NCBI GenBank assembly: GCA_903831455.1
Contig: CAIKXV010000274.1
Span: forward strand, 1-47,432
Origin: an uncultured Pseudomonadota bacterium
Lineage (GTDB): Bacteria > Pseudomonadota > Gammaproteobacteria > Burkholderiales > CAIKXV01
Length of the DNA: 47,432 nt
Reading direction: 5' to 3'
A program made the position numbers and the translations under genes. The notes under the pieces are model-generated. The model did no database searches. It had not been told where the DNA came from and saw nothing but the letters and a program-made list of their open reading frames with translations. Within the stretch, counting starts at the first letter, position 1. Every line of letters begins with the position of its first letter. Shown one piece after another: positions 1 through 47,432 of the stretch.

Positions 1-1
1 C

Positions 2-3091
<3,090 letters not shown>

Positions 3092-3155
3092 TCCCGGTCG
3101 GGCGGTGCGGCGAGGCGCCGTCCCCCGCCGCCGGTCTTCCCGGGAGGGCCGACGG

Positions 3156-3353
3156 GTGAGCCGCGGGGTTCGCTCGCCGTGCATCCATCTGTGCCGATTT
3201 CCCGCCCCCGAGGGCTGGTGCGAGGGTTGTGGCCGCACCCGCGAGGAGGCCAACGCCTGGTTCAAGCTGACGCCCTTCCAGCGGGGCCGGATCGAGCGCT
3301 CGCTGGCCGAGCGCCTGGCGCGTATCCGCGCCCGCCGCGGCGACCACGGCTAG
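3156..3353 (+). CDS. Small DUF1289 cysteine-motif protein
   Basis: A 65-residue protein beginning at GTG, preceded by GGGAGG at good spacing. It carries the DUF1289 signature SPCIHLCRF, then WCEGCGRT and WFKLTP: four cysteines arranged C-x3-C-x8-C-x2-C, suggesting a metal site. The family has no firmly established function. It lies 64 bp after tgt and may be the last gene of that operon. The frame is open further upstream, but that stretch has no homology-like features. Confidence 0.85.
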   Translation: MSRGVRSPCIHLCRFPAPEGWCEGCGRTREEANAWFKLTPFQRGRIERSLAERLARIRARRGDHG

Positions 3354-3442
3354 ACGACCCGCGCAAACGGGCCCGGCGTCAGGATCGGCCCCGCGCCCGC
3401 CACACGCGCAGTCGGCGCGGCGGAGGGCGTGCACGCCCGGGA

Positions 3443-3451
3443 TGCTAAGAT
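3443..3451 (+). promoter_or_regulatory. Possible extended -10 of the yajC-secD-secF operon
   Basis: TGC-TAAGAT lies about 105 bp before the yajC start, in a locally less GC-rich patch after the DUF1289 gene. No good -35 is visible, consistent with an extended -10 promoter. This is inference from one motif. Confidence 0.38.
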
Positions 3452-3556
3452 CGCGCGATTTTGCACGGTGCGGCAGACCGGTGGGCAGGCGGTGCGCGCA
3501 ATGCGGCGCGCAGGCGCGGGCCGGCGCGGGCAGCCGCCGAACCAGAGGAGCAGACG

Positions 3557-3886
3557 GTGTTCATCAGCAATGCGTGGGCGCAGGGCGCCGCGGGCTCGGG
3601 CCAGATGGATTTCCTCGGCCTGATGCCGATCATCCTGATGTTCGTGGTGCTGTACTTCCTGCTGATCCGGCCCCAGCTCAAGCGGGCCAAGGAGCACAGG
3701 AACATGATCGCGGCCCTGCAGAAGGGTGACGAGGTCGTCCTCGGTGGCGGCGAACTGGGTCGGATCGTGAAGATCGGTGACAACTACCTGACGGTGGAAA
3801 TCGCCGAGGGCGTCCAGATCCTGCTGCAGAAGCCGGCGATCCAGGCCGTGCTGCCCAAGGGCACGATCAAGGCCGCGCTCGACTGA
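3557..3886 (+). CDS. yajC: Sec translocon accessory subunit YajC
   Basis: A 109-residue inner-membrane protein that co-purifies with SecDF in the holo-translocon. One transmembrane helix is clear (MPIILMFVVLYFLLIRPQ), followed by the conserved basic/amphipathic segment KRAKEHRNMIAALQKGDEVVLGGGELGRI. The GTG start is chosen because AGAGGAG sits just upstream; the open frame extends 32 codons further but in non-conserved sequence. It is first in a yajC-secD-secF operon. Confidence 0.95.
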   Translation: MFISNAWAQGAAGSGQMDFLGLMPIILMFVVLYFLLIRPQLKRAKEHRNMIAALQKGDEVVLGGGELGRIVKIGDNYLTVEIAEGVQILLQKPAIQAVLPKGTIKAALD

Positions 3887-3992
3887 CGAGCGCCCCCGCG
3901 GCCCTACCGGTCGCGGGCACGACGGGCCGGCCGTTCGGCAGCCGGCCGTCGATCCCAGGCTCATCGCGCGGCTGTCGCGCACAGGACTCCCC

Positions 3993-5819
3993 ATGAATCG
4001 GTATCCGATCTGGAAGTACACCCTGATCGCGGTCGTGCTGCTGATCGCGGCGCTGTACACGCTGCCCAACTTCTTCGGCGAAGCGCCCGCGCTGCAGGTG
4101 TCGCCGCTGCGGGCGACGCTCAAGGCCGACGCGGCGCTGCTGCAGAAAGCCACGGACGCGCTGGGGCAGGAGAAGATCGCGCCGCAGTCCGCGGTGGCCG
4201 AGGGCGGGAGCCTGCGCCTGCGCTTCGCCGACACCGATACGCAGCTGCGCGCGAAGGACGTGATCGAGCGTGCGGTCGGCGAGGGCTACATCGTCGCGCT
4301 GAACCTCGTCTCCAATTCGCCGGGCTGGCTCGCCAGCGTCCGGGCGATGCCGATGTACCTGGGTCTCGACCTGCGCGGCGGCGTGCACTTCCTGTTGCAG
4401 CTCGACATGAAGGCGGCGGTCGGCAAGCAGCTCGATGGCTACATCACCGACGTTCGCAACCGGTTGCGCGAGGACAAGATCGCCTCGGCCGGCATCGCGC
4501 GCGAGGGCCAGTCGCTGATCATCCGGTTTCGCGATGCGGGCGCCCGCGACAAGGCGCTGGCGCTGCTCGGCAAGTCCATGCCCGACCTGGTGCTGCGCGA
4601 GGTCGACGAGGGCAGCGAGGCGCGCATCGTGGCCACGGCCCGGCCCGAGGCGATCAAGCGCTCCCAGGAACTCGCGCTGCAGCAGAACATCGGCACGCTG
4701 CGCAACCGGGTGAATGAACTGGGTGTGTCCGAGCCGGTGATCCAGCAGCAGGGCGCCGACCGCATCGTCGTGCAGTTGCCCGGGGTGCAGGATACGGCCA
4801 AGGCCAAGGACATCCTCGGGCGGACCGCCACGCTCGAGATCCGGATGGTGGCCGAGGACCTGACCGATCCGGCCACGCTGCAGCAGGCGGCTGCCGGCAA
4901 CGTGCCCTTCGGCACCGAGTACTACGTCGAGCGCAATGGCGCCCCGCTGCTGGTGCGGCGCACGCCGGTGCTGACCGGCGAGCGGCTGACCGACGCGCAG
5001 CCCGGCTTCGACGGGCAGACCGGCGAGCCGGCGGTGCACCTCACGCTCGATTCGCAGGGCGCGCGCATCTTCCAGCAGGTCACGCGGGAGAACGTGAACC
5101 GCCGGATGGCGATCCTCCTGATCGAGAAGGGCTCGGCCGAGGTCGTGACCGCGCCGGTCATCCGCACCGAGATCGGGGGTGGTCGCGTCCAGATCAGCGG
5201 CCGCATGACCACCACCGAGGCCCGCGATGTCGCCCTGCTGCTGCGAGCCGGCGCGCTCGCCGCGCCGATGGAGATCATCGAGGAGCGCACGGTCGGCCCC
5301 AGCCTGGGCGCGGACAACATCGCGCGCGGCATCGATTCCACCCTCGTCGGCTTCCTGCTGGTCACCTTGTTCATGTGCGTGTACTACCGGATCTTCGGGG
5401 CGATCGCGATCGCCGCGCTGGGCGCCAACCTGCTGCTGCTGGTGGCCCTGCTGTCCATGCTGCAGGCGACGCTGACGCTGCCGGGCATCGCAGGCATTGC
5501 GCTCACGCTGGGCATGGCGATCGACGCGAACGTGATCATCAACGAGCGCATCCGCGAGGAGATCCGCAACGGGTCCACGCCGCAGGCGGCGATCACGGCG
5601 GGCTACGATCGGGCGTTCGACGCGATCCTGGACGCCAACGTCACCACGCTGATCGCCGGCTTCGCGCTGTTCTGGCTGGGCTCGGGGCCGATCCGCGGCT
5701 TCGCGGTCACGCTGTGCCTGGGCATCTTCACCACCCTGTTCAGCGCGGTGACCGTCTCGCGTGCGCTGGTCAACCTTACCTACGGGCGCCGCCGCAAGGT
5801 CGAGCGCCTCGCGGTCTGA
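3993..5819 (+). CDS. secD: Protein translocase subunit SecD
   Basis: RND-type membrane subunit using proton motive force to help pull preproteins through SecYEG. The 608 residues match the usual length. Visible: first transmembrane helix (YTLIAVVLLIAALYTLP), the large periplasmic P1 domain with LGLDLRGGVHFLLQLD, and the C-terminal five-helix bundle with GIALTLGMAIDANVIINERIREE. It is followed 24 bp later by secF. Confidence 0.97.
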   Translation: MNRYPIWKYTLIAVVLLIAALYTLPNFFGEAPALQVSPLRATLKADAALLQKATDALGQEKIAPQSAVAEGGSLRLRFADTDTQLRAKDVIERAVGEGYIVALNLVSNSPGWLASVRAMPMYLGLDLRGGVHFLLQLDMKAAVGKQLDGYITDVRNRLREDKIASAGIAREGQSLIIRFRDAGARDKALALLGKSMPDLVLREVDEGSEARIVATARPEAIKRSQELALQQNIGTLRNRVNELGVSEPVIQQQGADRIVVQLPGVQDTAKAKDILGRTATLEIRMVAEDLTDPATLQQAAAGNVPFGTEYYVERNGAPLLVRRTPVLTGERLTDAQPGFDGQTGEPAVHLTLDSQGARIFQQVTRENVNRRMAILLIEKGSAEVVTAPVIRTEIGGGRVQISGRMTTTEARDVALLLRAGALAAPMEIIEERTVGPSLGADNIARGIDSTLVGFLLVTLFMCVYYRIFGAIAIAALGANLLLLVALLSMLQATLTLPGIAGIALTLGMAIDANVIINERIREEIRNGSTPQAAITAGYDRAFDAILDANVTTLIAGFALFWLGSGPIRGFAVTLCLGIFTTLFSAVTVSRALVNLTYGRRRKVERLAV

Positions 5820-5843
5820 GTCTTCGGACCCACGGAGTCGGAC

Positions 5844-6776
5844 ATGCTCGAAATCTTCCGGATGAAGCGCGCGCTTCCGTTCATGGCGAACGCGAAGCCG
5901 TGGTTCGCGGTGTCGGTGATCGCCGTCGTCCTGTCCTGGGCGGCGATCGGCCTGCGGGGACTGAACCTCGGCATCGACTTCACCGGGGGCACGGTGATCG
6001 AAGTGTCCTACCCGGCCTCGATCGAGGTGGAAGCCGTGCGGCAGAAACTGGCTACCGTCGACCTCGGCGATGCGATCGTGCAGAACTTCGGCAGTTCGCG
6101 CGAGGTGCTGATCCGGGTGCCGGTCAAGCCCGGGGTGACCAGCGCGCAGCTCTCCGAGACCGTGCTCGCCGCGCTGCGCGAGCGCGAGCCGAAGGTGGAG
6201 ATGAAGCGGGTGGAGTTCGTCGGGCCCCAGGTCGGGGACGAACTGCTCTGGGACGGCCTGCTGGCCCTGGTCGTGGTCAGCCTGGGCATCATGGGCTACC
6301 TCGCCATCCGCTTCGAGTGGAAGTTCTCGATCGGGGCGGTCATCGCCACCTTCCATGACGTGTCGATCATCTTCGGCCTGTTCGCGCTGTTCCAGTGGAA
6401 CTTCGACCTGACGGCACTCGCCGCGGTGCTGGCGATCCTGGGCTACTCGGTCAACGACACCGTGGTCACGTTCGACCGCATCCGCGAGAACTTCCGCCGC
6501 ATGCGTCGGGGCACGGTGAGCGACATCATCGACGACGCGATCACCAACACCCTGTCGCGGACCATCCTCACCGGCACCACCACCCTGATGATGGTGCTGG
6601 CGATCCTGTTCTTCGGCGGCGACGTGCTCTACTACTTCTCGCTGGCGCTGGCCATCGGCATCCTGGTGGGCATCTACTCGTCGATCTTCGTCGCCAGTGC
6701 CGTGACCTACTGGCTGGGCATCTCCCGCGAGGATTTCATCCGCCCCGAGCGCAAGACGCAGGACGCGCAGGTCTGA
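5844..6776 (+). CDS. secF: Protein translocase subunit SecF
   Basis: Partner of SecD in the Sec accessory complex. The 310-residue product has the N-terminal helix, the [13 protein letters not shown] block, and the RND-like bundle with [21 protein letters not shown] and [15 protein letters not shown] ribosome-binding site (ACGGAG) precedes the ATG. Directly downstream a DedA gene begins after 10 bp. Confidence 0.97.
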
Positions 6777-6786
6777 GGCGACGGCG

Positions 6787-7467
6787 GTGGAAACCCTCTG
6801 GGCGCTCGCGCTGCAGGCCTTCGACGTGCTCGTCCACCTCGACGACTACCTGGCGTGGGTCGTCGAGCACTACGGCGCATGGATCTACCTGCTGCTGTTC
6901 GTGATCGTGTTCTGCGAGACCGGGCTGGTCGTCACCCCGTTCCTGCCGGGCGATTCGTTGCTGTTCGTGGCCGGCACGCTGGCGGCCGCCGGCGGCATGA
7001 ACGTGCACCTGCTGGTGCTGCTGCTCATCATCGCCGCCATCCTGGGCGACGCGGTCAACTACCACATCGGGCGCTGGGCGGGACCGCGCATGTTCCGGGG
7101 CGAGCCGTGGTGGGGCAGTCGCCTCTTCCGCCCCGAACACCTGGCGCGGACGCAGGCGTTCTACGAACGCTACGGTGGCAAGACGATCGTGATCGCGCGC
7201 TTCATCCCGATCGTGCGCACCTACGCGCCGTTCGTGGCGGGCGTCGCCCGAATGGCCTACCCGCGGTTTGCCGCCTACAACATCTCCGGTGCGCTGCTGT
7301 GGGTGCTGTCGCTCACCTACGCCGGCTACTGGTTCGGCAACCTGCCGTGGATCCGCGACAACCTGTCGCTGGTCATCGTGGGCATCATCGTGCTGTCGAT
7401 CCTGCCTGCGGTCGTCGAGGTGCTGCGCGCCCGCGCCGCCGGCCGCCGCGAACGGCGCATCGCCTGA
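6787..7467 (+). CDS. DedA-family (SNARE-associated/VTT domain) membrane protein
   Basis: A 226-residue polytopic inner-membrane protein. The family signature is clear: [31 protein letters not shown], and [32 protein letters not shown]. DedA proteins are linked to membrane lipid flipping and envelope homeostasis. The start is a GTG 10 bp after secF, with GAGGCGA upstream, so it is probably co-transcribed with secDF. Confidence 0.92.
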
Positions 7468-7668
7468 CGCGACCGCGCGCGGCGGACGGGTCCCCTTCGC
7501 CGACTGGGGCCGGCAGGACGCCGGCAGGGACCGGCACGACCTTCGCCTCGATGAACGGCCGGCGAGGGCGGTCGCTGCACCGTCGCGGCGAGCCCGGTGC
7601 AGCCGTCCCCCGCGTGATCGATCGCCGACGCGATCGGCTACCCGGGCGCGCGGTGGGCGACTCGCCGG

Positions 7669-8538
7669 TCAGTTGAGCGCGCGGGCGAGCGCGCGCCGGT
7701 AGCGGGACACCAGTTCGGCGTGGGCGGGTTCGGCGGCCAGCAGGTCGAAGATGCTGATCATCGTGCGTCGCCCGGCGTCGTCCTCGAAGCGGCGATTGCG
7801 CCCGACGAGTTCGAGCAGGTGCTCGAGCGCGGCTTCGTACTGGCCGGCCGCGACGCGCTGGCGCGCGAGTGCGAGTCGCGCTTCATGGTCGTCGGCGTTG
7901 GCCTGGAGCCGGGATTCGAGCGCGCCGAGGTCGGCGCCCGTCGAGGGCTGGAGGGCGAGGCGCGCCAGCACCGGCGCAGCCCAGCTCTCGCGCGGGGTGA
8001 GCGGCTGCAGCCGGGCGGCGAGCGCATGCGCATCGTCCAGGCGGTTCGCGTCGAGCAGCAGGCCGATCAGGTCGATGCGCGCGCGCTCGAGGCGCGGGTC
8101 GAGGTCGAGTGCGCGCTGCAGGTCCTCGATCGCGCCTTCGGTGTCGCCTCCAGCCGCGCGGGCCATCGCCCTCTGGCGCAGGAGGTCGGCCTCCGATGGC
8201 AGTAGTCGCTCGATGAAGGCGCGGACCTGGGCGGGTGGAAGCGCCCCGGAGAATTCGTCGACCTGCACGCCGTCGACGAAGGCCTTCACCAGCGGAATGC
8301 CGCGAATGCCGAACTGCGCGGCAAGCTGCGGCTCGGCCTCGGTATCGACCTTGGCCAGGAGGAACCGCCCGGCGTACTCGGTCGCGAGCTGCTCGAGCAC
8401 CGGCTTGAGGACGCGACAGGGGCCGCACCATGCCGCCCAGAAGTCGACCAGGACCGGCCTTCGGTGGGATTCCGCGATCACGTGCTCGTCGAAGGTGGCC
8501 AGTCCGACATCGAGGCTGTGCGAAGCAGGTGTGTCCAT
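7669..8538 (-). CDS. cnoX: Thioredoxin-TPR chaperone, CnoX (YbbN) type
   Basis: A 289-residue protein: thioredoxin domain at about residues 1-115, with the active site W37-C-G-P-C41, then helical repeats to the end resembling the TPR region of YbbN/CnoX. These proteins hold unfolded substrates and can pass them to GroEL or DnaK under oxidative stress. E. coli CnoX has lost the CGPC motif; here it is intact, so redox activity is plausible. The ATG is where thioredoxin homology starts; the frame stays open far upstream in sequence without homology. No strong ribosome-binding site is visible. Confidence 0.88.
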   Translation of the reverse strand: MDTPASHSLDVGLATFDEHVIAESHRRPVLVDFWAAWCGPCRVLKPVLEQLATEYAGRFLLAKVDTEAEPQLAAQFGIRGIPLVKAFVDGVQVDEFSGALPPAQVRAFIERLLPSEADLLRQRAMARAAGGDTEGAIEDLQRALDLDPRLERARIDLIGLLLDANRLDDAHALAARLQPLTPRESWAAPVLARLALQPSTGADLGALESRLQANADDHEARLALARQRVAAGQYEAALEHLLELVGRNRRFEDDAGRRTMISIFDLLAAEPAHAELVSRYRRALARALN

Positions 8539-8975
8539 GAGGGGGCGTACGGTCGGCAGGAAGGGCAGGGGGAGAAGACGCGTTCCCGATTGTCGCTCAT
8601 CGTCCCGGAGCGGCACTCGCGACGGTCGCGCGTTCCGCGGGTGGATGGCCCGCGCAGGCGCAACGCCCGACGCGTCGATCGGGGACGTCCGGGGTTCGAT
8701 CCGCCCGAAGCGGGATCTTCGCGCTCGCTGCCGCGGCAAGGCCCGGCGCACGGGTGCGGTCCCGCCGGTCGCGTCCGGCGAGCGCGCGGCGAGGGCAGAG
8801 GGGATCGACCGACCCGCAGCGGATCTTTCCGCAGGCGAAAGTGCCCGGCGAATGCGGGGCACCCGCCCCTGCGCCGGCTGCCGTCCGGCGCACTCGTCCG
8901 GTGCACTCGTCCGGCGCACTCATTCGACGACCGGCAGGCCGGCCGCCCCCCGGGCAGCGCGGCGCGCGATGGGGA
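8539..8975. other. Non-coding gap between cnoX and purB
   Basis: Open frames cross this stretch on both strands, but they are GC-bias artefacts without recognisable motifs. It holds the upstream region of cnoX and a 13-bp tandem array. I see no convincing promoter or terminator. Confidence 0.6.
8884..8922. repeat. 13-bp tandem repeat, three copies
   Basis: Three direct units of tccggcgcactcg; the second differs at one base and the third at its last base. It lies between cnoX and purB, nearer the 3' end of purB. Confidence 0.85.
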
Positions 8976-10646
<1,671 letters not shown>

Positions 10647-11912
10647 TCAACGCTCCGCCAGCTCGACCAGCGTCGCGGCGAGCACGCGTGCACCCGCGGT
10701 GAGGTCGGCCGGGTCGGCATGCTCGGCTTCGTTGTGGCTGATGCCCCGCTCGCAGGGCACGAACACCATGCCGGTCGGGCACAGCGAGGCCATGTAGAGC
10801 GCATCGTGCGTCGCCCCCGAAGGCAGGCGCAAGCTGGGCAGTCCCAGTGCGCGCGCCGATCGCTCGACGGTGTCGGCGACGTGGGCGGCGAAGCGCACGG
10901 GCGCATCGGCCAGCGTGCGCCGGACGCGCACGGCGCAGTGCCGTGCCTGCGCGCGGCACGTGGGCTCGACGGCATCGCCGAGCCGGGCCAGTGTGTCGGC
11001 GTCAGGGTGTCGCAGGTCGACGGTGAACAGCACGTGACCCGGCACCGAATTCGGTGAATCCGGCGAGACACGCAGGCGTCCGACCGTGAACCGGGTGACG
11101 TCCTGCGGGTCGGCAGCCAGTTGCTGGAGCGCCGCGATCATCGACAGCGCCTCGCGCAGCGCATCGCGGCGAGTGGAGAGAGGAGCGGTGCCGGCATGCG
11201 CGCTTTCGCCCTCCACCTCGATCTCGAACCATTGCATGCCCTGTATGCCGGTCACCACGCCGATCGGGCAGCCTGCCGTCTCGAGCACCGGCCCCTGCTC
11301 GATGTGGGCTTCCACATACGCCGCGGGGGCCAGTCCGAACGGCCGATGGATCACCGCCGGTGCGGCCGCGCGGGTGGCCGCGAGCGTGTCGGACAGCGCA
11401 TCGGCGAGCCGTACGCCCTGGGCATCCCGGATGTCGAGTACCTCGTCGAGCGATCTCGCGCCGGCGTGGACCATCGAGCCCATCGTGCACGGCGCGAAGC
11501 GCCCGCCCTCCTCGTTGCTCCAGGCCACCACCTCGATCGGCCGACGCGTCCGGATGCCGGCGGCGTCGAGCGCCTCGAGCACCTCCACGCCGGCGAGCAC
11601 GCCGTAGATCCCGTCGAAGCGGCCACCGCGTGGCTGGCTGTCCATGTGGCTGCCGGTGAGCACGGCGGGCGCCTGCGGTTCGAGCCCGCCGCGCCGCAGG
11701 AACAGGTTGCCGATCGGATCGCAGGCGATGTCCCAGCCGCGCGCGACCGCGTATCCGACCAGCAGCTCGCGCGCGCGGATGTCCTCGGCCGAGAAGGCGG
11801 CGCGATTGACGCCATTCCCCGGGATGGCGCCGATGCAGGCGAACCGGGCGAGTCGGTCCTGCAGGCGATCGCCGTCGATCGCGGCGGCGGCGGCGAGCGA
11901 GGGCCCGCGCAT
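10647..11912 (-). CDS. M20-family Zn-dependent amidohydrolase (allantoate amidohydrolase / N-carbamoyl-L-amino acid hydrolase type)
   Basis: A 421-residue metallo-amidase. The metal-binding blocks are visible in order: TGSHMDSQPRGGRFDG (His, Asp), SNEEGGRFAPCTMGS (Glu), EAHIEQGPVLE (His) and GISHNEAEH (His). This layout is that of the AllC/AmaB hydantoinase-carbamoylase family, which removes carbamoyl or ureido groups; the substrate is not determined. The ATG has a weak CGGAG upstream; a TTG 14 codons earlier is the alternative start. The next gene on this strand is a Bug receptor, a frequent pairing in Burkholderiales that suggests uptake plus hydrolysis of an organic nitrogen compound. Confidence 0.88.
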   Translation of the reverse strand: MRGPSLAAAAAIDGDRLQDRLARFACIGAIPGNGVNRAAFSAEDIRARELLVGYAVARGWDIACDPIGNLFLRRGGLEPQAPAVLTGSHMDSQPRGGRFDGIYGVLAGVEVLEALDAAGIRTRRPIEVVAWSNEEGGRFAPCTMGSMVHAGARSLDEVLDIRDAQGVRLADALSDTLAATRAAAPAVIHRPFGLAPAAYVEAHIEQGPVLETAGCPIGVVTGIQGMQWFEIEVEGESAHAGTAPLSTRRDALREALSMIAALQQLAADPQDVTRFTVGRLRVSPDSPNSVPGHVLFTVDLRHPDADTLARLGDAVEPTCRAQARHCAVRVRRTLADAPVRFAAHVADTVERSARALGLPSLRLPSGATHDALYMASLCPTGMVFVPCERGISHNEAEHADPADLTAGARVLAATLVELAER

Positions 11913-12011
11913 CAGCGCGCCGCTCCGGCGGGGCCGTAGCTCGACCCCCCGCAACCGCGGTCGAACAACGGGTGCGTGACGTGCGACATCCGCGGTTGCG
12001 CGGGCGGGCCG

Positions 12012-13082
12012 TCAGTCGGCCTTGATGCCCGCCTCGCGGATCAGCTTGCCCCAGGTCGAGAGGTCGGTGGCCACCAGCTCCCGCAGCTGCTCGGGCGTGC
12101 TCGACTGCGGCTCGAGCCCGAGCTCGACGTAGCGGTTTCGCACCTCGGGCGCACCCACTGCCTTGACGACCTCGGCGTTGAGGCGGGTGATGATCTCGCG
12201 CGGCGTCGCCGCGGGGGCGAACAGGGCGAACCAGTTGTTGGCGGTGAAGCCGGGCAGGCCCGATTCGGCGATGGTCGGCACATCGGGCAGCGAGGCCACG
12301 CGGCGCGAGGTGGCTACCGCCAGCGCGCGTACCTTGCCCGACCGGATGTTGCCAAGCGAGGGTGCGACGCTGTCGAAGAGCAGGGAGACGTGGCCTCCGA
12401 GCAGGTCGACGTTGGCCGGACCACTGCCCTTGTAGGGGACATGGACGAAGTCCGTCTTCGACTGCGCGCGGAACAGTTCCTGTGCGAGGTGGGATACGGT
12501 CGCGTTGCCGTGCGAGGCGAAGGACAACTGGCCCGGGCGCTTGCGCAGCAGCGCGAGCAGGTCGCGCACCGACTTCACCGGCAGCGACGGATGCATCACC
12601 AGCACCAGCGGCGAATTGGCTACCAGCGAGATCGGCGCGAGGTCCTTCTGCAGGTCGTAGCCGATCTTCGGCGTGAGCACCATGCTGATCGCGTGGCTCG
12701 TGGCGGTACCCATCAGGATCGTGTAGCCATCGGGCGCCGCGCGGGCGGCGGCCTCCGCGCCGATGTTGCCGCCGGCCCCGGCCCGGGTCTCGATGACCAC
12801 CGGCTGGCCCAGCGCATCGGCGAGCCGCGGCGCGATCACGCGCGCCGTGGTGTCGAGCGCGCCCCCCGGCGGGAACGGCGTGATCATGCGCAGCGGCTTG
12901 ACTGGCCAGCCCTGGGCGGCTGCACCGGTAGCCATGCACAGCAGCGCGCCGGCGACGAGGGTCGCGGACGAACCCGGACGGCATCGGAGTCCCTCGGCAG
13001 GGGCGGCGTGGACGGCGGGCATCCGGGAGAGGATGAAACGGGCGAGCGTGGTCACCATCGTGAAAGGGGAGGGGAGTGTCAT
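12012..13082 (-). CDS. Bug/TctC-family periplasmic solute-binding protein
   Basis: A 356-residue exported receptor of the tripartite tricarboxylate transporter family. Family blocks are clear: WPVKPLRMITPFPPGGALDTTAR, GAGGNIGAEAAARAAPDGYT, VHVPYKGSGPANVDLLGGHV and DVPTIAESGLPGF. The signal peptide lies around residues 35-57, ending GAAAQ. AGAGGA precedes the ATG. No TctA/TctB membrane genes are nearby, as is usual for the expanded Bug family, so the partner transporter and ligand are unknown. Confidence 0.92.
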   Translation of the reverse strand: MTLPSPFTMVTTLARFILSRMPAVHAAPAEGLRCRPGSSATLVAGALLCMATGAAAQGWPVKPLRMITPFPPGGALDTTARVIAPRLADALGQPVVIETRAGAGGNIGAEAAARAAPDGYTILMGTATSHAISMVLTPKIGYDLQKDLAPISLVANSPLVLVMHPSLPVKSVRDLLALLRKRPGQLSFASHGNATVSHLAQELFRAQSKTDFVHVPYKGSGPANVDLLGGHVSLLFDSVAPSLGNIRSGKVRALAVATSRRVASLPDVPTIAESGLPGFTANNWFALFAPAATPREIITRLNAEVVKAVGAPEVRNRYVELGLEPQSSTPEQLRELVATDLSTWGKLIREAGIKAD

Positions 13083-13566
13083 CGTCGGTCCTCTGGGGCG
13101 GCGGCGGGCGGTGAGGGGCGGTGAAGGGCGGTGCGGGACTGTGCAGGGCGGAGCAGGGGAAGGGCGGGTGCAGCCTGCCCGACGGGTACGGGGCGCGCCC
13201 GCCGGCGTTGCGCGGCGCAGGCGACCATGGGTTCGCCGGGCGGCTCGCGATGCGCGTCGCCCGGGTCCACGGCTGCACGATCCGCGGCCGCGCCCCCGGC
13301 GCGAGGATAGACGTGCGCGTCGGTCTGCGGTGCTGCACGCGCGCGTCCAGTGCGCAGGCCTGGCAATCCGCGTGCCGGCCGAGCGCTCCCGTGCGGCGCC
13401 GTCGCCTGTCGCCGCGACGGGTCTTGCGCGACCGCAGGGGCGCCGGCGGTTGCGGCGAGTGCCTCCGCGCCGATCGCCCGTCGCGCCGCCGCGGCCCGTC
13501 CGAGGGGGCGCACGAGGGCCTTCCGCAGCCCGGGCGCCACCCGCCCGCCCGGCATGCCCGCGGAGG
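13083..13566. other. Non-coding gap between the Bug gene and mnmA
   Basis: No credible gene on either strand. Near the Bug gene it holds a decamer repeat; the rest is GC-rich sequence without a recognisable promoter or U-tract terminator. Confidence 0.6.
13111..13160. repeat. 10-bp tandem repeat, about five degenerate copies, upstream of the Bug receptor gene
   Basis: On the plus strand: gtgaggggcg, gtgaagggcg, gtgcgggact, gtgcagggcg, gagcagggga, with exact 10-bp phasing. It lies 28 bp before the start codon of the receptor gene (complement), so it is probably in its leader. Confidence 0.75.
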
Positions 13567-14649
13567 TCAGGCGATCACGGCCCCTCCGAGGCAGACCTGG
13601 GACTCGTAGACCACGACCGACTGGCCGGGGGTCACGGCCCACTGCGGCTCGGAGAACGCGACCTCCAGGGCCTGCGAGCCCACGCGATCGAGCGAGCAGG
13701 CGACATCGGCCTGCCGATAACGGATCCGGGCCGAGTAGACCCAGTGCGGGTGCGGAGGCTCGCCCGCGATCCAGCTGGGGTCGACCGCACGGAGCCGCTC
13801 GGAGTAGAGCGCGGGATGATCGTGACCGCGCACCACGTAGAGCACGTTGCTCGCGAGATCCTTGCGCGCGACATACCAGGCGTCGCCGTCATTGCCCATG
13901 CCGGCACGCCCCCCGATGCCCAGCCCCTGGCGCTGGCCGATCGTGTAGTAGGTGAGCCCGATGTGCTCGCCCACGGGCTTTTCGTCGAGCGTGCGCATCT
14001 CGCCCGGCGTGCGCGGCAGGTAGCGGTTGAGGAACTCGCGGAAGGGGCGCTCGCCGATGAAGCAGATCCCGGTGGAATCACGCTTCCCGGCGACCGGCAG
14101 GCCCTCTCGCCGGGCGATCTCGCGCACCTCGCGCTTGTAGAGCCCGCCCAGGGGGAACAGCGCGCGCGCGAGCTGTGACTGGTCCAGCCGGTGCAGGAAG
14201 TAGGTCTGGTCCTTCGTTCCGTCCTCGGCCCGGAGCAGTTCGTGGCGCCCCTCCCGCTCGCGCACCCGGGCGTAATGGCCGGTGGCGATGCAGTCGGCGC
14301 CCAGCGACAGCGCGTGGTCGAGGAACGCGCGGAACTTGATCTCGGCATTGCACAGCACGTCCGGATTGGGCGTGCGGCCCGCCTGGTACTCGGCGAGGAA
14401 ACTGGAAAAGACCCGCTCGCGGTATTCCGCCGCGAAATTCACCTGATCGATCTCGATGCCGATGCGCTCTGCGACGGCGACCGCATCGACGAGATCCTCG
14501 CGCGAACTGCAGTAGTCGTCGGTGTCGTCATCCTCCCAGTTCTTCATGAACAGGCCGATGACGTTCCAGCCCTGCTGCTTGAGCAGCAGCGCGGCCACCG
14601 ATGAGTCCACGCCGCCGGACATCCCGACGACCACGGTCCTGCCCTTCAC
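13567..14649 (-). CDS. mnmA: tRNA-specific 2-thiouridylase MnmA
   Basis: Activates U34 of Lys, Glu and Gln tRNAs by adenylation and inserts sulfur to give s2U. The 360-residue product has the PP-loop GMSGGVDSS (residues 9-17), the first catalytic Cys in [12 protein letters not shown], and the second in [13 protein letters not shown]; the C-terminal beta-barrel is complete. The start is a GTG, seven codons before the conserved Met, with GGAG eight bases upstream. nudJ lies just upstream on the same strand, the order seen in E. coli. Confidence 0.96.
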
Positions 14650-14702
14650 GATGTCTGCTCCACGGTGGCGATGGCGACGCCGTGCTGGCGCGCCGCAGGG
14701 GT

Positions 14703-15158
14703 TCAGCGGTAATGGTGCAGCAGTTCGAGCGGGTAGCGGTGTCCGGCGAGGTGGTCCTCGACGCATTGCAGCAGCAGGGGGCTGCGATGCCGGTCCCGGC
14801 CGCTGCGGATCTCGTCCGGGGTCTGCCAGAGCGCGCGCACGATGCCGTCGTCCAGGCGGCGCGCCGGGTCGTGGCCGACCACCTCGCCGGCGAACGCGAA
14901 GCGCAGGTAGGTCAGCCCGAGTTCGGCGACCGGCAGGCTGTACACGCCCACGAGGCTCGTCGGGCGGAAGTGGTAGCCGGATTCTTCCAGCGTCTCGCGG
15001 ACCACGGCGTCGAGCAGGGTCTCGCCGGGCTCCCAGTGCCCCGCGGGCTGGTTCAGGCGCAGCCCTGTCGACGTGTGCTCCTCGATCAGGAGGAACCGTC
15101 CGTCGCGTTCGACCAGGGCCGCGACGACGACATTGGGCTTCCAGACGTCCTGGGCCAT
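14703..15158 (-). CDS. nudJ: Nudix phosphohydrolase, NudJ type
   Basis: A 151-residue Nudix hydrolase. The Nudix box is intact: G-H-W-E-P-G-E then R-E-T-L-E-E-S-G-Y at the consensus spacing. Family members hydrolyse nucleoside di- and triphosphates and, for NudJ, HMP pyrophosphate. The assignment to NudJ rests mainly on adjacency to mnmA and on N-terminal similarity ([22 protein letters not shown]). The frame is open 16 codons further upstream, without conservation. Confidence 0.88.
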
Positions 15159-15203
15159 GCGGGGGTGACTCCGCTCCTCCGCCCGGCGCGGGTGGCGGGC
15201 GCA

Positions 15204-15235
15204 CAAAAAAGAAAAGCGGGGCTTGCGCCCCGCTT
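15204..15235 (-). terminator. Intrinsic terminator of the lysine-rich small protein gene
   Basis: On the minus strand: a perfect 9-bp stem (AAGCGGGGC / GCCCCGCTT) with a four-base GCAA loop, followed by TTCTTTTTT. It lies 29 bp after the small gene and ends 45 bp before the nudJ start, separating the two units. It is the only classical U-tract terminator I see in the window. Confidence 0.92.
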
Positions 15236-15264
15236 CCCGCTGCGAGCTCGAGGCTCGCGGGCGA

Positions 15265-15390
15265 TTACTTCTTGTCGGCCTTCTTCTCGGCCTTCTTCTC
15301 TTCTTTCTTCGGCTCGGCGGCCACGACGATCGACGAGGCGGTCACGGCGGCGAAGAGGCCAGCGAAGAGGGCGGCAAGCAGCTTTTTCAT
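15265..15390 (-). CDS. Small secreted lysine-rich protein
   Basis: A 41-residue product: signal peptide MKKLLAALFAGLFAAVTAS followed by SIVVAA, then a mature part of about 16 residues made only of Glu, Pro, Lys, Ala and Asp (EPKKEEKKAEKKADKK). GAAGGA sits at ideal spacing before the ATG, and a perfect terminator follows, so the gene is very probably real and monocistronic. I know similar unnamed small periplasmic proteins from Burkholderiales but no function. The 20 codons upstream in frame are poorly supported. Likely secreted by Sec to the periplasm. Confidence 0.85.
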   Translation of the reverse strand: MKKLLAALFAGLFAAVTASSIVVAAEPKKEEKKAEKKADKK

Positions 15391-15406
15391 GGTTTTTTCC
15401 TTCAAG

Positions 15407-15426
15407 GTTGGACTGATCAGTACAAC
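15407..15426. promoter_or_regulatory. Palindrome in the leader of the lysine-rich small gene
   Basis: GTTGGACTGATCAGTACAAC: inverted repeat with a perfect 10-bp core (ACTGATCAGT) and matching GTTG/CAAC outer arms, interrupted by one unpaired position on each side. It lies 16 bp before the start codon, next to the ribosome-binding site. It could be a repressor operator or an RNA hairpin controlling translation. Confidence 0.5.
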
Positions 15427-15861
15427 TGCCGAGGACATCGGCATCGTCAATAACGAACCCTCGCGGGATCGGTTGACAGCGTGGAGACTCGCAGACCGTG
15501 CCTGGCGGGTGTACTGCCTGACAAAACCGTACGGGTCGTCCGTTCGAGTCGGGAATCCTCGGAAAGTTCCCTGACTCGGCGGACAATATTACACGCTCGC
15601 GCGTCACTCGATGTGAAATTTACCCGACACGCCTGACTGTCAGCCAGACGTGACAGGTGGCGAATCGATGCGCGCCGCCAGGGGGCCGATGGCCGGCATC
15701 CACGGTCTGGCCGCGCCGACCGACTGCGCGGCGACCCGGCGGGGGCGAGGGGGCGACGAGGGATGGGCTCGATGCAGGGGCGAGCACACGCGCCGCCCGC
15801 TCGCCGAGCGGGCGCCTTCCGGCGAGCGCCGGGACATCCCGCCGGGTTCGATTCAGCGGCA

Positions 15862-15901
15862 CCCCGGGCGCCGCAACCGTGGCGGCTTCCGACGCCCGGG
15901 G
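15862..15901 (-). terminator. Hairpin downstream of the cold-shock gene
   Basis: A perfect 9-bp stem (ccccgggcg / cgcccgggg) with a smaller inner ccgc/gcgg stem begins 13 bp after the stop codon. There is no U-tract, so it may act as an RNA-stabilising 3' structure rather than an intrinsic terminator. Confidence 0.4.
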
Positions 15902-15914
15902 CCAGCGGCGGCGC

Positions 15915-16121
15915 TCAGCCCGCGCGCTGGATGTTGGACGCCTGCTTGCCCTTCTGGCCCTGGGTGACCTCGAAGGTCACCTTCTCGCCTTCCTTGAGCG
16001 TCTTGAACCCGTTCATGTTGATCGCGGAGAAATGCGCGAACAGGTCCTCGCTGCCGTCGTCGGGTGTGATGAAGCCGTAGCCCTTCGAGTCGTTGAACCA
16101 CTTCACGGTGCCCGTTGCCAT
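15915..16121 (-). CDS. Cold-shock domain protein, CspA family
   Basis: A 68-residue single cold-shock domain. RNA-binding motifs RNP1 (KGYGFITP) and RNP2 (DLFAHFSAI) are intact. Such proteins melt RNA secondary structure, at low temperature or constitutively. AGAGGA precedes the ATG. The likely promoter lies about 175 bp upstream, giving a long leader typical of cspA-type genes. Confidence 0.95.
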
Positions 16122-16294
16122 GAGTCACGTCCTCTTGCGGTCTGCGTCGTTCCAGCGCGAAGCAACTGCCTCGGGGCCTGTGACCCTCGTGCGCCGGGAC
16201 TGGAACGTGTGCCCGCCCGCGTGTTCCGAGCCCCGGCACAAGGCAGGGACCGGACCCGGGGCGCCCAAGAGCGCGAGGACCGCCAGACTGTGAC

Positions 16295-16324
16295 TTTGTA
16301 CGCCCGCGACGGGAGGCTCGTCAA
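16295..16324 (-). promoter_or_regulatory. Promoter of the cold-shock gene
   Basis: On the minus strand: TTGACG, 18-bp spacer, TACAAA. A start about 7 bp downstream would give a leader of roughly 165 nucleotides, close to the long 5' region known for E. coli cspA. Confidence 0.6.
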
Positions 16325-16371
16325 GCGTTCGCCACGCTCGATCCGGATGCGCGCTACACGGGCGCCCGCCC

Positions 16372-16399
16372 TTGCAGTTTCCGTCACTTGGTCCAGAAT
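16372..16399 (+). promoter_or_regulatory. Possible clpS-clpA promoter
   Basis: TTGCAG, 16-bp spacer, CAGAAT. Each hexamer matches consensus at four positions. The expected leader is about 105 nucleotides. Confidence 0.33.
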
Positions 16400-16512
16400 G
16401 GAGTCATTCGGTCTCCAGGGACACCGGTGGTGACGCGACTCGAGGCAGCCCCAGGGCAGTGCGGCGCGATCGACCGGCGGTCTTTCGACTCACGGCACTC
16501 ACGGTTCAGGCG

Positions 16513-16821
16513 ATGGCAGCGCAGGGTTCTGACGGCACGATCCTCGAGACGACCCGGGCTCGCGTCAAGCCGCCGCCGCTGTTCAAGGTGCTCCTGCTCA
16601 ACGACGACTACACGCCGATGGATTTCGTCGTGGCCGTCCTGCAGTCGGTCTTCGCCATGACGCGCGAACGCGCCACCCAGGTCATGCTGAAGGTCCACCA
16701 CGAGGGCATGGGCGTTTGCGGCGTGTATCCTCGTGATCTGGCCGAATCGAAGGTCGAACAGGTGCTGGCCTTCGCCCGCAAGCACCAGCATCCGCTGCAG
16801 TGCGTGATGGAAGAGAACTAG
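16513..16821 (+). CDS. clpS: ATP-dependent Clp protease adaptor ClpS
   Basis: A 102-residue adaptor that presents N-degron substrates to ClpA. The binding-pocket segment [27 protein letters not shown] and the later [16 protein letters not shown] and [10 protein letters not shown] are standard. The frame is open upstream, but homology begins at this ATG. The stop codon abuts the clpA start codon directly, so the two are translationally coupled. Confidence 0.96.
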
Positions 16822-19119
<2,298 letters not shown>

Positions 19120-19381
19120 GGCGCTCCGGCCGTCCCCCGAACGCCGCCCGTTCCCGGGACGCCGGTCGTCCCTGGCGGGCGAGCCCTGGCCGTGGCCCGG
19201 GCGCCGGCCGGGTGGGCAACTCGTGCGCGGGCGCCGATGCTCGCCGGATGGCCGCACCGAGTCGGCGCGCGGGGCGAGTCGGCCCGCGGTCGCGGGTCAC
19301 GGCGCCATCGATCCTCCGCATCGGCGCGCCTGGCCGCCTCGCACGGCGCGCTCGCGCGAGGCGGACGCGAGCGCCCGCCGA

Positions 19382-20650
19382 TCAGCCCAGCGCGTCCGCC
19401 CAGATGTTGCGGGCCCACGCGTAGGCGTACTGCCCCTCGAGTTCGGTGCGTCCCGGCGACAGGCCGCCCGCACCCGGCACCGGCACCAGGGTCTTCTGCT
19501 TCGGGTCGTACTTGTGCACCGAGGCGACATGCACGGCCTCGGTGGTGGTGAGGAAGCTGTAGCAGGTGTTCGCGATGATCGGCGACTCGGAGACCGGCTG
19601 GCCGGTGATGCGCGCGATCACGGCCGCGGCGGCGACCTTCGCGTGGTTGTTCGCCATGAAGCCGGACTTCGGCATGGCCGGGGCCGCCGCGATCGCATCG
19701 CCGATCACGTGCACACCCGGGATCTTCTGCGACTCGAAGCCGAGGAACTCGACGCCTACCCACTGGCGGTTGACCGTGATCAGGCCCTCCGCGATACGAC
19801 CGGCGCGCTGGGGCGGGATCACGTTGAACAGGTCCGCCTTCACGTCCTCGACCTGAAGGCGCGCGGTGCGGTTGCGCAGGTCGAACTCGACCAGTTCGCT
19901 GTTGGGACGATATTCCACGATGCCCTTGTAGCGCTCGGCCCAGACCGCCTTGAACAGTGCCGGCTTGGAGGTGACGTCCGGGTTGGCATCGAGGATGAGC
20001 AGCTTGGAGCGCGGCTTGGCCTTGCGGAAGTAGTCGGCGACGACCGAGGCGCGCTCGTACGGGCCGGGCGGGCAGCGATACGGGGCGCGCGGGATCGAGA
20101 TCGCGAACGTGCCTCCGTCGGGCATGGCCTCCAGGCGGCGGCGCAGTTCGACCGTCTGCGGTCCGGCCCGCCACGCGTGCAGCACCTGCTCCTGGGCCTG
20201 GGGGGATTCGAGGCCGGGGATCTGCGAGTAGAGGAAGTCGATGCCCGGGGCGACCACCAGGCGATCCCAGGGCAGCGCATCGCCGCGGGCGAGCCGCACC
20301 ACGCGCCGCTCGTAGTCGATGGCGACGGCTTCGTCGCGCACCACCCGCACGCCATGGCGACCGAGGCCGTCGTAGCGCACGGTCAGGTTCTCGATGCGCT
20401 CGGTTCCCGCCAGCACCAGGTTGCTGATCGGGCAGGAGACGAAGGCCTCGTTGCGTTCGACCAGGGTGACCTCGAGCCGGGGCTCCCACAGCTTGAGGTA
20501 CTTCGCAGCCGTGGCCCCGCCATAGCCGCCCCCGATCACCACGACGCGCGCGAGGGGGCGCTGCGAGAAACTGGCGCAGCCGGACAGGGCGAGCGAGCCG
20601 GCACCCGCGCCGGCGGCAAGCAGGAAGTGACGTCGGTCCAATGCGGTCAT
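19382..20650 (-). CDS. fccB: Flavocytochrome c sulfide dehydrogenase, flavoprotein subunit FccB
   Basis: Oxidises sulfide in the periplasm and passes electrons to FccA. The 422-residue precursor starts with a twin-arginine signal (LDRRHFLLAAG) that also carries a lipobox (LSGC, Cys25). The FAD motif VVVIGGGYGGATAAKYL follows. Family cysteines are conserved: SC73PISN, where FAD is covalently attached in Allochromatium, RCPPGPYERAS and NTCYSF, the redox disulfide pair. INLIPPQRAG-like (NVIPPQRAG), GDAIAAAPMPKSG-like and the C-terminal YAYAWARNIW blocks agree. GAGGAG precedes the ATG; fccA ends 13 bp upstream. Confidence 0.93.
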   Translation of the reverse strand: MTALDRRHFLLAAGAGAGSLALSGCASFSQRPLARVVVIGGGYGGATAAKYLKLWEPRLEVTLVERNEAFVSCPISNLVLAGTERIENLTVRYDGLGRHGVRVVRDEAVAIDYERRVVRLARGDALPWDRLVVAPGIDFLYSQIPGLESPQAQEQVLHAWRAGPQTVELRRRLEAMPDGGTFAISIPRAPYRCPPGPYERASVVADYFRKAKPRSKLLILDANPDVTSKPALFKAVWAERYKGIVEYRPNSELVEFDLRNRTARLQVEDVKADLFNVIPPQRAGRIAEGLITVNRQWVGVEFLGFESQKIPGVHVIGDAIAAAPAMPKSGFMANNHAKVAAAAVIARITGQPVSESPIIANTCYSFLTTTEAVHVASVHKYDPKQKTLVPVPGAGGLSPGRTELEGQYAYAWARNIWADALG

Positions 20651-20663
20651 GGTCTGCGGCTCC

Positions 20664-20999
20664 TCAGCGTGCGATCTTGACCGAGGCGAACCAGTCGGCG
20701 ATGCGCCGCAGTTCGTCTTCGGTGTAGCCCCGCGCATGCTGGTGCATCACGGTGGCGGGGCGCTTGCCGGTTCGAAACTCGATCAGCGCCCGATACAGAT
20801 CGTCGGCGGATCGACCTGCCAGGGCGGGCATGCCGCCCAGGGATCGTCCCTCGGTGTTGTGGCAGGCGGCGCACGACGCCGCCCAGGTACGGACCTCGCG
20901 CTCGGCGGGCGTCGCCTGCGCGAGGGCGACGGGCGACGTGCTGGCGGCGAGCAACGCCCCGGCGGCGGCGAGCCGGCGGGCGAAGGGGAACTGGGGCAT
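20664..20999 (-). CDS. fccA: Monoheme cytochrome c subunit of flavocytochrome c, FccA-like
   Basis: A 111-residue precursor with a Sec signal peptide (to about residue 28, VALAQ) and one heme site C43-A-A-C-H47. The likely axial Met is in TVMHQHARGYT. It receives electrons from FccB; the single heme resembles small green-sulfur-type FccA rather than the diheme Allochromatium subunit. GAGGAG sits seven bases before the ATG. It is first in an fccA-fccB operon with a recognisable promoter. A generic c553 cytochrome is the alternative reading; the neighbour decides. Confidence 0.87.
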   Translation of the reverse strand: MPQFPFARRLAAAGALLAASTSPVALAQATPAEREVRTWAASCAACHNTEGRSLGGMPALAGRSADDLYRALIEFRTGKRPATVMHQHARGYTEDELRRIADWFASVKIAR

Positions 21000-21055
21000 C
21001 GTGGACTCCTCTGGCGGGGGCGCAGCGACCGGAACCCGGCGTGGGGACGTGGCCG

Positions 21056-21084
21056 ATTATGGCCAAGACCCCGCCGGCCGTGAA
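21056..21084 (-). promoter_or_regulatory. fccAB promoter
   Basis: On the minus strand: TTCACG, 17-bp spacer, CATAAT (five of six to consensus). It lies 57 bp before the fccA start. The -35 overlaps a perfect palindrome. Confidence 0.55.
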
Positions 21085-21095
21085 CTGCGCAGTTC
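21082..21095. promoter_or_regulatory. Palindromic operator candidate at the fccAB promoter
   Basis: GAACTGCGCAGTTC is a perfect 14-bp palindrome that covers the upstream part of the -35 region. A second, imperfect inverted repeat (CGGATA-N4-TATTCG, 21095-21110) follows immediately. The position suits a regulator that acts at the promoter, for example a sulfide- or sulfane-responsive one, but the sequence does not identify it. Confidence 0.5.
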
Positions 21096-21359
21096 GGATA
21101 AGGATATTCGGGTCGGCGAGCGAACAGGCTCGGTGGCGCCGGTCCGGCGGGGCGTGTGTGCCAGACTTGGTCGAAGCGGCGCAACCGCAGCGCAACGCCC
21201 GGTCGCGGAGCCTGTCCCGCACCGGCAGCGTCGCAAGCGGGCAGCCGCGTGCGCCGAGCACGAGGTGCCCCCGCCGCGTGGCGGGGGCCGGGCGAAGCGG
21301 TGCCGCCACCGTCCTGCCGGAACGGCACCCAAGGTACAGCCATCAACGCGGAGTTCGTG

Positions 21360-22448
21360 ATGATCGAGCAATCCCGTCCCCGAGCCCGCGCCCGTCGGGT
21401 GCCCCGACCCTCGCGGTACGGGTCGGCACTCGCCGCCCTGGCCGCCGCGTTCGCGCTGTGCGTCCCCGCCGCACTTCTCGCGCAGGGTCCGGCGCGCGCC
21501 GTGCCGGGGGAGGCGGTGTCCCCGGCGCCGGAGGCCGAGGCGGCGCTCCGGCTGCGCGAGGCGGTCGATGCGGTCGTCCGCATCCGGATGCGCGCGTTGC
21601 GCGACGCCACGTCGATGGAACTGCTCGGTCCGGATCGCGAGGGCTCGGGCGTGCTGATCGACAGCAGCGGGCTGGTGCTCACCATCGGCTACATCGTCGT
21701 CGAGGCGGCCAGCATCGAGGTCACGCTCAGCGACGGGCGTACGCTGCCGGCCACCCTGATCGGCTTCGACACGGGTACCGGACTGGCCCTGCTGCGCACC
21801 GCCACCCCGCCCGGCCTGCGGCCGATCGAACTGGGCGACCCGGTTGCGCTGGAAGCCTCGCAGCCGGTCCTGCTCGCCAGCGCGGCCGGGGCCGCCGTCT
21901 CGTACGTCGCCTCGCGGCGCACGTTCACCGGGTACTGGGAGTACATCCTCGACGATGCGATCTTCACGCTACCCCCGCGCCCGGATTTCGCCGGGGCCTC
22001 CCTGATCGGTCGCGACGGGAAACTGCTGGGCATCGGCTCGCTGTTCGTCGCCGACGCGGCCCGGCCCAAGGCGAACGTGCCCGGGAACCTGTTCGTGCCG
22101 GTGAGCGCGCTGCGCCCGGTGCTGGGCGATCTCATCGCCAACGGGCGGCGCAGCGAGGGGCGCCCCTGGCTGGGGCTGCATACGCAGGAACTCCAGGGAC
22201 GCCTGGTCGTCATGCGGGTCACGCCGGGCAGCCCGGCTCAGCGCGCCGGACTGCGCCGCGGCGACATCATCACCGGCATTGGAGGCGAGGAGGTCGGCGG
22301 GCAGGCGGATCTGTATCGTCGCCTCTGGGCCAGCGGCAAGCCCGGCGTGCGCGTGGCCCTGCAGGTGCTGCAGGGCAACCGGATGCTCGACATCGCCATC
22401 GAGTCGATGGACCGGTTCGATCACTTCCGCCGCGCCAACGCCCTCTAG
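21360..22448 (+). CDS. Secreted HtrA/S1C-like PDZ protein lacking the catalytic triad (pseudoprotease)
   Basis: A 362-residue protein: signal peptide (residues about 20-42), a trypsin-like double barrel, and a C-terminal PDZ domain (RPWLGLHTQ, VTPGSPAQRAGLRRGDIITGI). Fold landmarks of S1C proteases are present, GSGVLIDSSGLVLTIGYIVVEAAS and GKLLGIGSLFV, but the catalytic residues are not: the His of the usual NxHVV block is Ile, the Asp of the usual TDLAVL block is Gly (TGTGLALL), and GNSGG is replaced by FAGAS. It is therefore probably a periplasmic binding or scaffold protein. GGAG precedes the ATG. Confidence 0.85.
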   Translation: MIEQSRPRARARRVPRPSRYGSALAALAAAFALCVPAALLAQGPARAVPGEAVSPAPEAEAALRLREAVDAVVRIRMRALRDATSMELLGPDREGSGVLIDSSGLVLTIGYIVVEAASIEVTLSDGRTLPATLIGFDTGTGLALLRTATPPGLRPIELGDPVALEASQPVLLASAAGAAVSYVASRRTFTGYWEYILDDAIFTLPPRPDFAGASLIGRDGKLLGIGSLFVADAARPKANVPGNLFVPVSALRPVLGDLIANGRRSEGRPWLGLHTQELQGRLVVMRVTPGSPAQRAGLRRGDIITGIGGEEVGGQADLYRRLWASGKPGVRVALQVLQGNRMLDIAIESMDRFDHFRRANAL

Positions 22449-22788
22449 CCGCAGGCCTGCGAGCGCGTGCCTCCGATCGGCTCGCGCTGCGCCCGGTGCG
22501 GTCGGGCGCGCCGTCCAGGGGGGCTCGAAGGGGTGCGATGAGTCGCTCGCGCAGGATCTCGCCGCGATGATCGCCCGATCGTCGCCGCGCGGGTGCACCG
22601 CGGATGCTTCACGCGGTCGCCCCGGCGCCCGCAGGGGCCGGTCGTTCCGGATTCGATCGGAGGTCTGCCCTGGTCCGTCGAGCGGGGGCCCGGCAACGCA
22701 GGCGAAACCGATTGCCAGTATGCTCGCGGCGCGTCCCGGCCGAGCGTGCGCCGGGGCCATCCGACCCGTCGCAGCGAGGAGACACCGC
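22449..22788. other. Non-coding gap before the amidohydrolase gene
   Basis: No credible gene. A TATGCT hexamer at 22719-22724 could be a -10 for the amidohydrolase, but there is no supporting -35. Confidence 0.5.
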
Positions 22789-23802
22789 ATGGTCATCGAC
22801 CCCCACGCGCACATCGCGCCCCTGTCGTTCATCGAGGACGTACGTCGCGGCCGCTTTGGCCGGAGCATCACCATCGAGAAGGGCAAGAAGTGGGAACTGC
22901 TCGTCTCGCGCACGACCATCCTGGGCCAGGAGCGCGTGGTACCCAATCCGCTCCCGCCGGAGACCTTCGACCTGTCGCTGCGCCTGAAGGACATGAAGCG
23001 CACCGGGGTGGACATGCAGATCTTCTCCGTGGTGCCGCCGATGACCTACTACGCGCTCGACGCCGGGCTCAACATCGAACTGTCGGCAGCCCTGAACGAC
23101 GCGATGCTCGACGTGTGCGAGCAGCATCCGGGGCGCTTCCGCTGCATGGCCCAGGTGCCGCTGCAGGCGCCCAAGGCGGCTGCCAAGGAGTTGCGGCGCG
23201 CGGTGCGCCGCGGCCACATCGGCGTGCAGATCGGATCGAACGTCGCCGGCGCCAACCTCGACGATCGAGCGCTCGACCCGTTCTGGCGCGCGGTGTCCGA
23301 TACCGACGTGCCGGTGTTCATCCACCCGGTGGACGTGATGGGCGTGAACGACCGCCTCAAGTCCTACTACCTGCGCAACTTCATCGGCAACCCGCTCGAC
23401 ACCACCATCGCGGCCGCCAGCCTGATCTTCGGCGGCGTGCTCGACCGCTTCCCGAAACTGCGCTTCCTGCTGGCGCACACCGGGGGCTTCACGCCCTGGA
23501 TCATGGGGCGCTGGCGCCATGGCTACGGAGAGCGCCAGGAGCCGAAGGTCAATGGTGCCGTCTCGCCCGAGCGCTACCTGCGCCGCTTCCACTTCGACAC
23601 CATCATCCACGATGCGCAGGCGCTGCAGTTCGCGGTCGACAAGCTGGGCAAGGATCGCGTCGTGTACGGCACCGACTACCCGTTCGACATGGGCTGGCTG
23701 GGCAAGGCGCGCGCCGTGCGCGGACTGGCGCAGATGGACGAGGCGGTCCAGAAGCGCATCCTCGAGGGCAACACGCGTCGCCTCTACGGCCTGAAGGGTT
23801 GA
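22789..23802 (+). CDS. Amidohydrolase-2 family metal-dependent hydrolase/decarboxylase (ACMSD-like)
   Basis: A 337-residue TIM-barrel protein of the family that includes aminocarboxymuconate-semialdehyde decarboxylase and other non-oxidative decarboxylases. Metal ligands are visible: DPHAHIAP near the N-terminus, the His of VFIHPVD, the His of LLAHTGGF and the Asp of YGTDYPFDMGW. AGGAG precedes the ATG at good spacing. The substrate is unknown. Two cytochrome c genes follow on the same strand, starting 20 bp later, which suggests co-transcription. Confidence 0.9.
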   Translation: MVIDPHAHIAPLSFIEDVRRGRFGRSITIEKGKKWELLVSRTTILGQERVVPNPLPPETFDLSLRLKDMKRTGVDMQIFSVVPPMTYYALDAGLNIELSAALNDAMLDVCEQHPGRFRCMAQVPLQAPKAAAKELRRAVRRGHIGVQIGSNVAGANLDDRALDPFWRAVSDTDVPVFIHPVDVMGVNDRLKSYYLRNFIGNPLDTTIAAASLIFGGVLDRFPKLRFLLAHTGGFTPWIMGRWRHGYGERQEPKVNGAVSPERYLRRFHFDTIIHDAQALQFAVDKLGKDRVVYGTDYPFDMGWLGKARAVRGLAQMDEAVQKRILEGNTRRLYGLKG

Positions 23803-23822
23803 GGTTGCCGCAGGTCGGGCCG

Positions 23823-24599
23823 ATGCGGGCTGCGGGAAGCTTGCGCGACCGCATCGGCAGCGTCCGCCGGCCATCGGGGCGCGGCGGGCGAACCCTCCTG
23901 CGGACGCTCGCCGTGCTGGCGTTGTCCGTCGACCTCGCCCGCGCCGCGCCTGCAGCCCTGCCTTCGCCGACGGCGATCGACGCGCAGGCAATGGCGCGCA
24001 GGATGCAGGCGTGCACGCCCTGCCACGGTCCCGAAGGGCGGGCGACGCCCGAGGGGTACTTCCCCCGGATCGCGGGCAAGCCCGCCGGTTACCTGCACAA
24101 CCAGCTGCTCAACTTCCGCGACGGGCGGCGCGGACACGCCGCGATGGTGCATCTGGTCACGCCGCTCACCGACGCGTACCTGCGCGAGATCGCGGTCTAC
24201 TTCTCCCGGCTCAGCCTGCCCTATCCGCCGCCGCCTCCTGCCCGGGCATCGGCCGAGCGACTGGAGCGCGGGCAGGCCCTCGCGCTTCGGGGCGACCCCG
24301 CTCGGCGAGTGCCTGCGTGCGCGGCCTGCCACGGAGCGGCCCTCACCGGGGCGCGTCCGGCGCTGCCGGGGTTGCTGGGCCTGTCGGCCGACTACATCGT
24401 GGCCCAACTGGGCGCGTGGAAGACGGGTGCGCGCCGCGCCGCAGCGCCCGACTGCATGGCCGACATCGCGCGCACACTGGTACCCGAGGACGTCGCCGCC
24501 GTCGCCGAGTGGCTCGCGGCCCAGCCCGTGCCCGACCTGGGACGCGCGATCGCGCGGCTGCCGGCGCCGATGCCGGTGCGCTGCGGCAGCGGGGGCTGA
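23823..24599 (+). CDS. Diheme cytochrome c, c4-like, exported
   Basis: A 258-residue protein with an N-terminal hydrophobic export segment (residues about 24-40) and two heme sites, CTPCH at residue 64 and CAACH at residue 166, each heading a c-type domain; this is the cytochrome c4 arrangement. It would carry electrons in the periplasm. The ATG has no strong ribosome-binding site; translation may be coupled to the amidohydrolase upstream. The next cytochrome starts one base after its stop codon. Confidence 0.85.
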   Translation: MRAAGSLRDRIGSVRRPSGRGGRTLLRTLAVLALSVDLARAAPAALPSPTAIDAQAMARRMQACTPCHGPEGRATPEGYFPRIAGKPAGYLHNQLLNFRDGRRGHAAMVHLVTPLTDAYLREIAVYFSRLSLPYPPPPPARASAERLERGQALALRGDPARRVPACAACHGAALTGARPALPGLLGLSADYIVAQLGAWKTGARRAAAPDCMADIARTLVPEDVAAVAEWLAAQPVPDLGRAIARLPAPMPVRCGSGG

Positions 24600-24600
24600 G

Positions 24601-25878
24601 GTGCGCGGTCGGGTGCTGATCGCGTGGGGGATCGTCGCGATCGCGGGACTCGCGCTGTGGATCGTGATCGAGCCACCCGCCGCAGTGCCGGATCGGTCAT
24701 CGGCTCGGGTGGCCGGCGAGGAGGCCGCCGAGGCCTCGCAGGTCGTGCGCGGCGCCTACCTTGCCCGCGCGGGCAACTGCGTTGCCTGCCACACCGCTCG
24801 CGGTGGCGCGCTGATGGCCGGCGGGCGGCCGATCGACACGCCGTTCGGCACGCTCGTCACGCGCAACCTCACCCCGCATCCGGGCAGCGGCATCGGCACC
24901 TGGTCGGACGCGGATTTCCGGCGCGCCCTGCACGAGGGACAAGCCCCGGGCGGGCGCGCGCTCTATCCGGCCTGCCCCTATCCGCAACTCACGCGCGTGC
25001 GCGCGAGCGATGCCGACGCGATCCACGCCTGGTTGCGCAGCCTGCCGCCCGTCGATGCCCCGCACCCCGGACATCGCCTGCAGGGCGTGTACGGATGGCC
25101 AGTGGCGTTGAAGCTCTGGCGGGTGCTGTGGTTCAGGCCCGAGCCGCATCGCGACGACCCGGCACGCAGCGAGCAGTGGAATCGCGGCGCCTATCTGGTG
25201 CGCGGCCTCGCGCACTGCTCGGCCTGCCACGCGCCCCACAACCGATGGGGTGCGATCGACGCCGGCCGCGAGTTCGACGGCGCGCCGATGATCAGCGCCC
25301 GCTGGCATGCCCCTTCGCTGTCCGATCCGGCACAGGCGGGCAGCCGGGGGTTGCCCGTTGCGGATGTGGTCGCGCTCCTGCGCGATGGCGTCGCATCGCA
25401 CGGGTCCGCCCTGGGCCCGATGGCCGAGGTGGTGCTGCACGGCACGAGCCACCTGTCCGATTCCGACCTTCGCGCAATGGTGGTCTTCCTCTCGGACCTG
25501 CCGTCGACGCGCGGTGGCGCGGGCCCTCCCGCGGCGCCCGCGCGCACGGCCGAGCCCCGCGTGCTCGAGCGCGGGGCGCTGCTCTATCGCGAGCACTGCC
25601 AGGACTGCCATGGCCGGGAGGGCGAGGGCGCGGAGGGCTGGCCGCGGCTTGCCGGCAATCGAGCGTTGACCTCGCCCGTGGCCGCGAACGTGGTCCGCAT
25701 CGTGCTCTCGGGCGGGTTCCCGCCCTCGACCCCCGGCAACCCCCAGCCCTACGGCATGCCGCCGTTCTCGCACCGGATGAGCAATGCCGAGGTGGCCGCG
25801 GTCGTCAGCTACGTGCGCCAGGCCTGGGGGAACCAGGCCTCGCCCGTCGACTCCGGCGAGGTGGCCCGCTGGCGCTGA
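24601..25878 (+). CDS. Membrane-anchored triheme cytochrome c (alcohol/gluconate dehydrogenase cytochrome-subunit type)
   Basis: A 425-residue protein: N-terminal transmembrane anchor (residues about 5-23), then three c-type domains with CVACH (residue 60), CSACH (206) and CQDCH (333). Blocks such as GGRPIDTPFGTLVTRNLTP, WSDADFRRALHEG and the third-domain MPPFSHRMSNAEVAAVVSYVR match the triheme subunit of membrane alcohol, sorbitol and gluconate dehydrogenases, which passes electrons to quinone or oxidase. No dehydrogenase subunit is adjacent. The GTG start follows the previous stop by one base. Confidence 0.87.
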   Translation: MRGRVLIAWGIVAIAGLALWIVIEPPAAVPDRSSARVAGEEAAEASQVVRGAYLARAGNCVACHTARGGALMAGGRPIDTPFGTLVTRNLTPHPGSGIGTWSDADFRRALHEGQAPGGRALYPACPYPQLTRVRASDADAIHAWLRSLPPVDAPHPGHRLQGVYGWPVALKLWRVLWFRPEPHRDDPARSEQWNRGAYLVRGLAHCSACHAPHNRWGAIDAGREFDGAPMISARWHAPSLSDPAQAGSRGLPVADVVALLRDGVASHGSALGPMAEVVLHGTSHLSDSDLRAMVVFLSDLPSTRGGAGPPAAPARTAEPRVLERGALLYREHCQDCHGREGEGAEGWPRLAGNRALTSPVAANVVRIVLSGGFPPSTPGNPQPYGMPPFSHRMSNAEVAAVVSYVRQAWGNQASPVDSGEVARWR

Positions 25879-25941
25879 CCGCCGTTCGTGGCAGCCGAGC
25901 GGCGGGCCGCCCACGCGCAGGCTGCACGCAGGCCTTCGCGC

Positions 25942-25969
25942 TTGCGCGCCTCGCGCGGGCTGATACCCT
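25942..25969 (+). promoter_or_regulatory. Possible ridA promoter
   Basis: TTGCGC, 16-bp spacer, TACCCT preceded by TGA (extended -10). It lies about 75 bp before the ridA start and after the cytochrome operon. Confidence 0.4.
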
Positions 25970-26041
25970 CGCAACTCGCCGGGCCTGGCGCATTTCGCGT
26001 CGGCCGGCGCCCCGAACAGCGATCGACCGAAAGGAAGTCCC

Positions 26042-26392
26042 ATGAGCACCATCGTCCGCCATCCGGCAGGCCCCAAGCTGAGCGATGCCGTCGAGTACAA
26101 CGGCCTGTGCTACCTCGCCGGCATGGTGGCGTCCGACACCACGCAAGGCATCCGCGGCCAGACCGAGCAGGTGCTCGCCGAGATCGACCGCGCGCTCGCG
26201 TTGTGCGGGTCGAACAAGTCGCGCATCCTGACCGCGACCTGCTACATCAGCGACATGGGCAACAAGCCGGGCATGGACGAGGCCTGGCTCGCGTGGGTCG
26301 ATCCGAGGAACCTGCCGGCGCGCGCGACCGTGCAGGTCGCACTCGGCGACGCGCAGACGCTGATCGAGATCATGGTGGTGGCGGCGAAGTAG
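26042..26392 (+). CDS. ridA: RidA/YjgF/UK114-family protein
   Basis: A 116-residue enamine/imine deaminase-type protein, usually a trimer, which hydrolyses reactive intermediates such as 2-aminoacrylate. The catalytic Arg is retained in PARATVQVAL, and the C-terminal IEIMVVAAK strand agrees with the family. AAAGGAAG gives a strong ribosome-binding site. The N-terminal part (FSDAVEYNGLCYLAGMVA-like) is somewhat divergent, so it may belong to a RidA subfamily rather than archetypal RidA. Confidence 0.85.
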   Translation: MSTIVRHPAGPKLSDAVEYNGLCYLAGMVASDTTQGIRGQTEQVLAEIDRALALCGSNKSRILTATCYISDMGNKPGMDEAWLAWVDPRNLPARATVQVALGDAQTLIEIMVVAAK

Positions 26393-26468
26393 CGACCCGC
26401 CTGCGGCACGCCACCCGCGCGGCCGGATGTCCGGCGGCGGGTGGCGACGTTTCATCGGGGAGGATGAC

Positions 26469-26933
26469 GTGCTGATCCGCGACGTGCTGAAACTCAAGGG
26501 CAGTACGATCCACTCCGTGGCGCCGGACGCCCCGCTCGCCGAGTGCGTGTCGGCCATGGTCGCGCGGGACATCGGCTCGCTGGTGGTGATCGACCATGGG
26601 CGCATGACCGGGCTCGTCACCTTCCGGGAAGTGCTCGGCGCGATCGATCGCGCGGGCGGGCAGCTGGGCGGTCGCGTGGCGGCCGACGTGATGGTGCGTG
26701 ACCCGATGATCGGGCAGCCTTCGGACACCCTCGACGAGGTACGCGAGGCGATGACGGCCCGGCACGTGCGCTACCTCCCGGTGACCGAGGGCGGCGCGCT
26801 CGTCGGCGTCATCTCGTTTCACGATGTCGCCAAGGCCTCGCTGTCGGCCACGCGCTACGAGAACCGGCTGCTGCGTCGTTGCCTCGGCGCCGAGGACGAC
26901 ACCCAGGGTACCGGGGATGTCCGCGCGCCCTGA
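26469..26933 (+). CDS. CBS-pair domain protein
   Basis: A 154-residue protein consisting of two CBS domains (about residues 10-65 and 78-140): APDAPLAECVSAMVARDIGSLVVID and PSDTLDEVREAMTARHVRYLPVTE. Such stand-alone pairs bind adenosyl compounds and act as energy or redox sensors; the partner is unknown. The GTG start is preferred because GGGGAGG lies just upstream; an ATG 14 codons earlier has no such site. Confidence 0.86.
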   Translation: MLIRDVLKLKGSTIHSVAPDAPLAECVSAMVARDIGSLVVIDHGRMTGLVTFREVLGAIDRAGGQLGGRVAADVMVRDPMIGQPSDTLDEVREAMTARHVRYLPVTEGGALVGVISFHDVAKASLSATRYENRLLRRCLGAEDDTQGTGDVRAP

Positions 26934-27086
26934 CCGATCGGGTGGCCGACGCGGCCGCGGCGCCGTTGCCTCCACTCGCCGCGCGCCCGGCCGATGCACC
27001 TCCGGCGCCCGGGTGGCCCGCGAGTGCGCGGGGCCGGGGTGCGAGGCCACGCGCAGCGACGACGCGCGTCGACGCTGCCCCTGCCG

Positions 27087-28415
27087 GTGACGCCCACCGG
27101 TAAGCCGGCGTCGGCCACGCTCGCGCCGGGGGTCGAGCGGCGCGAGGTCGTTGCGTGGACGCTGTACGACTTCGCTAACTCCGGCTACACCACGGTCGTG
27201 GTCACCGCGGTGTTCAGCGCCTACTTCGTGTCGGTCGTGGCCGAGGGTGCGGACTGGGCTACCCTCGCGTGGACGGCCGCGCTGTCGGTCTCCTACGCGG
27301 CGGCCATCGTGCTCGGGCCCCTGCTGGGCGCCCATGTGGATCGCCGGGCCAGCAAGAAGACCTGGCTGGGCTGGACGACGGCCGGTTGCGTGCTGGGCAC
27401 CGCGGGTCTCGCCCTGGTCGGTCCCGGGGACATGCTCGCGGCCGTGCTGCTGGTGGCTCTGTCCTGCCTGTGCTTCAGCCTCGGCGAGAACCTGATCGCG
27501 GCCTTCCTGCCGGAACTCGCCCGCCCCGAGGCGATCGGGCGCCTGTCGGGCTGGGGCTGGGCCGTGGGCTATCTGGGCGGCCTCATCGCGCTCGCGCTTT
27601 GCCTCGCGTGGATCTCCTCTCCCGGGGCGACCGACGATTCCGCGCAGTCGAAGGTGGCGGTCTGCATGCTCATCACCGCCGCGCTGTTCGCCCTCGCCTC
27701 GCTGCCGGTGTTCCTGTTCCTGCGGGAGCGTGCGCAACCGGCGCCGGGTGGGCCGCCACTGGCGGTCGGCTTCCTCGTCGGGGCGGCGTGGCATCAGCTG
27801 CGCGCGTCGCGCGTGACGCTGGCCCGGCTGCCCGAACTGCGCCGGATTCTCGTCTGCATCACCTTCGCGCAGGCCGGGGTGCAGACCGTCGTTGCGCTGG
27901 CGGCGATCTACGCGGAGCAGGCGCTGGGTTTCGAGACGGCCCAGACGGTGCAGATGATCCTGCTGGTCAACATCACCGCCGCGATCGGCGCCGCGGCCTT
28001 CGGTCACGTCCAGGATCGCCTGGGCCACGTGCGCACCCTCGCGCTCACCCTGCTGGGCTGGCTCGTGGCGATCGCGCTGGCCTGGGCGTCGCGCGGGCCG
28101 GAACTGTTCTGGGTGGCGGCCAACGTGGTCGGGCTGTGCCTCGGCGCCAGCCAGTCGGCCGGGCGGGCGCTGGTGGGGCTGCTCGCACCCGTGGACCAGC
28201 GCGCCGAGTGCTTCGGGCTGTGGGGGCTGGCGGTCAAGGTCGCCTCCATCCTCGGACCGCTGTGCTACGGGCTGGTGAGCTGGGCCGGCGGGGGAGACCA
28301 CCGGCTCGCGATCCTCGTCACCGGCCTGTTCTTCGTGGCAGCCCTGATCCTTCTGCGCGGCGTCGATACCGGGCGCGGACGCGCGCGGGCTCTGGAGGCG
28401 GGCGGCGCGGGGTGA
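27087..28415 (+). CDS. MFS transporter, UMF1/Atg22-like family
   Basis: A 442-residue polytopic membrane protein with about 11-12 hydrophobic helices. The family N-terminal signature is present (VVAWTLYDFANSGYTTVV), as are the loop LLGAHVDRRASKK and SLGENLIAAFLPELARPEAIGRLSGWGWAVGYLGG. It probably moves a small solute or peptide-like compound; nothing defines which. The start is uncertain: I use a GTG about 18 codons before the signature; the frame remains open to an ATG at 26994. Confidence 0.82.
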   Translation: MTPTGKPASATLAPGVERREVVAWTLYDFANSGYTTVVVTAVFSAYFVSVVAEGADWATLAWTAALSVSYAAAIVLGPLLGAHVDRRASKKTWLGWTTAGCVLGTAGLALVGPGDMLAAVLLVALSCLCFSLGENLIAAFLPELARPEAIGRLSGWGWAVGYLGGLIALALCLAWISSPGATDDSAQSKVAVCMLITAALFALASLPVFLFLRERAQPAPGGPPLAVGFLVGAAWHQLRASRVTLARLPELRRILVCITFAQAGVQTVVALAAIYAEQALGFETAQTVQMILLVNITAAIGAAAFGHVQDRLGHVRTLALTLLGWLVAIALAWASRGPELFWVAANVVGLCLGASQSAGRALVGLLAPVDQRAECFGLWGLAVKVASILGPLCYGLVSWAGGGDHRLAILVTGLFFVAALILLRGVDTGRGRARALEAGGAG

Positions 28416-28421
28416 TACCTT
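28413..28421 (+). promoter_or_regulatory. Possible extended -10 of the 508-residue protein gene
   Basis: TGA-TACCTT overlaps the stop codon of the MFS gene and lies 48 bp before the next start codon. No -35 is obvious. Confidence 0.33.
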
Positions 28422-28468
28422 CGAGGTCGTCTAGTGTTCCGACCACCGGCCTCGTCCGGCTCCCGCCC

Positions 28469-29995
28469 ATGTTCGGATGGTTCAGCAAGCGGCCCGATCA
28501 TCCCCTGGCCGATCCCGCCGCGGCGCGTGCGCTGATCGAAAGGCTGCGCGGGGGCGACCCCTGCGGGCGCCTCGACGAGGTGCGCGCCTACCTCGACACC
28601 CTGCGGCGATCCGAGGACTTCGCGCCGACCACGCTGTTCCAGGTGATCGAGCACCTCGACGAGGCGGCCAAGCCCCATCAGCGCCGGCTCACCGCCGAGT
28701 ACGTCGAGGCCTCGCGCATGAGTCGCGCCGACGACATCCGGATGTGGCGGGCGGCCGCGAGCTTCTGGGAGTCCCTCGCCGCGTCCTACCTGCACTGCCT
28801 GGATGTGGCCCAGGCCGCCGACGAGAAGACCCGCGGGGAGTTCGCGCCCCTGCTGGCGATCGCCTGCGCCCGGGCGATCCGGGCGGTGGGCGCGGAGCTC
28901 AAGTGGATGTGCCTGCGCTACCAGGCCGGGTCGCAGCGGCTCTGGACGAGCGCCGCGCGGGCCTACGCCCAGGCCGAGGTGGCCGGAGTCGCGGCGGCGC
29001 CGATCCGCATCTATTCGGTCTCGTACAGCGAGAGCTCCGTGCTGCGCGAGTACCTGCGCGTGCTCGTGCTGGGCAGCGCAGGCACCGACGTGCTGCTGCC
29101 CGCGCAGGTCGAAATCGCCGAGCGGGCGATCGCATGGTTCGCCCGCGGCTTCGCCCTGCACCTGCTGCCCGACGAGCGCACCACGCACTACGTCGACCTT
29201 GCCACCCAGCGCCCGCCCGCCCGATACGGTCCGGACGTGGCGTCCAGTCCGAACCGCCGCTACTTCGGCATCGCCGATGCGCGCAGCGACATGAGCGCGC
29301 TGCTGCAGGTCGTGAAGGTGCGCGAAACCCTGCCCGATTCGGTGCGGCTGGGCGAGAAGCATGGCGTGCCGCTGGTCATCGAGACGCTGGAGCACCTGCT
29401 CAACCACTTCAGCGTGAACGCACCGCGCCGCGGATCCCCGCGCACCCCGCTGATGACGCGCCTGCTGGTGGCCCATGGCTACCGCCTCGCCGCCGACTGC
29501 ATCCTGCGCGAGCATCTGGGCGAGCAGGCGCGTGTCGCCGACACCGAGGCGTGGCTCGCCTGCGACGAGAGCGACAGCGGCTACGGCGCGCAAATCGCCC
29601 AGCGTCCCGGCGACTGGCTGCGCATCGGTGCACTGGTGGCCGTACGCACCGAACTCGCGCGATTCTGGGGGCTGGGCGTCGTCCGAAGGCTGGTGGGCGA
29701 AGGCGACGAGGGCGCGCTCAGGGTAGGCGTGCGCCTGTGGACGAAGGCCGTGCTGCCCATCACCCTGACGGCGGAACGCGACGGCGCGGTGCTGCGTGGC
29801 CTTCTGCTGTCCGACAGGCCGGACGAGAACGGCCGCGTGGACGTCGTGCTGGCCGCGGGCAGCGCTGCCTTCGATGGCGCCTACGTGGTTCAGGTAGGCA
29901 ACGGCCACCACCGCCTGCACGACGGGGAGCTGGCCGAGGCCGGCGACGACTACGACTACATGCGCTTTCGCGTGACCAGCACCGCGGTCGCCTAG
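28469..29995 (+). CDS. Unnamed 508-residue cytoplasmic protein with possible C-terminal PilZ-like domain
   Basis: I do not recognise a named family. The N-terminal three quarters are helical and Ala/Arg-rich, starting MFGWFSKRPDHPLADPAAAR, without signal peptide or membrane segment. Around residue 365 the motif ACDESDSGYGAQ is followed by PGDWLRIGALVAVR and FWGLGVVRRLV; this resembles the DxSxxG turn and first strands of PilZ domains, though the RxxxR element that binds cyclic di-GMP is not evident. The codon pattern is normal for the genome. It is the last plus-strand gene before a convergent block. The PilZ reading is inference. Confidence 0.72.
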   Translation: MFGWFSKRPDHPLADPAAARALIERLRGGDPCGRLDEVRAYLDTLRRSEDFAPTTLFQVIEHLDEAAKPHQRRLTAEYVEASRMSRADDIRMWRAAASFWESLAASYLHCLDVAQAADEKTRGEFAPLLAIACARAIRAVGAELKWMCLRYQAGSQRLWTSAARAYAQAEVAGVAAAPIRIYSVSYSESSVLREYLRVLVLGSAGTDVLLPAQVEIAERAIAWFARGFALHLLPDERTTHYVDLATQRPPARYGPDVASSPNRRYFGIADARSDMSALLQVVKVRETLPDSVRLGEKHGVPLVIETLEHLLNHFSVNAPRRGSPRTPLMTRLLVAHGYRLAADCILREHLGEQARVADTEAWLACDESDSGYGAQIAQRPGDWLRIGALVAVRTELARFWGLGVVRRLVGEGDEGALRVGVRLWTKAVLPITLTAERDGAVLRGLLLSDRPDENGRVDVVLAAGSAAFDGAYVVQVGNGHHRLHDGELAEAGDDYDYMRFRVTSTAVA

Positions 29996-30029
29996 GCGGC
30001 CGGCGGCTCGAACGGCGCGGCGGGCAACG

Positions 30030-30713
30030 CTAGGCCAGCACCCGCGACAGCCACGCGGAGATATGGTCGAGTTCGGGCAGGCACACCGAATGCGGCATCG
30101 GGTATTCGTGCCACTCGATCGGGTAGCCGAGGGCGTCGAGCCGCTCGATCGACGAGCGCGCCATCGCGATCGGGATGACAGGATCATGCGTGCCGTGCGC
30201 ATAGAAAACCGGCAACTGTCCGTTGGCTGCCGAGGCTTCCGCGGCGGTCGCTTCGGGCATCGGCAGGTATGTCGACAGGGCCATCACGCCGGCGAGACGC
30301 TCGGGATGGCGCAGCGCGGTGGCCAGTGCGATCGCCCCGCCCTGGGAGAAGCCGGCCAGCGCGATGCGCGCGGCCGGGATGCCCCGGGCGACCTCGCGCT
30401 CGATCAGCGCGCGCACCCGCTCGATCGAGCCACGGACGCCCGCCTCGTCCGCACGGCGCGAGCGACCTTCGAGATCGTCGAAGGTGACGTCGTACCACGC
30501 GCGCATCACCGCGCCGTGGTTGATCGAGACCGGCTGCATCGGCGCATGCGGGAACACGAATCGCACGGGGAGCGCAGGCGGCAGGCGCAGTTGCGGGACC
30601 ACGGGCTCGAAATCGTGGCCATCCGCCCCCAGGCCGTGCATCCAGATGACGGCCGCGCGGGCGGGCACTCCGGCCGGACCGGACTGGGTTTCCACGGTTT
30701 CGAGCAGTGACAT
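30030..30713 (-). CDS. Alpha/beta-hydrolase carboxylesterase (phospholipase/carboxylesterase family)
   Basis: A 227-residue esterase of the YpfH/EstB type. Visible: oxyanion-side block VIWMHGLGADGHDFEPVVP, nucleophile elbow GFSQGGAIAL, the Asp of GTHDPVIPI and the His of YPMPHSVCLPE. It acts on short-chain esters in the cytoplasm. GGAG lies eight bases before the ATG. It follows mog by about 60 bp on the same strand. Confidence 0.92.
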   Translation of the reverse strand: MSLLETVETQSGPAGVPARAAVIWMHGLGADGHDFEPVVPQLRLPPALPVRFVFPHAPMQPVSINHGAVMRAWYDVTFDDLEGRSRRADEAGVRGSIERVRALIEREVARGIPAARIALAGFSQGGAIALATALRHPERLAGVMALSTYLPMPEATAAEASAANGQLPVFYAHGTHDPVIPIAMARSSIERLDALGYPIEWHEYPMPHSVCLPELDHISAWLSRVLA

Positions 30714-30772
30714 CCGGACAACTCCAGCGGGTCGTTCGCAGGGGCCGCGCGACGAGGCGTCGCGCGGCGCGG

Positions 30773-31360
30773 TCATTTCTTCTTGGGTCTGAATGCCTTC
30801 ACGACGGCCGGATCGGTTTCGATGCGGGGGCCGCCGATCAGGTCGATGCAGTAGGGGACGGCGGCGAAGATGCCGGGTACCACGGACTGACCGTCCGCAT
30901 CCTTCAGGCCTTCGAGCGTCTCGCGGATCGATTTCGGCTGGCCCGGCAGGTTGATGATCAGCGCGCGCCCGCGGATCACGCCGACCTGCCGCGAGAGGAT
31001 GGCGGTGGGGACGAAGCGCAGGCTGATCTGGCGCATCTGTTCGCCGAAGCCGGGCATCTCGCGGTCGGCCACGGCGAGCGTGGCCTCGGGGGTGACGTCG
31101 CGCGGTGCAGGCCCGGTGCCACCGGTGGTGAGGACCAGATCGCAGTGCTCGCGATCGACGAGTTCGACCAGCGTGGCCTCGATCCGATCGCGCTCGTCGG
31201 GGATCAGTCGGCGTACCGTGCGCCAGGGCGTGACCAGTGCACGGGCGAACCATTCCTCGAGCGAAGGCAGGCCGAGATCCTCGTAGACCCCGCTGGAGGC
31301 GCGGTCACTGATCGAAACGAGTCCGATGGTGAGGGCAGTGGGCGGTGCGGATTCGGTCAT
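30773..31360 (-). CDS. mog: Molybdopterin adenylyltransferase Mog
   Basis: Adenylylates molybdopterin before molybdate insertion. The 195-residue product has SISDRASSGVYEDLG, the substrate loop TTGGTGPAPRDVTPEAT and INLPGQPKSIRETLEG, the standard MogA signature rather than MoaB. Cytoplasmic. A TATCAT hexamer lies about 60 bp upstream. No other molybdenum cofactor genes are in the window. Confidence 0.95.
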   Translation of the reverse strand: MTESAPPTALTIGLVSISDRASSGVYEDLGLPSLEEWFARALVTPWRTVRRLIPDERDRIEATLVELVDREHCDLVLTTGGTGPAPRDVTPEATLAVADREMPGFGEQMRQISLRFVPTAILSRQVGVIRGRALIINLPGQPKSIRETLEGLKDADGQSVVPGIFAAVPYCIDLIGGPRIETDPAVVKAFRPKKK

Positions 31361-31420
31361 TGCGGGTCGAGGGGCGAGGATCGTCGGGTCGAGGCGGATC
31401 GCGCCGCCTGCGCGAGCGCG

Positions 31421-31426
31421 ATGATA
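31421..31426 (-). promoter_or_regulatory. Possible -10 of mog
   Basis: TATCAT on the minus strand, between the Bug receptor stop and the mog start. No -35 is visible, so this is weak. Confidence 0.28.
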
Positions 31427-31454
31427 GCGGCTCGCCGCGGGCCGCGCCCGACGG

Positions 31455-32546
31455 CTAGTCGATTCGCAGTCCCGCGGCCTGCCCGACCTTGCTCCAGCGG
31501 GCGAGTTCGCTGCGCAGGTACTGCCCGAAGTCCTCGGGCGAACTGCCCACCGGCTCCGCCCCCTCGTGCGCGAGCCGCTCGACCACGTCGGGCAGGCGCA
31601 GGATGCGGCCGATCTCGCGCGAGAGCCGACCGACGATGGCCGGATCGGTGCCGGCCGGCGCGAGGATGCCCTGCCAGGCGCTGATCTCGTAGCCGGGCAG
31701 GCCGGACTCGGCGATGGTGGGCAACTGGGGCGCGAACGCCGTGCGCTGCGCGGTGGTGACCGCCACCGCGCGCAGCCGCCCGGTCTTCACGTGGGGCAGG
31801 AAGGCCTGCGCGATGCCGAAGGTGAGCGAGACCTGGCCACCGAGCAGGTCGGTCAGCGTCGGGGCGTTTCCCTTGTAGGGCACGTGCACCATCTGCGTGC
31901 CGGTCATCGAGGTGAACATCGCGGCGGCCATGTGCGGCGAGGTGCCGTGGCCGGAGGTGGCGTAGGTCAGCTGCCCGGGACGCGCGCGCGCGAGCGCGAT
32001 CAGGTCGCGCACGTTCTTCACCGGCAGCGAGGGGTGCACGACCAGCATCAGCGGCAGCGACACCAGCTGCGTGACCGGGGCGAAACTCTTCACCGGATCG
32101 AAGGGCAGGTCCTTGCGCATGCCGGCGTTGATCGGGAACGCGATGGTCATCATCAGCAGCGTGTAGCCGTCGGCGGGTGCGCGTGCGACGGCCTCGTAGC
32201 CGATCATGCCGCCGGCGCCCGCGCGGTTCTCCACGACCACCGGCTGGCCGAGCGGCTCGCCCAGCCGCTGCGCGACCAGCCGCCCGATGACGTCGGTGGT
32301 GCCGCCCGGCGCGAAGGGCACCAGCAGGCGAACCGGCTTGACCGGCCAGGCCTGGGCGCACGTCGGCGCGGCGGCGACGAGTCCGCAGGCGGCTGCCAGC
32401 GCCGCGAGCGATCGGCGCCCGGCGCCCCGTGTCGCCACCGGAGCGCAGGTCTCGCGCGGATCGGCGGATGCGGAGTCCGGCCGGGGCCTGGTCGGGGCTC
32501 GACGGCGAGGGCCTTGCGCCGCAGGGATCGGGCTGTGCTCGGGCAT
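31455..32546 (-). CDS. Bug/TctC-family periplasmic solute-binding protein (second copy)
   Basis: A 363-residue exported receptor. Blocks WPVKPVRLLVPFAPGGTTDVIGR, GAGGMIGYEAVARAPADGYT, VHVPYKGNAPTLTDLLGGQV and QLPTIAESGLPGYE mark the family. The N-terminus is long (signal core at about residues 47-65, preceded by a basic Arg/Pro-rich stretch), but GAGGAG before this ATG supports the start. It is a paralogue, not a recent duplicate, of the receptor at 12-13 kb. No TctAB genes adjoin. Confidence 0.92.
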   Translation of the reverse strand: MPEHSPIPAAQGPRRRAPTRPRPDSASADPRETCAPVATRGAGRRSLAALAAACGLVAAAPTCAQAWPVKPVRLLVPFAPGGTTDVIGRLVAQRLGEPLGQPVVVENRAGAGGMIGYEAVARAPADGYTLLMMTIAFPINAGMRKDLPFDPVKSFAPVTQLVSLPLMLVVHPSLPVKNVRDLIALARARPGQLTYATSGHGTSPHMAAAMFTSMTGTQMVHVPYKGNAPTLTDLLGGQVSLTFGIAQAFLPHVKTGRLRAVAVTTAQRTAFAPQLPTIAESGLPGYEISAWQGILAPAGTDPAIVGRLSREIGRILRLPDVVERLAHEGAEPVGSSPEDFGQYLRSELARWSKVGQAAGLRID

Positions 32547-32634
32547 TTCAATCTCCTCGTGGGGGTCGATCCTCTGCGGGATCGGACGCGACGGTGCACG
32601 GCGCGGGGGGGCCGAACGGGACTCATCCGCCGGA

Positions 32635-33186
32635 TCAGCGGGGCGCGGGCTCCAGCGTCTCGCGCAGCACCCGGAACAGTTCGCGCCAGCTGCGCGGCGG
32701 GCGGCCGAGTTCGGCCTCGCGGTGGGCGTTTCGCACGAGCGTGCGCAACTGCTGCAGGTCGCAGCCCGGATGGGCTGCGGCGAATTCGGTGAACGCGCGA
32801 TCGTCCTCCATCAGGCGCTTGCGCCAGCGTTCCAGTTCGTGGTGTCGCGCAACGGCGGCTGCCGAGGTGCCGTCGCGCTCGGCGAGCCGCTCGCGGATCG
32901 CGGAGGGGTCGATGTCGCGCATCAGCCGTCCGATGTACTGCAACTGGCGACGTCGGGCCTCGTGGCGAGTGAGGGACCGGGCCTCGGCCACGGCCTCGCG
33001 CAGTGCGTCGGGCAGGTCGAGGCTGGCGAGGGCTTCGCGCGAAAGGTCCACCAGGCGTTCGCCCAGCGACTGCAGGTCGTGGGCCGCGCGCTTGCGCCGC
33101 GTCTTGCTGATGCCGGGGCCGGACGACCCGGACTCGTGCTCGGGGGCGATGTCCGCGGAAGCGGTCGGGTCGTTCGGGTCGGTCAT
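32635..33186 (-). CDS. darP: Ribosome biogenesis factor DarP (YjgA, DUF615)
   Basis: A 183-residue basic, helical protein that in E. coli promotes late assembly of the 50S subunit. Family features: KTRRKRAAHDLQSLGERLVDL and TRHEARRRQLQYIGRLMRDID. The divergent neighbour is pmbA, the same arrangement as yjgA-pmbA in E. coli. Confidence 0.93.
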   Translation of the reverse strand: MTDPNDPTASADIAPEHESGSSGPGISKTRRKRAAHDLQSLGERLVDLSREALASLDLPDALREAVAEARSLTRHEARRRQLQYIGRLMRDIDPSAIRERLAERDGTSAAAVARHHELERWRKRLMEDDRAFTEFAAAHPGCDLQQLRTLVRNAHREAELGRPPRSWRELFRVLRETLEPAPR

Positions 33187-33214
33187 CGGGCGGGCCGGCG
33201 TGCAGGGGTGGCGC

Positions 33215-33223
33215 TGCTATCAT
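33215..33223 (+). promoter_or_regulatory. Possible extended -10 of pmbA
   Basis: TGC-TATCAT, about 80 bp before the pmbA start, in the darP-pmbA divergent interval. No good -35. Confidence 0.42.
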
Positions 33224-33304
33224 ACGTCGGCATCCGTCGCGCGGCGCGGACCGGGCGGGCCGGCCTGCGAGCGACCGCGGAGCCTCCCACGTGCAGCCCC
33301 GCCG

Positions 33305-34645
33305 ATGAGCACTTCCCGATTCAGCCTCTCCGATGCCACCCTGCGCCAGATGGCCAGCGATGCGGTCGCGCACGCGCGGTCGCTGGGGGCGAGCGCCGCC
33401 GAGGCCGAGGTGAACGACGGATTCGGCCAGAGCGTGACGGTCCGCTCGCGGGAGGTCGAGACGATCGAATACACGCGCGACAAATCGCTCGGCGTCTCGG
33501 TCTACCTCGGCCAGCGTCGAGGCCACGCCAGCACCTCCGACTTCTCCCCGCGAGCGATCCGCGACACGGTCGAGGCCGCGCTGGCCATCGCCCGCCATAC
33601 CGCCGAGGACCCCTGCGCGGGGCTGCCCGACCCGCAGCGCCATCCGGTCGAGGTGCCCGAGCTCGACCTGCACCACCCGTGGGACGTCCCGGTCGAGCAG
33701 GCGATCGACCTCGCACGGCGCTGCGAGTCGGCGGCCCTCGAGCACGATCGCCGGATCGGCAACTCGGAGGGGGCGAACCTCTACACCCAGCAATGGCACT
33801 TCGCGCTCGCCAACAGCAACGGCTTCTGCGGCGGCTACGCCACTTCGCGCTACAGCCTGTCCTGCTCGGTGATCGCCGGCGGCGGCGACGACATGCAGCG
33901 CGACGACTGGTACACCGTCGCGCGCCGCGAGGACGGACTCGAGTCGCCCGAGTCGGTGGGGCGCCGTGCGGCCGAGCGCGCCGTGGCGCGGCTCGCCGCA
34001 CGCAAGCTCGACACGGTGCAGGCACCCGTGCTGTTCGAGGCGACGCTGGCCGGCAGCCTGGTCTCGCACTTCATCGGCGCGGTCTCCGGCGGCGCGCTCT
34101 ACCGCCAGTCGTCGTTCCTGCTCGACAGCCTCGGCCAGCCCGTGTTCTCGCCGGCGGTGCGCATCGACGAGCAGCCCCACCTGCCGCGTGGCCTGTCGAG
34201 CGCCCCCTTCGACGACGAGGGCGTCGCCACCGCGCCGCGGGTGGTCGTGCGCGACGGCGTGGTCGAGGGCTACTTCCTGGGCACGTACTCGGGGCGCAAG
34301 CTCGGCATGCCCAGCACCGGCAACGCCGGAGGCAGCCACAACATCGTGGTGAGCAGCGGATCGCTCGATTTCGCCGGTCTGCTGAGGCAGATGGGTCGAG
34401 GGCTGGTGGTGACCGAGCTGCTCGGCCAGGGCGTGAACACCGTCACCGGCGACTACTCCCGCGGCGCGGCGGGCTTCTGGGTGGAGAACGGCGAGATCGC
34501 GTGGCCCGTGCACGAGATCACGATCGCCGGCAACCTTCGCGACATGTTCCGCGGCATCGTCGAGGTGGGGGCCGATGCGCTCGAGCGCGGAGGCCGGCGG
34601 ACCGGTTCGATCCTGGTCGATCGCATGACGATCGCCGGCAACTGA
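33305..34645 (+). CDS. pmbA: Metalloprotease subunit PmbA (TldE)
   Basis: A 446-residue member of the TldD/PmbA family, whose heterodimer with TldD trims peptides such as microcin precursors and degrades CcdA in E. coli. Visible: EVNDGFGQSVTVRSREVETIEYTRDKSLGVSVY, GNSEGANL, FGG-like GAVSGGALYRQSSFL and the C-terminal TGDYSRGAAGFWVENGEI. PmbA lacks the zinc site of TldD; tldD is not in the window. Confidence 0.95.
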   Translation: MSTSRFSLSDATLRQMASDAVAHARSLGASAAEAEVNDGFGQSVTVRSREVETIEYTRDKSLGVSVYLGQRRGHASTSDFSPRAIRDTVEAALAIARHTAEDPCAGLPDPQRHPVEVPELDLHHPWDVPVEQAIDLARRCESAALEHDRRIGNSEGANLYTQQWHFALANSNGFCGGYATSRYSLSCSVIAGGGDDMQRDDWYTVARREDGLESPESVGRRAAERAVARLAARKLDTVQAPVLFEATLAGSLVSHFIGAVSGGALYRQSSFLLDSLGQPVFSPAVRIDEQPHLPRGLSSAPFDDEGVATAPRVVVRDGVVEGYFLGTYSGRKLGMPSTGNAGGSHNIVVSSGSLDFAGLLRQMGRGLVVTELLGQGVNTVTGDYSRGAAGFWVENGEIAWPVHEITIAGNLRDMFRGIVEVGADALERGGRRTGSILVDRMTIAGN

Positions 34646-34682
34646 CCATGCACGCGCTTCGCCGGCTCGGGGCGCGCGGTCA

Positions 34683-35657
34683 ATGAGCCGCGGCGAGCAC
34701 GGCGGGCTGCACCGCTCGCGCTATGCCGGCATCGGGGGCGTGCCGGCGCACGACAACCCGCGCGCCTATCGCTGGGAGCGGCGCCTGCAGTGGGCGATGA
34801 TCGGCGTGGCACTGGCCACCCTGCCGTCGCTGCTCATCGACGAATTCGCGCGCGACCCTGCGCTGCGCCGGGCCGGGCACATCCTCGACATCGCGATCCT
34901 CGTCGCCTTCGTGGCAGAGCTGGCGCTGATGCTCTGCCTCGTACGCCAGCGCGCGGCCTACCTCGCGCGCAACTGGCTGGACCTGGTGATCATCGCCGCT
35001 GCGATCGCCAGCGTGGCCGGCGCCCAGGCCGGCTGGATCGCGCTCGCGCGCGCGGCGCGAGTGGCGCTGGTGGCGCTGATGTTGGGGCGGTTCATGGGTT
35101 CGCTGCGTACCCTCTATTCGCCCGATGCGCTGCCCTTCGTGCTGGGGCTGGGCGTGGTGGCGCTGATGATCGGCGGGGCGGGCTTCTACTGGCTGGAGCC
35201 TACCGTCACCAGCTACGGCGACGGCCTCTGGCTGGCCTTCATCACCGGCGCGACGGTGGGCTATGGCGACCTCGTGCCCACCACGCCCGCCGCGCGCGCC
35301 TGGGCCGTGGTGATGGCGCTCGGGGGCTTCGCGATGCTCTCGCTGCTCACCGCCTCGGTGGTCACGCTGTTCATCGGCGAGGACGAGGCCAAGCTGCGAC
35401 GCGCGATGCACGATGACGTGCGCGCGCTGCGCGAGGAGATCCGCGGCCTGCGCTCCGAGGTCGAGGCGCTGCGCCATGAGGGCGCGGTACGCGCGCAGCC
35501 CCAGCCGCAGTCATCGTCCCGGTTACCACCCCGGTCGCGCGAGGCCCTGCCCGCCGATCGCGCCGCGTCCCACGCGCCGCCGGGAGAGTCCGCCGCCGCC
35601 CCCGATGCGCCGGACGAAGCCGGATCGGCCCGCGTGCTCGCGCGGCCGACCGACTGA
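34683..35657 (+). CDS. Potassium-channel-like membrane protein (6TM, ion-transport domain)
   Basis: A 324-residue protein with about six hydrophobic helices and a pore loop carrying the K+ filter signature TVGYGD (about residues 190-195). The presumed S4 (ARAARVALVALMLGRFMGSLRTL) holds a few arginines. After the last helix comes a coiled-coil-like charged stretch (DEAKLRRAMHDDVRALREEIRGLRSEVEAL is its region) and a disordered Pro/Ser/Ala tail. It would conduct K+ across the inner membrane. It begins 37 bp after pmbA. Confidence 0.85.
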   Translation: MSRGEHGGLHRSRYAGIGGVPAHDNPRAYRWERRLQWAMIGVALATLPSLLIDEFARDPALRRAGHILDIAILVAFVAELALMLCLVRQRAAYLARNWLDLVIIAAAIASVAGAQAGWIALARAARVALVALMLGRFMGSLRTLYSPDALPFVLGLGVVALMIGGAGFYWLEPTVTSYGDGLWLAFITGATVGYGDLVPTTPAARAWAVVMALGGFAMLSLLTASVVTLFIGEDEAKLRRAMHDDVRALREEIRGLRSEVEALRHEGAVRAQPQPQSSSRLPPRSREALPADRAASHAPPGESAAAPDAPDEAGSARVLARPTD

Positions 35658-35684
35658 GGCGCCCGTGCCCGGATCCGGCCGGAG

Positions 35685-36608
35685 ATGATCGGCGCGAGCC
35701 TGCTCTGGGTGTGGTGCACCGTGGCGGCCGCGGCCGCCCAGACCGCGCGCAATGCCATGCAGCGTGGCCTGGTCGACACCGTGGGCACGGCCGGCGCCAC
35801 CCATGTGCGTTTCCTGTACGGGTTGCCCTTCGCCCTGCTGTTCCTGATCCCGGTCTGGGCGTCCGGCGCGATCGTCGACCCCAGGCTCGATTCACCCCGC
35901 TTCTGGGCGTGGCTCGGGCTGGGCGCGGCCTCCCAGGCGCTGGCCACCGGCATGATGCTGGTGCTGATGCAGCGCCGCTCGTTCGTGGTGAGCACGGCCT
36001 ACATCAAGACCGAGCCGGTGCAGATCGCGCTGTTCGGCTTCCTGTTCCTGGGCGATCGGCTCGGGCCGTCCGGCCTGCTCGCGGTGTGCGTGGCCACGCT
36101 GGGCGTGGTGATGCTCTCCTGGCCGTCCGCTGCGCGTGGCCAGGGCGATGCCGCGCCGGGCGATGCGCTGCGGGCGGCCGCGTTGGGCATCGCCACCGGG
36201 GCGGCGTTCTCGGTGTCGGCGGTGGCCTATCGCGGCGCGATCCTTGCCCTGGGGGACGGTCCCGTGCTGGGGCGTGCCAGCCTGTCGCTGGTGCTGGCGC
36301 TGGCGCTGCAGACGGTATTGCTGTCGGCGTGGCTGCGCATCGCGCAACCGGGTGCACTGGGCGCGCTGGTACGCGCCTGGCGTCCCTCGGTGAAGGCCGG
36401 GTTTCTCGGCGCGCTCGCCTCGCAGTTCTGGTTCGCGGCCTTCGCGCTGCAGACGGCGGCGGCGGTGCGCACCGTCGGCCTGGTCGAGGTGCTGTTCGCC
36501 TGGATCGTCTCGCGCCGCCTGTTCGCCCAGGGGGCCAGCCTGCGCGAGATCGTCGGCATCGGGCTCACCGCGGCGGGCGTCGCGCTGCTGCTGCTCGCCG
36601 GAGGCTGA
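35685..36608 (+). CDS. EamA/DMT-superfamily transporter
   Basis: A 307-residue protein with about ten hydrophobic helices in two repeats of the EamA type; the end of each half is recognisable (LGDRLGPSGLLAVCVATLGVVML and FAQGASLREIVGIGLTAAGVALLLL). The family exports or imports amino acids and other metabolites; no substrate can be assigned. It follows the channel gene by 27 bp; the GGAG directly at the ATG is too close to be an ideal ribosome-binding site. Confidence 0.87.
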   Translation: MIGASLLWVWCTVAAAAAQTARNAMQRGLVDTVGTAGATHVRFLYGLPFALLFLIPVWASGAIVDPRLDSPRFWAWLGLGAASQALATGMMLVLMQRRSFVVSTAYIKTEPVQIALFGFLFLGDRLGPSGLLAVCVATLGVVMLSWPSAARGQGDAAPGDALRAAALGIATGAAFSVSAVAYRGAILALGDGPVLGRASLSLVLALALQTVLLSAWLRIAQPGALGALVRAWRPSVKAGFLGALASQFWFAAFALQTAAAVRTVGLVEVLFAWIVSRRLFAQGASLREIVGIGLTAAGVALLLLAGG

Positions 36609-36680
36609 GCGCCCGGCACCGGCGTCCGGGACGGTCGTGTACCTTGCGACGAGCGATCGCCCGGTCGCCGCCGCCCCCTG

Positions 36681-37775
36681 ATGACCGCGCCTCGCGCGGA
36701 TGCCCCCATGGCCTTGTCGAACCCCGCCTCCACCGACGTTCGCGGTGATTGCCCGTCCGACGACCGTCTCGCCGCCGTCGTGCTGGAGTCGCTCGCGCGG
36801 GACTACCCCTGGCGTCCGGACCTGCTGCTGCAGTCGCCCGAGGGATGGGTGGAGCCGCGCATCCGGCACCCGCTGTTCCATACGAGCTACGACTGGCACT
36901 CCTGCGTGCATATGCACTGGAGCCTCGCGCGGCTGCTGCGCCGGGGCGCGCTGCCGGCGCCGCAGGCCGCGCGTGCGAGCGCGTGGTTCGAGGCGCGATT
37001 CACGCCGGCCGCGGTGGCGGGCGAGTGTGCGTTCGTGGATCGGCCGGGGCAGGGCACGTTCGAGCGTCCCTACGGCCAGGCCTGGCTGCTGGCCCTGCAG
37101 GCCGAACTGCGGCGGCTGGCGACCGCGCAGCCGGCCGCGGCGGGCTGGGCGGCGATGCTCGAGCCGCTGGCCGTACGCTTCGCCGGTTCGCTGTCGACCT
37201 GGTTGCGCGCGCTCGACTGGCCGGTGCGTGCGGGCACCCATGGCAACACCGCCTTCGCCTGCGTGCTGGCGCTCGACTGGGCGCGCGAGCGCGGGCAGCG
37301 GGCATTCGCGGCCGAGATCGCCGGCTTCGCGGCTCGCGCCTACGGGCAGGACCGTCGCTATCCGGCGGCCTACGAACCCTCGGGGGAGGATTTCCTTCCG
37401 GCCGGACTGGTCGAGGCGGTGCTGATGCGGGCGGTGCTCGGGCCCGCGCAGTGGTCGGAGTGGTGGGCCGGTTTCTCCCCCGAGCCCGGGGCGATCGATC
37501 GCTGGCTGGAGCCGGTTCGCGTGTCGACGGATACCGATGCGCGCATCGTCCACCTGCACGGGCTCAACCTTGCCCGTGCCTGGTGCTGGCAGCAGTTGCT
37601 GCCCGCGCTTCCGCCCGAGCGCAACGGGCCGGTGCGCGCCGCCATCGCGGCCCATCGTGCAGCCTCGATGGGCGCGGCGGGCGAGGGGGATTACGTCGGG
37701 ACCCACTGGCTGGCCAGTTTCGCGCTGCTGGCCGACGGCGGCCTGGGTGGCCCGGGGGGCGTCGGCCGGCCCTGA
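36681..37775 (+). CDS. DUF2891 family protein
   Basis: A 364-residue soluble, helix-rich protein. The block HPLFHTSYDWHSCVHMHWSLARLLRRG, later RPYGQAWLLALQAEL and THGNTAFACVLALDWAR, and GTHWLASFALL match DUF2891 as I recall it. Repeated helices with conserved His, Asp and Trp suggest an alpha-toroid fold, possibly acting on a carbohydrate, but no function is established. A second ATG at codon 10 is an alternative start. Confidence 0.78.
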   Translation: MTAPRADAPMALSNPASTDVRGDCPSDDRLAAVVLESLARDYPWRPDLLLQSPEGWVEPRIRHPLFHTSYDWHSCVHMHWSLARLLRRGALPAPQAARASAWFEARFTPAAVAGECAFVDRPGQGTFERPYGQAWLLALQAELRRLATAQPAAAGWAAMLEPLAVRFAGSLSTWLRALDWPVRAGTHGNTAFACVLALDWARERGQRAFAAEIAGFAARAYGQDRRYPAAYEPSGEDFLPAGLVEAVLMRAVLGPAQWSEWWAGFSPEPGAIDRWLEPVRVSTDTDARIVHLHGLNLARAWCWQQLLPALPPERNGPVRAAIAAHRAASMGAAGEGDYVGTHWLASFALLADGGLGGPGGVGRP

Positions 37776-38094
37776 AGGCGGTGGCCTGTCGGAGGGTTTC
37801 GCGCGGCCCCGGGCGTGCGCCATGCGATGGCCTTTGTCCCGAGGGAGGGGCCGATCCGGGGTCAGTGCCGATCCACCGCGACGCGGGGGCGGATCCATCC
37901 TTGCGAGGGGGCGATCCACCCCGGCGCAAGTGCCGAGCCGCCCCGGTCCAGGGGCAGGCCGGTCGCGGCAGGCGGGTGTCCGGCATCCTGCCCCGCGCAG
38001 GGACACGGGCCCCGGCAGGGCGGGCAGGGCGCCCGCCCCCGCGTGGCGATCGCCCGGGGCGGACTGCTCGCCGCGGGCTTGCGAGGCAGGAAAA
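37776..38094. other. Non-coding gap upstream of imuA
   Basis: No credible gene. It contains four gatcc-centred degenerate units (around 37853, 37870, 37892 and 37913, spaced 17-22 bp) and then the operator and promoter of the mutagenesis cassette. Confidence 0.55.
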
Positions 38095-38114
38095 TACCGT
38101 ATAGAAATACGGTA
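38095..38114. promoter_or_regulatory. SOS-box-like operator (variant LexA site) before imuA
   Basis: TACCGTATAGAAATACGGTA: perfect 8-bp inverted repeats around AGAA. It aligns with the E. coli LexA consensus TACTGTATATATATACAGTA at 16 of 20 positions, with the same CNGT-N8-ACNG spacing; two mismatches are symmetric (T to C and A to G in the half-site core). A TATAGA -10-like hexamer lies inside the site. It stands directly before the imuA-imuB-dnaE2 cassette, which is LexA-controlled in most bacteria that carry it. Confidence 0.8.
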
Positions 38115-38156
38115 CTCGGATGGGTTTTCCTCGTCCCCTTGCCCGGACCGCCTCTC

Positions 38157-39047
38157 GTGCCCCCTGCATCGCCCGCCCTCGCCCCTCTCCCGACATCGTC
38201 CGCGCACCCGCGGGCCGGCGCATGCCCTGGCGGCCCCGATGCCGGCAACGCGGTGGCCAGCCGCGCCCCGGCACCGCTGTCACCACTCGCCATACCCTCG
38301 GTGTTTCGTTGCGGCGAACTGCCGGCCGGCATGGCCCCCGGCATCCCGACCGGCTTCGCCGATCTCGACGCCGCGCTGCCCGGTGGCGGCTGGCCGCCAG
38401 GGGCGCTGACCGAGATGCTGTGCGACGCCTGCGGCATCGGCGAGGTGTCCCTGCTGCTGCCGGCGCTGCGCCACCTGGGGCAGTCCGGCGACTGGCGAGG
38501 GCGCGGACTGCTGCTCATCAACCCGCCGGGCCTGCCCTACGCGCCCGCGCTGGCGGCCTGCGGACTCGACCTCGCGTCCATCGCCGTGCTTCGGCCGGCG
38601 CGCGAGGAGGACTCGCTGTGGGCGGCCGAGCAGGCGCTGCGCACCGGCGCGGCGGCGGCGGTGCTGCTGTGGCAGGCGTGCGCGCGAGGCGCCGACGGCG
38701 CGCAGCGCTATCCGCGCCTGCGGCGGTTGCAGTTGGCGGCGGCGGCCGGCGGCGGGCTGGGCGTCGTGTTCGCGCCCCGGGCGGTGGCTGCCTCCTCGAG
38801 CCCGGCCGCGTTGCGAGTCGTGCTGCAGGCGGCTGCCGACGGCAGGCTATCGGTGCAACTGGCCCGGCGGCGCGGGCTGGCTCGGCCCGTCACGCTGCAG
38901 GTGTCCTCCCGGGCCCTGCCGCAGCCCTGGCTGGCAGGCCACGGCCTGCCGGCACGCACGAGCTTGCGGCGGGAACCCGCGGCCGGACGCCATCCGGTGG
39001 CAGCCACCGGGCGCGGCGCGCAGCGAGGCGAGGTGCCGGCGCGATGA
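38157..39047 (+). CDS. imuA: ImuA, SOS mutasome accessory protein
   Basis: A RecA/SulA-like protein that works with ImuB and DnaE2 in damage-induced mutagenesis. The recognisable region starts at IPTGFADLDAALPGGGWPPGALTEML and continues with RGLLLINPPGLPYAPALAACGLDL. The start is uncertain: no ATG in frame lies near the operator; I use the first GTG after it (296 residues). A GTG at 38253 (264 residues) or the ATG at 38331 are alternatives. The ATG at 38120, close to the operator, is in another frame. The N-terminal 30 residues are Pro/Ala-rich and not conserved. Confidence 0.85.
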   Translation: MPPASPALAPLPTSSAHPRAGACPGGPDAGNAVASRAPAPLSPLAIPSVFRCGELPAGMAPGIPTGFADLDAALPGGGWPPGALTEMLCDACGIGEVSLLLPALRHLGQSGDWRGRGLLLINPPGLPYAPALAACGLDLASIAVLRPAREEDSLWAAEQALRTGAAAAVLLWQACARGADGAQRYPRLRRLQLAAAAGGGLGVVFAPRAVAASSSPAALRVVLQAAADGRLSVQLARRRGLARPVTLQVSSRALPQPWLAGHGLPARTSLRREPAAGRHPVAATGRGAQRGEVPAR

Positions 39048-39075
39048 GCGCAGGCCTCGTGTCCGGGATACGCGC

Positions 39076-40668
39076 ATGCTGTGGATTGCAGTCTATCTGC
39101 CCGAACTGTCCCTGGAGGTGGTCAACCGCGCCCAGGCAGGGCAGGCGCGCGAGCCTGTCCCCGGCGCGCTGACGGCCAGGCCATCGGCCGCGATCCGCGG
39201 CGGCGCCCCGGGCGCGCCGCCGCTGCCGCCCGTCCCTGCGCCGACAGCCGCGCCCCTGCTCGTCGACCTGCCGGTGGCGGTGAGCGACGGTCCGGCGCAA
39301 CGTCCCTTCGTGCTGGCGGCCAATGCCCCGGCCCGTGCGGCGGGCGTACGCCCCGGGCAGCCGATCGCGGCGGCCTGCGCGCTCGTCTCCGGGCTGGTGG
39401 TGGTTTCGCGCTCGGAGCCGCGCGAGCAGCAGGCGATCGCCCAGGTGGCCGCCTGGGCCGCGCAGTTCACGCCGACCGTGGCGCTGCAGCCGCGAGGCGT
39501 GCTGCTCGAAGTGGCGGCCAGCCTCACGCTGTTCGGCGGGCTGGCCCGCCTGCTCGGGCAGTTGCGCGGCGGGCTGTCCGGGCTGGGGTATCGCGCGGCC
39601 CTCGGCGTGGCCCCCACCCCGCGTGCCGCCTGGTTGCTGGCACGCGCACGACTCGAGCGCACGGGGGTGCGCGCCTGCCTGTCGCCAGCCGAACTGCCGC
39701 AGCGCCTGGGCGAGTTGCCGACCACCCTGCTCGACTGGCCACGCGAGACGCTGGAGGCGCTGGCCACGCTGGGGGCCACCCGCGTGGGCGACGTGCTGGC
39801 ACTGCCGCGCGAGGGCCTGCGCCGCCGTTTCGGCGCCGCGCTGCTCGCCGACCTCGACCGGGCTCTGGGGCGTACTCCCGATCCACGCGCCTGCTTCGTG
39901 CTGCCCGAGCGCTTCGATTCGCGTATCGATCTGCCGGGCGAGAGCACGGGTACCGATCGGCTGCAGGTGCCACTGGTGCGCATGCTCGATGAACTCGAAG
40001 GCTTCCTGCGTGCCCGCGGGGCCGGCGCGTTGCGCCTGGTGGTGATGCTCGAGCACGGCTACGGAGTCCCGCCCTCGCGGCTGGAGATCGGCGCACAGGT
40101 GCCCGAGCGATCGCGGCTGCGCTGGTGGCCGCTGGTGCGCGAGCGACTGGGGCGCCACGCGCTGCCGGCCGCGGTGAGCGCGGTCGGCCTGCGGGTCGAC
40201 GCCCTTCACGATTTCAGCGACGGCAGCGAGACCTTCCTGCCCGATGCCCAGCGCCGATCCCGCGAATGGCAGTCGCTGTCCGAGCGCATTGCCGCGCGCT
40301 GCGGCCCGGGTGCGCTGTTCCTGATCGAACTGCGGGAAGACCATCGCCCCGAGCATGCCTGGCAGCGTACCGATGCCGCGGTGCTGCCTTCGCGATCGCG
40401 GGGTGCGCCGAGCGCGCTGCCGGGCGGGGCGAGGCCGCTGTTCCTGCTCGAGCGCCCTCGCGCGCTGGTCAACGCGGCGGGCCGACCGCAGCACCAGGGC
40501 CCGCTCGAACTGCTGAGCGGACCCGAGCGCATCGAGTCGGGCTGGTGGGACGGGCGGTCCGTGGCCCGCGACTACTACGTCGCGCGCAATCGCGCCGGAG
40601 AGGCGTGCTGGATCTACCGCGAACCTGCCGACCCTTCGCGCTGGTTCCTGCACGGCCTGTTCGGCTGA
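39076..40668 (+). CDS. imuB: ImuB, catalytically inactive Y-family polymerase homologue
   Basis: A 530-residue mutasome hub that links DnaE2 to the sliding clamp. It has the Y-family fold start (MLWIAVYLPELSLEVV) and palm/finger-like blocks (GVAPTPRAAWLLARA, LDWPRETLEALATLGATRVGDVLALPREGL, LGRTPDPRACFVLPERFDSR), but the catalytic acidic residues of active Y-family polymerases are absent, as is typical of ImuB. It starts 28 bp after imuA. A 30-residue Pro/Ala-rich stretch (residues about 28-58) interrupts the N-terminal domain. Confidence 0.93.
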   Translation: MLWIAVYLPELSLEVVNRAQAGQAREPVPGALTARPSAAIRGGAPGAPPLPPVPAPTAAPLLVDLPVAVSDGPAQRPFVLAANAPARAAGVRPGQPIAAACALVSGLVVVSRSEPREQQAIAQVAAWAAQFTPTVALQPRGVLLEVAASLTLFGGLARLLGQLRGGLSGLGYRAALGVAPTPRAAWLLARARLERTGVRACLSPAELPQRLGELPTTLLDWPRETLEALATLGATRVGDVLALPREGLRRRFGAALLADLDRALGRTPDPRACFVLPERFDSRIDLPGESTGTDRLQVPLVRMLDELEGFLRARGAGALRLVVMLEHGYGVPPSRLEIGAQVPERSRLRWWPLVRERLGRHALPAAVSAVGLRVDALHDFSDGSETFLPDAQRRSREWQSLSERIAARCGPGALFLIELREDHRPEHAWQRTDAAVLPSRSRGAPSALPGGARPLFLLERPRALVNAAGRPQHQGPLELLSGPERIESGWWDGRSVARDYYVARNRAGEACWIYREPADPSRWFLHGLFG

Positions 40669-40862
40669 TCGCACGCGGGGATGCCGGGCGAGTGACGGGG
40701 CTCGAAGACATGCATGCGGATGACCCTCGCGGCATCGCCGCCATGGCCTCCTGGGCACGCCCCTGCGGGGCTTCGGGTCCGGTCGAGCGCCTGCGGCCGC
40801 GCGCGCGCGATCCACGGTCCGCGCGCTGCTGCCCGGGCCGGCACTGAACGCGCGCCGCACGC

Positions 40863-43800
40863 ATGCTGCCGGTCTACGCCGAACTCGACGCGCTGTCGAA
40901 CTACAGTTTCCTGCAGGGGGCCTCGCACCCCGAGGAACTGGTCCACCGCGCCTGCGCGCTGGGCTATCGCGCGTTCGCGCTGGCCGACGAGTGCTCGGTG
41001 GCGGGCGTGGTGCGCGCGCACCTGGCGGCGAAGGACTGCGGGCTGCACCTGATCGTCGGCGCCCGCTTTCGCGTCGAGGACTGGCCGGCGATCGATCGTC
41101 TGCTGCTGCTGGCTGCCGATCGCGACGGCTACGGCAACCTGTGCGAACTCGTGAGCCTCGCGCGTGCCCGCGCGCCCAAGGGGCAGTACCGGCTGTTCGC
41201 CGCCGACCTCCAGGCGGGCCTGGCGGGCTGCCTGGCCATTGCGGTGCCTGCGGCCCCGGCGATGCCCCTCGCGGGCACGGCCGCCGAAGCTTCGCGCGGG
41301 GTCGATCCGTCGTCCGACGATGCGCGGGGCGAAGCGCCGTCGCATGCCGCCCTGTCGGCGCTGCGGGACCTTGCGCGCGCCTTCGCCGGCGGCTGCTGGA
41401 TCGGGGTGTCGCTGCTGCGCGGGCCGGACGATGGCGCGCTGCTCGCGCAGGCCCGCGCGCTGGGCGAGCGTGCCGGGCTGCCGCTGGTGGCCTGCGGTGC
41501 GGTGCGGATGCATGTGCGCGAGCGCAGGCAGCTGCACGACGTGCTGACGGCCATCCGCAGCGGCGAGCCGCTGCATGCGCTGGGCGCGCGCGCGCTGCCC
41601 AATGCCGAGCGCTGCCTGCACCCGATCGGACGGCTTGCACGCCTGTATCCGGCCGAACTGCTGGCGCAGACGGTCGACATCGCCGCGCGCTGCACGTTCT
41701 CGCTGCAGACGCTGCGCTACGAGTATCCGCGCGAGCTGGTGCCCGAGGGCGAGACCGCATCGCGCTGGTTGCGCAGGCTCGTGCAGGAAGGGCTCGCGCA
41801 GCGCTACCCGGCCGGGGTCCCGGCCGCAGTGTCGGCGCAGGTCGATCACGAACTCGCGCTGGTGGCCGAGCTGGGCTACGAGCCCTATTTCCTGACCGTG
41901 CACGACATCGTCCGCTTCGCCCGCGGGCGCGGCATCCTGTGCCAGGGGCGTGGCTCGGCCGCCAACTCCGCGGTGTGCTACGCGCTGGGCATCACCGAGG
42001 TCGATCCCTCGCGCATGCAGGTGCTGTTCGAGCGCTTCATCTCGCGCGAGCGCAACGAGCCGCCGGACATCGACGTCGACTTCGAGCACGCGCGGCGCGA
42101 GGAGGTGGTGCAGTACCTCTACGAGCGCTACGGGCGCGATCGCGCCGCGCTCACCGCCGCGCTCGCCACCTATCGTCCGCGCTCGGCGCTGCGCGACGTC
42201 GGCCGCGCCTTCGGCCTGTCCCTCGACCAGGTCGACCGGCTCGCGCGCACCGTGGCCTGGTGGGACGGCAACGAGGTGTCGGCCGACCGCCTGGTCGAAG
42301 CGGGGTTCGACGCGGGCAACCCGCTGCTCGCGCAGGTGCTCGAGCACGCGCGCGAACTGCTGGGCTTCCCGCGCCATCTCACCCAGCACAGCGGCGGCTT
42401 CGTGATCGCACGCGATCGGCTCACGCGCCTGGTGCCGGTGGAGAATGCGGCGATGGACGGGCGCACCGTGATCCAGTGGGACAAGGACGACCTGGATGCG
42501 CTGGGGCTGCTCAAGGTCGACGTGCTGGCCCTGGGCATGCTCACCGCGGTACGCCGTGCGCTCGATGCCCTCGAGTCCATCGGCGTGGCCCCGCCCCGGG
42601 AGCCAGTCGCGGGTCCGGTCGCGCCGCCATCGCAGGGCGGCGCCGGGTCTTGCGGGTCGACCCGCGCGACCCGGCACTCCGGCGCGACCCTTGCGCGGCA
42701 CGCCAGCGGCGTATCGCCCTGCGCGAGCGGCGAGGTCGGGGGGGCGGGTGCCCGTGCGTGCCCGGCGGCCGGAGGGCGGGGGCAGGCGTGCGGGCCGTCG
42801 GAGACGGTCGTGCGCGCGGTGCCCGGGCAGGGGGAGATACCCCTGGTGCGCCCGGCCCCGGGCATGCCGGAGGAGCCGCCTTCGCGCTGGAGGCTGCAGG
42901 ACATTCCGCCGGAGGATCCGGCCACCTACGCCATGATCCAGCGCGCGGACACGATCGGGGTGTTCCAGATCGAGTCGCGCGCGCAGATGACCATGCTGCC
43001 GCGGCTGCGGCCCGCCTGCTTCTACGACCTGGTGATCGAGGTGGCCATCGTGCGTCCCGGCCCCATCCAGGGTGGCATGGTGCATCCCTACCTGCGCCGC
43101 CGCCAGGGACTGGAGCCGGTTGCCTATCCCTCGGAGGCGGTACGCGGGGTGCTCGAGCGCACGCTGGGGGTGTCGATCTTCCAGGAGCAGGTGATGCAGC
43201 TCGTGGTGGTGGCGGCGGGCTTCAGCGCCGGCGAAGCCGACCAGGTACGTCGCGCGATGGCGGCCTGGCGGCGCCGCGGTGGCCTCGAGCCGTTCCGCGA
43301 GCGGCTGATCGACGGCATGCGCGCGCGCGGCTACAGCGAAGCCTATGCGTTGCAGATCTACCAGCAGATCCTCGGCTTCGGCGAGTACGGGTTCCCCGAG
43401 TCGCACGCGGCGAGCTTCGCGCTGCTGGTCTACGTGTCCTCGTGGCTGAAATGCCATCACCCGGCGGCCTTTGCCTGCGGTCTGCTCAATGCCCAGCCGA
43501 TGGGGTTCTATTCCCCCTCGGCAATCGTGCAGGATGCGCAGCGGCACGGCGTGCGGGTACTCGCGCCCGATGTCACCGCGAGCGGCTGGGACTGCAGCCT
43601 CGAGCTCGATCGCGGCGCGGGCGGACCGGAGACGGCGGAGCCTCCGTCCGATCGGCAGGCGCGGCAGGCCGCGGAGCCTCCGTCCGTTCGGCAAGCCGCG
43701 CACCCGGCAGGCCACCTCACCCCTGGCGGTTCGCGGGGCGCGGATGCCACGCGCGCGCCTGCCGCGGGGCACTCGGGCGGCACGCAGGCGATCGCGGGGC

Positions 43801-44501
43801 CGGCGCTGCGACTGGGCCTGCGCAGCGTGAAGGGTCTGTCCGAGGCGGCTGCGCGTCGCATCGAGCGCGCCCGCGCGCGGGCACCGTTCGCCGACGTCGC
43901 CGATCTCGCGCGTCGCGCACGGCTCGATCGAGGCGAACTGGCCACGCTGGCCTCGGCCGACGCACTGGCTTCGCTGGCCGGGCACCGGCGCGAGGCGGCC
44001 TGGGCGGCGCTGGGGCATGAGCGCGACGGTGCGCTGGTGCCGGCACCACGCGAAGCAGTGCAACCGTCCCTGCTGCCGCCGGAGGAAGGCGAGCAGGTGG
44101 TGCTCGACTACGCGCGGCTGGGGCTCACGCTGCGCAGCCACCCGCTCGCGCTGCTGCGCCCCCGCCTGGCCGGACGGCGGCTGTCGACCGCTCGGCAGTT
44201 TCGCGCCGCGCGCGACGGGCAGGCGCTGCAGGCCTGCGGCCTGGTCACCTGCCGCCAGCGACCCTCGACCGCGGGCGGCGCGGTGTTCCTCACGCTGGAG
44301 GACGAGACCGGCTACGTGAACGTGGTGGTGTGGGGCGATCTCGCCGAGCGCCACCGGCGCGAAGTGCTGGACGCTCGCCTGCTCGTCGTCCAGGGGCGTG
44401 TTCAGCGCGAGGGCGAGGTGGTGCACCTGGTGGCGCGACGCCTGGTCGACGAGACCCGCCTGCTCGGTCGGCTGGTCACCCGGTCGCGCGACTTCGGCTG
44501 A
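40863..44501 (+). CDS. dnaE2: Error-prone DNA polymerase DnaE2
   Basis: C-family translesion polymerase of the mutasome. Domains in order: PHP (from YAELDALSNYSFLQGASHPEELV; the usual His of AELHCLSN is Asp), polymerase palm with the catalytic PDIDVDFEHARREEVVQYLY, the third Asp in LLKVDVLALGMLTAVRR, tandem HhH region (LGLRSVKGLSEAAARRIERAR) and C-terminal OB fold (FLTLEDETGYVNVVVWGD). At 1212 residues it is longer than the usual 1020-1080 because of two low-complexity insertions, about residues 578-675 and 917-978. The ATG lies 194 bp after imuB. Confidence 0.95.
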   Translation: MLPVYAELDALSNYSFLQGASHPEELVHRACALGYRAFALADECSVAGVVRAHLAAKDCGLHLIVGARFRVEDWPAIDRLLLLAADRDGYGNLCELVSLARARAPKGQYRLFAADLQAGLAGCLAIAVPAAPAMPLAGTAAEASRGVDPSSDDARGEAPSHAALSALRDLARAFAGGCWIGVSLLRGPDDGALLAQARALGERAGLPLVACGAVRMHVRERRQLHDVLTAIRSGEPLHALGARALPNAERCLHPIGRLARLYPAELLAQTVDIAARCTFSLQTLRYEYPRELVPEGETASRWLRRLVQEGLAQRYPAGVPAAVSAQVDHELALVAELGYEPYFLTVHDIVRFARGRGILCQGRGSAANSAVCYALGITEVDPSRMQVLFERFISRERNEPPDIDVDFEHARREEVVQYLYERYGRDRAALTAALATYRPRSALRDVGRAFGLSLDQVDRLARTVAWWDGNEVSADRLVEAGFDAGNPLLAQVLEHARELLGFPRHLTQHSGGFVIARDRLTRLVPVENAAMDGRTVIQWDKDDLDALGLLKVDVLALGMLTAVRRALDALESIGVAPPREPVAGPVAPPSQGGAGSCGSTRATRHSGATLARHASGVSPCASGEVGGAGARACPAAGGRGQACGPSETVVRAVPGQGEIPLVRPAPGMPEEPPSRWRLQDIPPEDPATYAMIQRADTIGVFQIESRAQMTMLPRLRPACFYDLVIEVAIVRPGPIQGGMVHPYLRRRQGLEPVAYPSEAVRGVLERTLGVSIFQEQVMQLVVVAAGFSAGEADQVRRAMAAWRRRGGLEPFRERLIDGMRARGYSEAYALQIYQQILGFGEYGFPESHAASFALLVYVSSWLKCHHPAAFACGLLNAQPMGFYSPSAIVQDAQRHGVRVLAPDVTASGWDCSLELDRGAGGPETAEPPSDRQARQAAEPPSVRQAAHPAGHLTPGGSRGADATRAPAAGHSGGTQAIAGPALRLGLRSVKGLSEAAARRIERARARAPFADVADLARRARLDRGELATLASADALASLAGHRREAAWAALGHERDGALVPAPREAVQPSLLPPEEGEQVVLDYARLGLTLRSHPLALLRPRLAGRRLSTARQFRAARDGQALQACGLVTCRQRPSTAGGAVFLTLEDETGYVNVVVWGDLAERHRREVLDARLLVVQGRVQREGEVVHLVARRLVDETRLLGRLVTRSRDFG
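43635..43706 (+). repeat. 36-bp in-frame tandem duplication inside dnaE2
   Basis: Two 36-bp units beginning gcggagcctccgtccg; within the first 26 bases they differ at only two positions, and the remainder is more diverged. They encode AEPPSDRQARQA and AEPPSVRQAAHP (residues about 925-948) inside the second low-complexity insertion of DnaE2. The unit is a multiple of three, so the frame is kept. Confidence 0.85.
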
Positions 44502-44679
44502 GTGCCCGGCGCCGCCGCGGCGGGCGCGCTGCCCACGCCCGCCTCGCGTCCCGGTGCGCCCGTGCCATCCGGGTCGCCCATGCCGTTCGGCCGTCGGCAC
44601 CCCGCGCATCCGCCCTTCGAGCGGGCACGGCGCGAGCAGCGACGCCGAACGGACGGTCGACCGCACTGCGCAGGACGGT

Positions 44680-45753
44680 TCAACCGGCCCGCAGCGCCTC
44701 GGCCAGCACCTCTCCGCGCCAGCCTCTCCATTCCGGTACCGTCTCGCCTCGCACCTGCGCCTCGAGCAGGCGCCGCGGCGCGAGCAGCGCCGCCGGCAGG
44801 TCGAGCTCGTCGGCGCGGCGCGCAACCGCCGCGCGCAGGGCATCGAAGCGCCGTTGCGGCTCGCCCCGCAGCGGGGCGGGAATCGGCGGGCACGCGTCCT
44901 CGGCATGCGCCGGCTCGTCGTTGAGGACGGCCAGCAGCGCCGGCAACTCCCGCCGCGGCAGGCTGCGCTGGCCGCGCACCCGTTCGATCAGCCCCTCGCT
45001 GCGTGCCGGCGGCTGGGTGGCCAGCGCGCCGGCCGTCGCGTTGTCGAGCACCCACAGCCGCGGCCGGTCGATCTGCCTCGCGAGGGCCTCGCGCCATCGC
45101 AGCACGCGCCGCAATCGCGCCTGCACCGGTGACGGCTGCTGCCACAGCGCGGTGAACGAGAGGTGCGGTTGCGCGTCGGTGTTCGCCGACTGGCCGGCGA
45201 GCCGCGCGCAGTCCTCCTCGCACCACCCGAGCATGCCGCGCGTGCGCAGCCGCTCGAGCAGCGCATCGTGCAGGGCGGGCAGGTGCACCACGTCGGCCGC
45301 CGCGTAGTGGCGCTGCGCGTCGGACAGCGGCCGGCGCAGCCAGTCCGACCGCGTCTCCCCCTTGTCCAGTTCGACGCCCAGCAGCAGCGCGACGAGCTTC
45401 TGGTAGCCCAGCCCGCTGCCCAGCCCCGCGAAGGCGGCGGCGACCTGGGTGTCGAAGAGCGCGGCGACCGGAACGGGCGCGACCGTCCACAACGCGACCA
45501 GGTCCTCGCTCGCGCTGTGCATGATCTTCACGCACCGTTCGCTGGCGAGCAGGGCTGCGAGCCCGGGCAGGTCCGCGCAGGCCAGCGGGTCGGCGAGTAC
45601 CGGGGGGCCGCTGTCGCGCCACTGCAGCAGCGCGAGTTTCGGCCAGTAGGTATCGGTGCGCATGAACTCGGTATCCAGTCCGATGCGCGGCTCGCCGGCC
45701 GATGCGGCCAGTCGCCCGGCGAAGGCGGCTGGCGATTCGATCCATTCGTGCAT
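44680..45753 (-). CDS. rnd: Ribonuclease D
   Basis: A 357-residue 3'-5' exoribonuclease acting on tRNA and other small RNA 3' ends. The DEDDy nuclease residues are visible: DTEFMR, the Asp of HSASEDL, and YAAADVVHLPALHD; an HRDC domain follows (LARQIDRPRLWVLDNATAGALA). It converges on dnaE2 and diverges from the TRAP receptor gene. There is no strong ribosome-binding site; a TATCAT hexamer lies five bases before the ATG, so the message may be leaderless. Confidence 0.95.
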   Translation of the reverse strand: MHEWIESPAAFAGRLAASAGEPRIGLDTEFMRTDTYWPKLALLQWRDSGPPVLADPLACADLPGLAALLASERCVKIMHSASEDLVALWTVAPVPVAALFDTQVAAAFAGLGSGLGYQKLVALLLGVELDKGETRSDWLRRPLSDAQRHYAAADVVHLPALHDALLERLRTRGMLGWCEEDCARLAGQSANTDAQPHLSFTALWQQPSPVQARLRRVLRWREALARQIDRPRLWVLDNATAGALATQPPARSEGLIERVRGQRSLPRRELPALLAVLNDEPAHAEDACPPIPAPLRGEPQRRFDALRAAVARRADELDLPAALLAPRRLLEAQVRGETVPEWRGWRGEVLAEALRAG

Positions 45754-45758
45754 GGCCG

Positions 45759-45764
45759 ATGATA
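45759..45764 (-). promoter_or_regulatory. Possible -10 of rnd, leaderless spacing
   Basis: TATCAT on the minus strand ends five bases before the rnd start codon, placing the expected transcription start at or beside the A of the ATG. Confidence 0.33.
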
Positions 45765-45824
45765 CCCGGGCGGCATGCGCGTCCGGTCGCGGCCGGGGGA
45801 TGCCGCGCGCCCGGGCTTTCTGGC

Positions 45825-45830
45825 TACACT
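45825..45830 (+). promoter_or_regulatory. Possible -10 of the TRAP receptor gene
   Basis: TACACT in a locally AT-richer patch (tttctggctacact), about 105 bp before the start codon. No convincing -35. Confidence 0.3.
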
Positions 45831-45933
45831 GTCCGCCTCGGGAGGTCGACCCGAAGGCCGCCACGGGGTCCGAGGCGGTCGATGGGCCCCGGCCATAAAA
45901 ACATCCGTCGAACACCCACTCCAGGAGAGAGCG

Positions 45934-47133
45934 ATGCAAGCCGACGCGAAGAGCCCGGCGGCGCCTGCTGGCGCCGCGACAGAATCCGCCCCGGCCCCCG
46001 ATGCGGTAACGACCGTCGCCCAGGCGCAGGCCTCGAGCCGATCGCGCCGGCGCGCGTTCCTGCGTGGAGCGGCCGCGGCGTCCTCCGCGGCGGTGGCCGC
46101 GCCGGCGATCGCGCAGTCCGGCCCGGCGGTACGCTGGCGGCTGCAGTCGAGCTTCCCCAAGAGCCTCGATACCCTGTTCGGCGCCGCCCAGATGTTCTGC
46201 GAGCGCATCGACCGGCTGACCGGAGGGCGCTTCCAGATCCGGCCGGTCGCCGCGGGCGAGATCGTCGGCGGCCTGCAGGTGCTCGACGCGGTGCAGAACG
46301 GCACGGTCGAGGTCGGCCACACCGCGAGCTACTACTACATCGGCCGCAACCGCACGCTGGCCTTCGACACCGCGGTGCCCTTCGGGCTGAATGCCCGCCA
46401 GCACAATGCCTGGATGTACTACGGGGGTGGGTTGCAGCTGATGCGCGAGGTGATGCGCGAGTTCAACATCATCAACTTCCCGGCGGGCAACACCGGCACG
46501 CAGATGGGCGGCTGGTTCCGACGCGAGATCCGATCGGTGAAGGACATGGAAGGGCTGCGCTTCCGCATCCCGGGGCTGGCGGGCGAGATGCTCTCGCGCA
46601 TCGGCGTGCTGCCCCAGACCATCGCGCCGGCCGACATCTATCCCTCGCTCGAGCGCGGCACCATCGATGCGACCGAGTTCGTCGGCCCCTACGACGACGA
46701 GAAGCTGGGCCTGGCCAAGGTCACCAAGTTCTACTACTACCCGGGGTTCTGGGAGGGCGGCGCAGGCCTCTCGATCTACGTCGGCCTGAAGGAGTGGGAG
46801 AAGCTGCCGCGCGAATTCCAGCAGGCGATCGACGTGGCCTCGGCCGAGATCAACCTGAACATGCTGGCCGAGTACGACGCGAAGAACCCGGCCGCGCTCG
46901 CGCGCATCGCCAGGACCGGCGTGCAGGTGCGGGCCTTCCCGGTCGACGTGATGCAGGCGGCGCAGAAGGCCGCCTTCCAGATCTTCGACGAGGAGGCGGC
47001 GAAGAACCCCTCGTTCGCGAAGGTCTACGCGAACTGGCGCGCCTTCCGCGATGCGCAGCATGCCTGGCACCGCACCGCGGACCTCACGTTCGACAACTTC
47101 GTGATGAACAACGCCGCGCCGGGCAAGCGCTGA
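45934..47133 (+). CDS. dctP: TRAP transporter substrate-binding protein, DctP family
   Basis: A 399-residue exported receptor for organic acids or similar solutes. The twin-arginine signal is clear (SRRRAFLRGAAAAS, cleavage after PAIAQ), then WRLQSSFPKSLDTLFGAAQMF, GGLQVLDAVQNGTVEVGHTASYYYIG and GLRFRIPGLAGEM, with the family Arg that binds carboxylates in the last block. AGGAG precedes the ATG. It belongs to the longer Tat-exported group of DctP proteins often annotated for mannitol or chloroaromatic acids; the real ligand is unknown. A permease gene lies opposite and convergent. Confidence 0.92.
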   Translation: MQADAKSPAAPAGAATESAPAPDAVTTVAQAQASSRSRRRAFLRGAAAASSAAVAAPAIAQSGPAVRWRLQSSFPKSLDTLFGAAQMFCERIDRLTGGRFQIRPVAAGEIVGGLQVLDAVQNGTVEVGHTASYYYIGRNRTLAFDTAVPFGLNARQHNAWMYYGGGLQLMREVMREFNIINFPAGNTGTQMGGWFRREIRSVKDMEGLRFRIPGLAGEMLSRIGVLPQTIAPADIYPSLERGTIDATEFVGPYDDEKLGLAKVTKFYYYPGFWEGGAGLSIYVGLKEWEKLPREFQQAIDVASAEINLNMLAEYDAKNPAALARIARTGVQVRAFPVDVMQAAQKAAFQIFDEEAAKNPSFAKVYANWRAFRDAQHAWHRTADLTFDNFVMNNAAPGKR

Positions 47134-47138
47134 ACGAC

Positions 47139-47162
47139 GGCGGGTGCCGCGAGGCGCCCGCC
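47139..47162 (+). terminator. Hairpin after dctP
   Basis: A 10-bp stem with one G-T pair (GGCGGGTGCC / GGCGCCCGCC) closed by a GCGA loop, beginning six bases after the stop codon. No U-tract follows. It probably stabilises or ends the dctP transcript. Confidence 0.5.
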
Positions 47163-47180
47163 CTGCGGCCGCCTCCCGGT

Positions 47181-47198
47181 GGCCGGTTGCGACCGGCC
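47181..47198. terminator. Hairpin between convergent dctP and dctM
   Basis: Perfect 7-bp stem (GGCCGGT / ACCGGCC) with a TGCG loop, in the convergent interval; it could act on either transcript. No U-tract. Confidence 0.35.
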
Positions 47199-47259
47199 GG
47201 GCGCGGCCGCGGGTCGACGTGCGGCGACGCCGGTCGCCGGCGGGCCGTCCCGCGGGCGA

Positions 47260-47432
47260 TCAGCGCGTGACCAGCCCCGGGAAGGCGATCAGCAGCCCGA
47301 CCATGACCAGCTGGATCACGATGAACGGGATGGCGCCGAGGTAGATGTCGATCGTGCGAACCGCCGGTGGCGCCACGCTGCGCAGGTAGAACAGCGCGAA
47401 GCCGAAGGGCGGGTGCATGAACGAGGTCTGCA
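47260..47432 (-). CDS. dctM: TRAP transporter large permease, DctM family (3' end only)
   Basis: Only the last 57 residues are inside the window; the gene continues beyond the right edge. The translated end, QTSFMHPPFGFALFYLR followed by RTIDIYLGAIPFIVIQLVMVGLLIAFP, is the characteristic C-terminus of DctM permeases (last pore loop and final helix). It is convergent with the receptor gene, with 126 bp between the stops. Confidence 0.9.
   Translation of the reverse strand, partial: QTSFMHPPFGFALFYLRSVAPPAVRTIDIYLGAIPFIVIQLVMVGLLIAFPGLVTR

Follow-up and report, generated by a model that had tools for sequence, protein, structure and literature searches.

A tiny secreted lysine-rich protein of Burkholderiales as a probable target of a SigAb-type ECF sigma factor

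Introduction

The acid-shock protein Asr of enterobacteria consists of a signal peptide and a Lys/His/Ala-rich, probably disordered tail. Bufferins and MNIO-modified peptides are small and secreted, and some are linked to ECF sigma factors.

SigAb is an ECF sigma factor of Acinetobacter baumannii that is described as Acinetobacter-specific in the available text of a 2025 paper (PMC12153292). According to that text, its promoter, defined by mutagenesis, contains a -35 GTCAAC and a -10 CGTT separated by a 17-bp spacer, and a spacer of 16 bp has little effect. The sigAb operon encodes the sigma factor, the 107-residue transmembrane protein AabA and the periplasmic protein AabB, both of which have anti-sigma activity. 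Copper raises SigAb activity, and knockdown sensitizes the cells to copper and nickel. The direct targets reported there are sigAb, which is autoregulated, relA and the sRNA SabS, and the RpoE motif is given as GGAACTT and TCAAA (PMC12153292).

Here we analyzed a contig of 47,432 nucleotides (CAIKXV010000274.1, the window) from an uncultured Burkholderiales bacterium, which carries a gene for a 41-residue lysine-rich protein. KKHH repeats in some relatives of this protein recall Asr, whereas its own tail is much shorter and lacks His. No Asr model appears among its Pfam matches with E up to 10; only CbtA and COX14 are listed, both far below the cut-off. In contrast to bufferins and MNIO-modified peptides, it contains no Cys, and its match to the NCBIfam MNIO peptide model is far below the cut-off (15.8 versus 40 bits). 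The locus resembles the SigAb system, as far as the latter is described in the available text, in two respects: the small gene has the same -35 GTCAAC, -10 CGTT and 16–17 bp spacer, and an ECF-DUF3619-DUF3106 operon resembles sigAb-aabA-aabB in its gene layout. It differs in that the SigAb targets reported there include no secreted lysine-rich protein, and in that sigAb is autoregulated whereas the Burkholderiales ECF loci examined lack the element.

Results

The small gene lies on the minus strand and is preceded by a ribosome-binding site:

15265..15390 (stop included), minus strand: coding sequence of the 41-residue, predicted secreted lysine-rich protein (reading frame, relatives, dN/dS)
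15398..15402, minus strand: Shine-Dalgarno-like AAGGA, 7 nt before the ATG (sequence)

The ORF translation of 15390..15265 is MKKLLAALFAGLFAAVTASSIVVAAEPKKEEKKAEKKADKK (41 aa). Its hydrophobic N-terminus resembles a signal peptide, which, read by eye rather than by a predictor, would be cleaved after A25, and is followed by the 16-residue tail EPKKEEKKAEKKADKK. The original prediction of a signal peptide plus about 16 residues holds for this ORF, whose tail contains Asp and Pro besides Lys, Glu and Ala. The protein contains no Cys or His, and Met occurs at the first residue only. The gene was fairly called an isolated transcription unit: its upstream neighbor on the same strand, csp, is 524 nt away. 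Downstream, a NUDIX gene (minus strand) begins approximately 46 nt past the T tract of the terminator. Gene order is partly kept: families f29, f37 and f48 have members in which the NUDIX gene stays 3´ of the small gene, and in family f6 csp-clpS lies upstream of the small gene. The stretch upstream of the NUDIX gene (15158-15204, minus strand) contains a TTACAAT-like sequence before the ATG, which is kept in several relatives and is perhaps its own promoter.

Homologues of the small gene are present in 10 of 11 genus genomes, the source genome included, and the other nine are 75–85% identical; the one genome without a homologue (G006) is 84% complete. Across the genus set of 10 sequences, pS and pN amount to 0.344 and 0.061, respectively (dN/dS 0.14), with similar ratios for the signal peptide (0.13) and the tail (0.165). 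The reading frame is under purifying selection. A protein profile built from 22 members detects the family in 132 of the 300 order genomes searched; the genomes compared are related, and many are drafts. The loci L012-L016, which match only weakly, were kept out of the family. Lack of frame conservation in relatives would have refuted the original prediction; the frame is conserved. In a sample of the class, 3 of 369 genomes have family matches, one of them being the source genome; the other two, which lie outside the order, contain three family-like loci, none with the promoter element described below. The tails differ in length and make-up among relatives and include Lys/Glu, KKHH-rich and Met-containing types. 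Three family members scanned against curated families gave no match above cut-off, the plasmid collection gave no match, and the results returned by literature searches contained nothing on this small secreted protein family. Judged by sequence comparison, the small gene is a real gene.

Two structures lie 3´ of the coding sequence, and one palindrome lies 5´ of it:

15242..15258, minus strand: first 3´ hairpin, GCGAGC-CTCGA-GCTCGC; GCGAG..CTCGC is kept in the genus alignment
15205..15238, minus strand: intrinsic terminator with a 12-pair stem and six T (terminator search, relatives)
15407..15426, no strand: imperfect 20-bp palindrome, 9 of 10 pairs, judged to be a chance occurrence

The terminator stem spans 15238..15211 and is followed by TTTTTT at 15210..15205. 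It had been called the only U-tract terminator in the window; it is the only convincing one, but 15 terminator-like matches occur in all, of which it is by far the best (the runner-up has a 7-pair stem). Intrinsic terminators are found 3´ of 29 of 30 family members, compared with about 1 of 30 in single-base shuffles. The terminator is real and conserved. The palindrome noted beside the ribosome-binding site exists, but it is unremarkable. The window contains 12 equally palindromic 20-mers, versus 6–15 in each of 12 dinucleotide shuffles, and in the other nine genus members the best 20-mer within the 45 nt directly preceding the ATG has only 5–6 of 10 pairs. Folding of the 50 nt directly upstream of the window's ATG is unremarkable (z -0.45). 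We therefore reject 15407-15426 as an operator, its kind occurring at chance level and not being kept in the genus. The proposal of a tiny secreted lysine-rich protein with regulated or high expression is partly supported: its palindrome argument was wrong, but the conserved frame, the conserved terminator and a conserved putative promoter of alternative-sigma type speak for it.

The upstream region contains the following features:

15472..15477, minus strand: -35 element GTCAAC, in 10 of 10 genus loci, equal to the SigAb -35 (PMC12153292)
15452..15455, minus strand: -10 element CGTT after a 16-bp spacer, in the genus loci, equal to the SigAb -10
15427..15443, minus strand: hairpin TGCCGA..TCGGCA near the predicted 5´ end of the transcript (alignment, fold)

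Neither the conserved promoter element (15477-15452) nor the hairpin (15443-15427) figured in the original prediction. In the alignment of the 10 genus loci, upstream conservation is slight except for TGTCAACCGATC, CGTTA and a hairpin that reads TGCCGA..TCGGCA or CGCCGA..TCGGCG; L004 and L006 each depart from TGTCAACCGATC by a single change. GTCAAC-N16/17-CGTT is found upstream of the small gene in all 10 genus members. The pattern TGTCAACC-N14-16-CGTT has 14 matches in the 11 genus genomes, 10 at the small gene and three elsewhere; the remaining one, on a second contig of G010 (G010:C176:6764-6791), has a 27-base site identical to that of G010:C159, and this is perhaps a redundant contig. The reversed control pattern has one match in the same 11 genomes.

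The element extends to divergent homologues in the order. A protein search listed 34 matches outside the genus. A locus was available for 21 of them, and 20 of these entered the analysis (L034 was dropped because its match started at residue 3). GTCAAC-N16/17-CGT lies upstream in 19 of these 20, the exception being L026. Among 46 family members that were not used for motif definition, which came from 40 regions picked from the listed profile matches without a locus rather than from the full list, 31 have GTCAAC-N15-17-CGT[TC] within 200 nt, compared with none on the opposite strand (0/46) and a mean of 0.055 in shuffles (maximum 2). The strict element is missing in the other 15; one of these has only 22 nt of upstream sequence, and some sit behind the first gene of a tandem cluster. 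In the assembled promoter set 58 of 59 carry the element, a proportion that is no test of it because 29 of the loci were taken from the 31 positives for having the element; both L329 genes were left out. The spacer is 16 bp in 39 of the 58 promoters, as in the window, and 17 bp in 19.

Transcription probably starts just past CGTT. In 55 of 58 promoters the 38 nt beyond this predicted start are more stably folded than the mean of their shuffles (on average -9.8 versus -5.9 kcal/mol; Wilcoxon p 6.5e-11, relatedness ignored), whereas segments at the coding start show no such gain (mean z +0.9). The gain of the window's own hairpin is modest (-8.8 versus -7.4 kcal/mol in shuffles). No sigma-70-like site was found near the small gene, and no Rfam family matches the window at gathering scores. 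Upstream of the ECF-type element, an RpoE-like GGAACTT-N16-TCGAA occurs at 15570-15543 (minus strand). Such a site was seen by eye in only two of 10 genus loci, that of the window (L002) and L010; in several other genus members a TACACT-like sequence takes its place.

The source genome (G000) encodes on contig 37 (L097/L166) an ECF sigma factor (NF006550), followed by a DUF3619 protein (PF12279) and a DUF3106 protein, the last of which was found by tblastn at 41% identity. The DUF3619 protein has one apparent transmembrane segment, a layout of the anti-sigma kind, and the DUF3106 protein is exported in relatives. DUF3106 may resemble Spy, CpxP or CnrX; its comparison with solved structures gave nothing significant. 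Neither DUF3619 nor DUF3106 is named in the main text of the literature searched.

Relatives of the ECF gene occur in other bacteria. DUF3619 is present in 49 of 369 genomes of the class, with an ECF gene just upstream in 28 of 30 loci fetched. The strict GTCAAC-N15-17-CGTT precedes the ECF gene in 11 of these 28 loci and is absent from 17, compared with a mean of 0.005 in shuffles (maximum 1) and one on the opposite strand. In a separate scan under public names, which covered DUF3106 and not DUF3619 and takes in Xanthomonas, Dyella, Rhodanobacter, Ralstonia, Nitrospira and others, DUF3106 lies behind the ECF gene in 79 of the best 80 loci listed. Among these best 80, 79 loci have at least 100 nt of upstream sequence; the element precedes the ECF gene in 51 of them (opposite strand 0) and is lacking in 28. 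No Acinetobacter locus is among the best 80 listed. ECF-DUF3106 pairs also occur in records labelled Nitrospira, Geobacteraceae and Trichlorobacter (L209, L213, L253 and L270), which suggests either spread beyond gamma- and betaproteobacteria or mislabelled bins.

The element is absent upstream of the ECF gene in the source genome (L097/L166), in all 13 betaproteobacteria-labelled loci among the best 80 listed and in the five loci of the order that were read. Autoregulation is thus apparently absent in this order, and what ties the sigma family directly to the element is evidence from other orders. Within the order, the small gene and the ECF gene go together. Among 300 genomes 123 have both, nine the small gene only, 95 the ECF gene only and 73 neither, on the assumption, suggested by the two genome lists, that both profile searches covered the same 300 genomes. 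The ECF gene is therefore present in 123 of 132 small-gene genomes versus 95 of 168 others (Fisher p 1.4e-13, phylogeny ignored), and in 63 of the 64 genomes with a strong small-gene match (best E under 1e-8 in the family profile search). The nine of 132 genomes with a family match but no ECF match comprise eight weak matches and one strong match (G098).

Discussion

Sequence comparison establishes the small gene with its family, the promoter element and the hairpin behind it, the terminator, the sigma operon and, in other bacteria, an association of this sigma family with the element; from these we infer how the system may operate. The small gene is most likely a target of a SigAb-type sigma factor. 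The factor encoded in the source genome would transcribe it from GTCAAC-16 bp-CGTT; envelope stress, perhaps caused by metals, would release the factor, and the peptide would be made, possibly in abundance, and then exported. The mRNA would have a hairpin at its 5´ end and the strong terminator at its 3´ end, which suggests a short, stable message. In the periplasm the Lys/Glu/Asp tail, a disordered polyampholyte in this view, probably acts through its bulk charge, either as a buffer for protons or metals or as a shield of the envelope. A variable tail with a constant kind of charge favors such bulk physical action over a folded or receptor-binding role, although the role itself is a guess. 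We consider the account as a whole (exported peptide, SigAb-type ECF promoter, release by stress and bulk-charge role) to be probable.

An alternative concerns what the peptide does. A sigma target could instead encode a specific peptide, either a metal binder or a feedback ligand of the DUF3619/DUF3106 sensor, and the His-rich KKHH or Met-containing tails of relatives, together with the response of SigAb to copper in the available text (PMC12153292), point in that direction. His-rich relatives could bind metals; binding by the window peptide, whose tail is restricted to Lys, Glu, Asp, Ala and Pro, would be weak at most. Tail length and make-up also vary widely, a pattern not easily reconciled with a single binding site, and we regard a specific role as doubtful.

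It is unlikely that the promoter, while real, serves a different sigma factor, for example RpoE, or that the element is an activator site, with the ECF-DUF3619-DUF3106 operon a bystander. This reading would account for the lack of an autoregulatory element upstream of the Burkholderiales ECF genes, for the strong family match in G098 and for the RpoE-like site further upstream in the window and in L010. However, in other orders the element stands in front of ECF genes of this very family, and it equals that of SigAb, and the RpoE motif in the available text (GGAACTT, TCAAA; PMC12153292) differs from it. Moreover, G168, which has small genes and the element, contains only three PF08281 matches above cut-off, which by reading are RpoE, an NF006550-type ECF and a FliA-like factor. 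That the transcript is mainly a small RNA and the peptide secondary, as a short structured transcript with a strong terminator and a SigAb-type promoter might suggest by analogy with SabS, a SigAb target according to the available text (PMC12153292), is highly improbable given the constraint on the protein sequence while synonymous sites change freely (pS 0.34, pN 0.06), a protein profile that recognizes the family although the UTRs differ, and the lack of an Rfam family.

Transcription by a SigAb-type factor would give this large family of small secreted proteins, present in 132 of the 300 order genomes, a likely regulator and a testable setting. A further suggestion is that SigAb, although the available text describes it as Acinetobacter-specific, belongs to a much wider class that shares its promoter, with DUF3619 proposed as the anti-sigma factor and DUF3106 as a co-sensor. 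Tentatively, SigAb may be one member of a widespread ECF class found with DUF3106 and often DUF3619, whose output in Burkholderiales would be fast-changing, tiny exported polyampholytes in which the charge pattern rather than the sequence is selected; these might be abundant under metal or envelope stress, buffer the periplasm and possibly feed back on the DUF3619/DUF3106 sensor. The promoter motif was not found in the available text of a Cupriavidus copper transcriptome study (PMC7563307).

A wider regulon of exported proteins is a lead only, as many other matches to the loose pattern sit within long frames and look like chance. The element occurs 50 nt before the ATG of secreted Ala/Pro/Thr/Lys-rich proteins in G000 (L130:1251-1277) and G003 (L140:1080-1105), with a hairpin-like stretch between element and gene in both; this protein is a likely second target in the genus. 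In different families of the order, the element is found upstream of cytochrome c genes (G003, G168 and G202; L134, L150 and L155) and of an OmpA-like gene (G168 and G202; L153 and L159). Tandem small genes for Lys/His-rich secreted proteins occur in G168 and G289 (L147 and L164; G168:C2:12776-13758), and two genes in L147 and two in L164 each have an element of their own.
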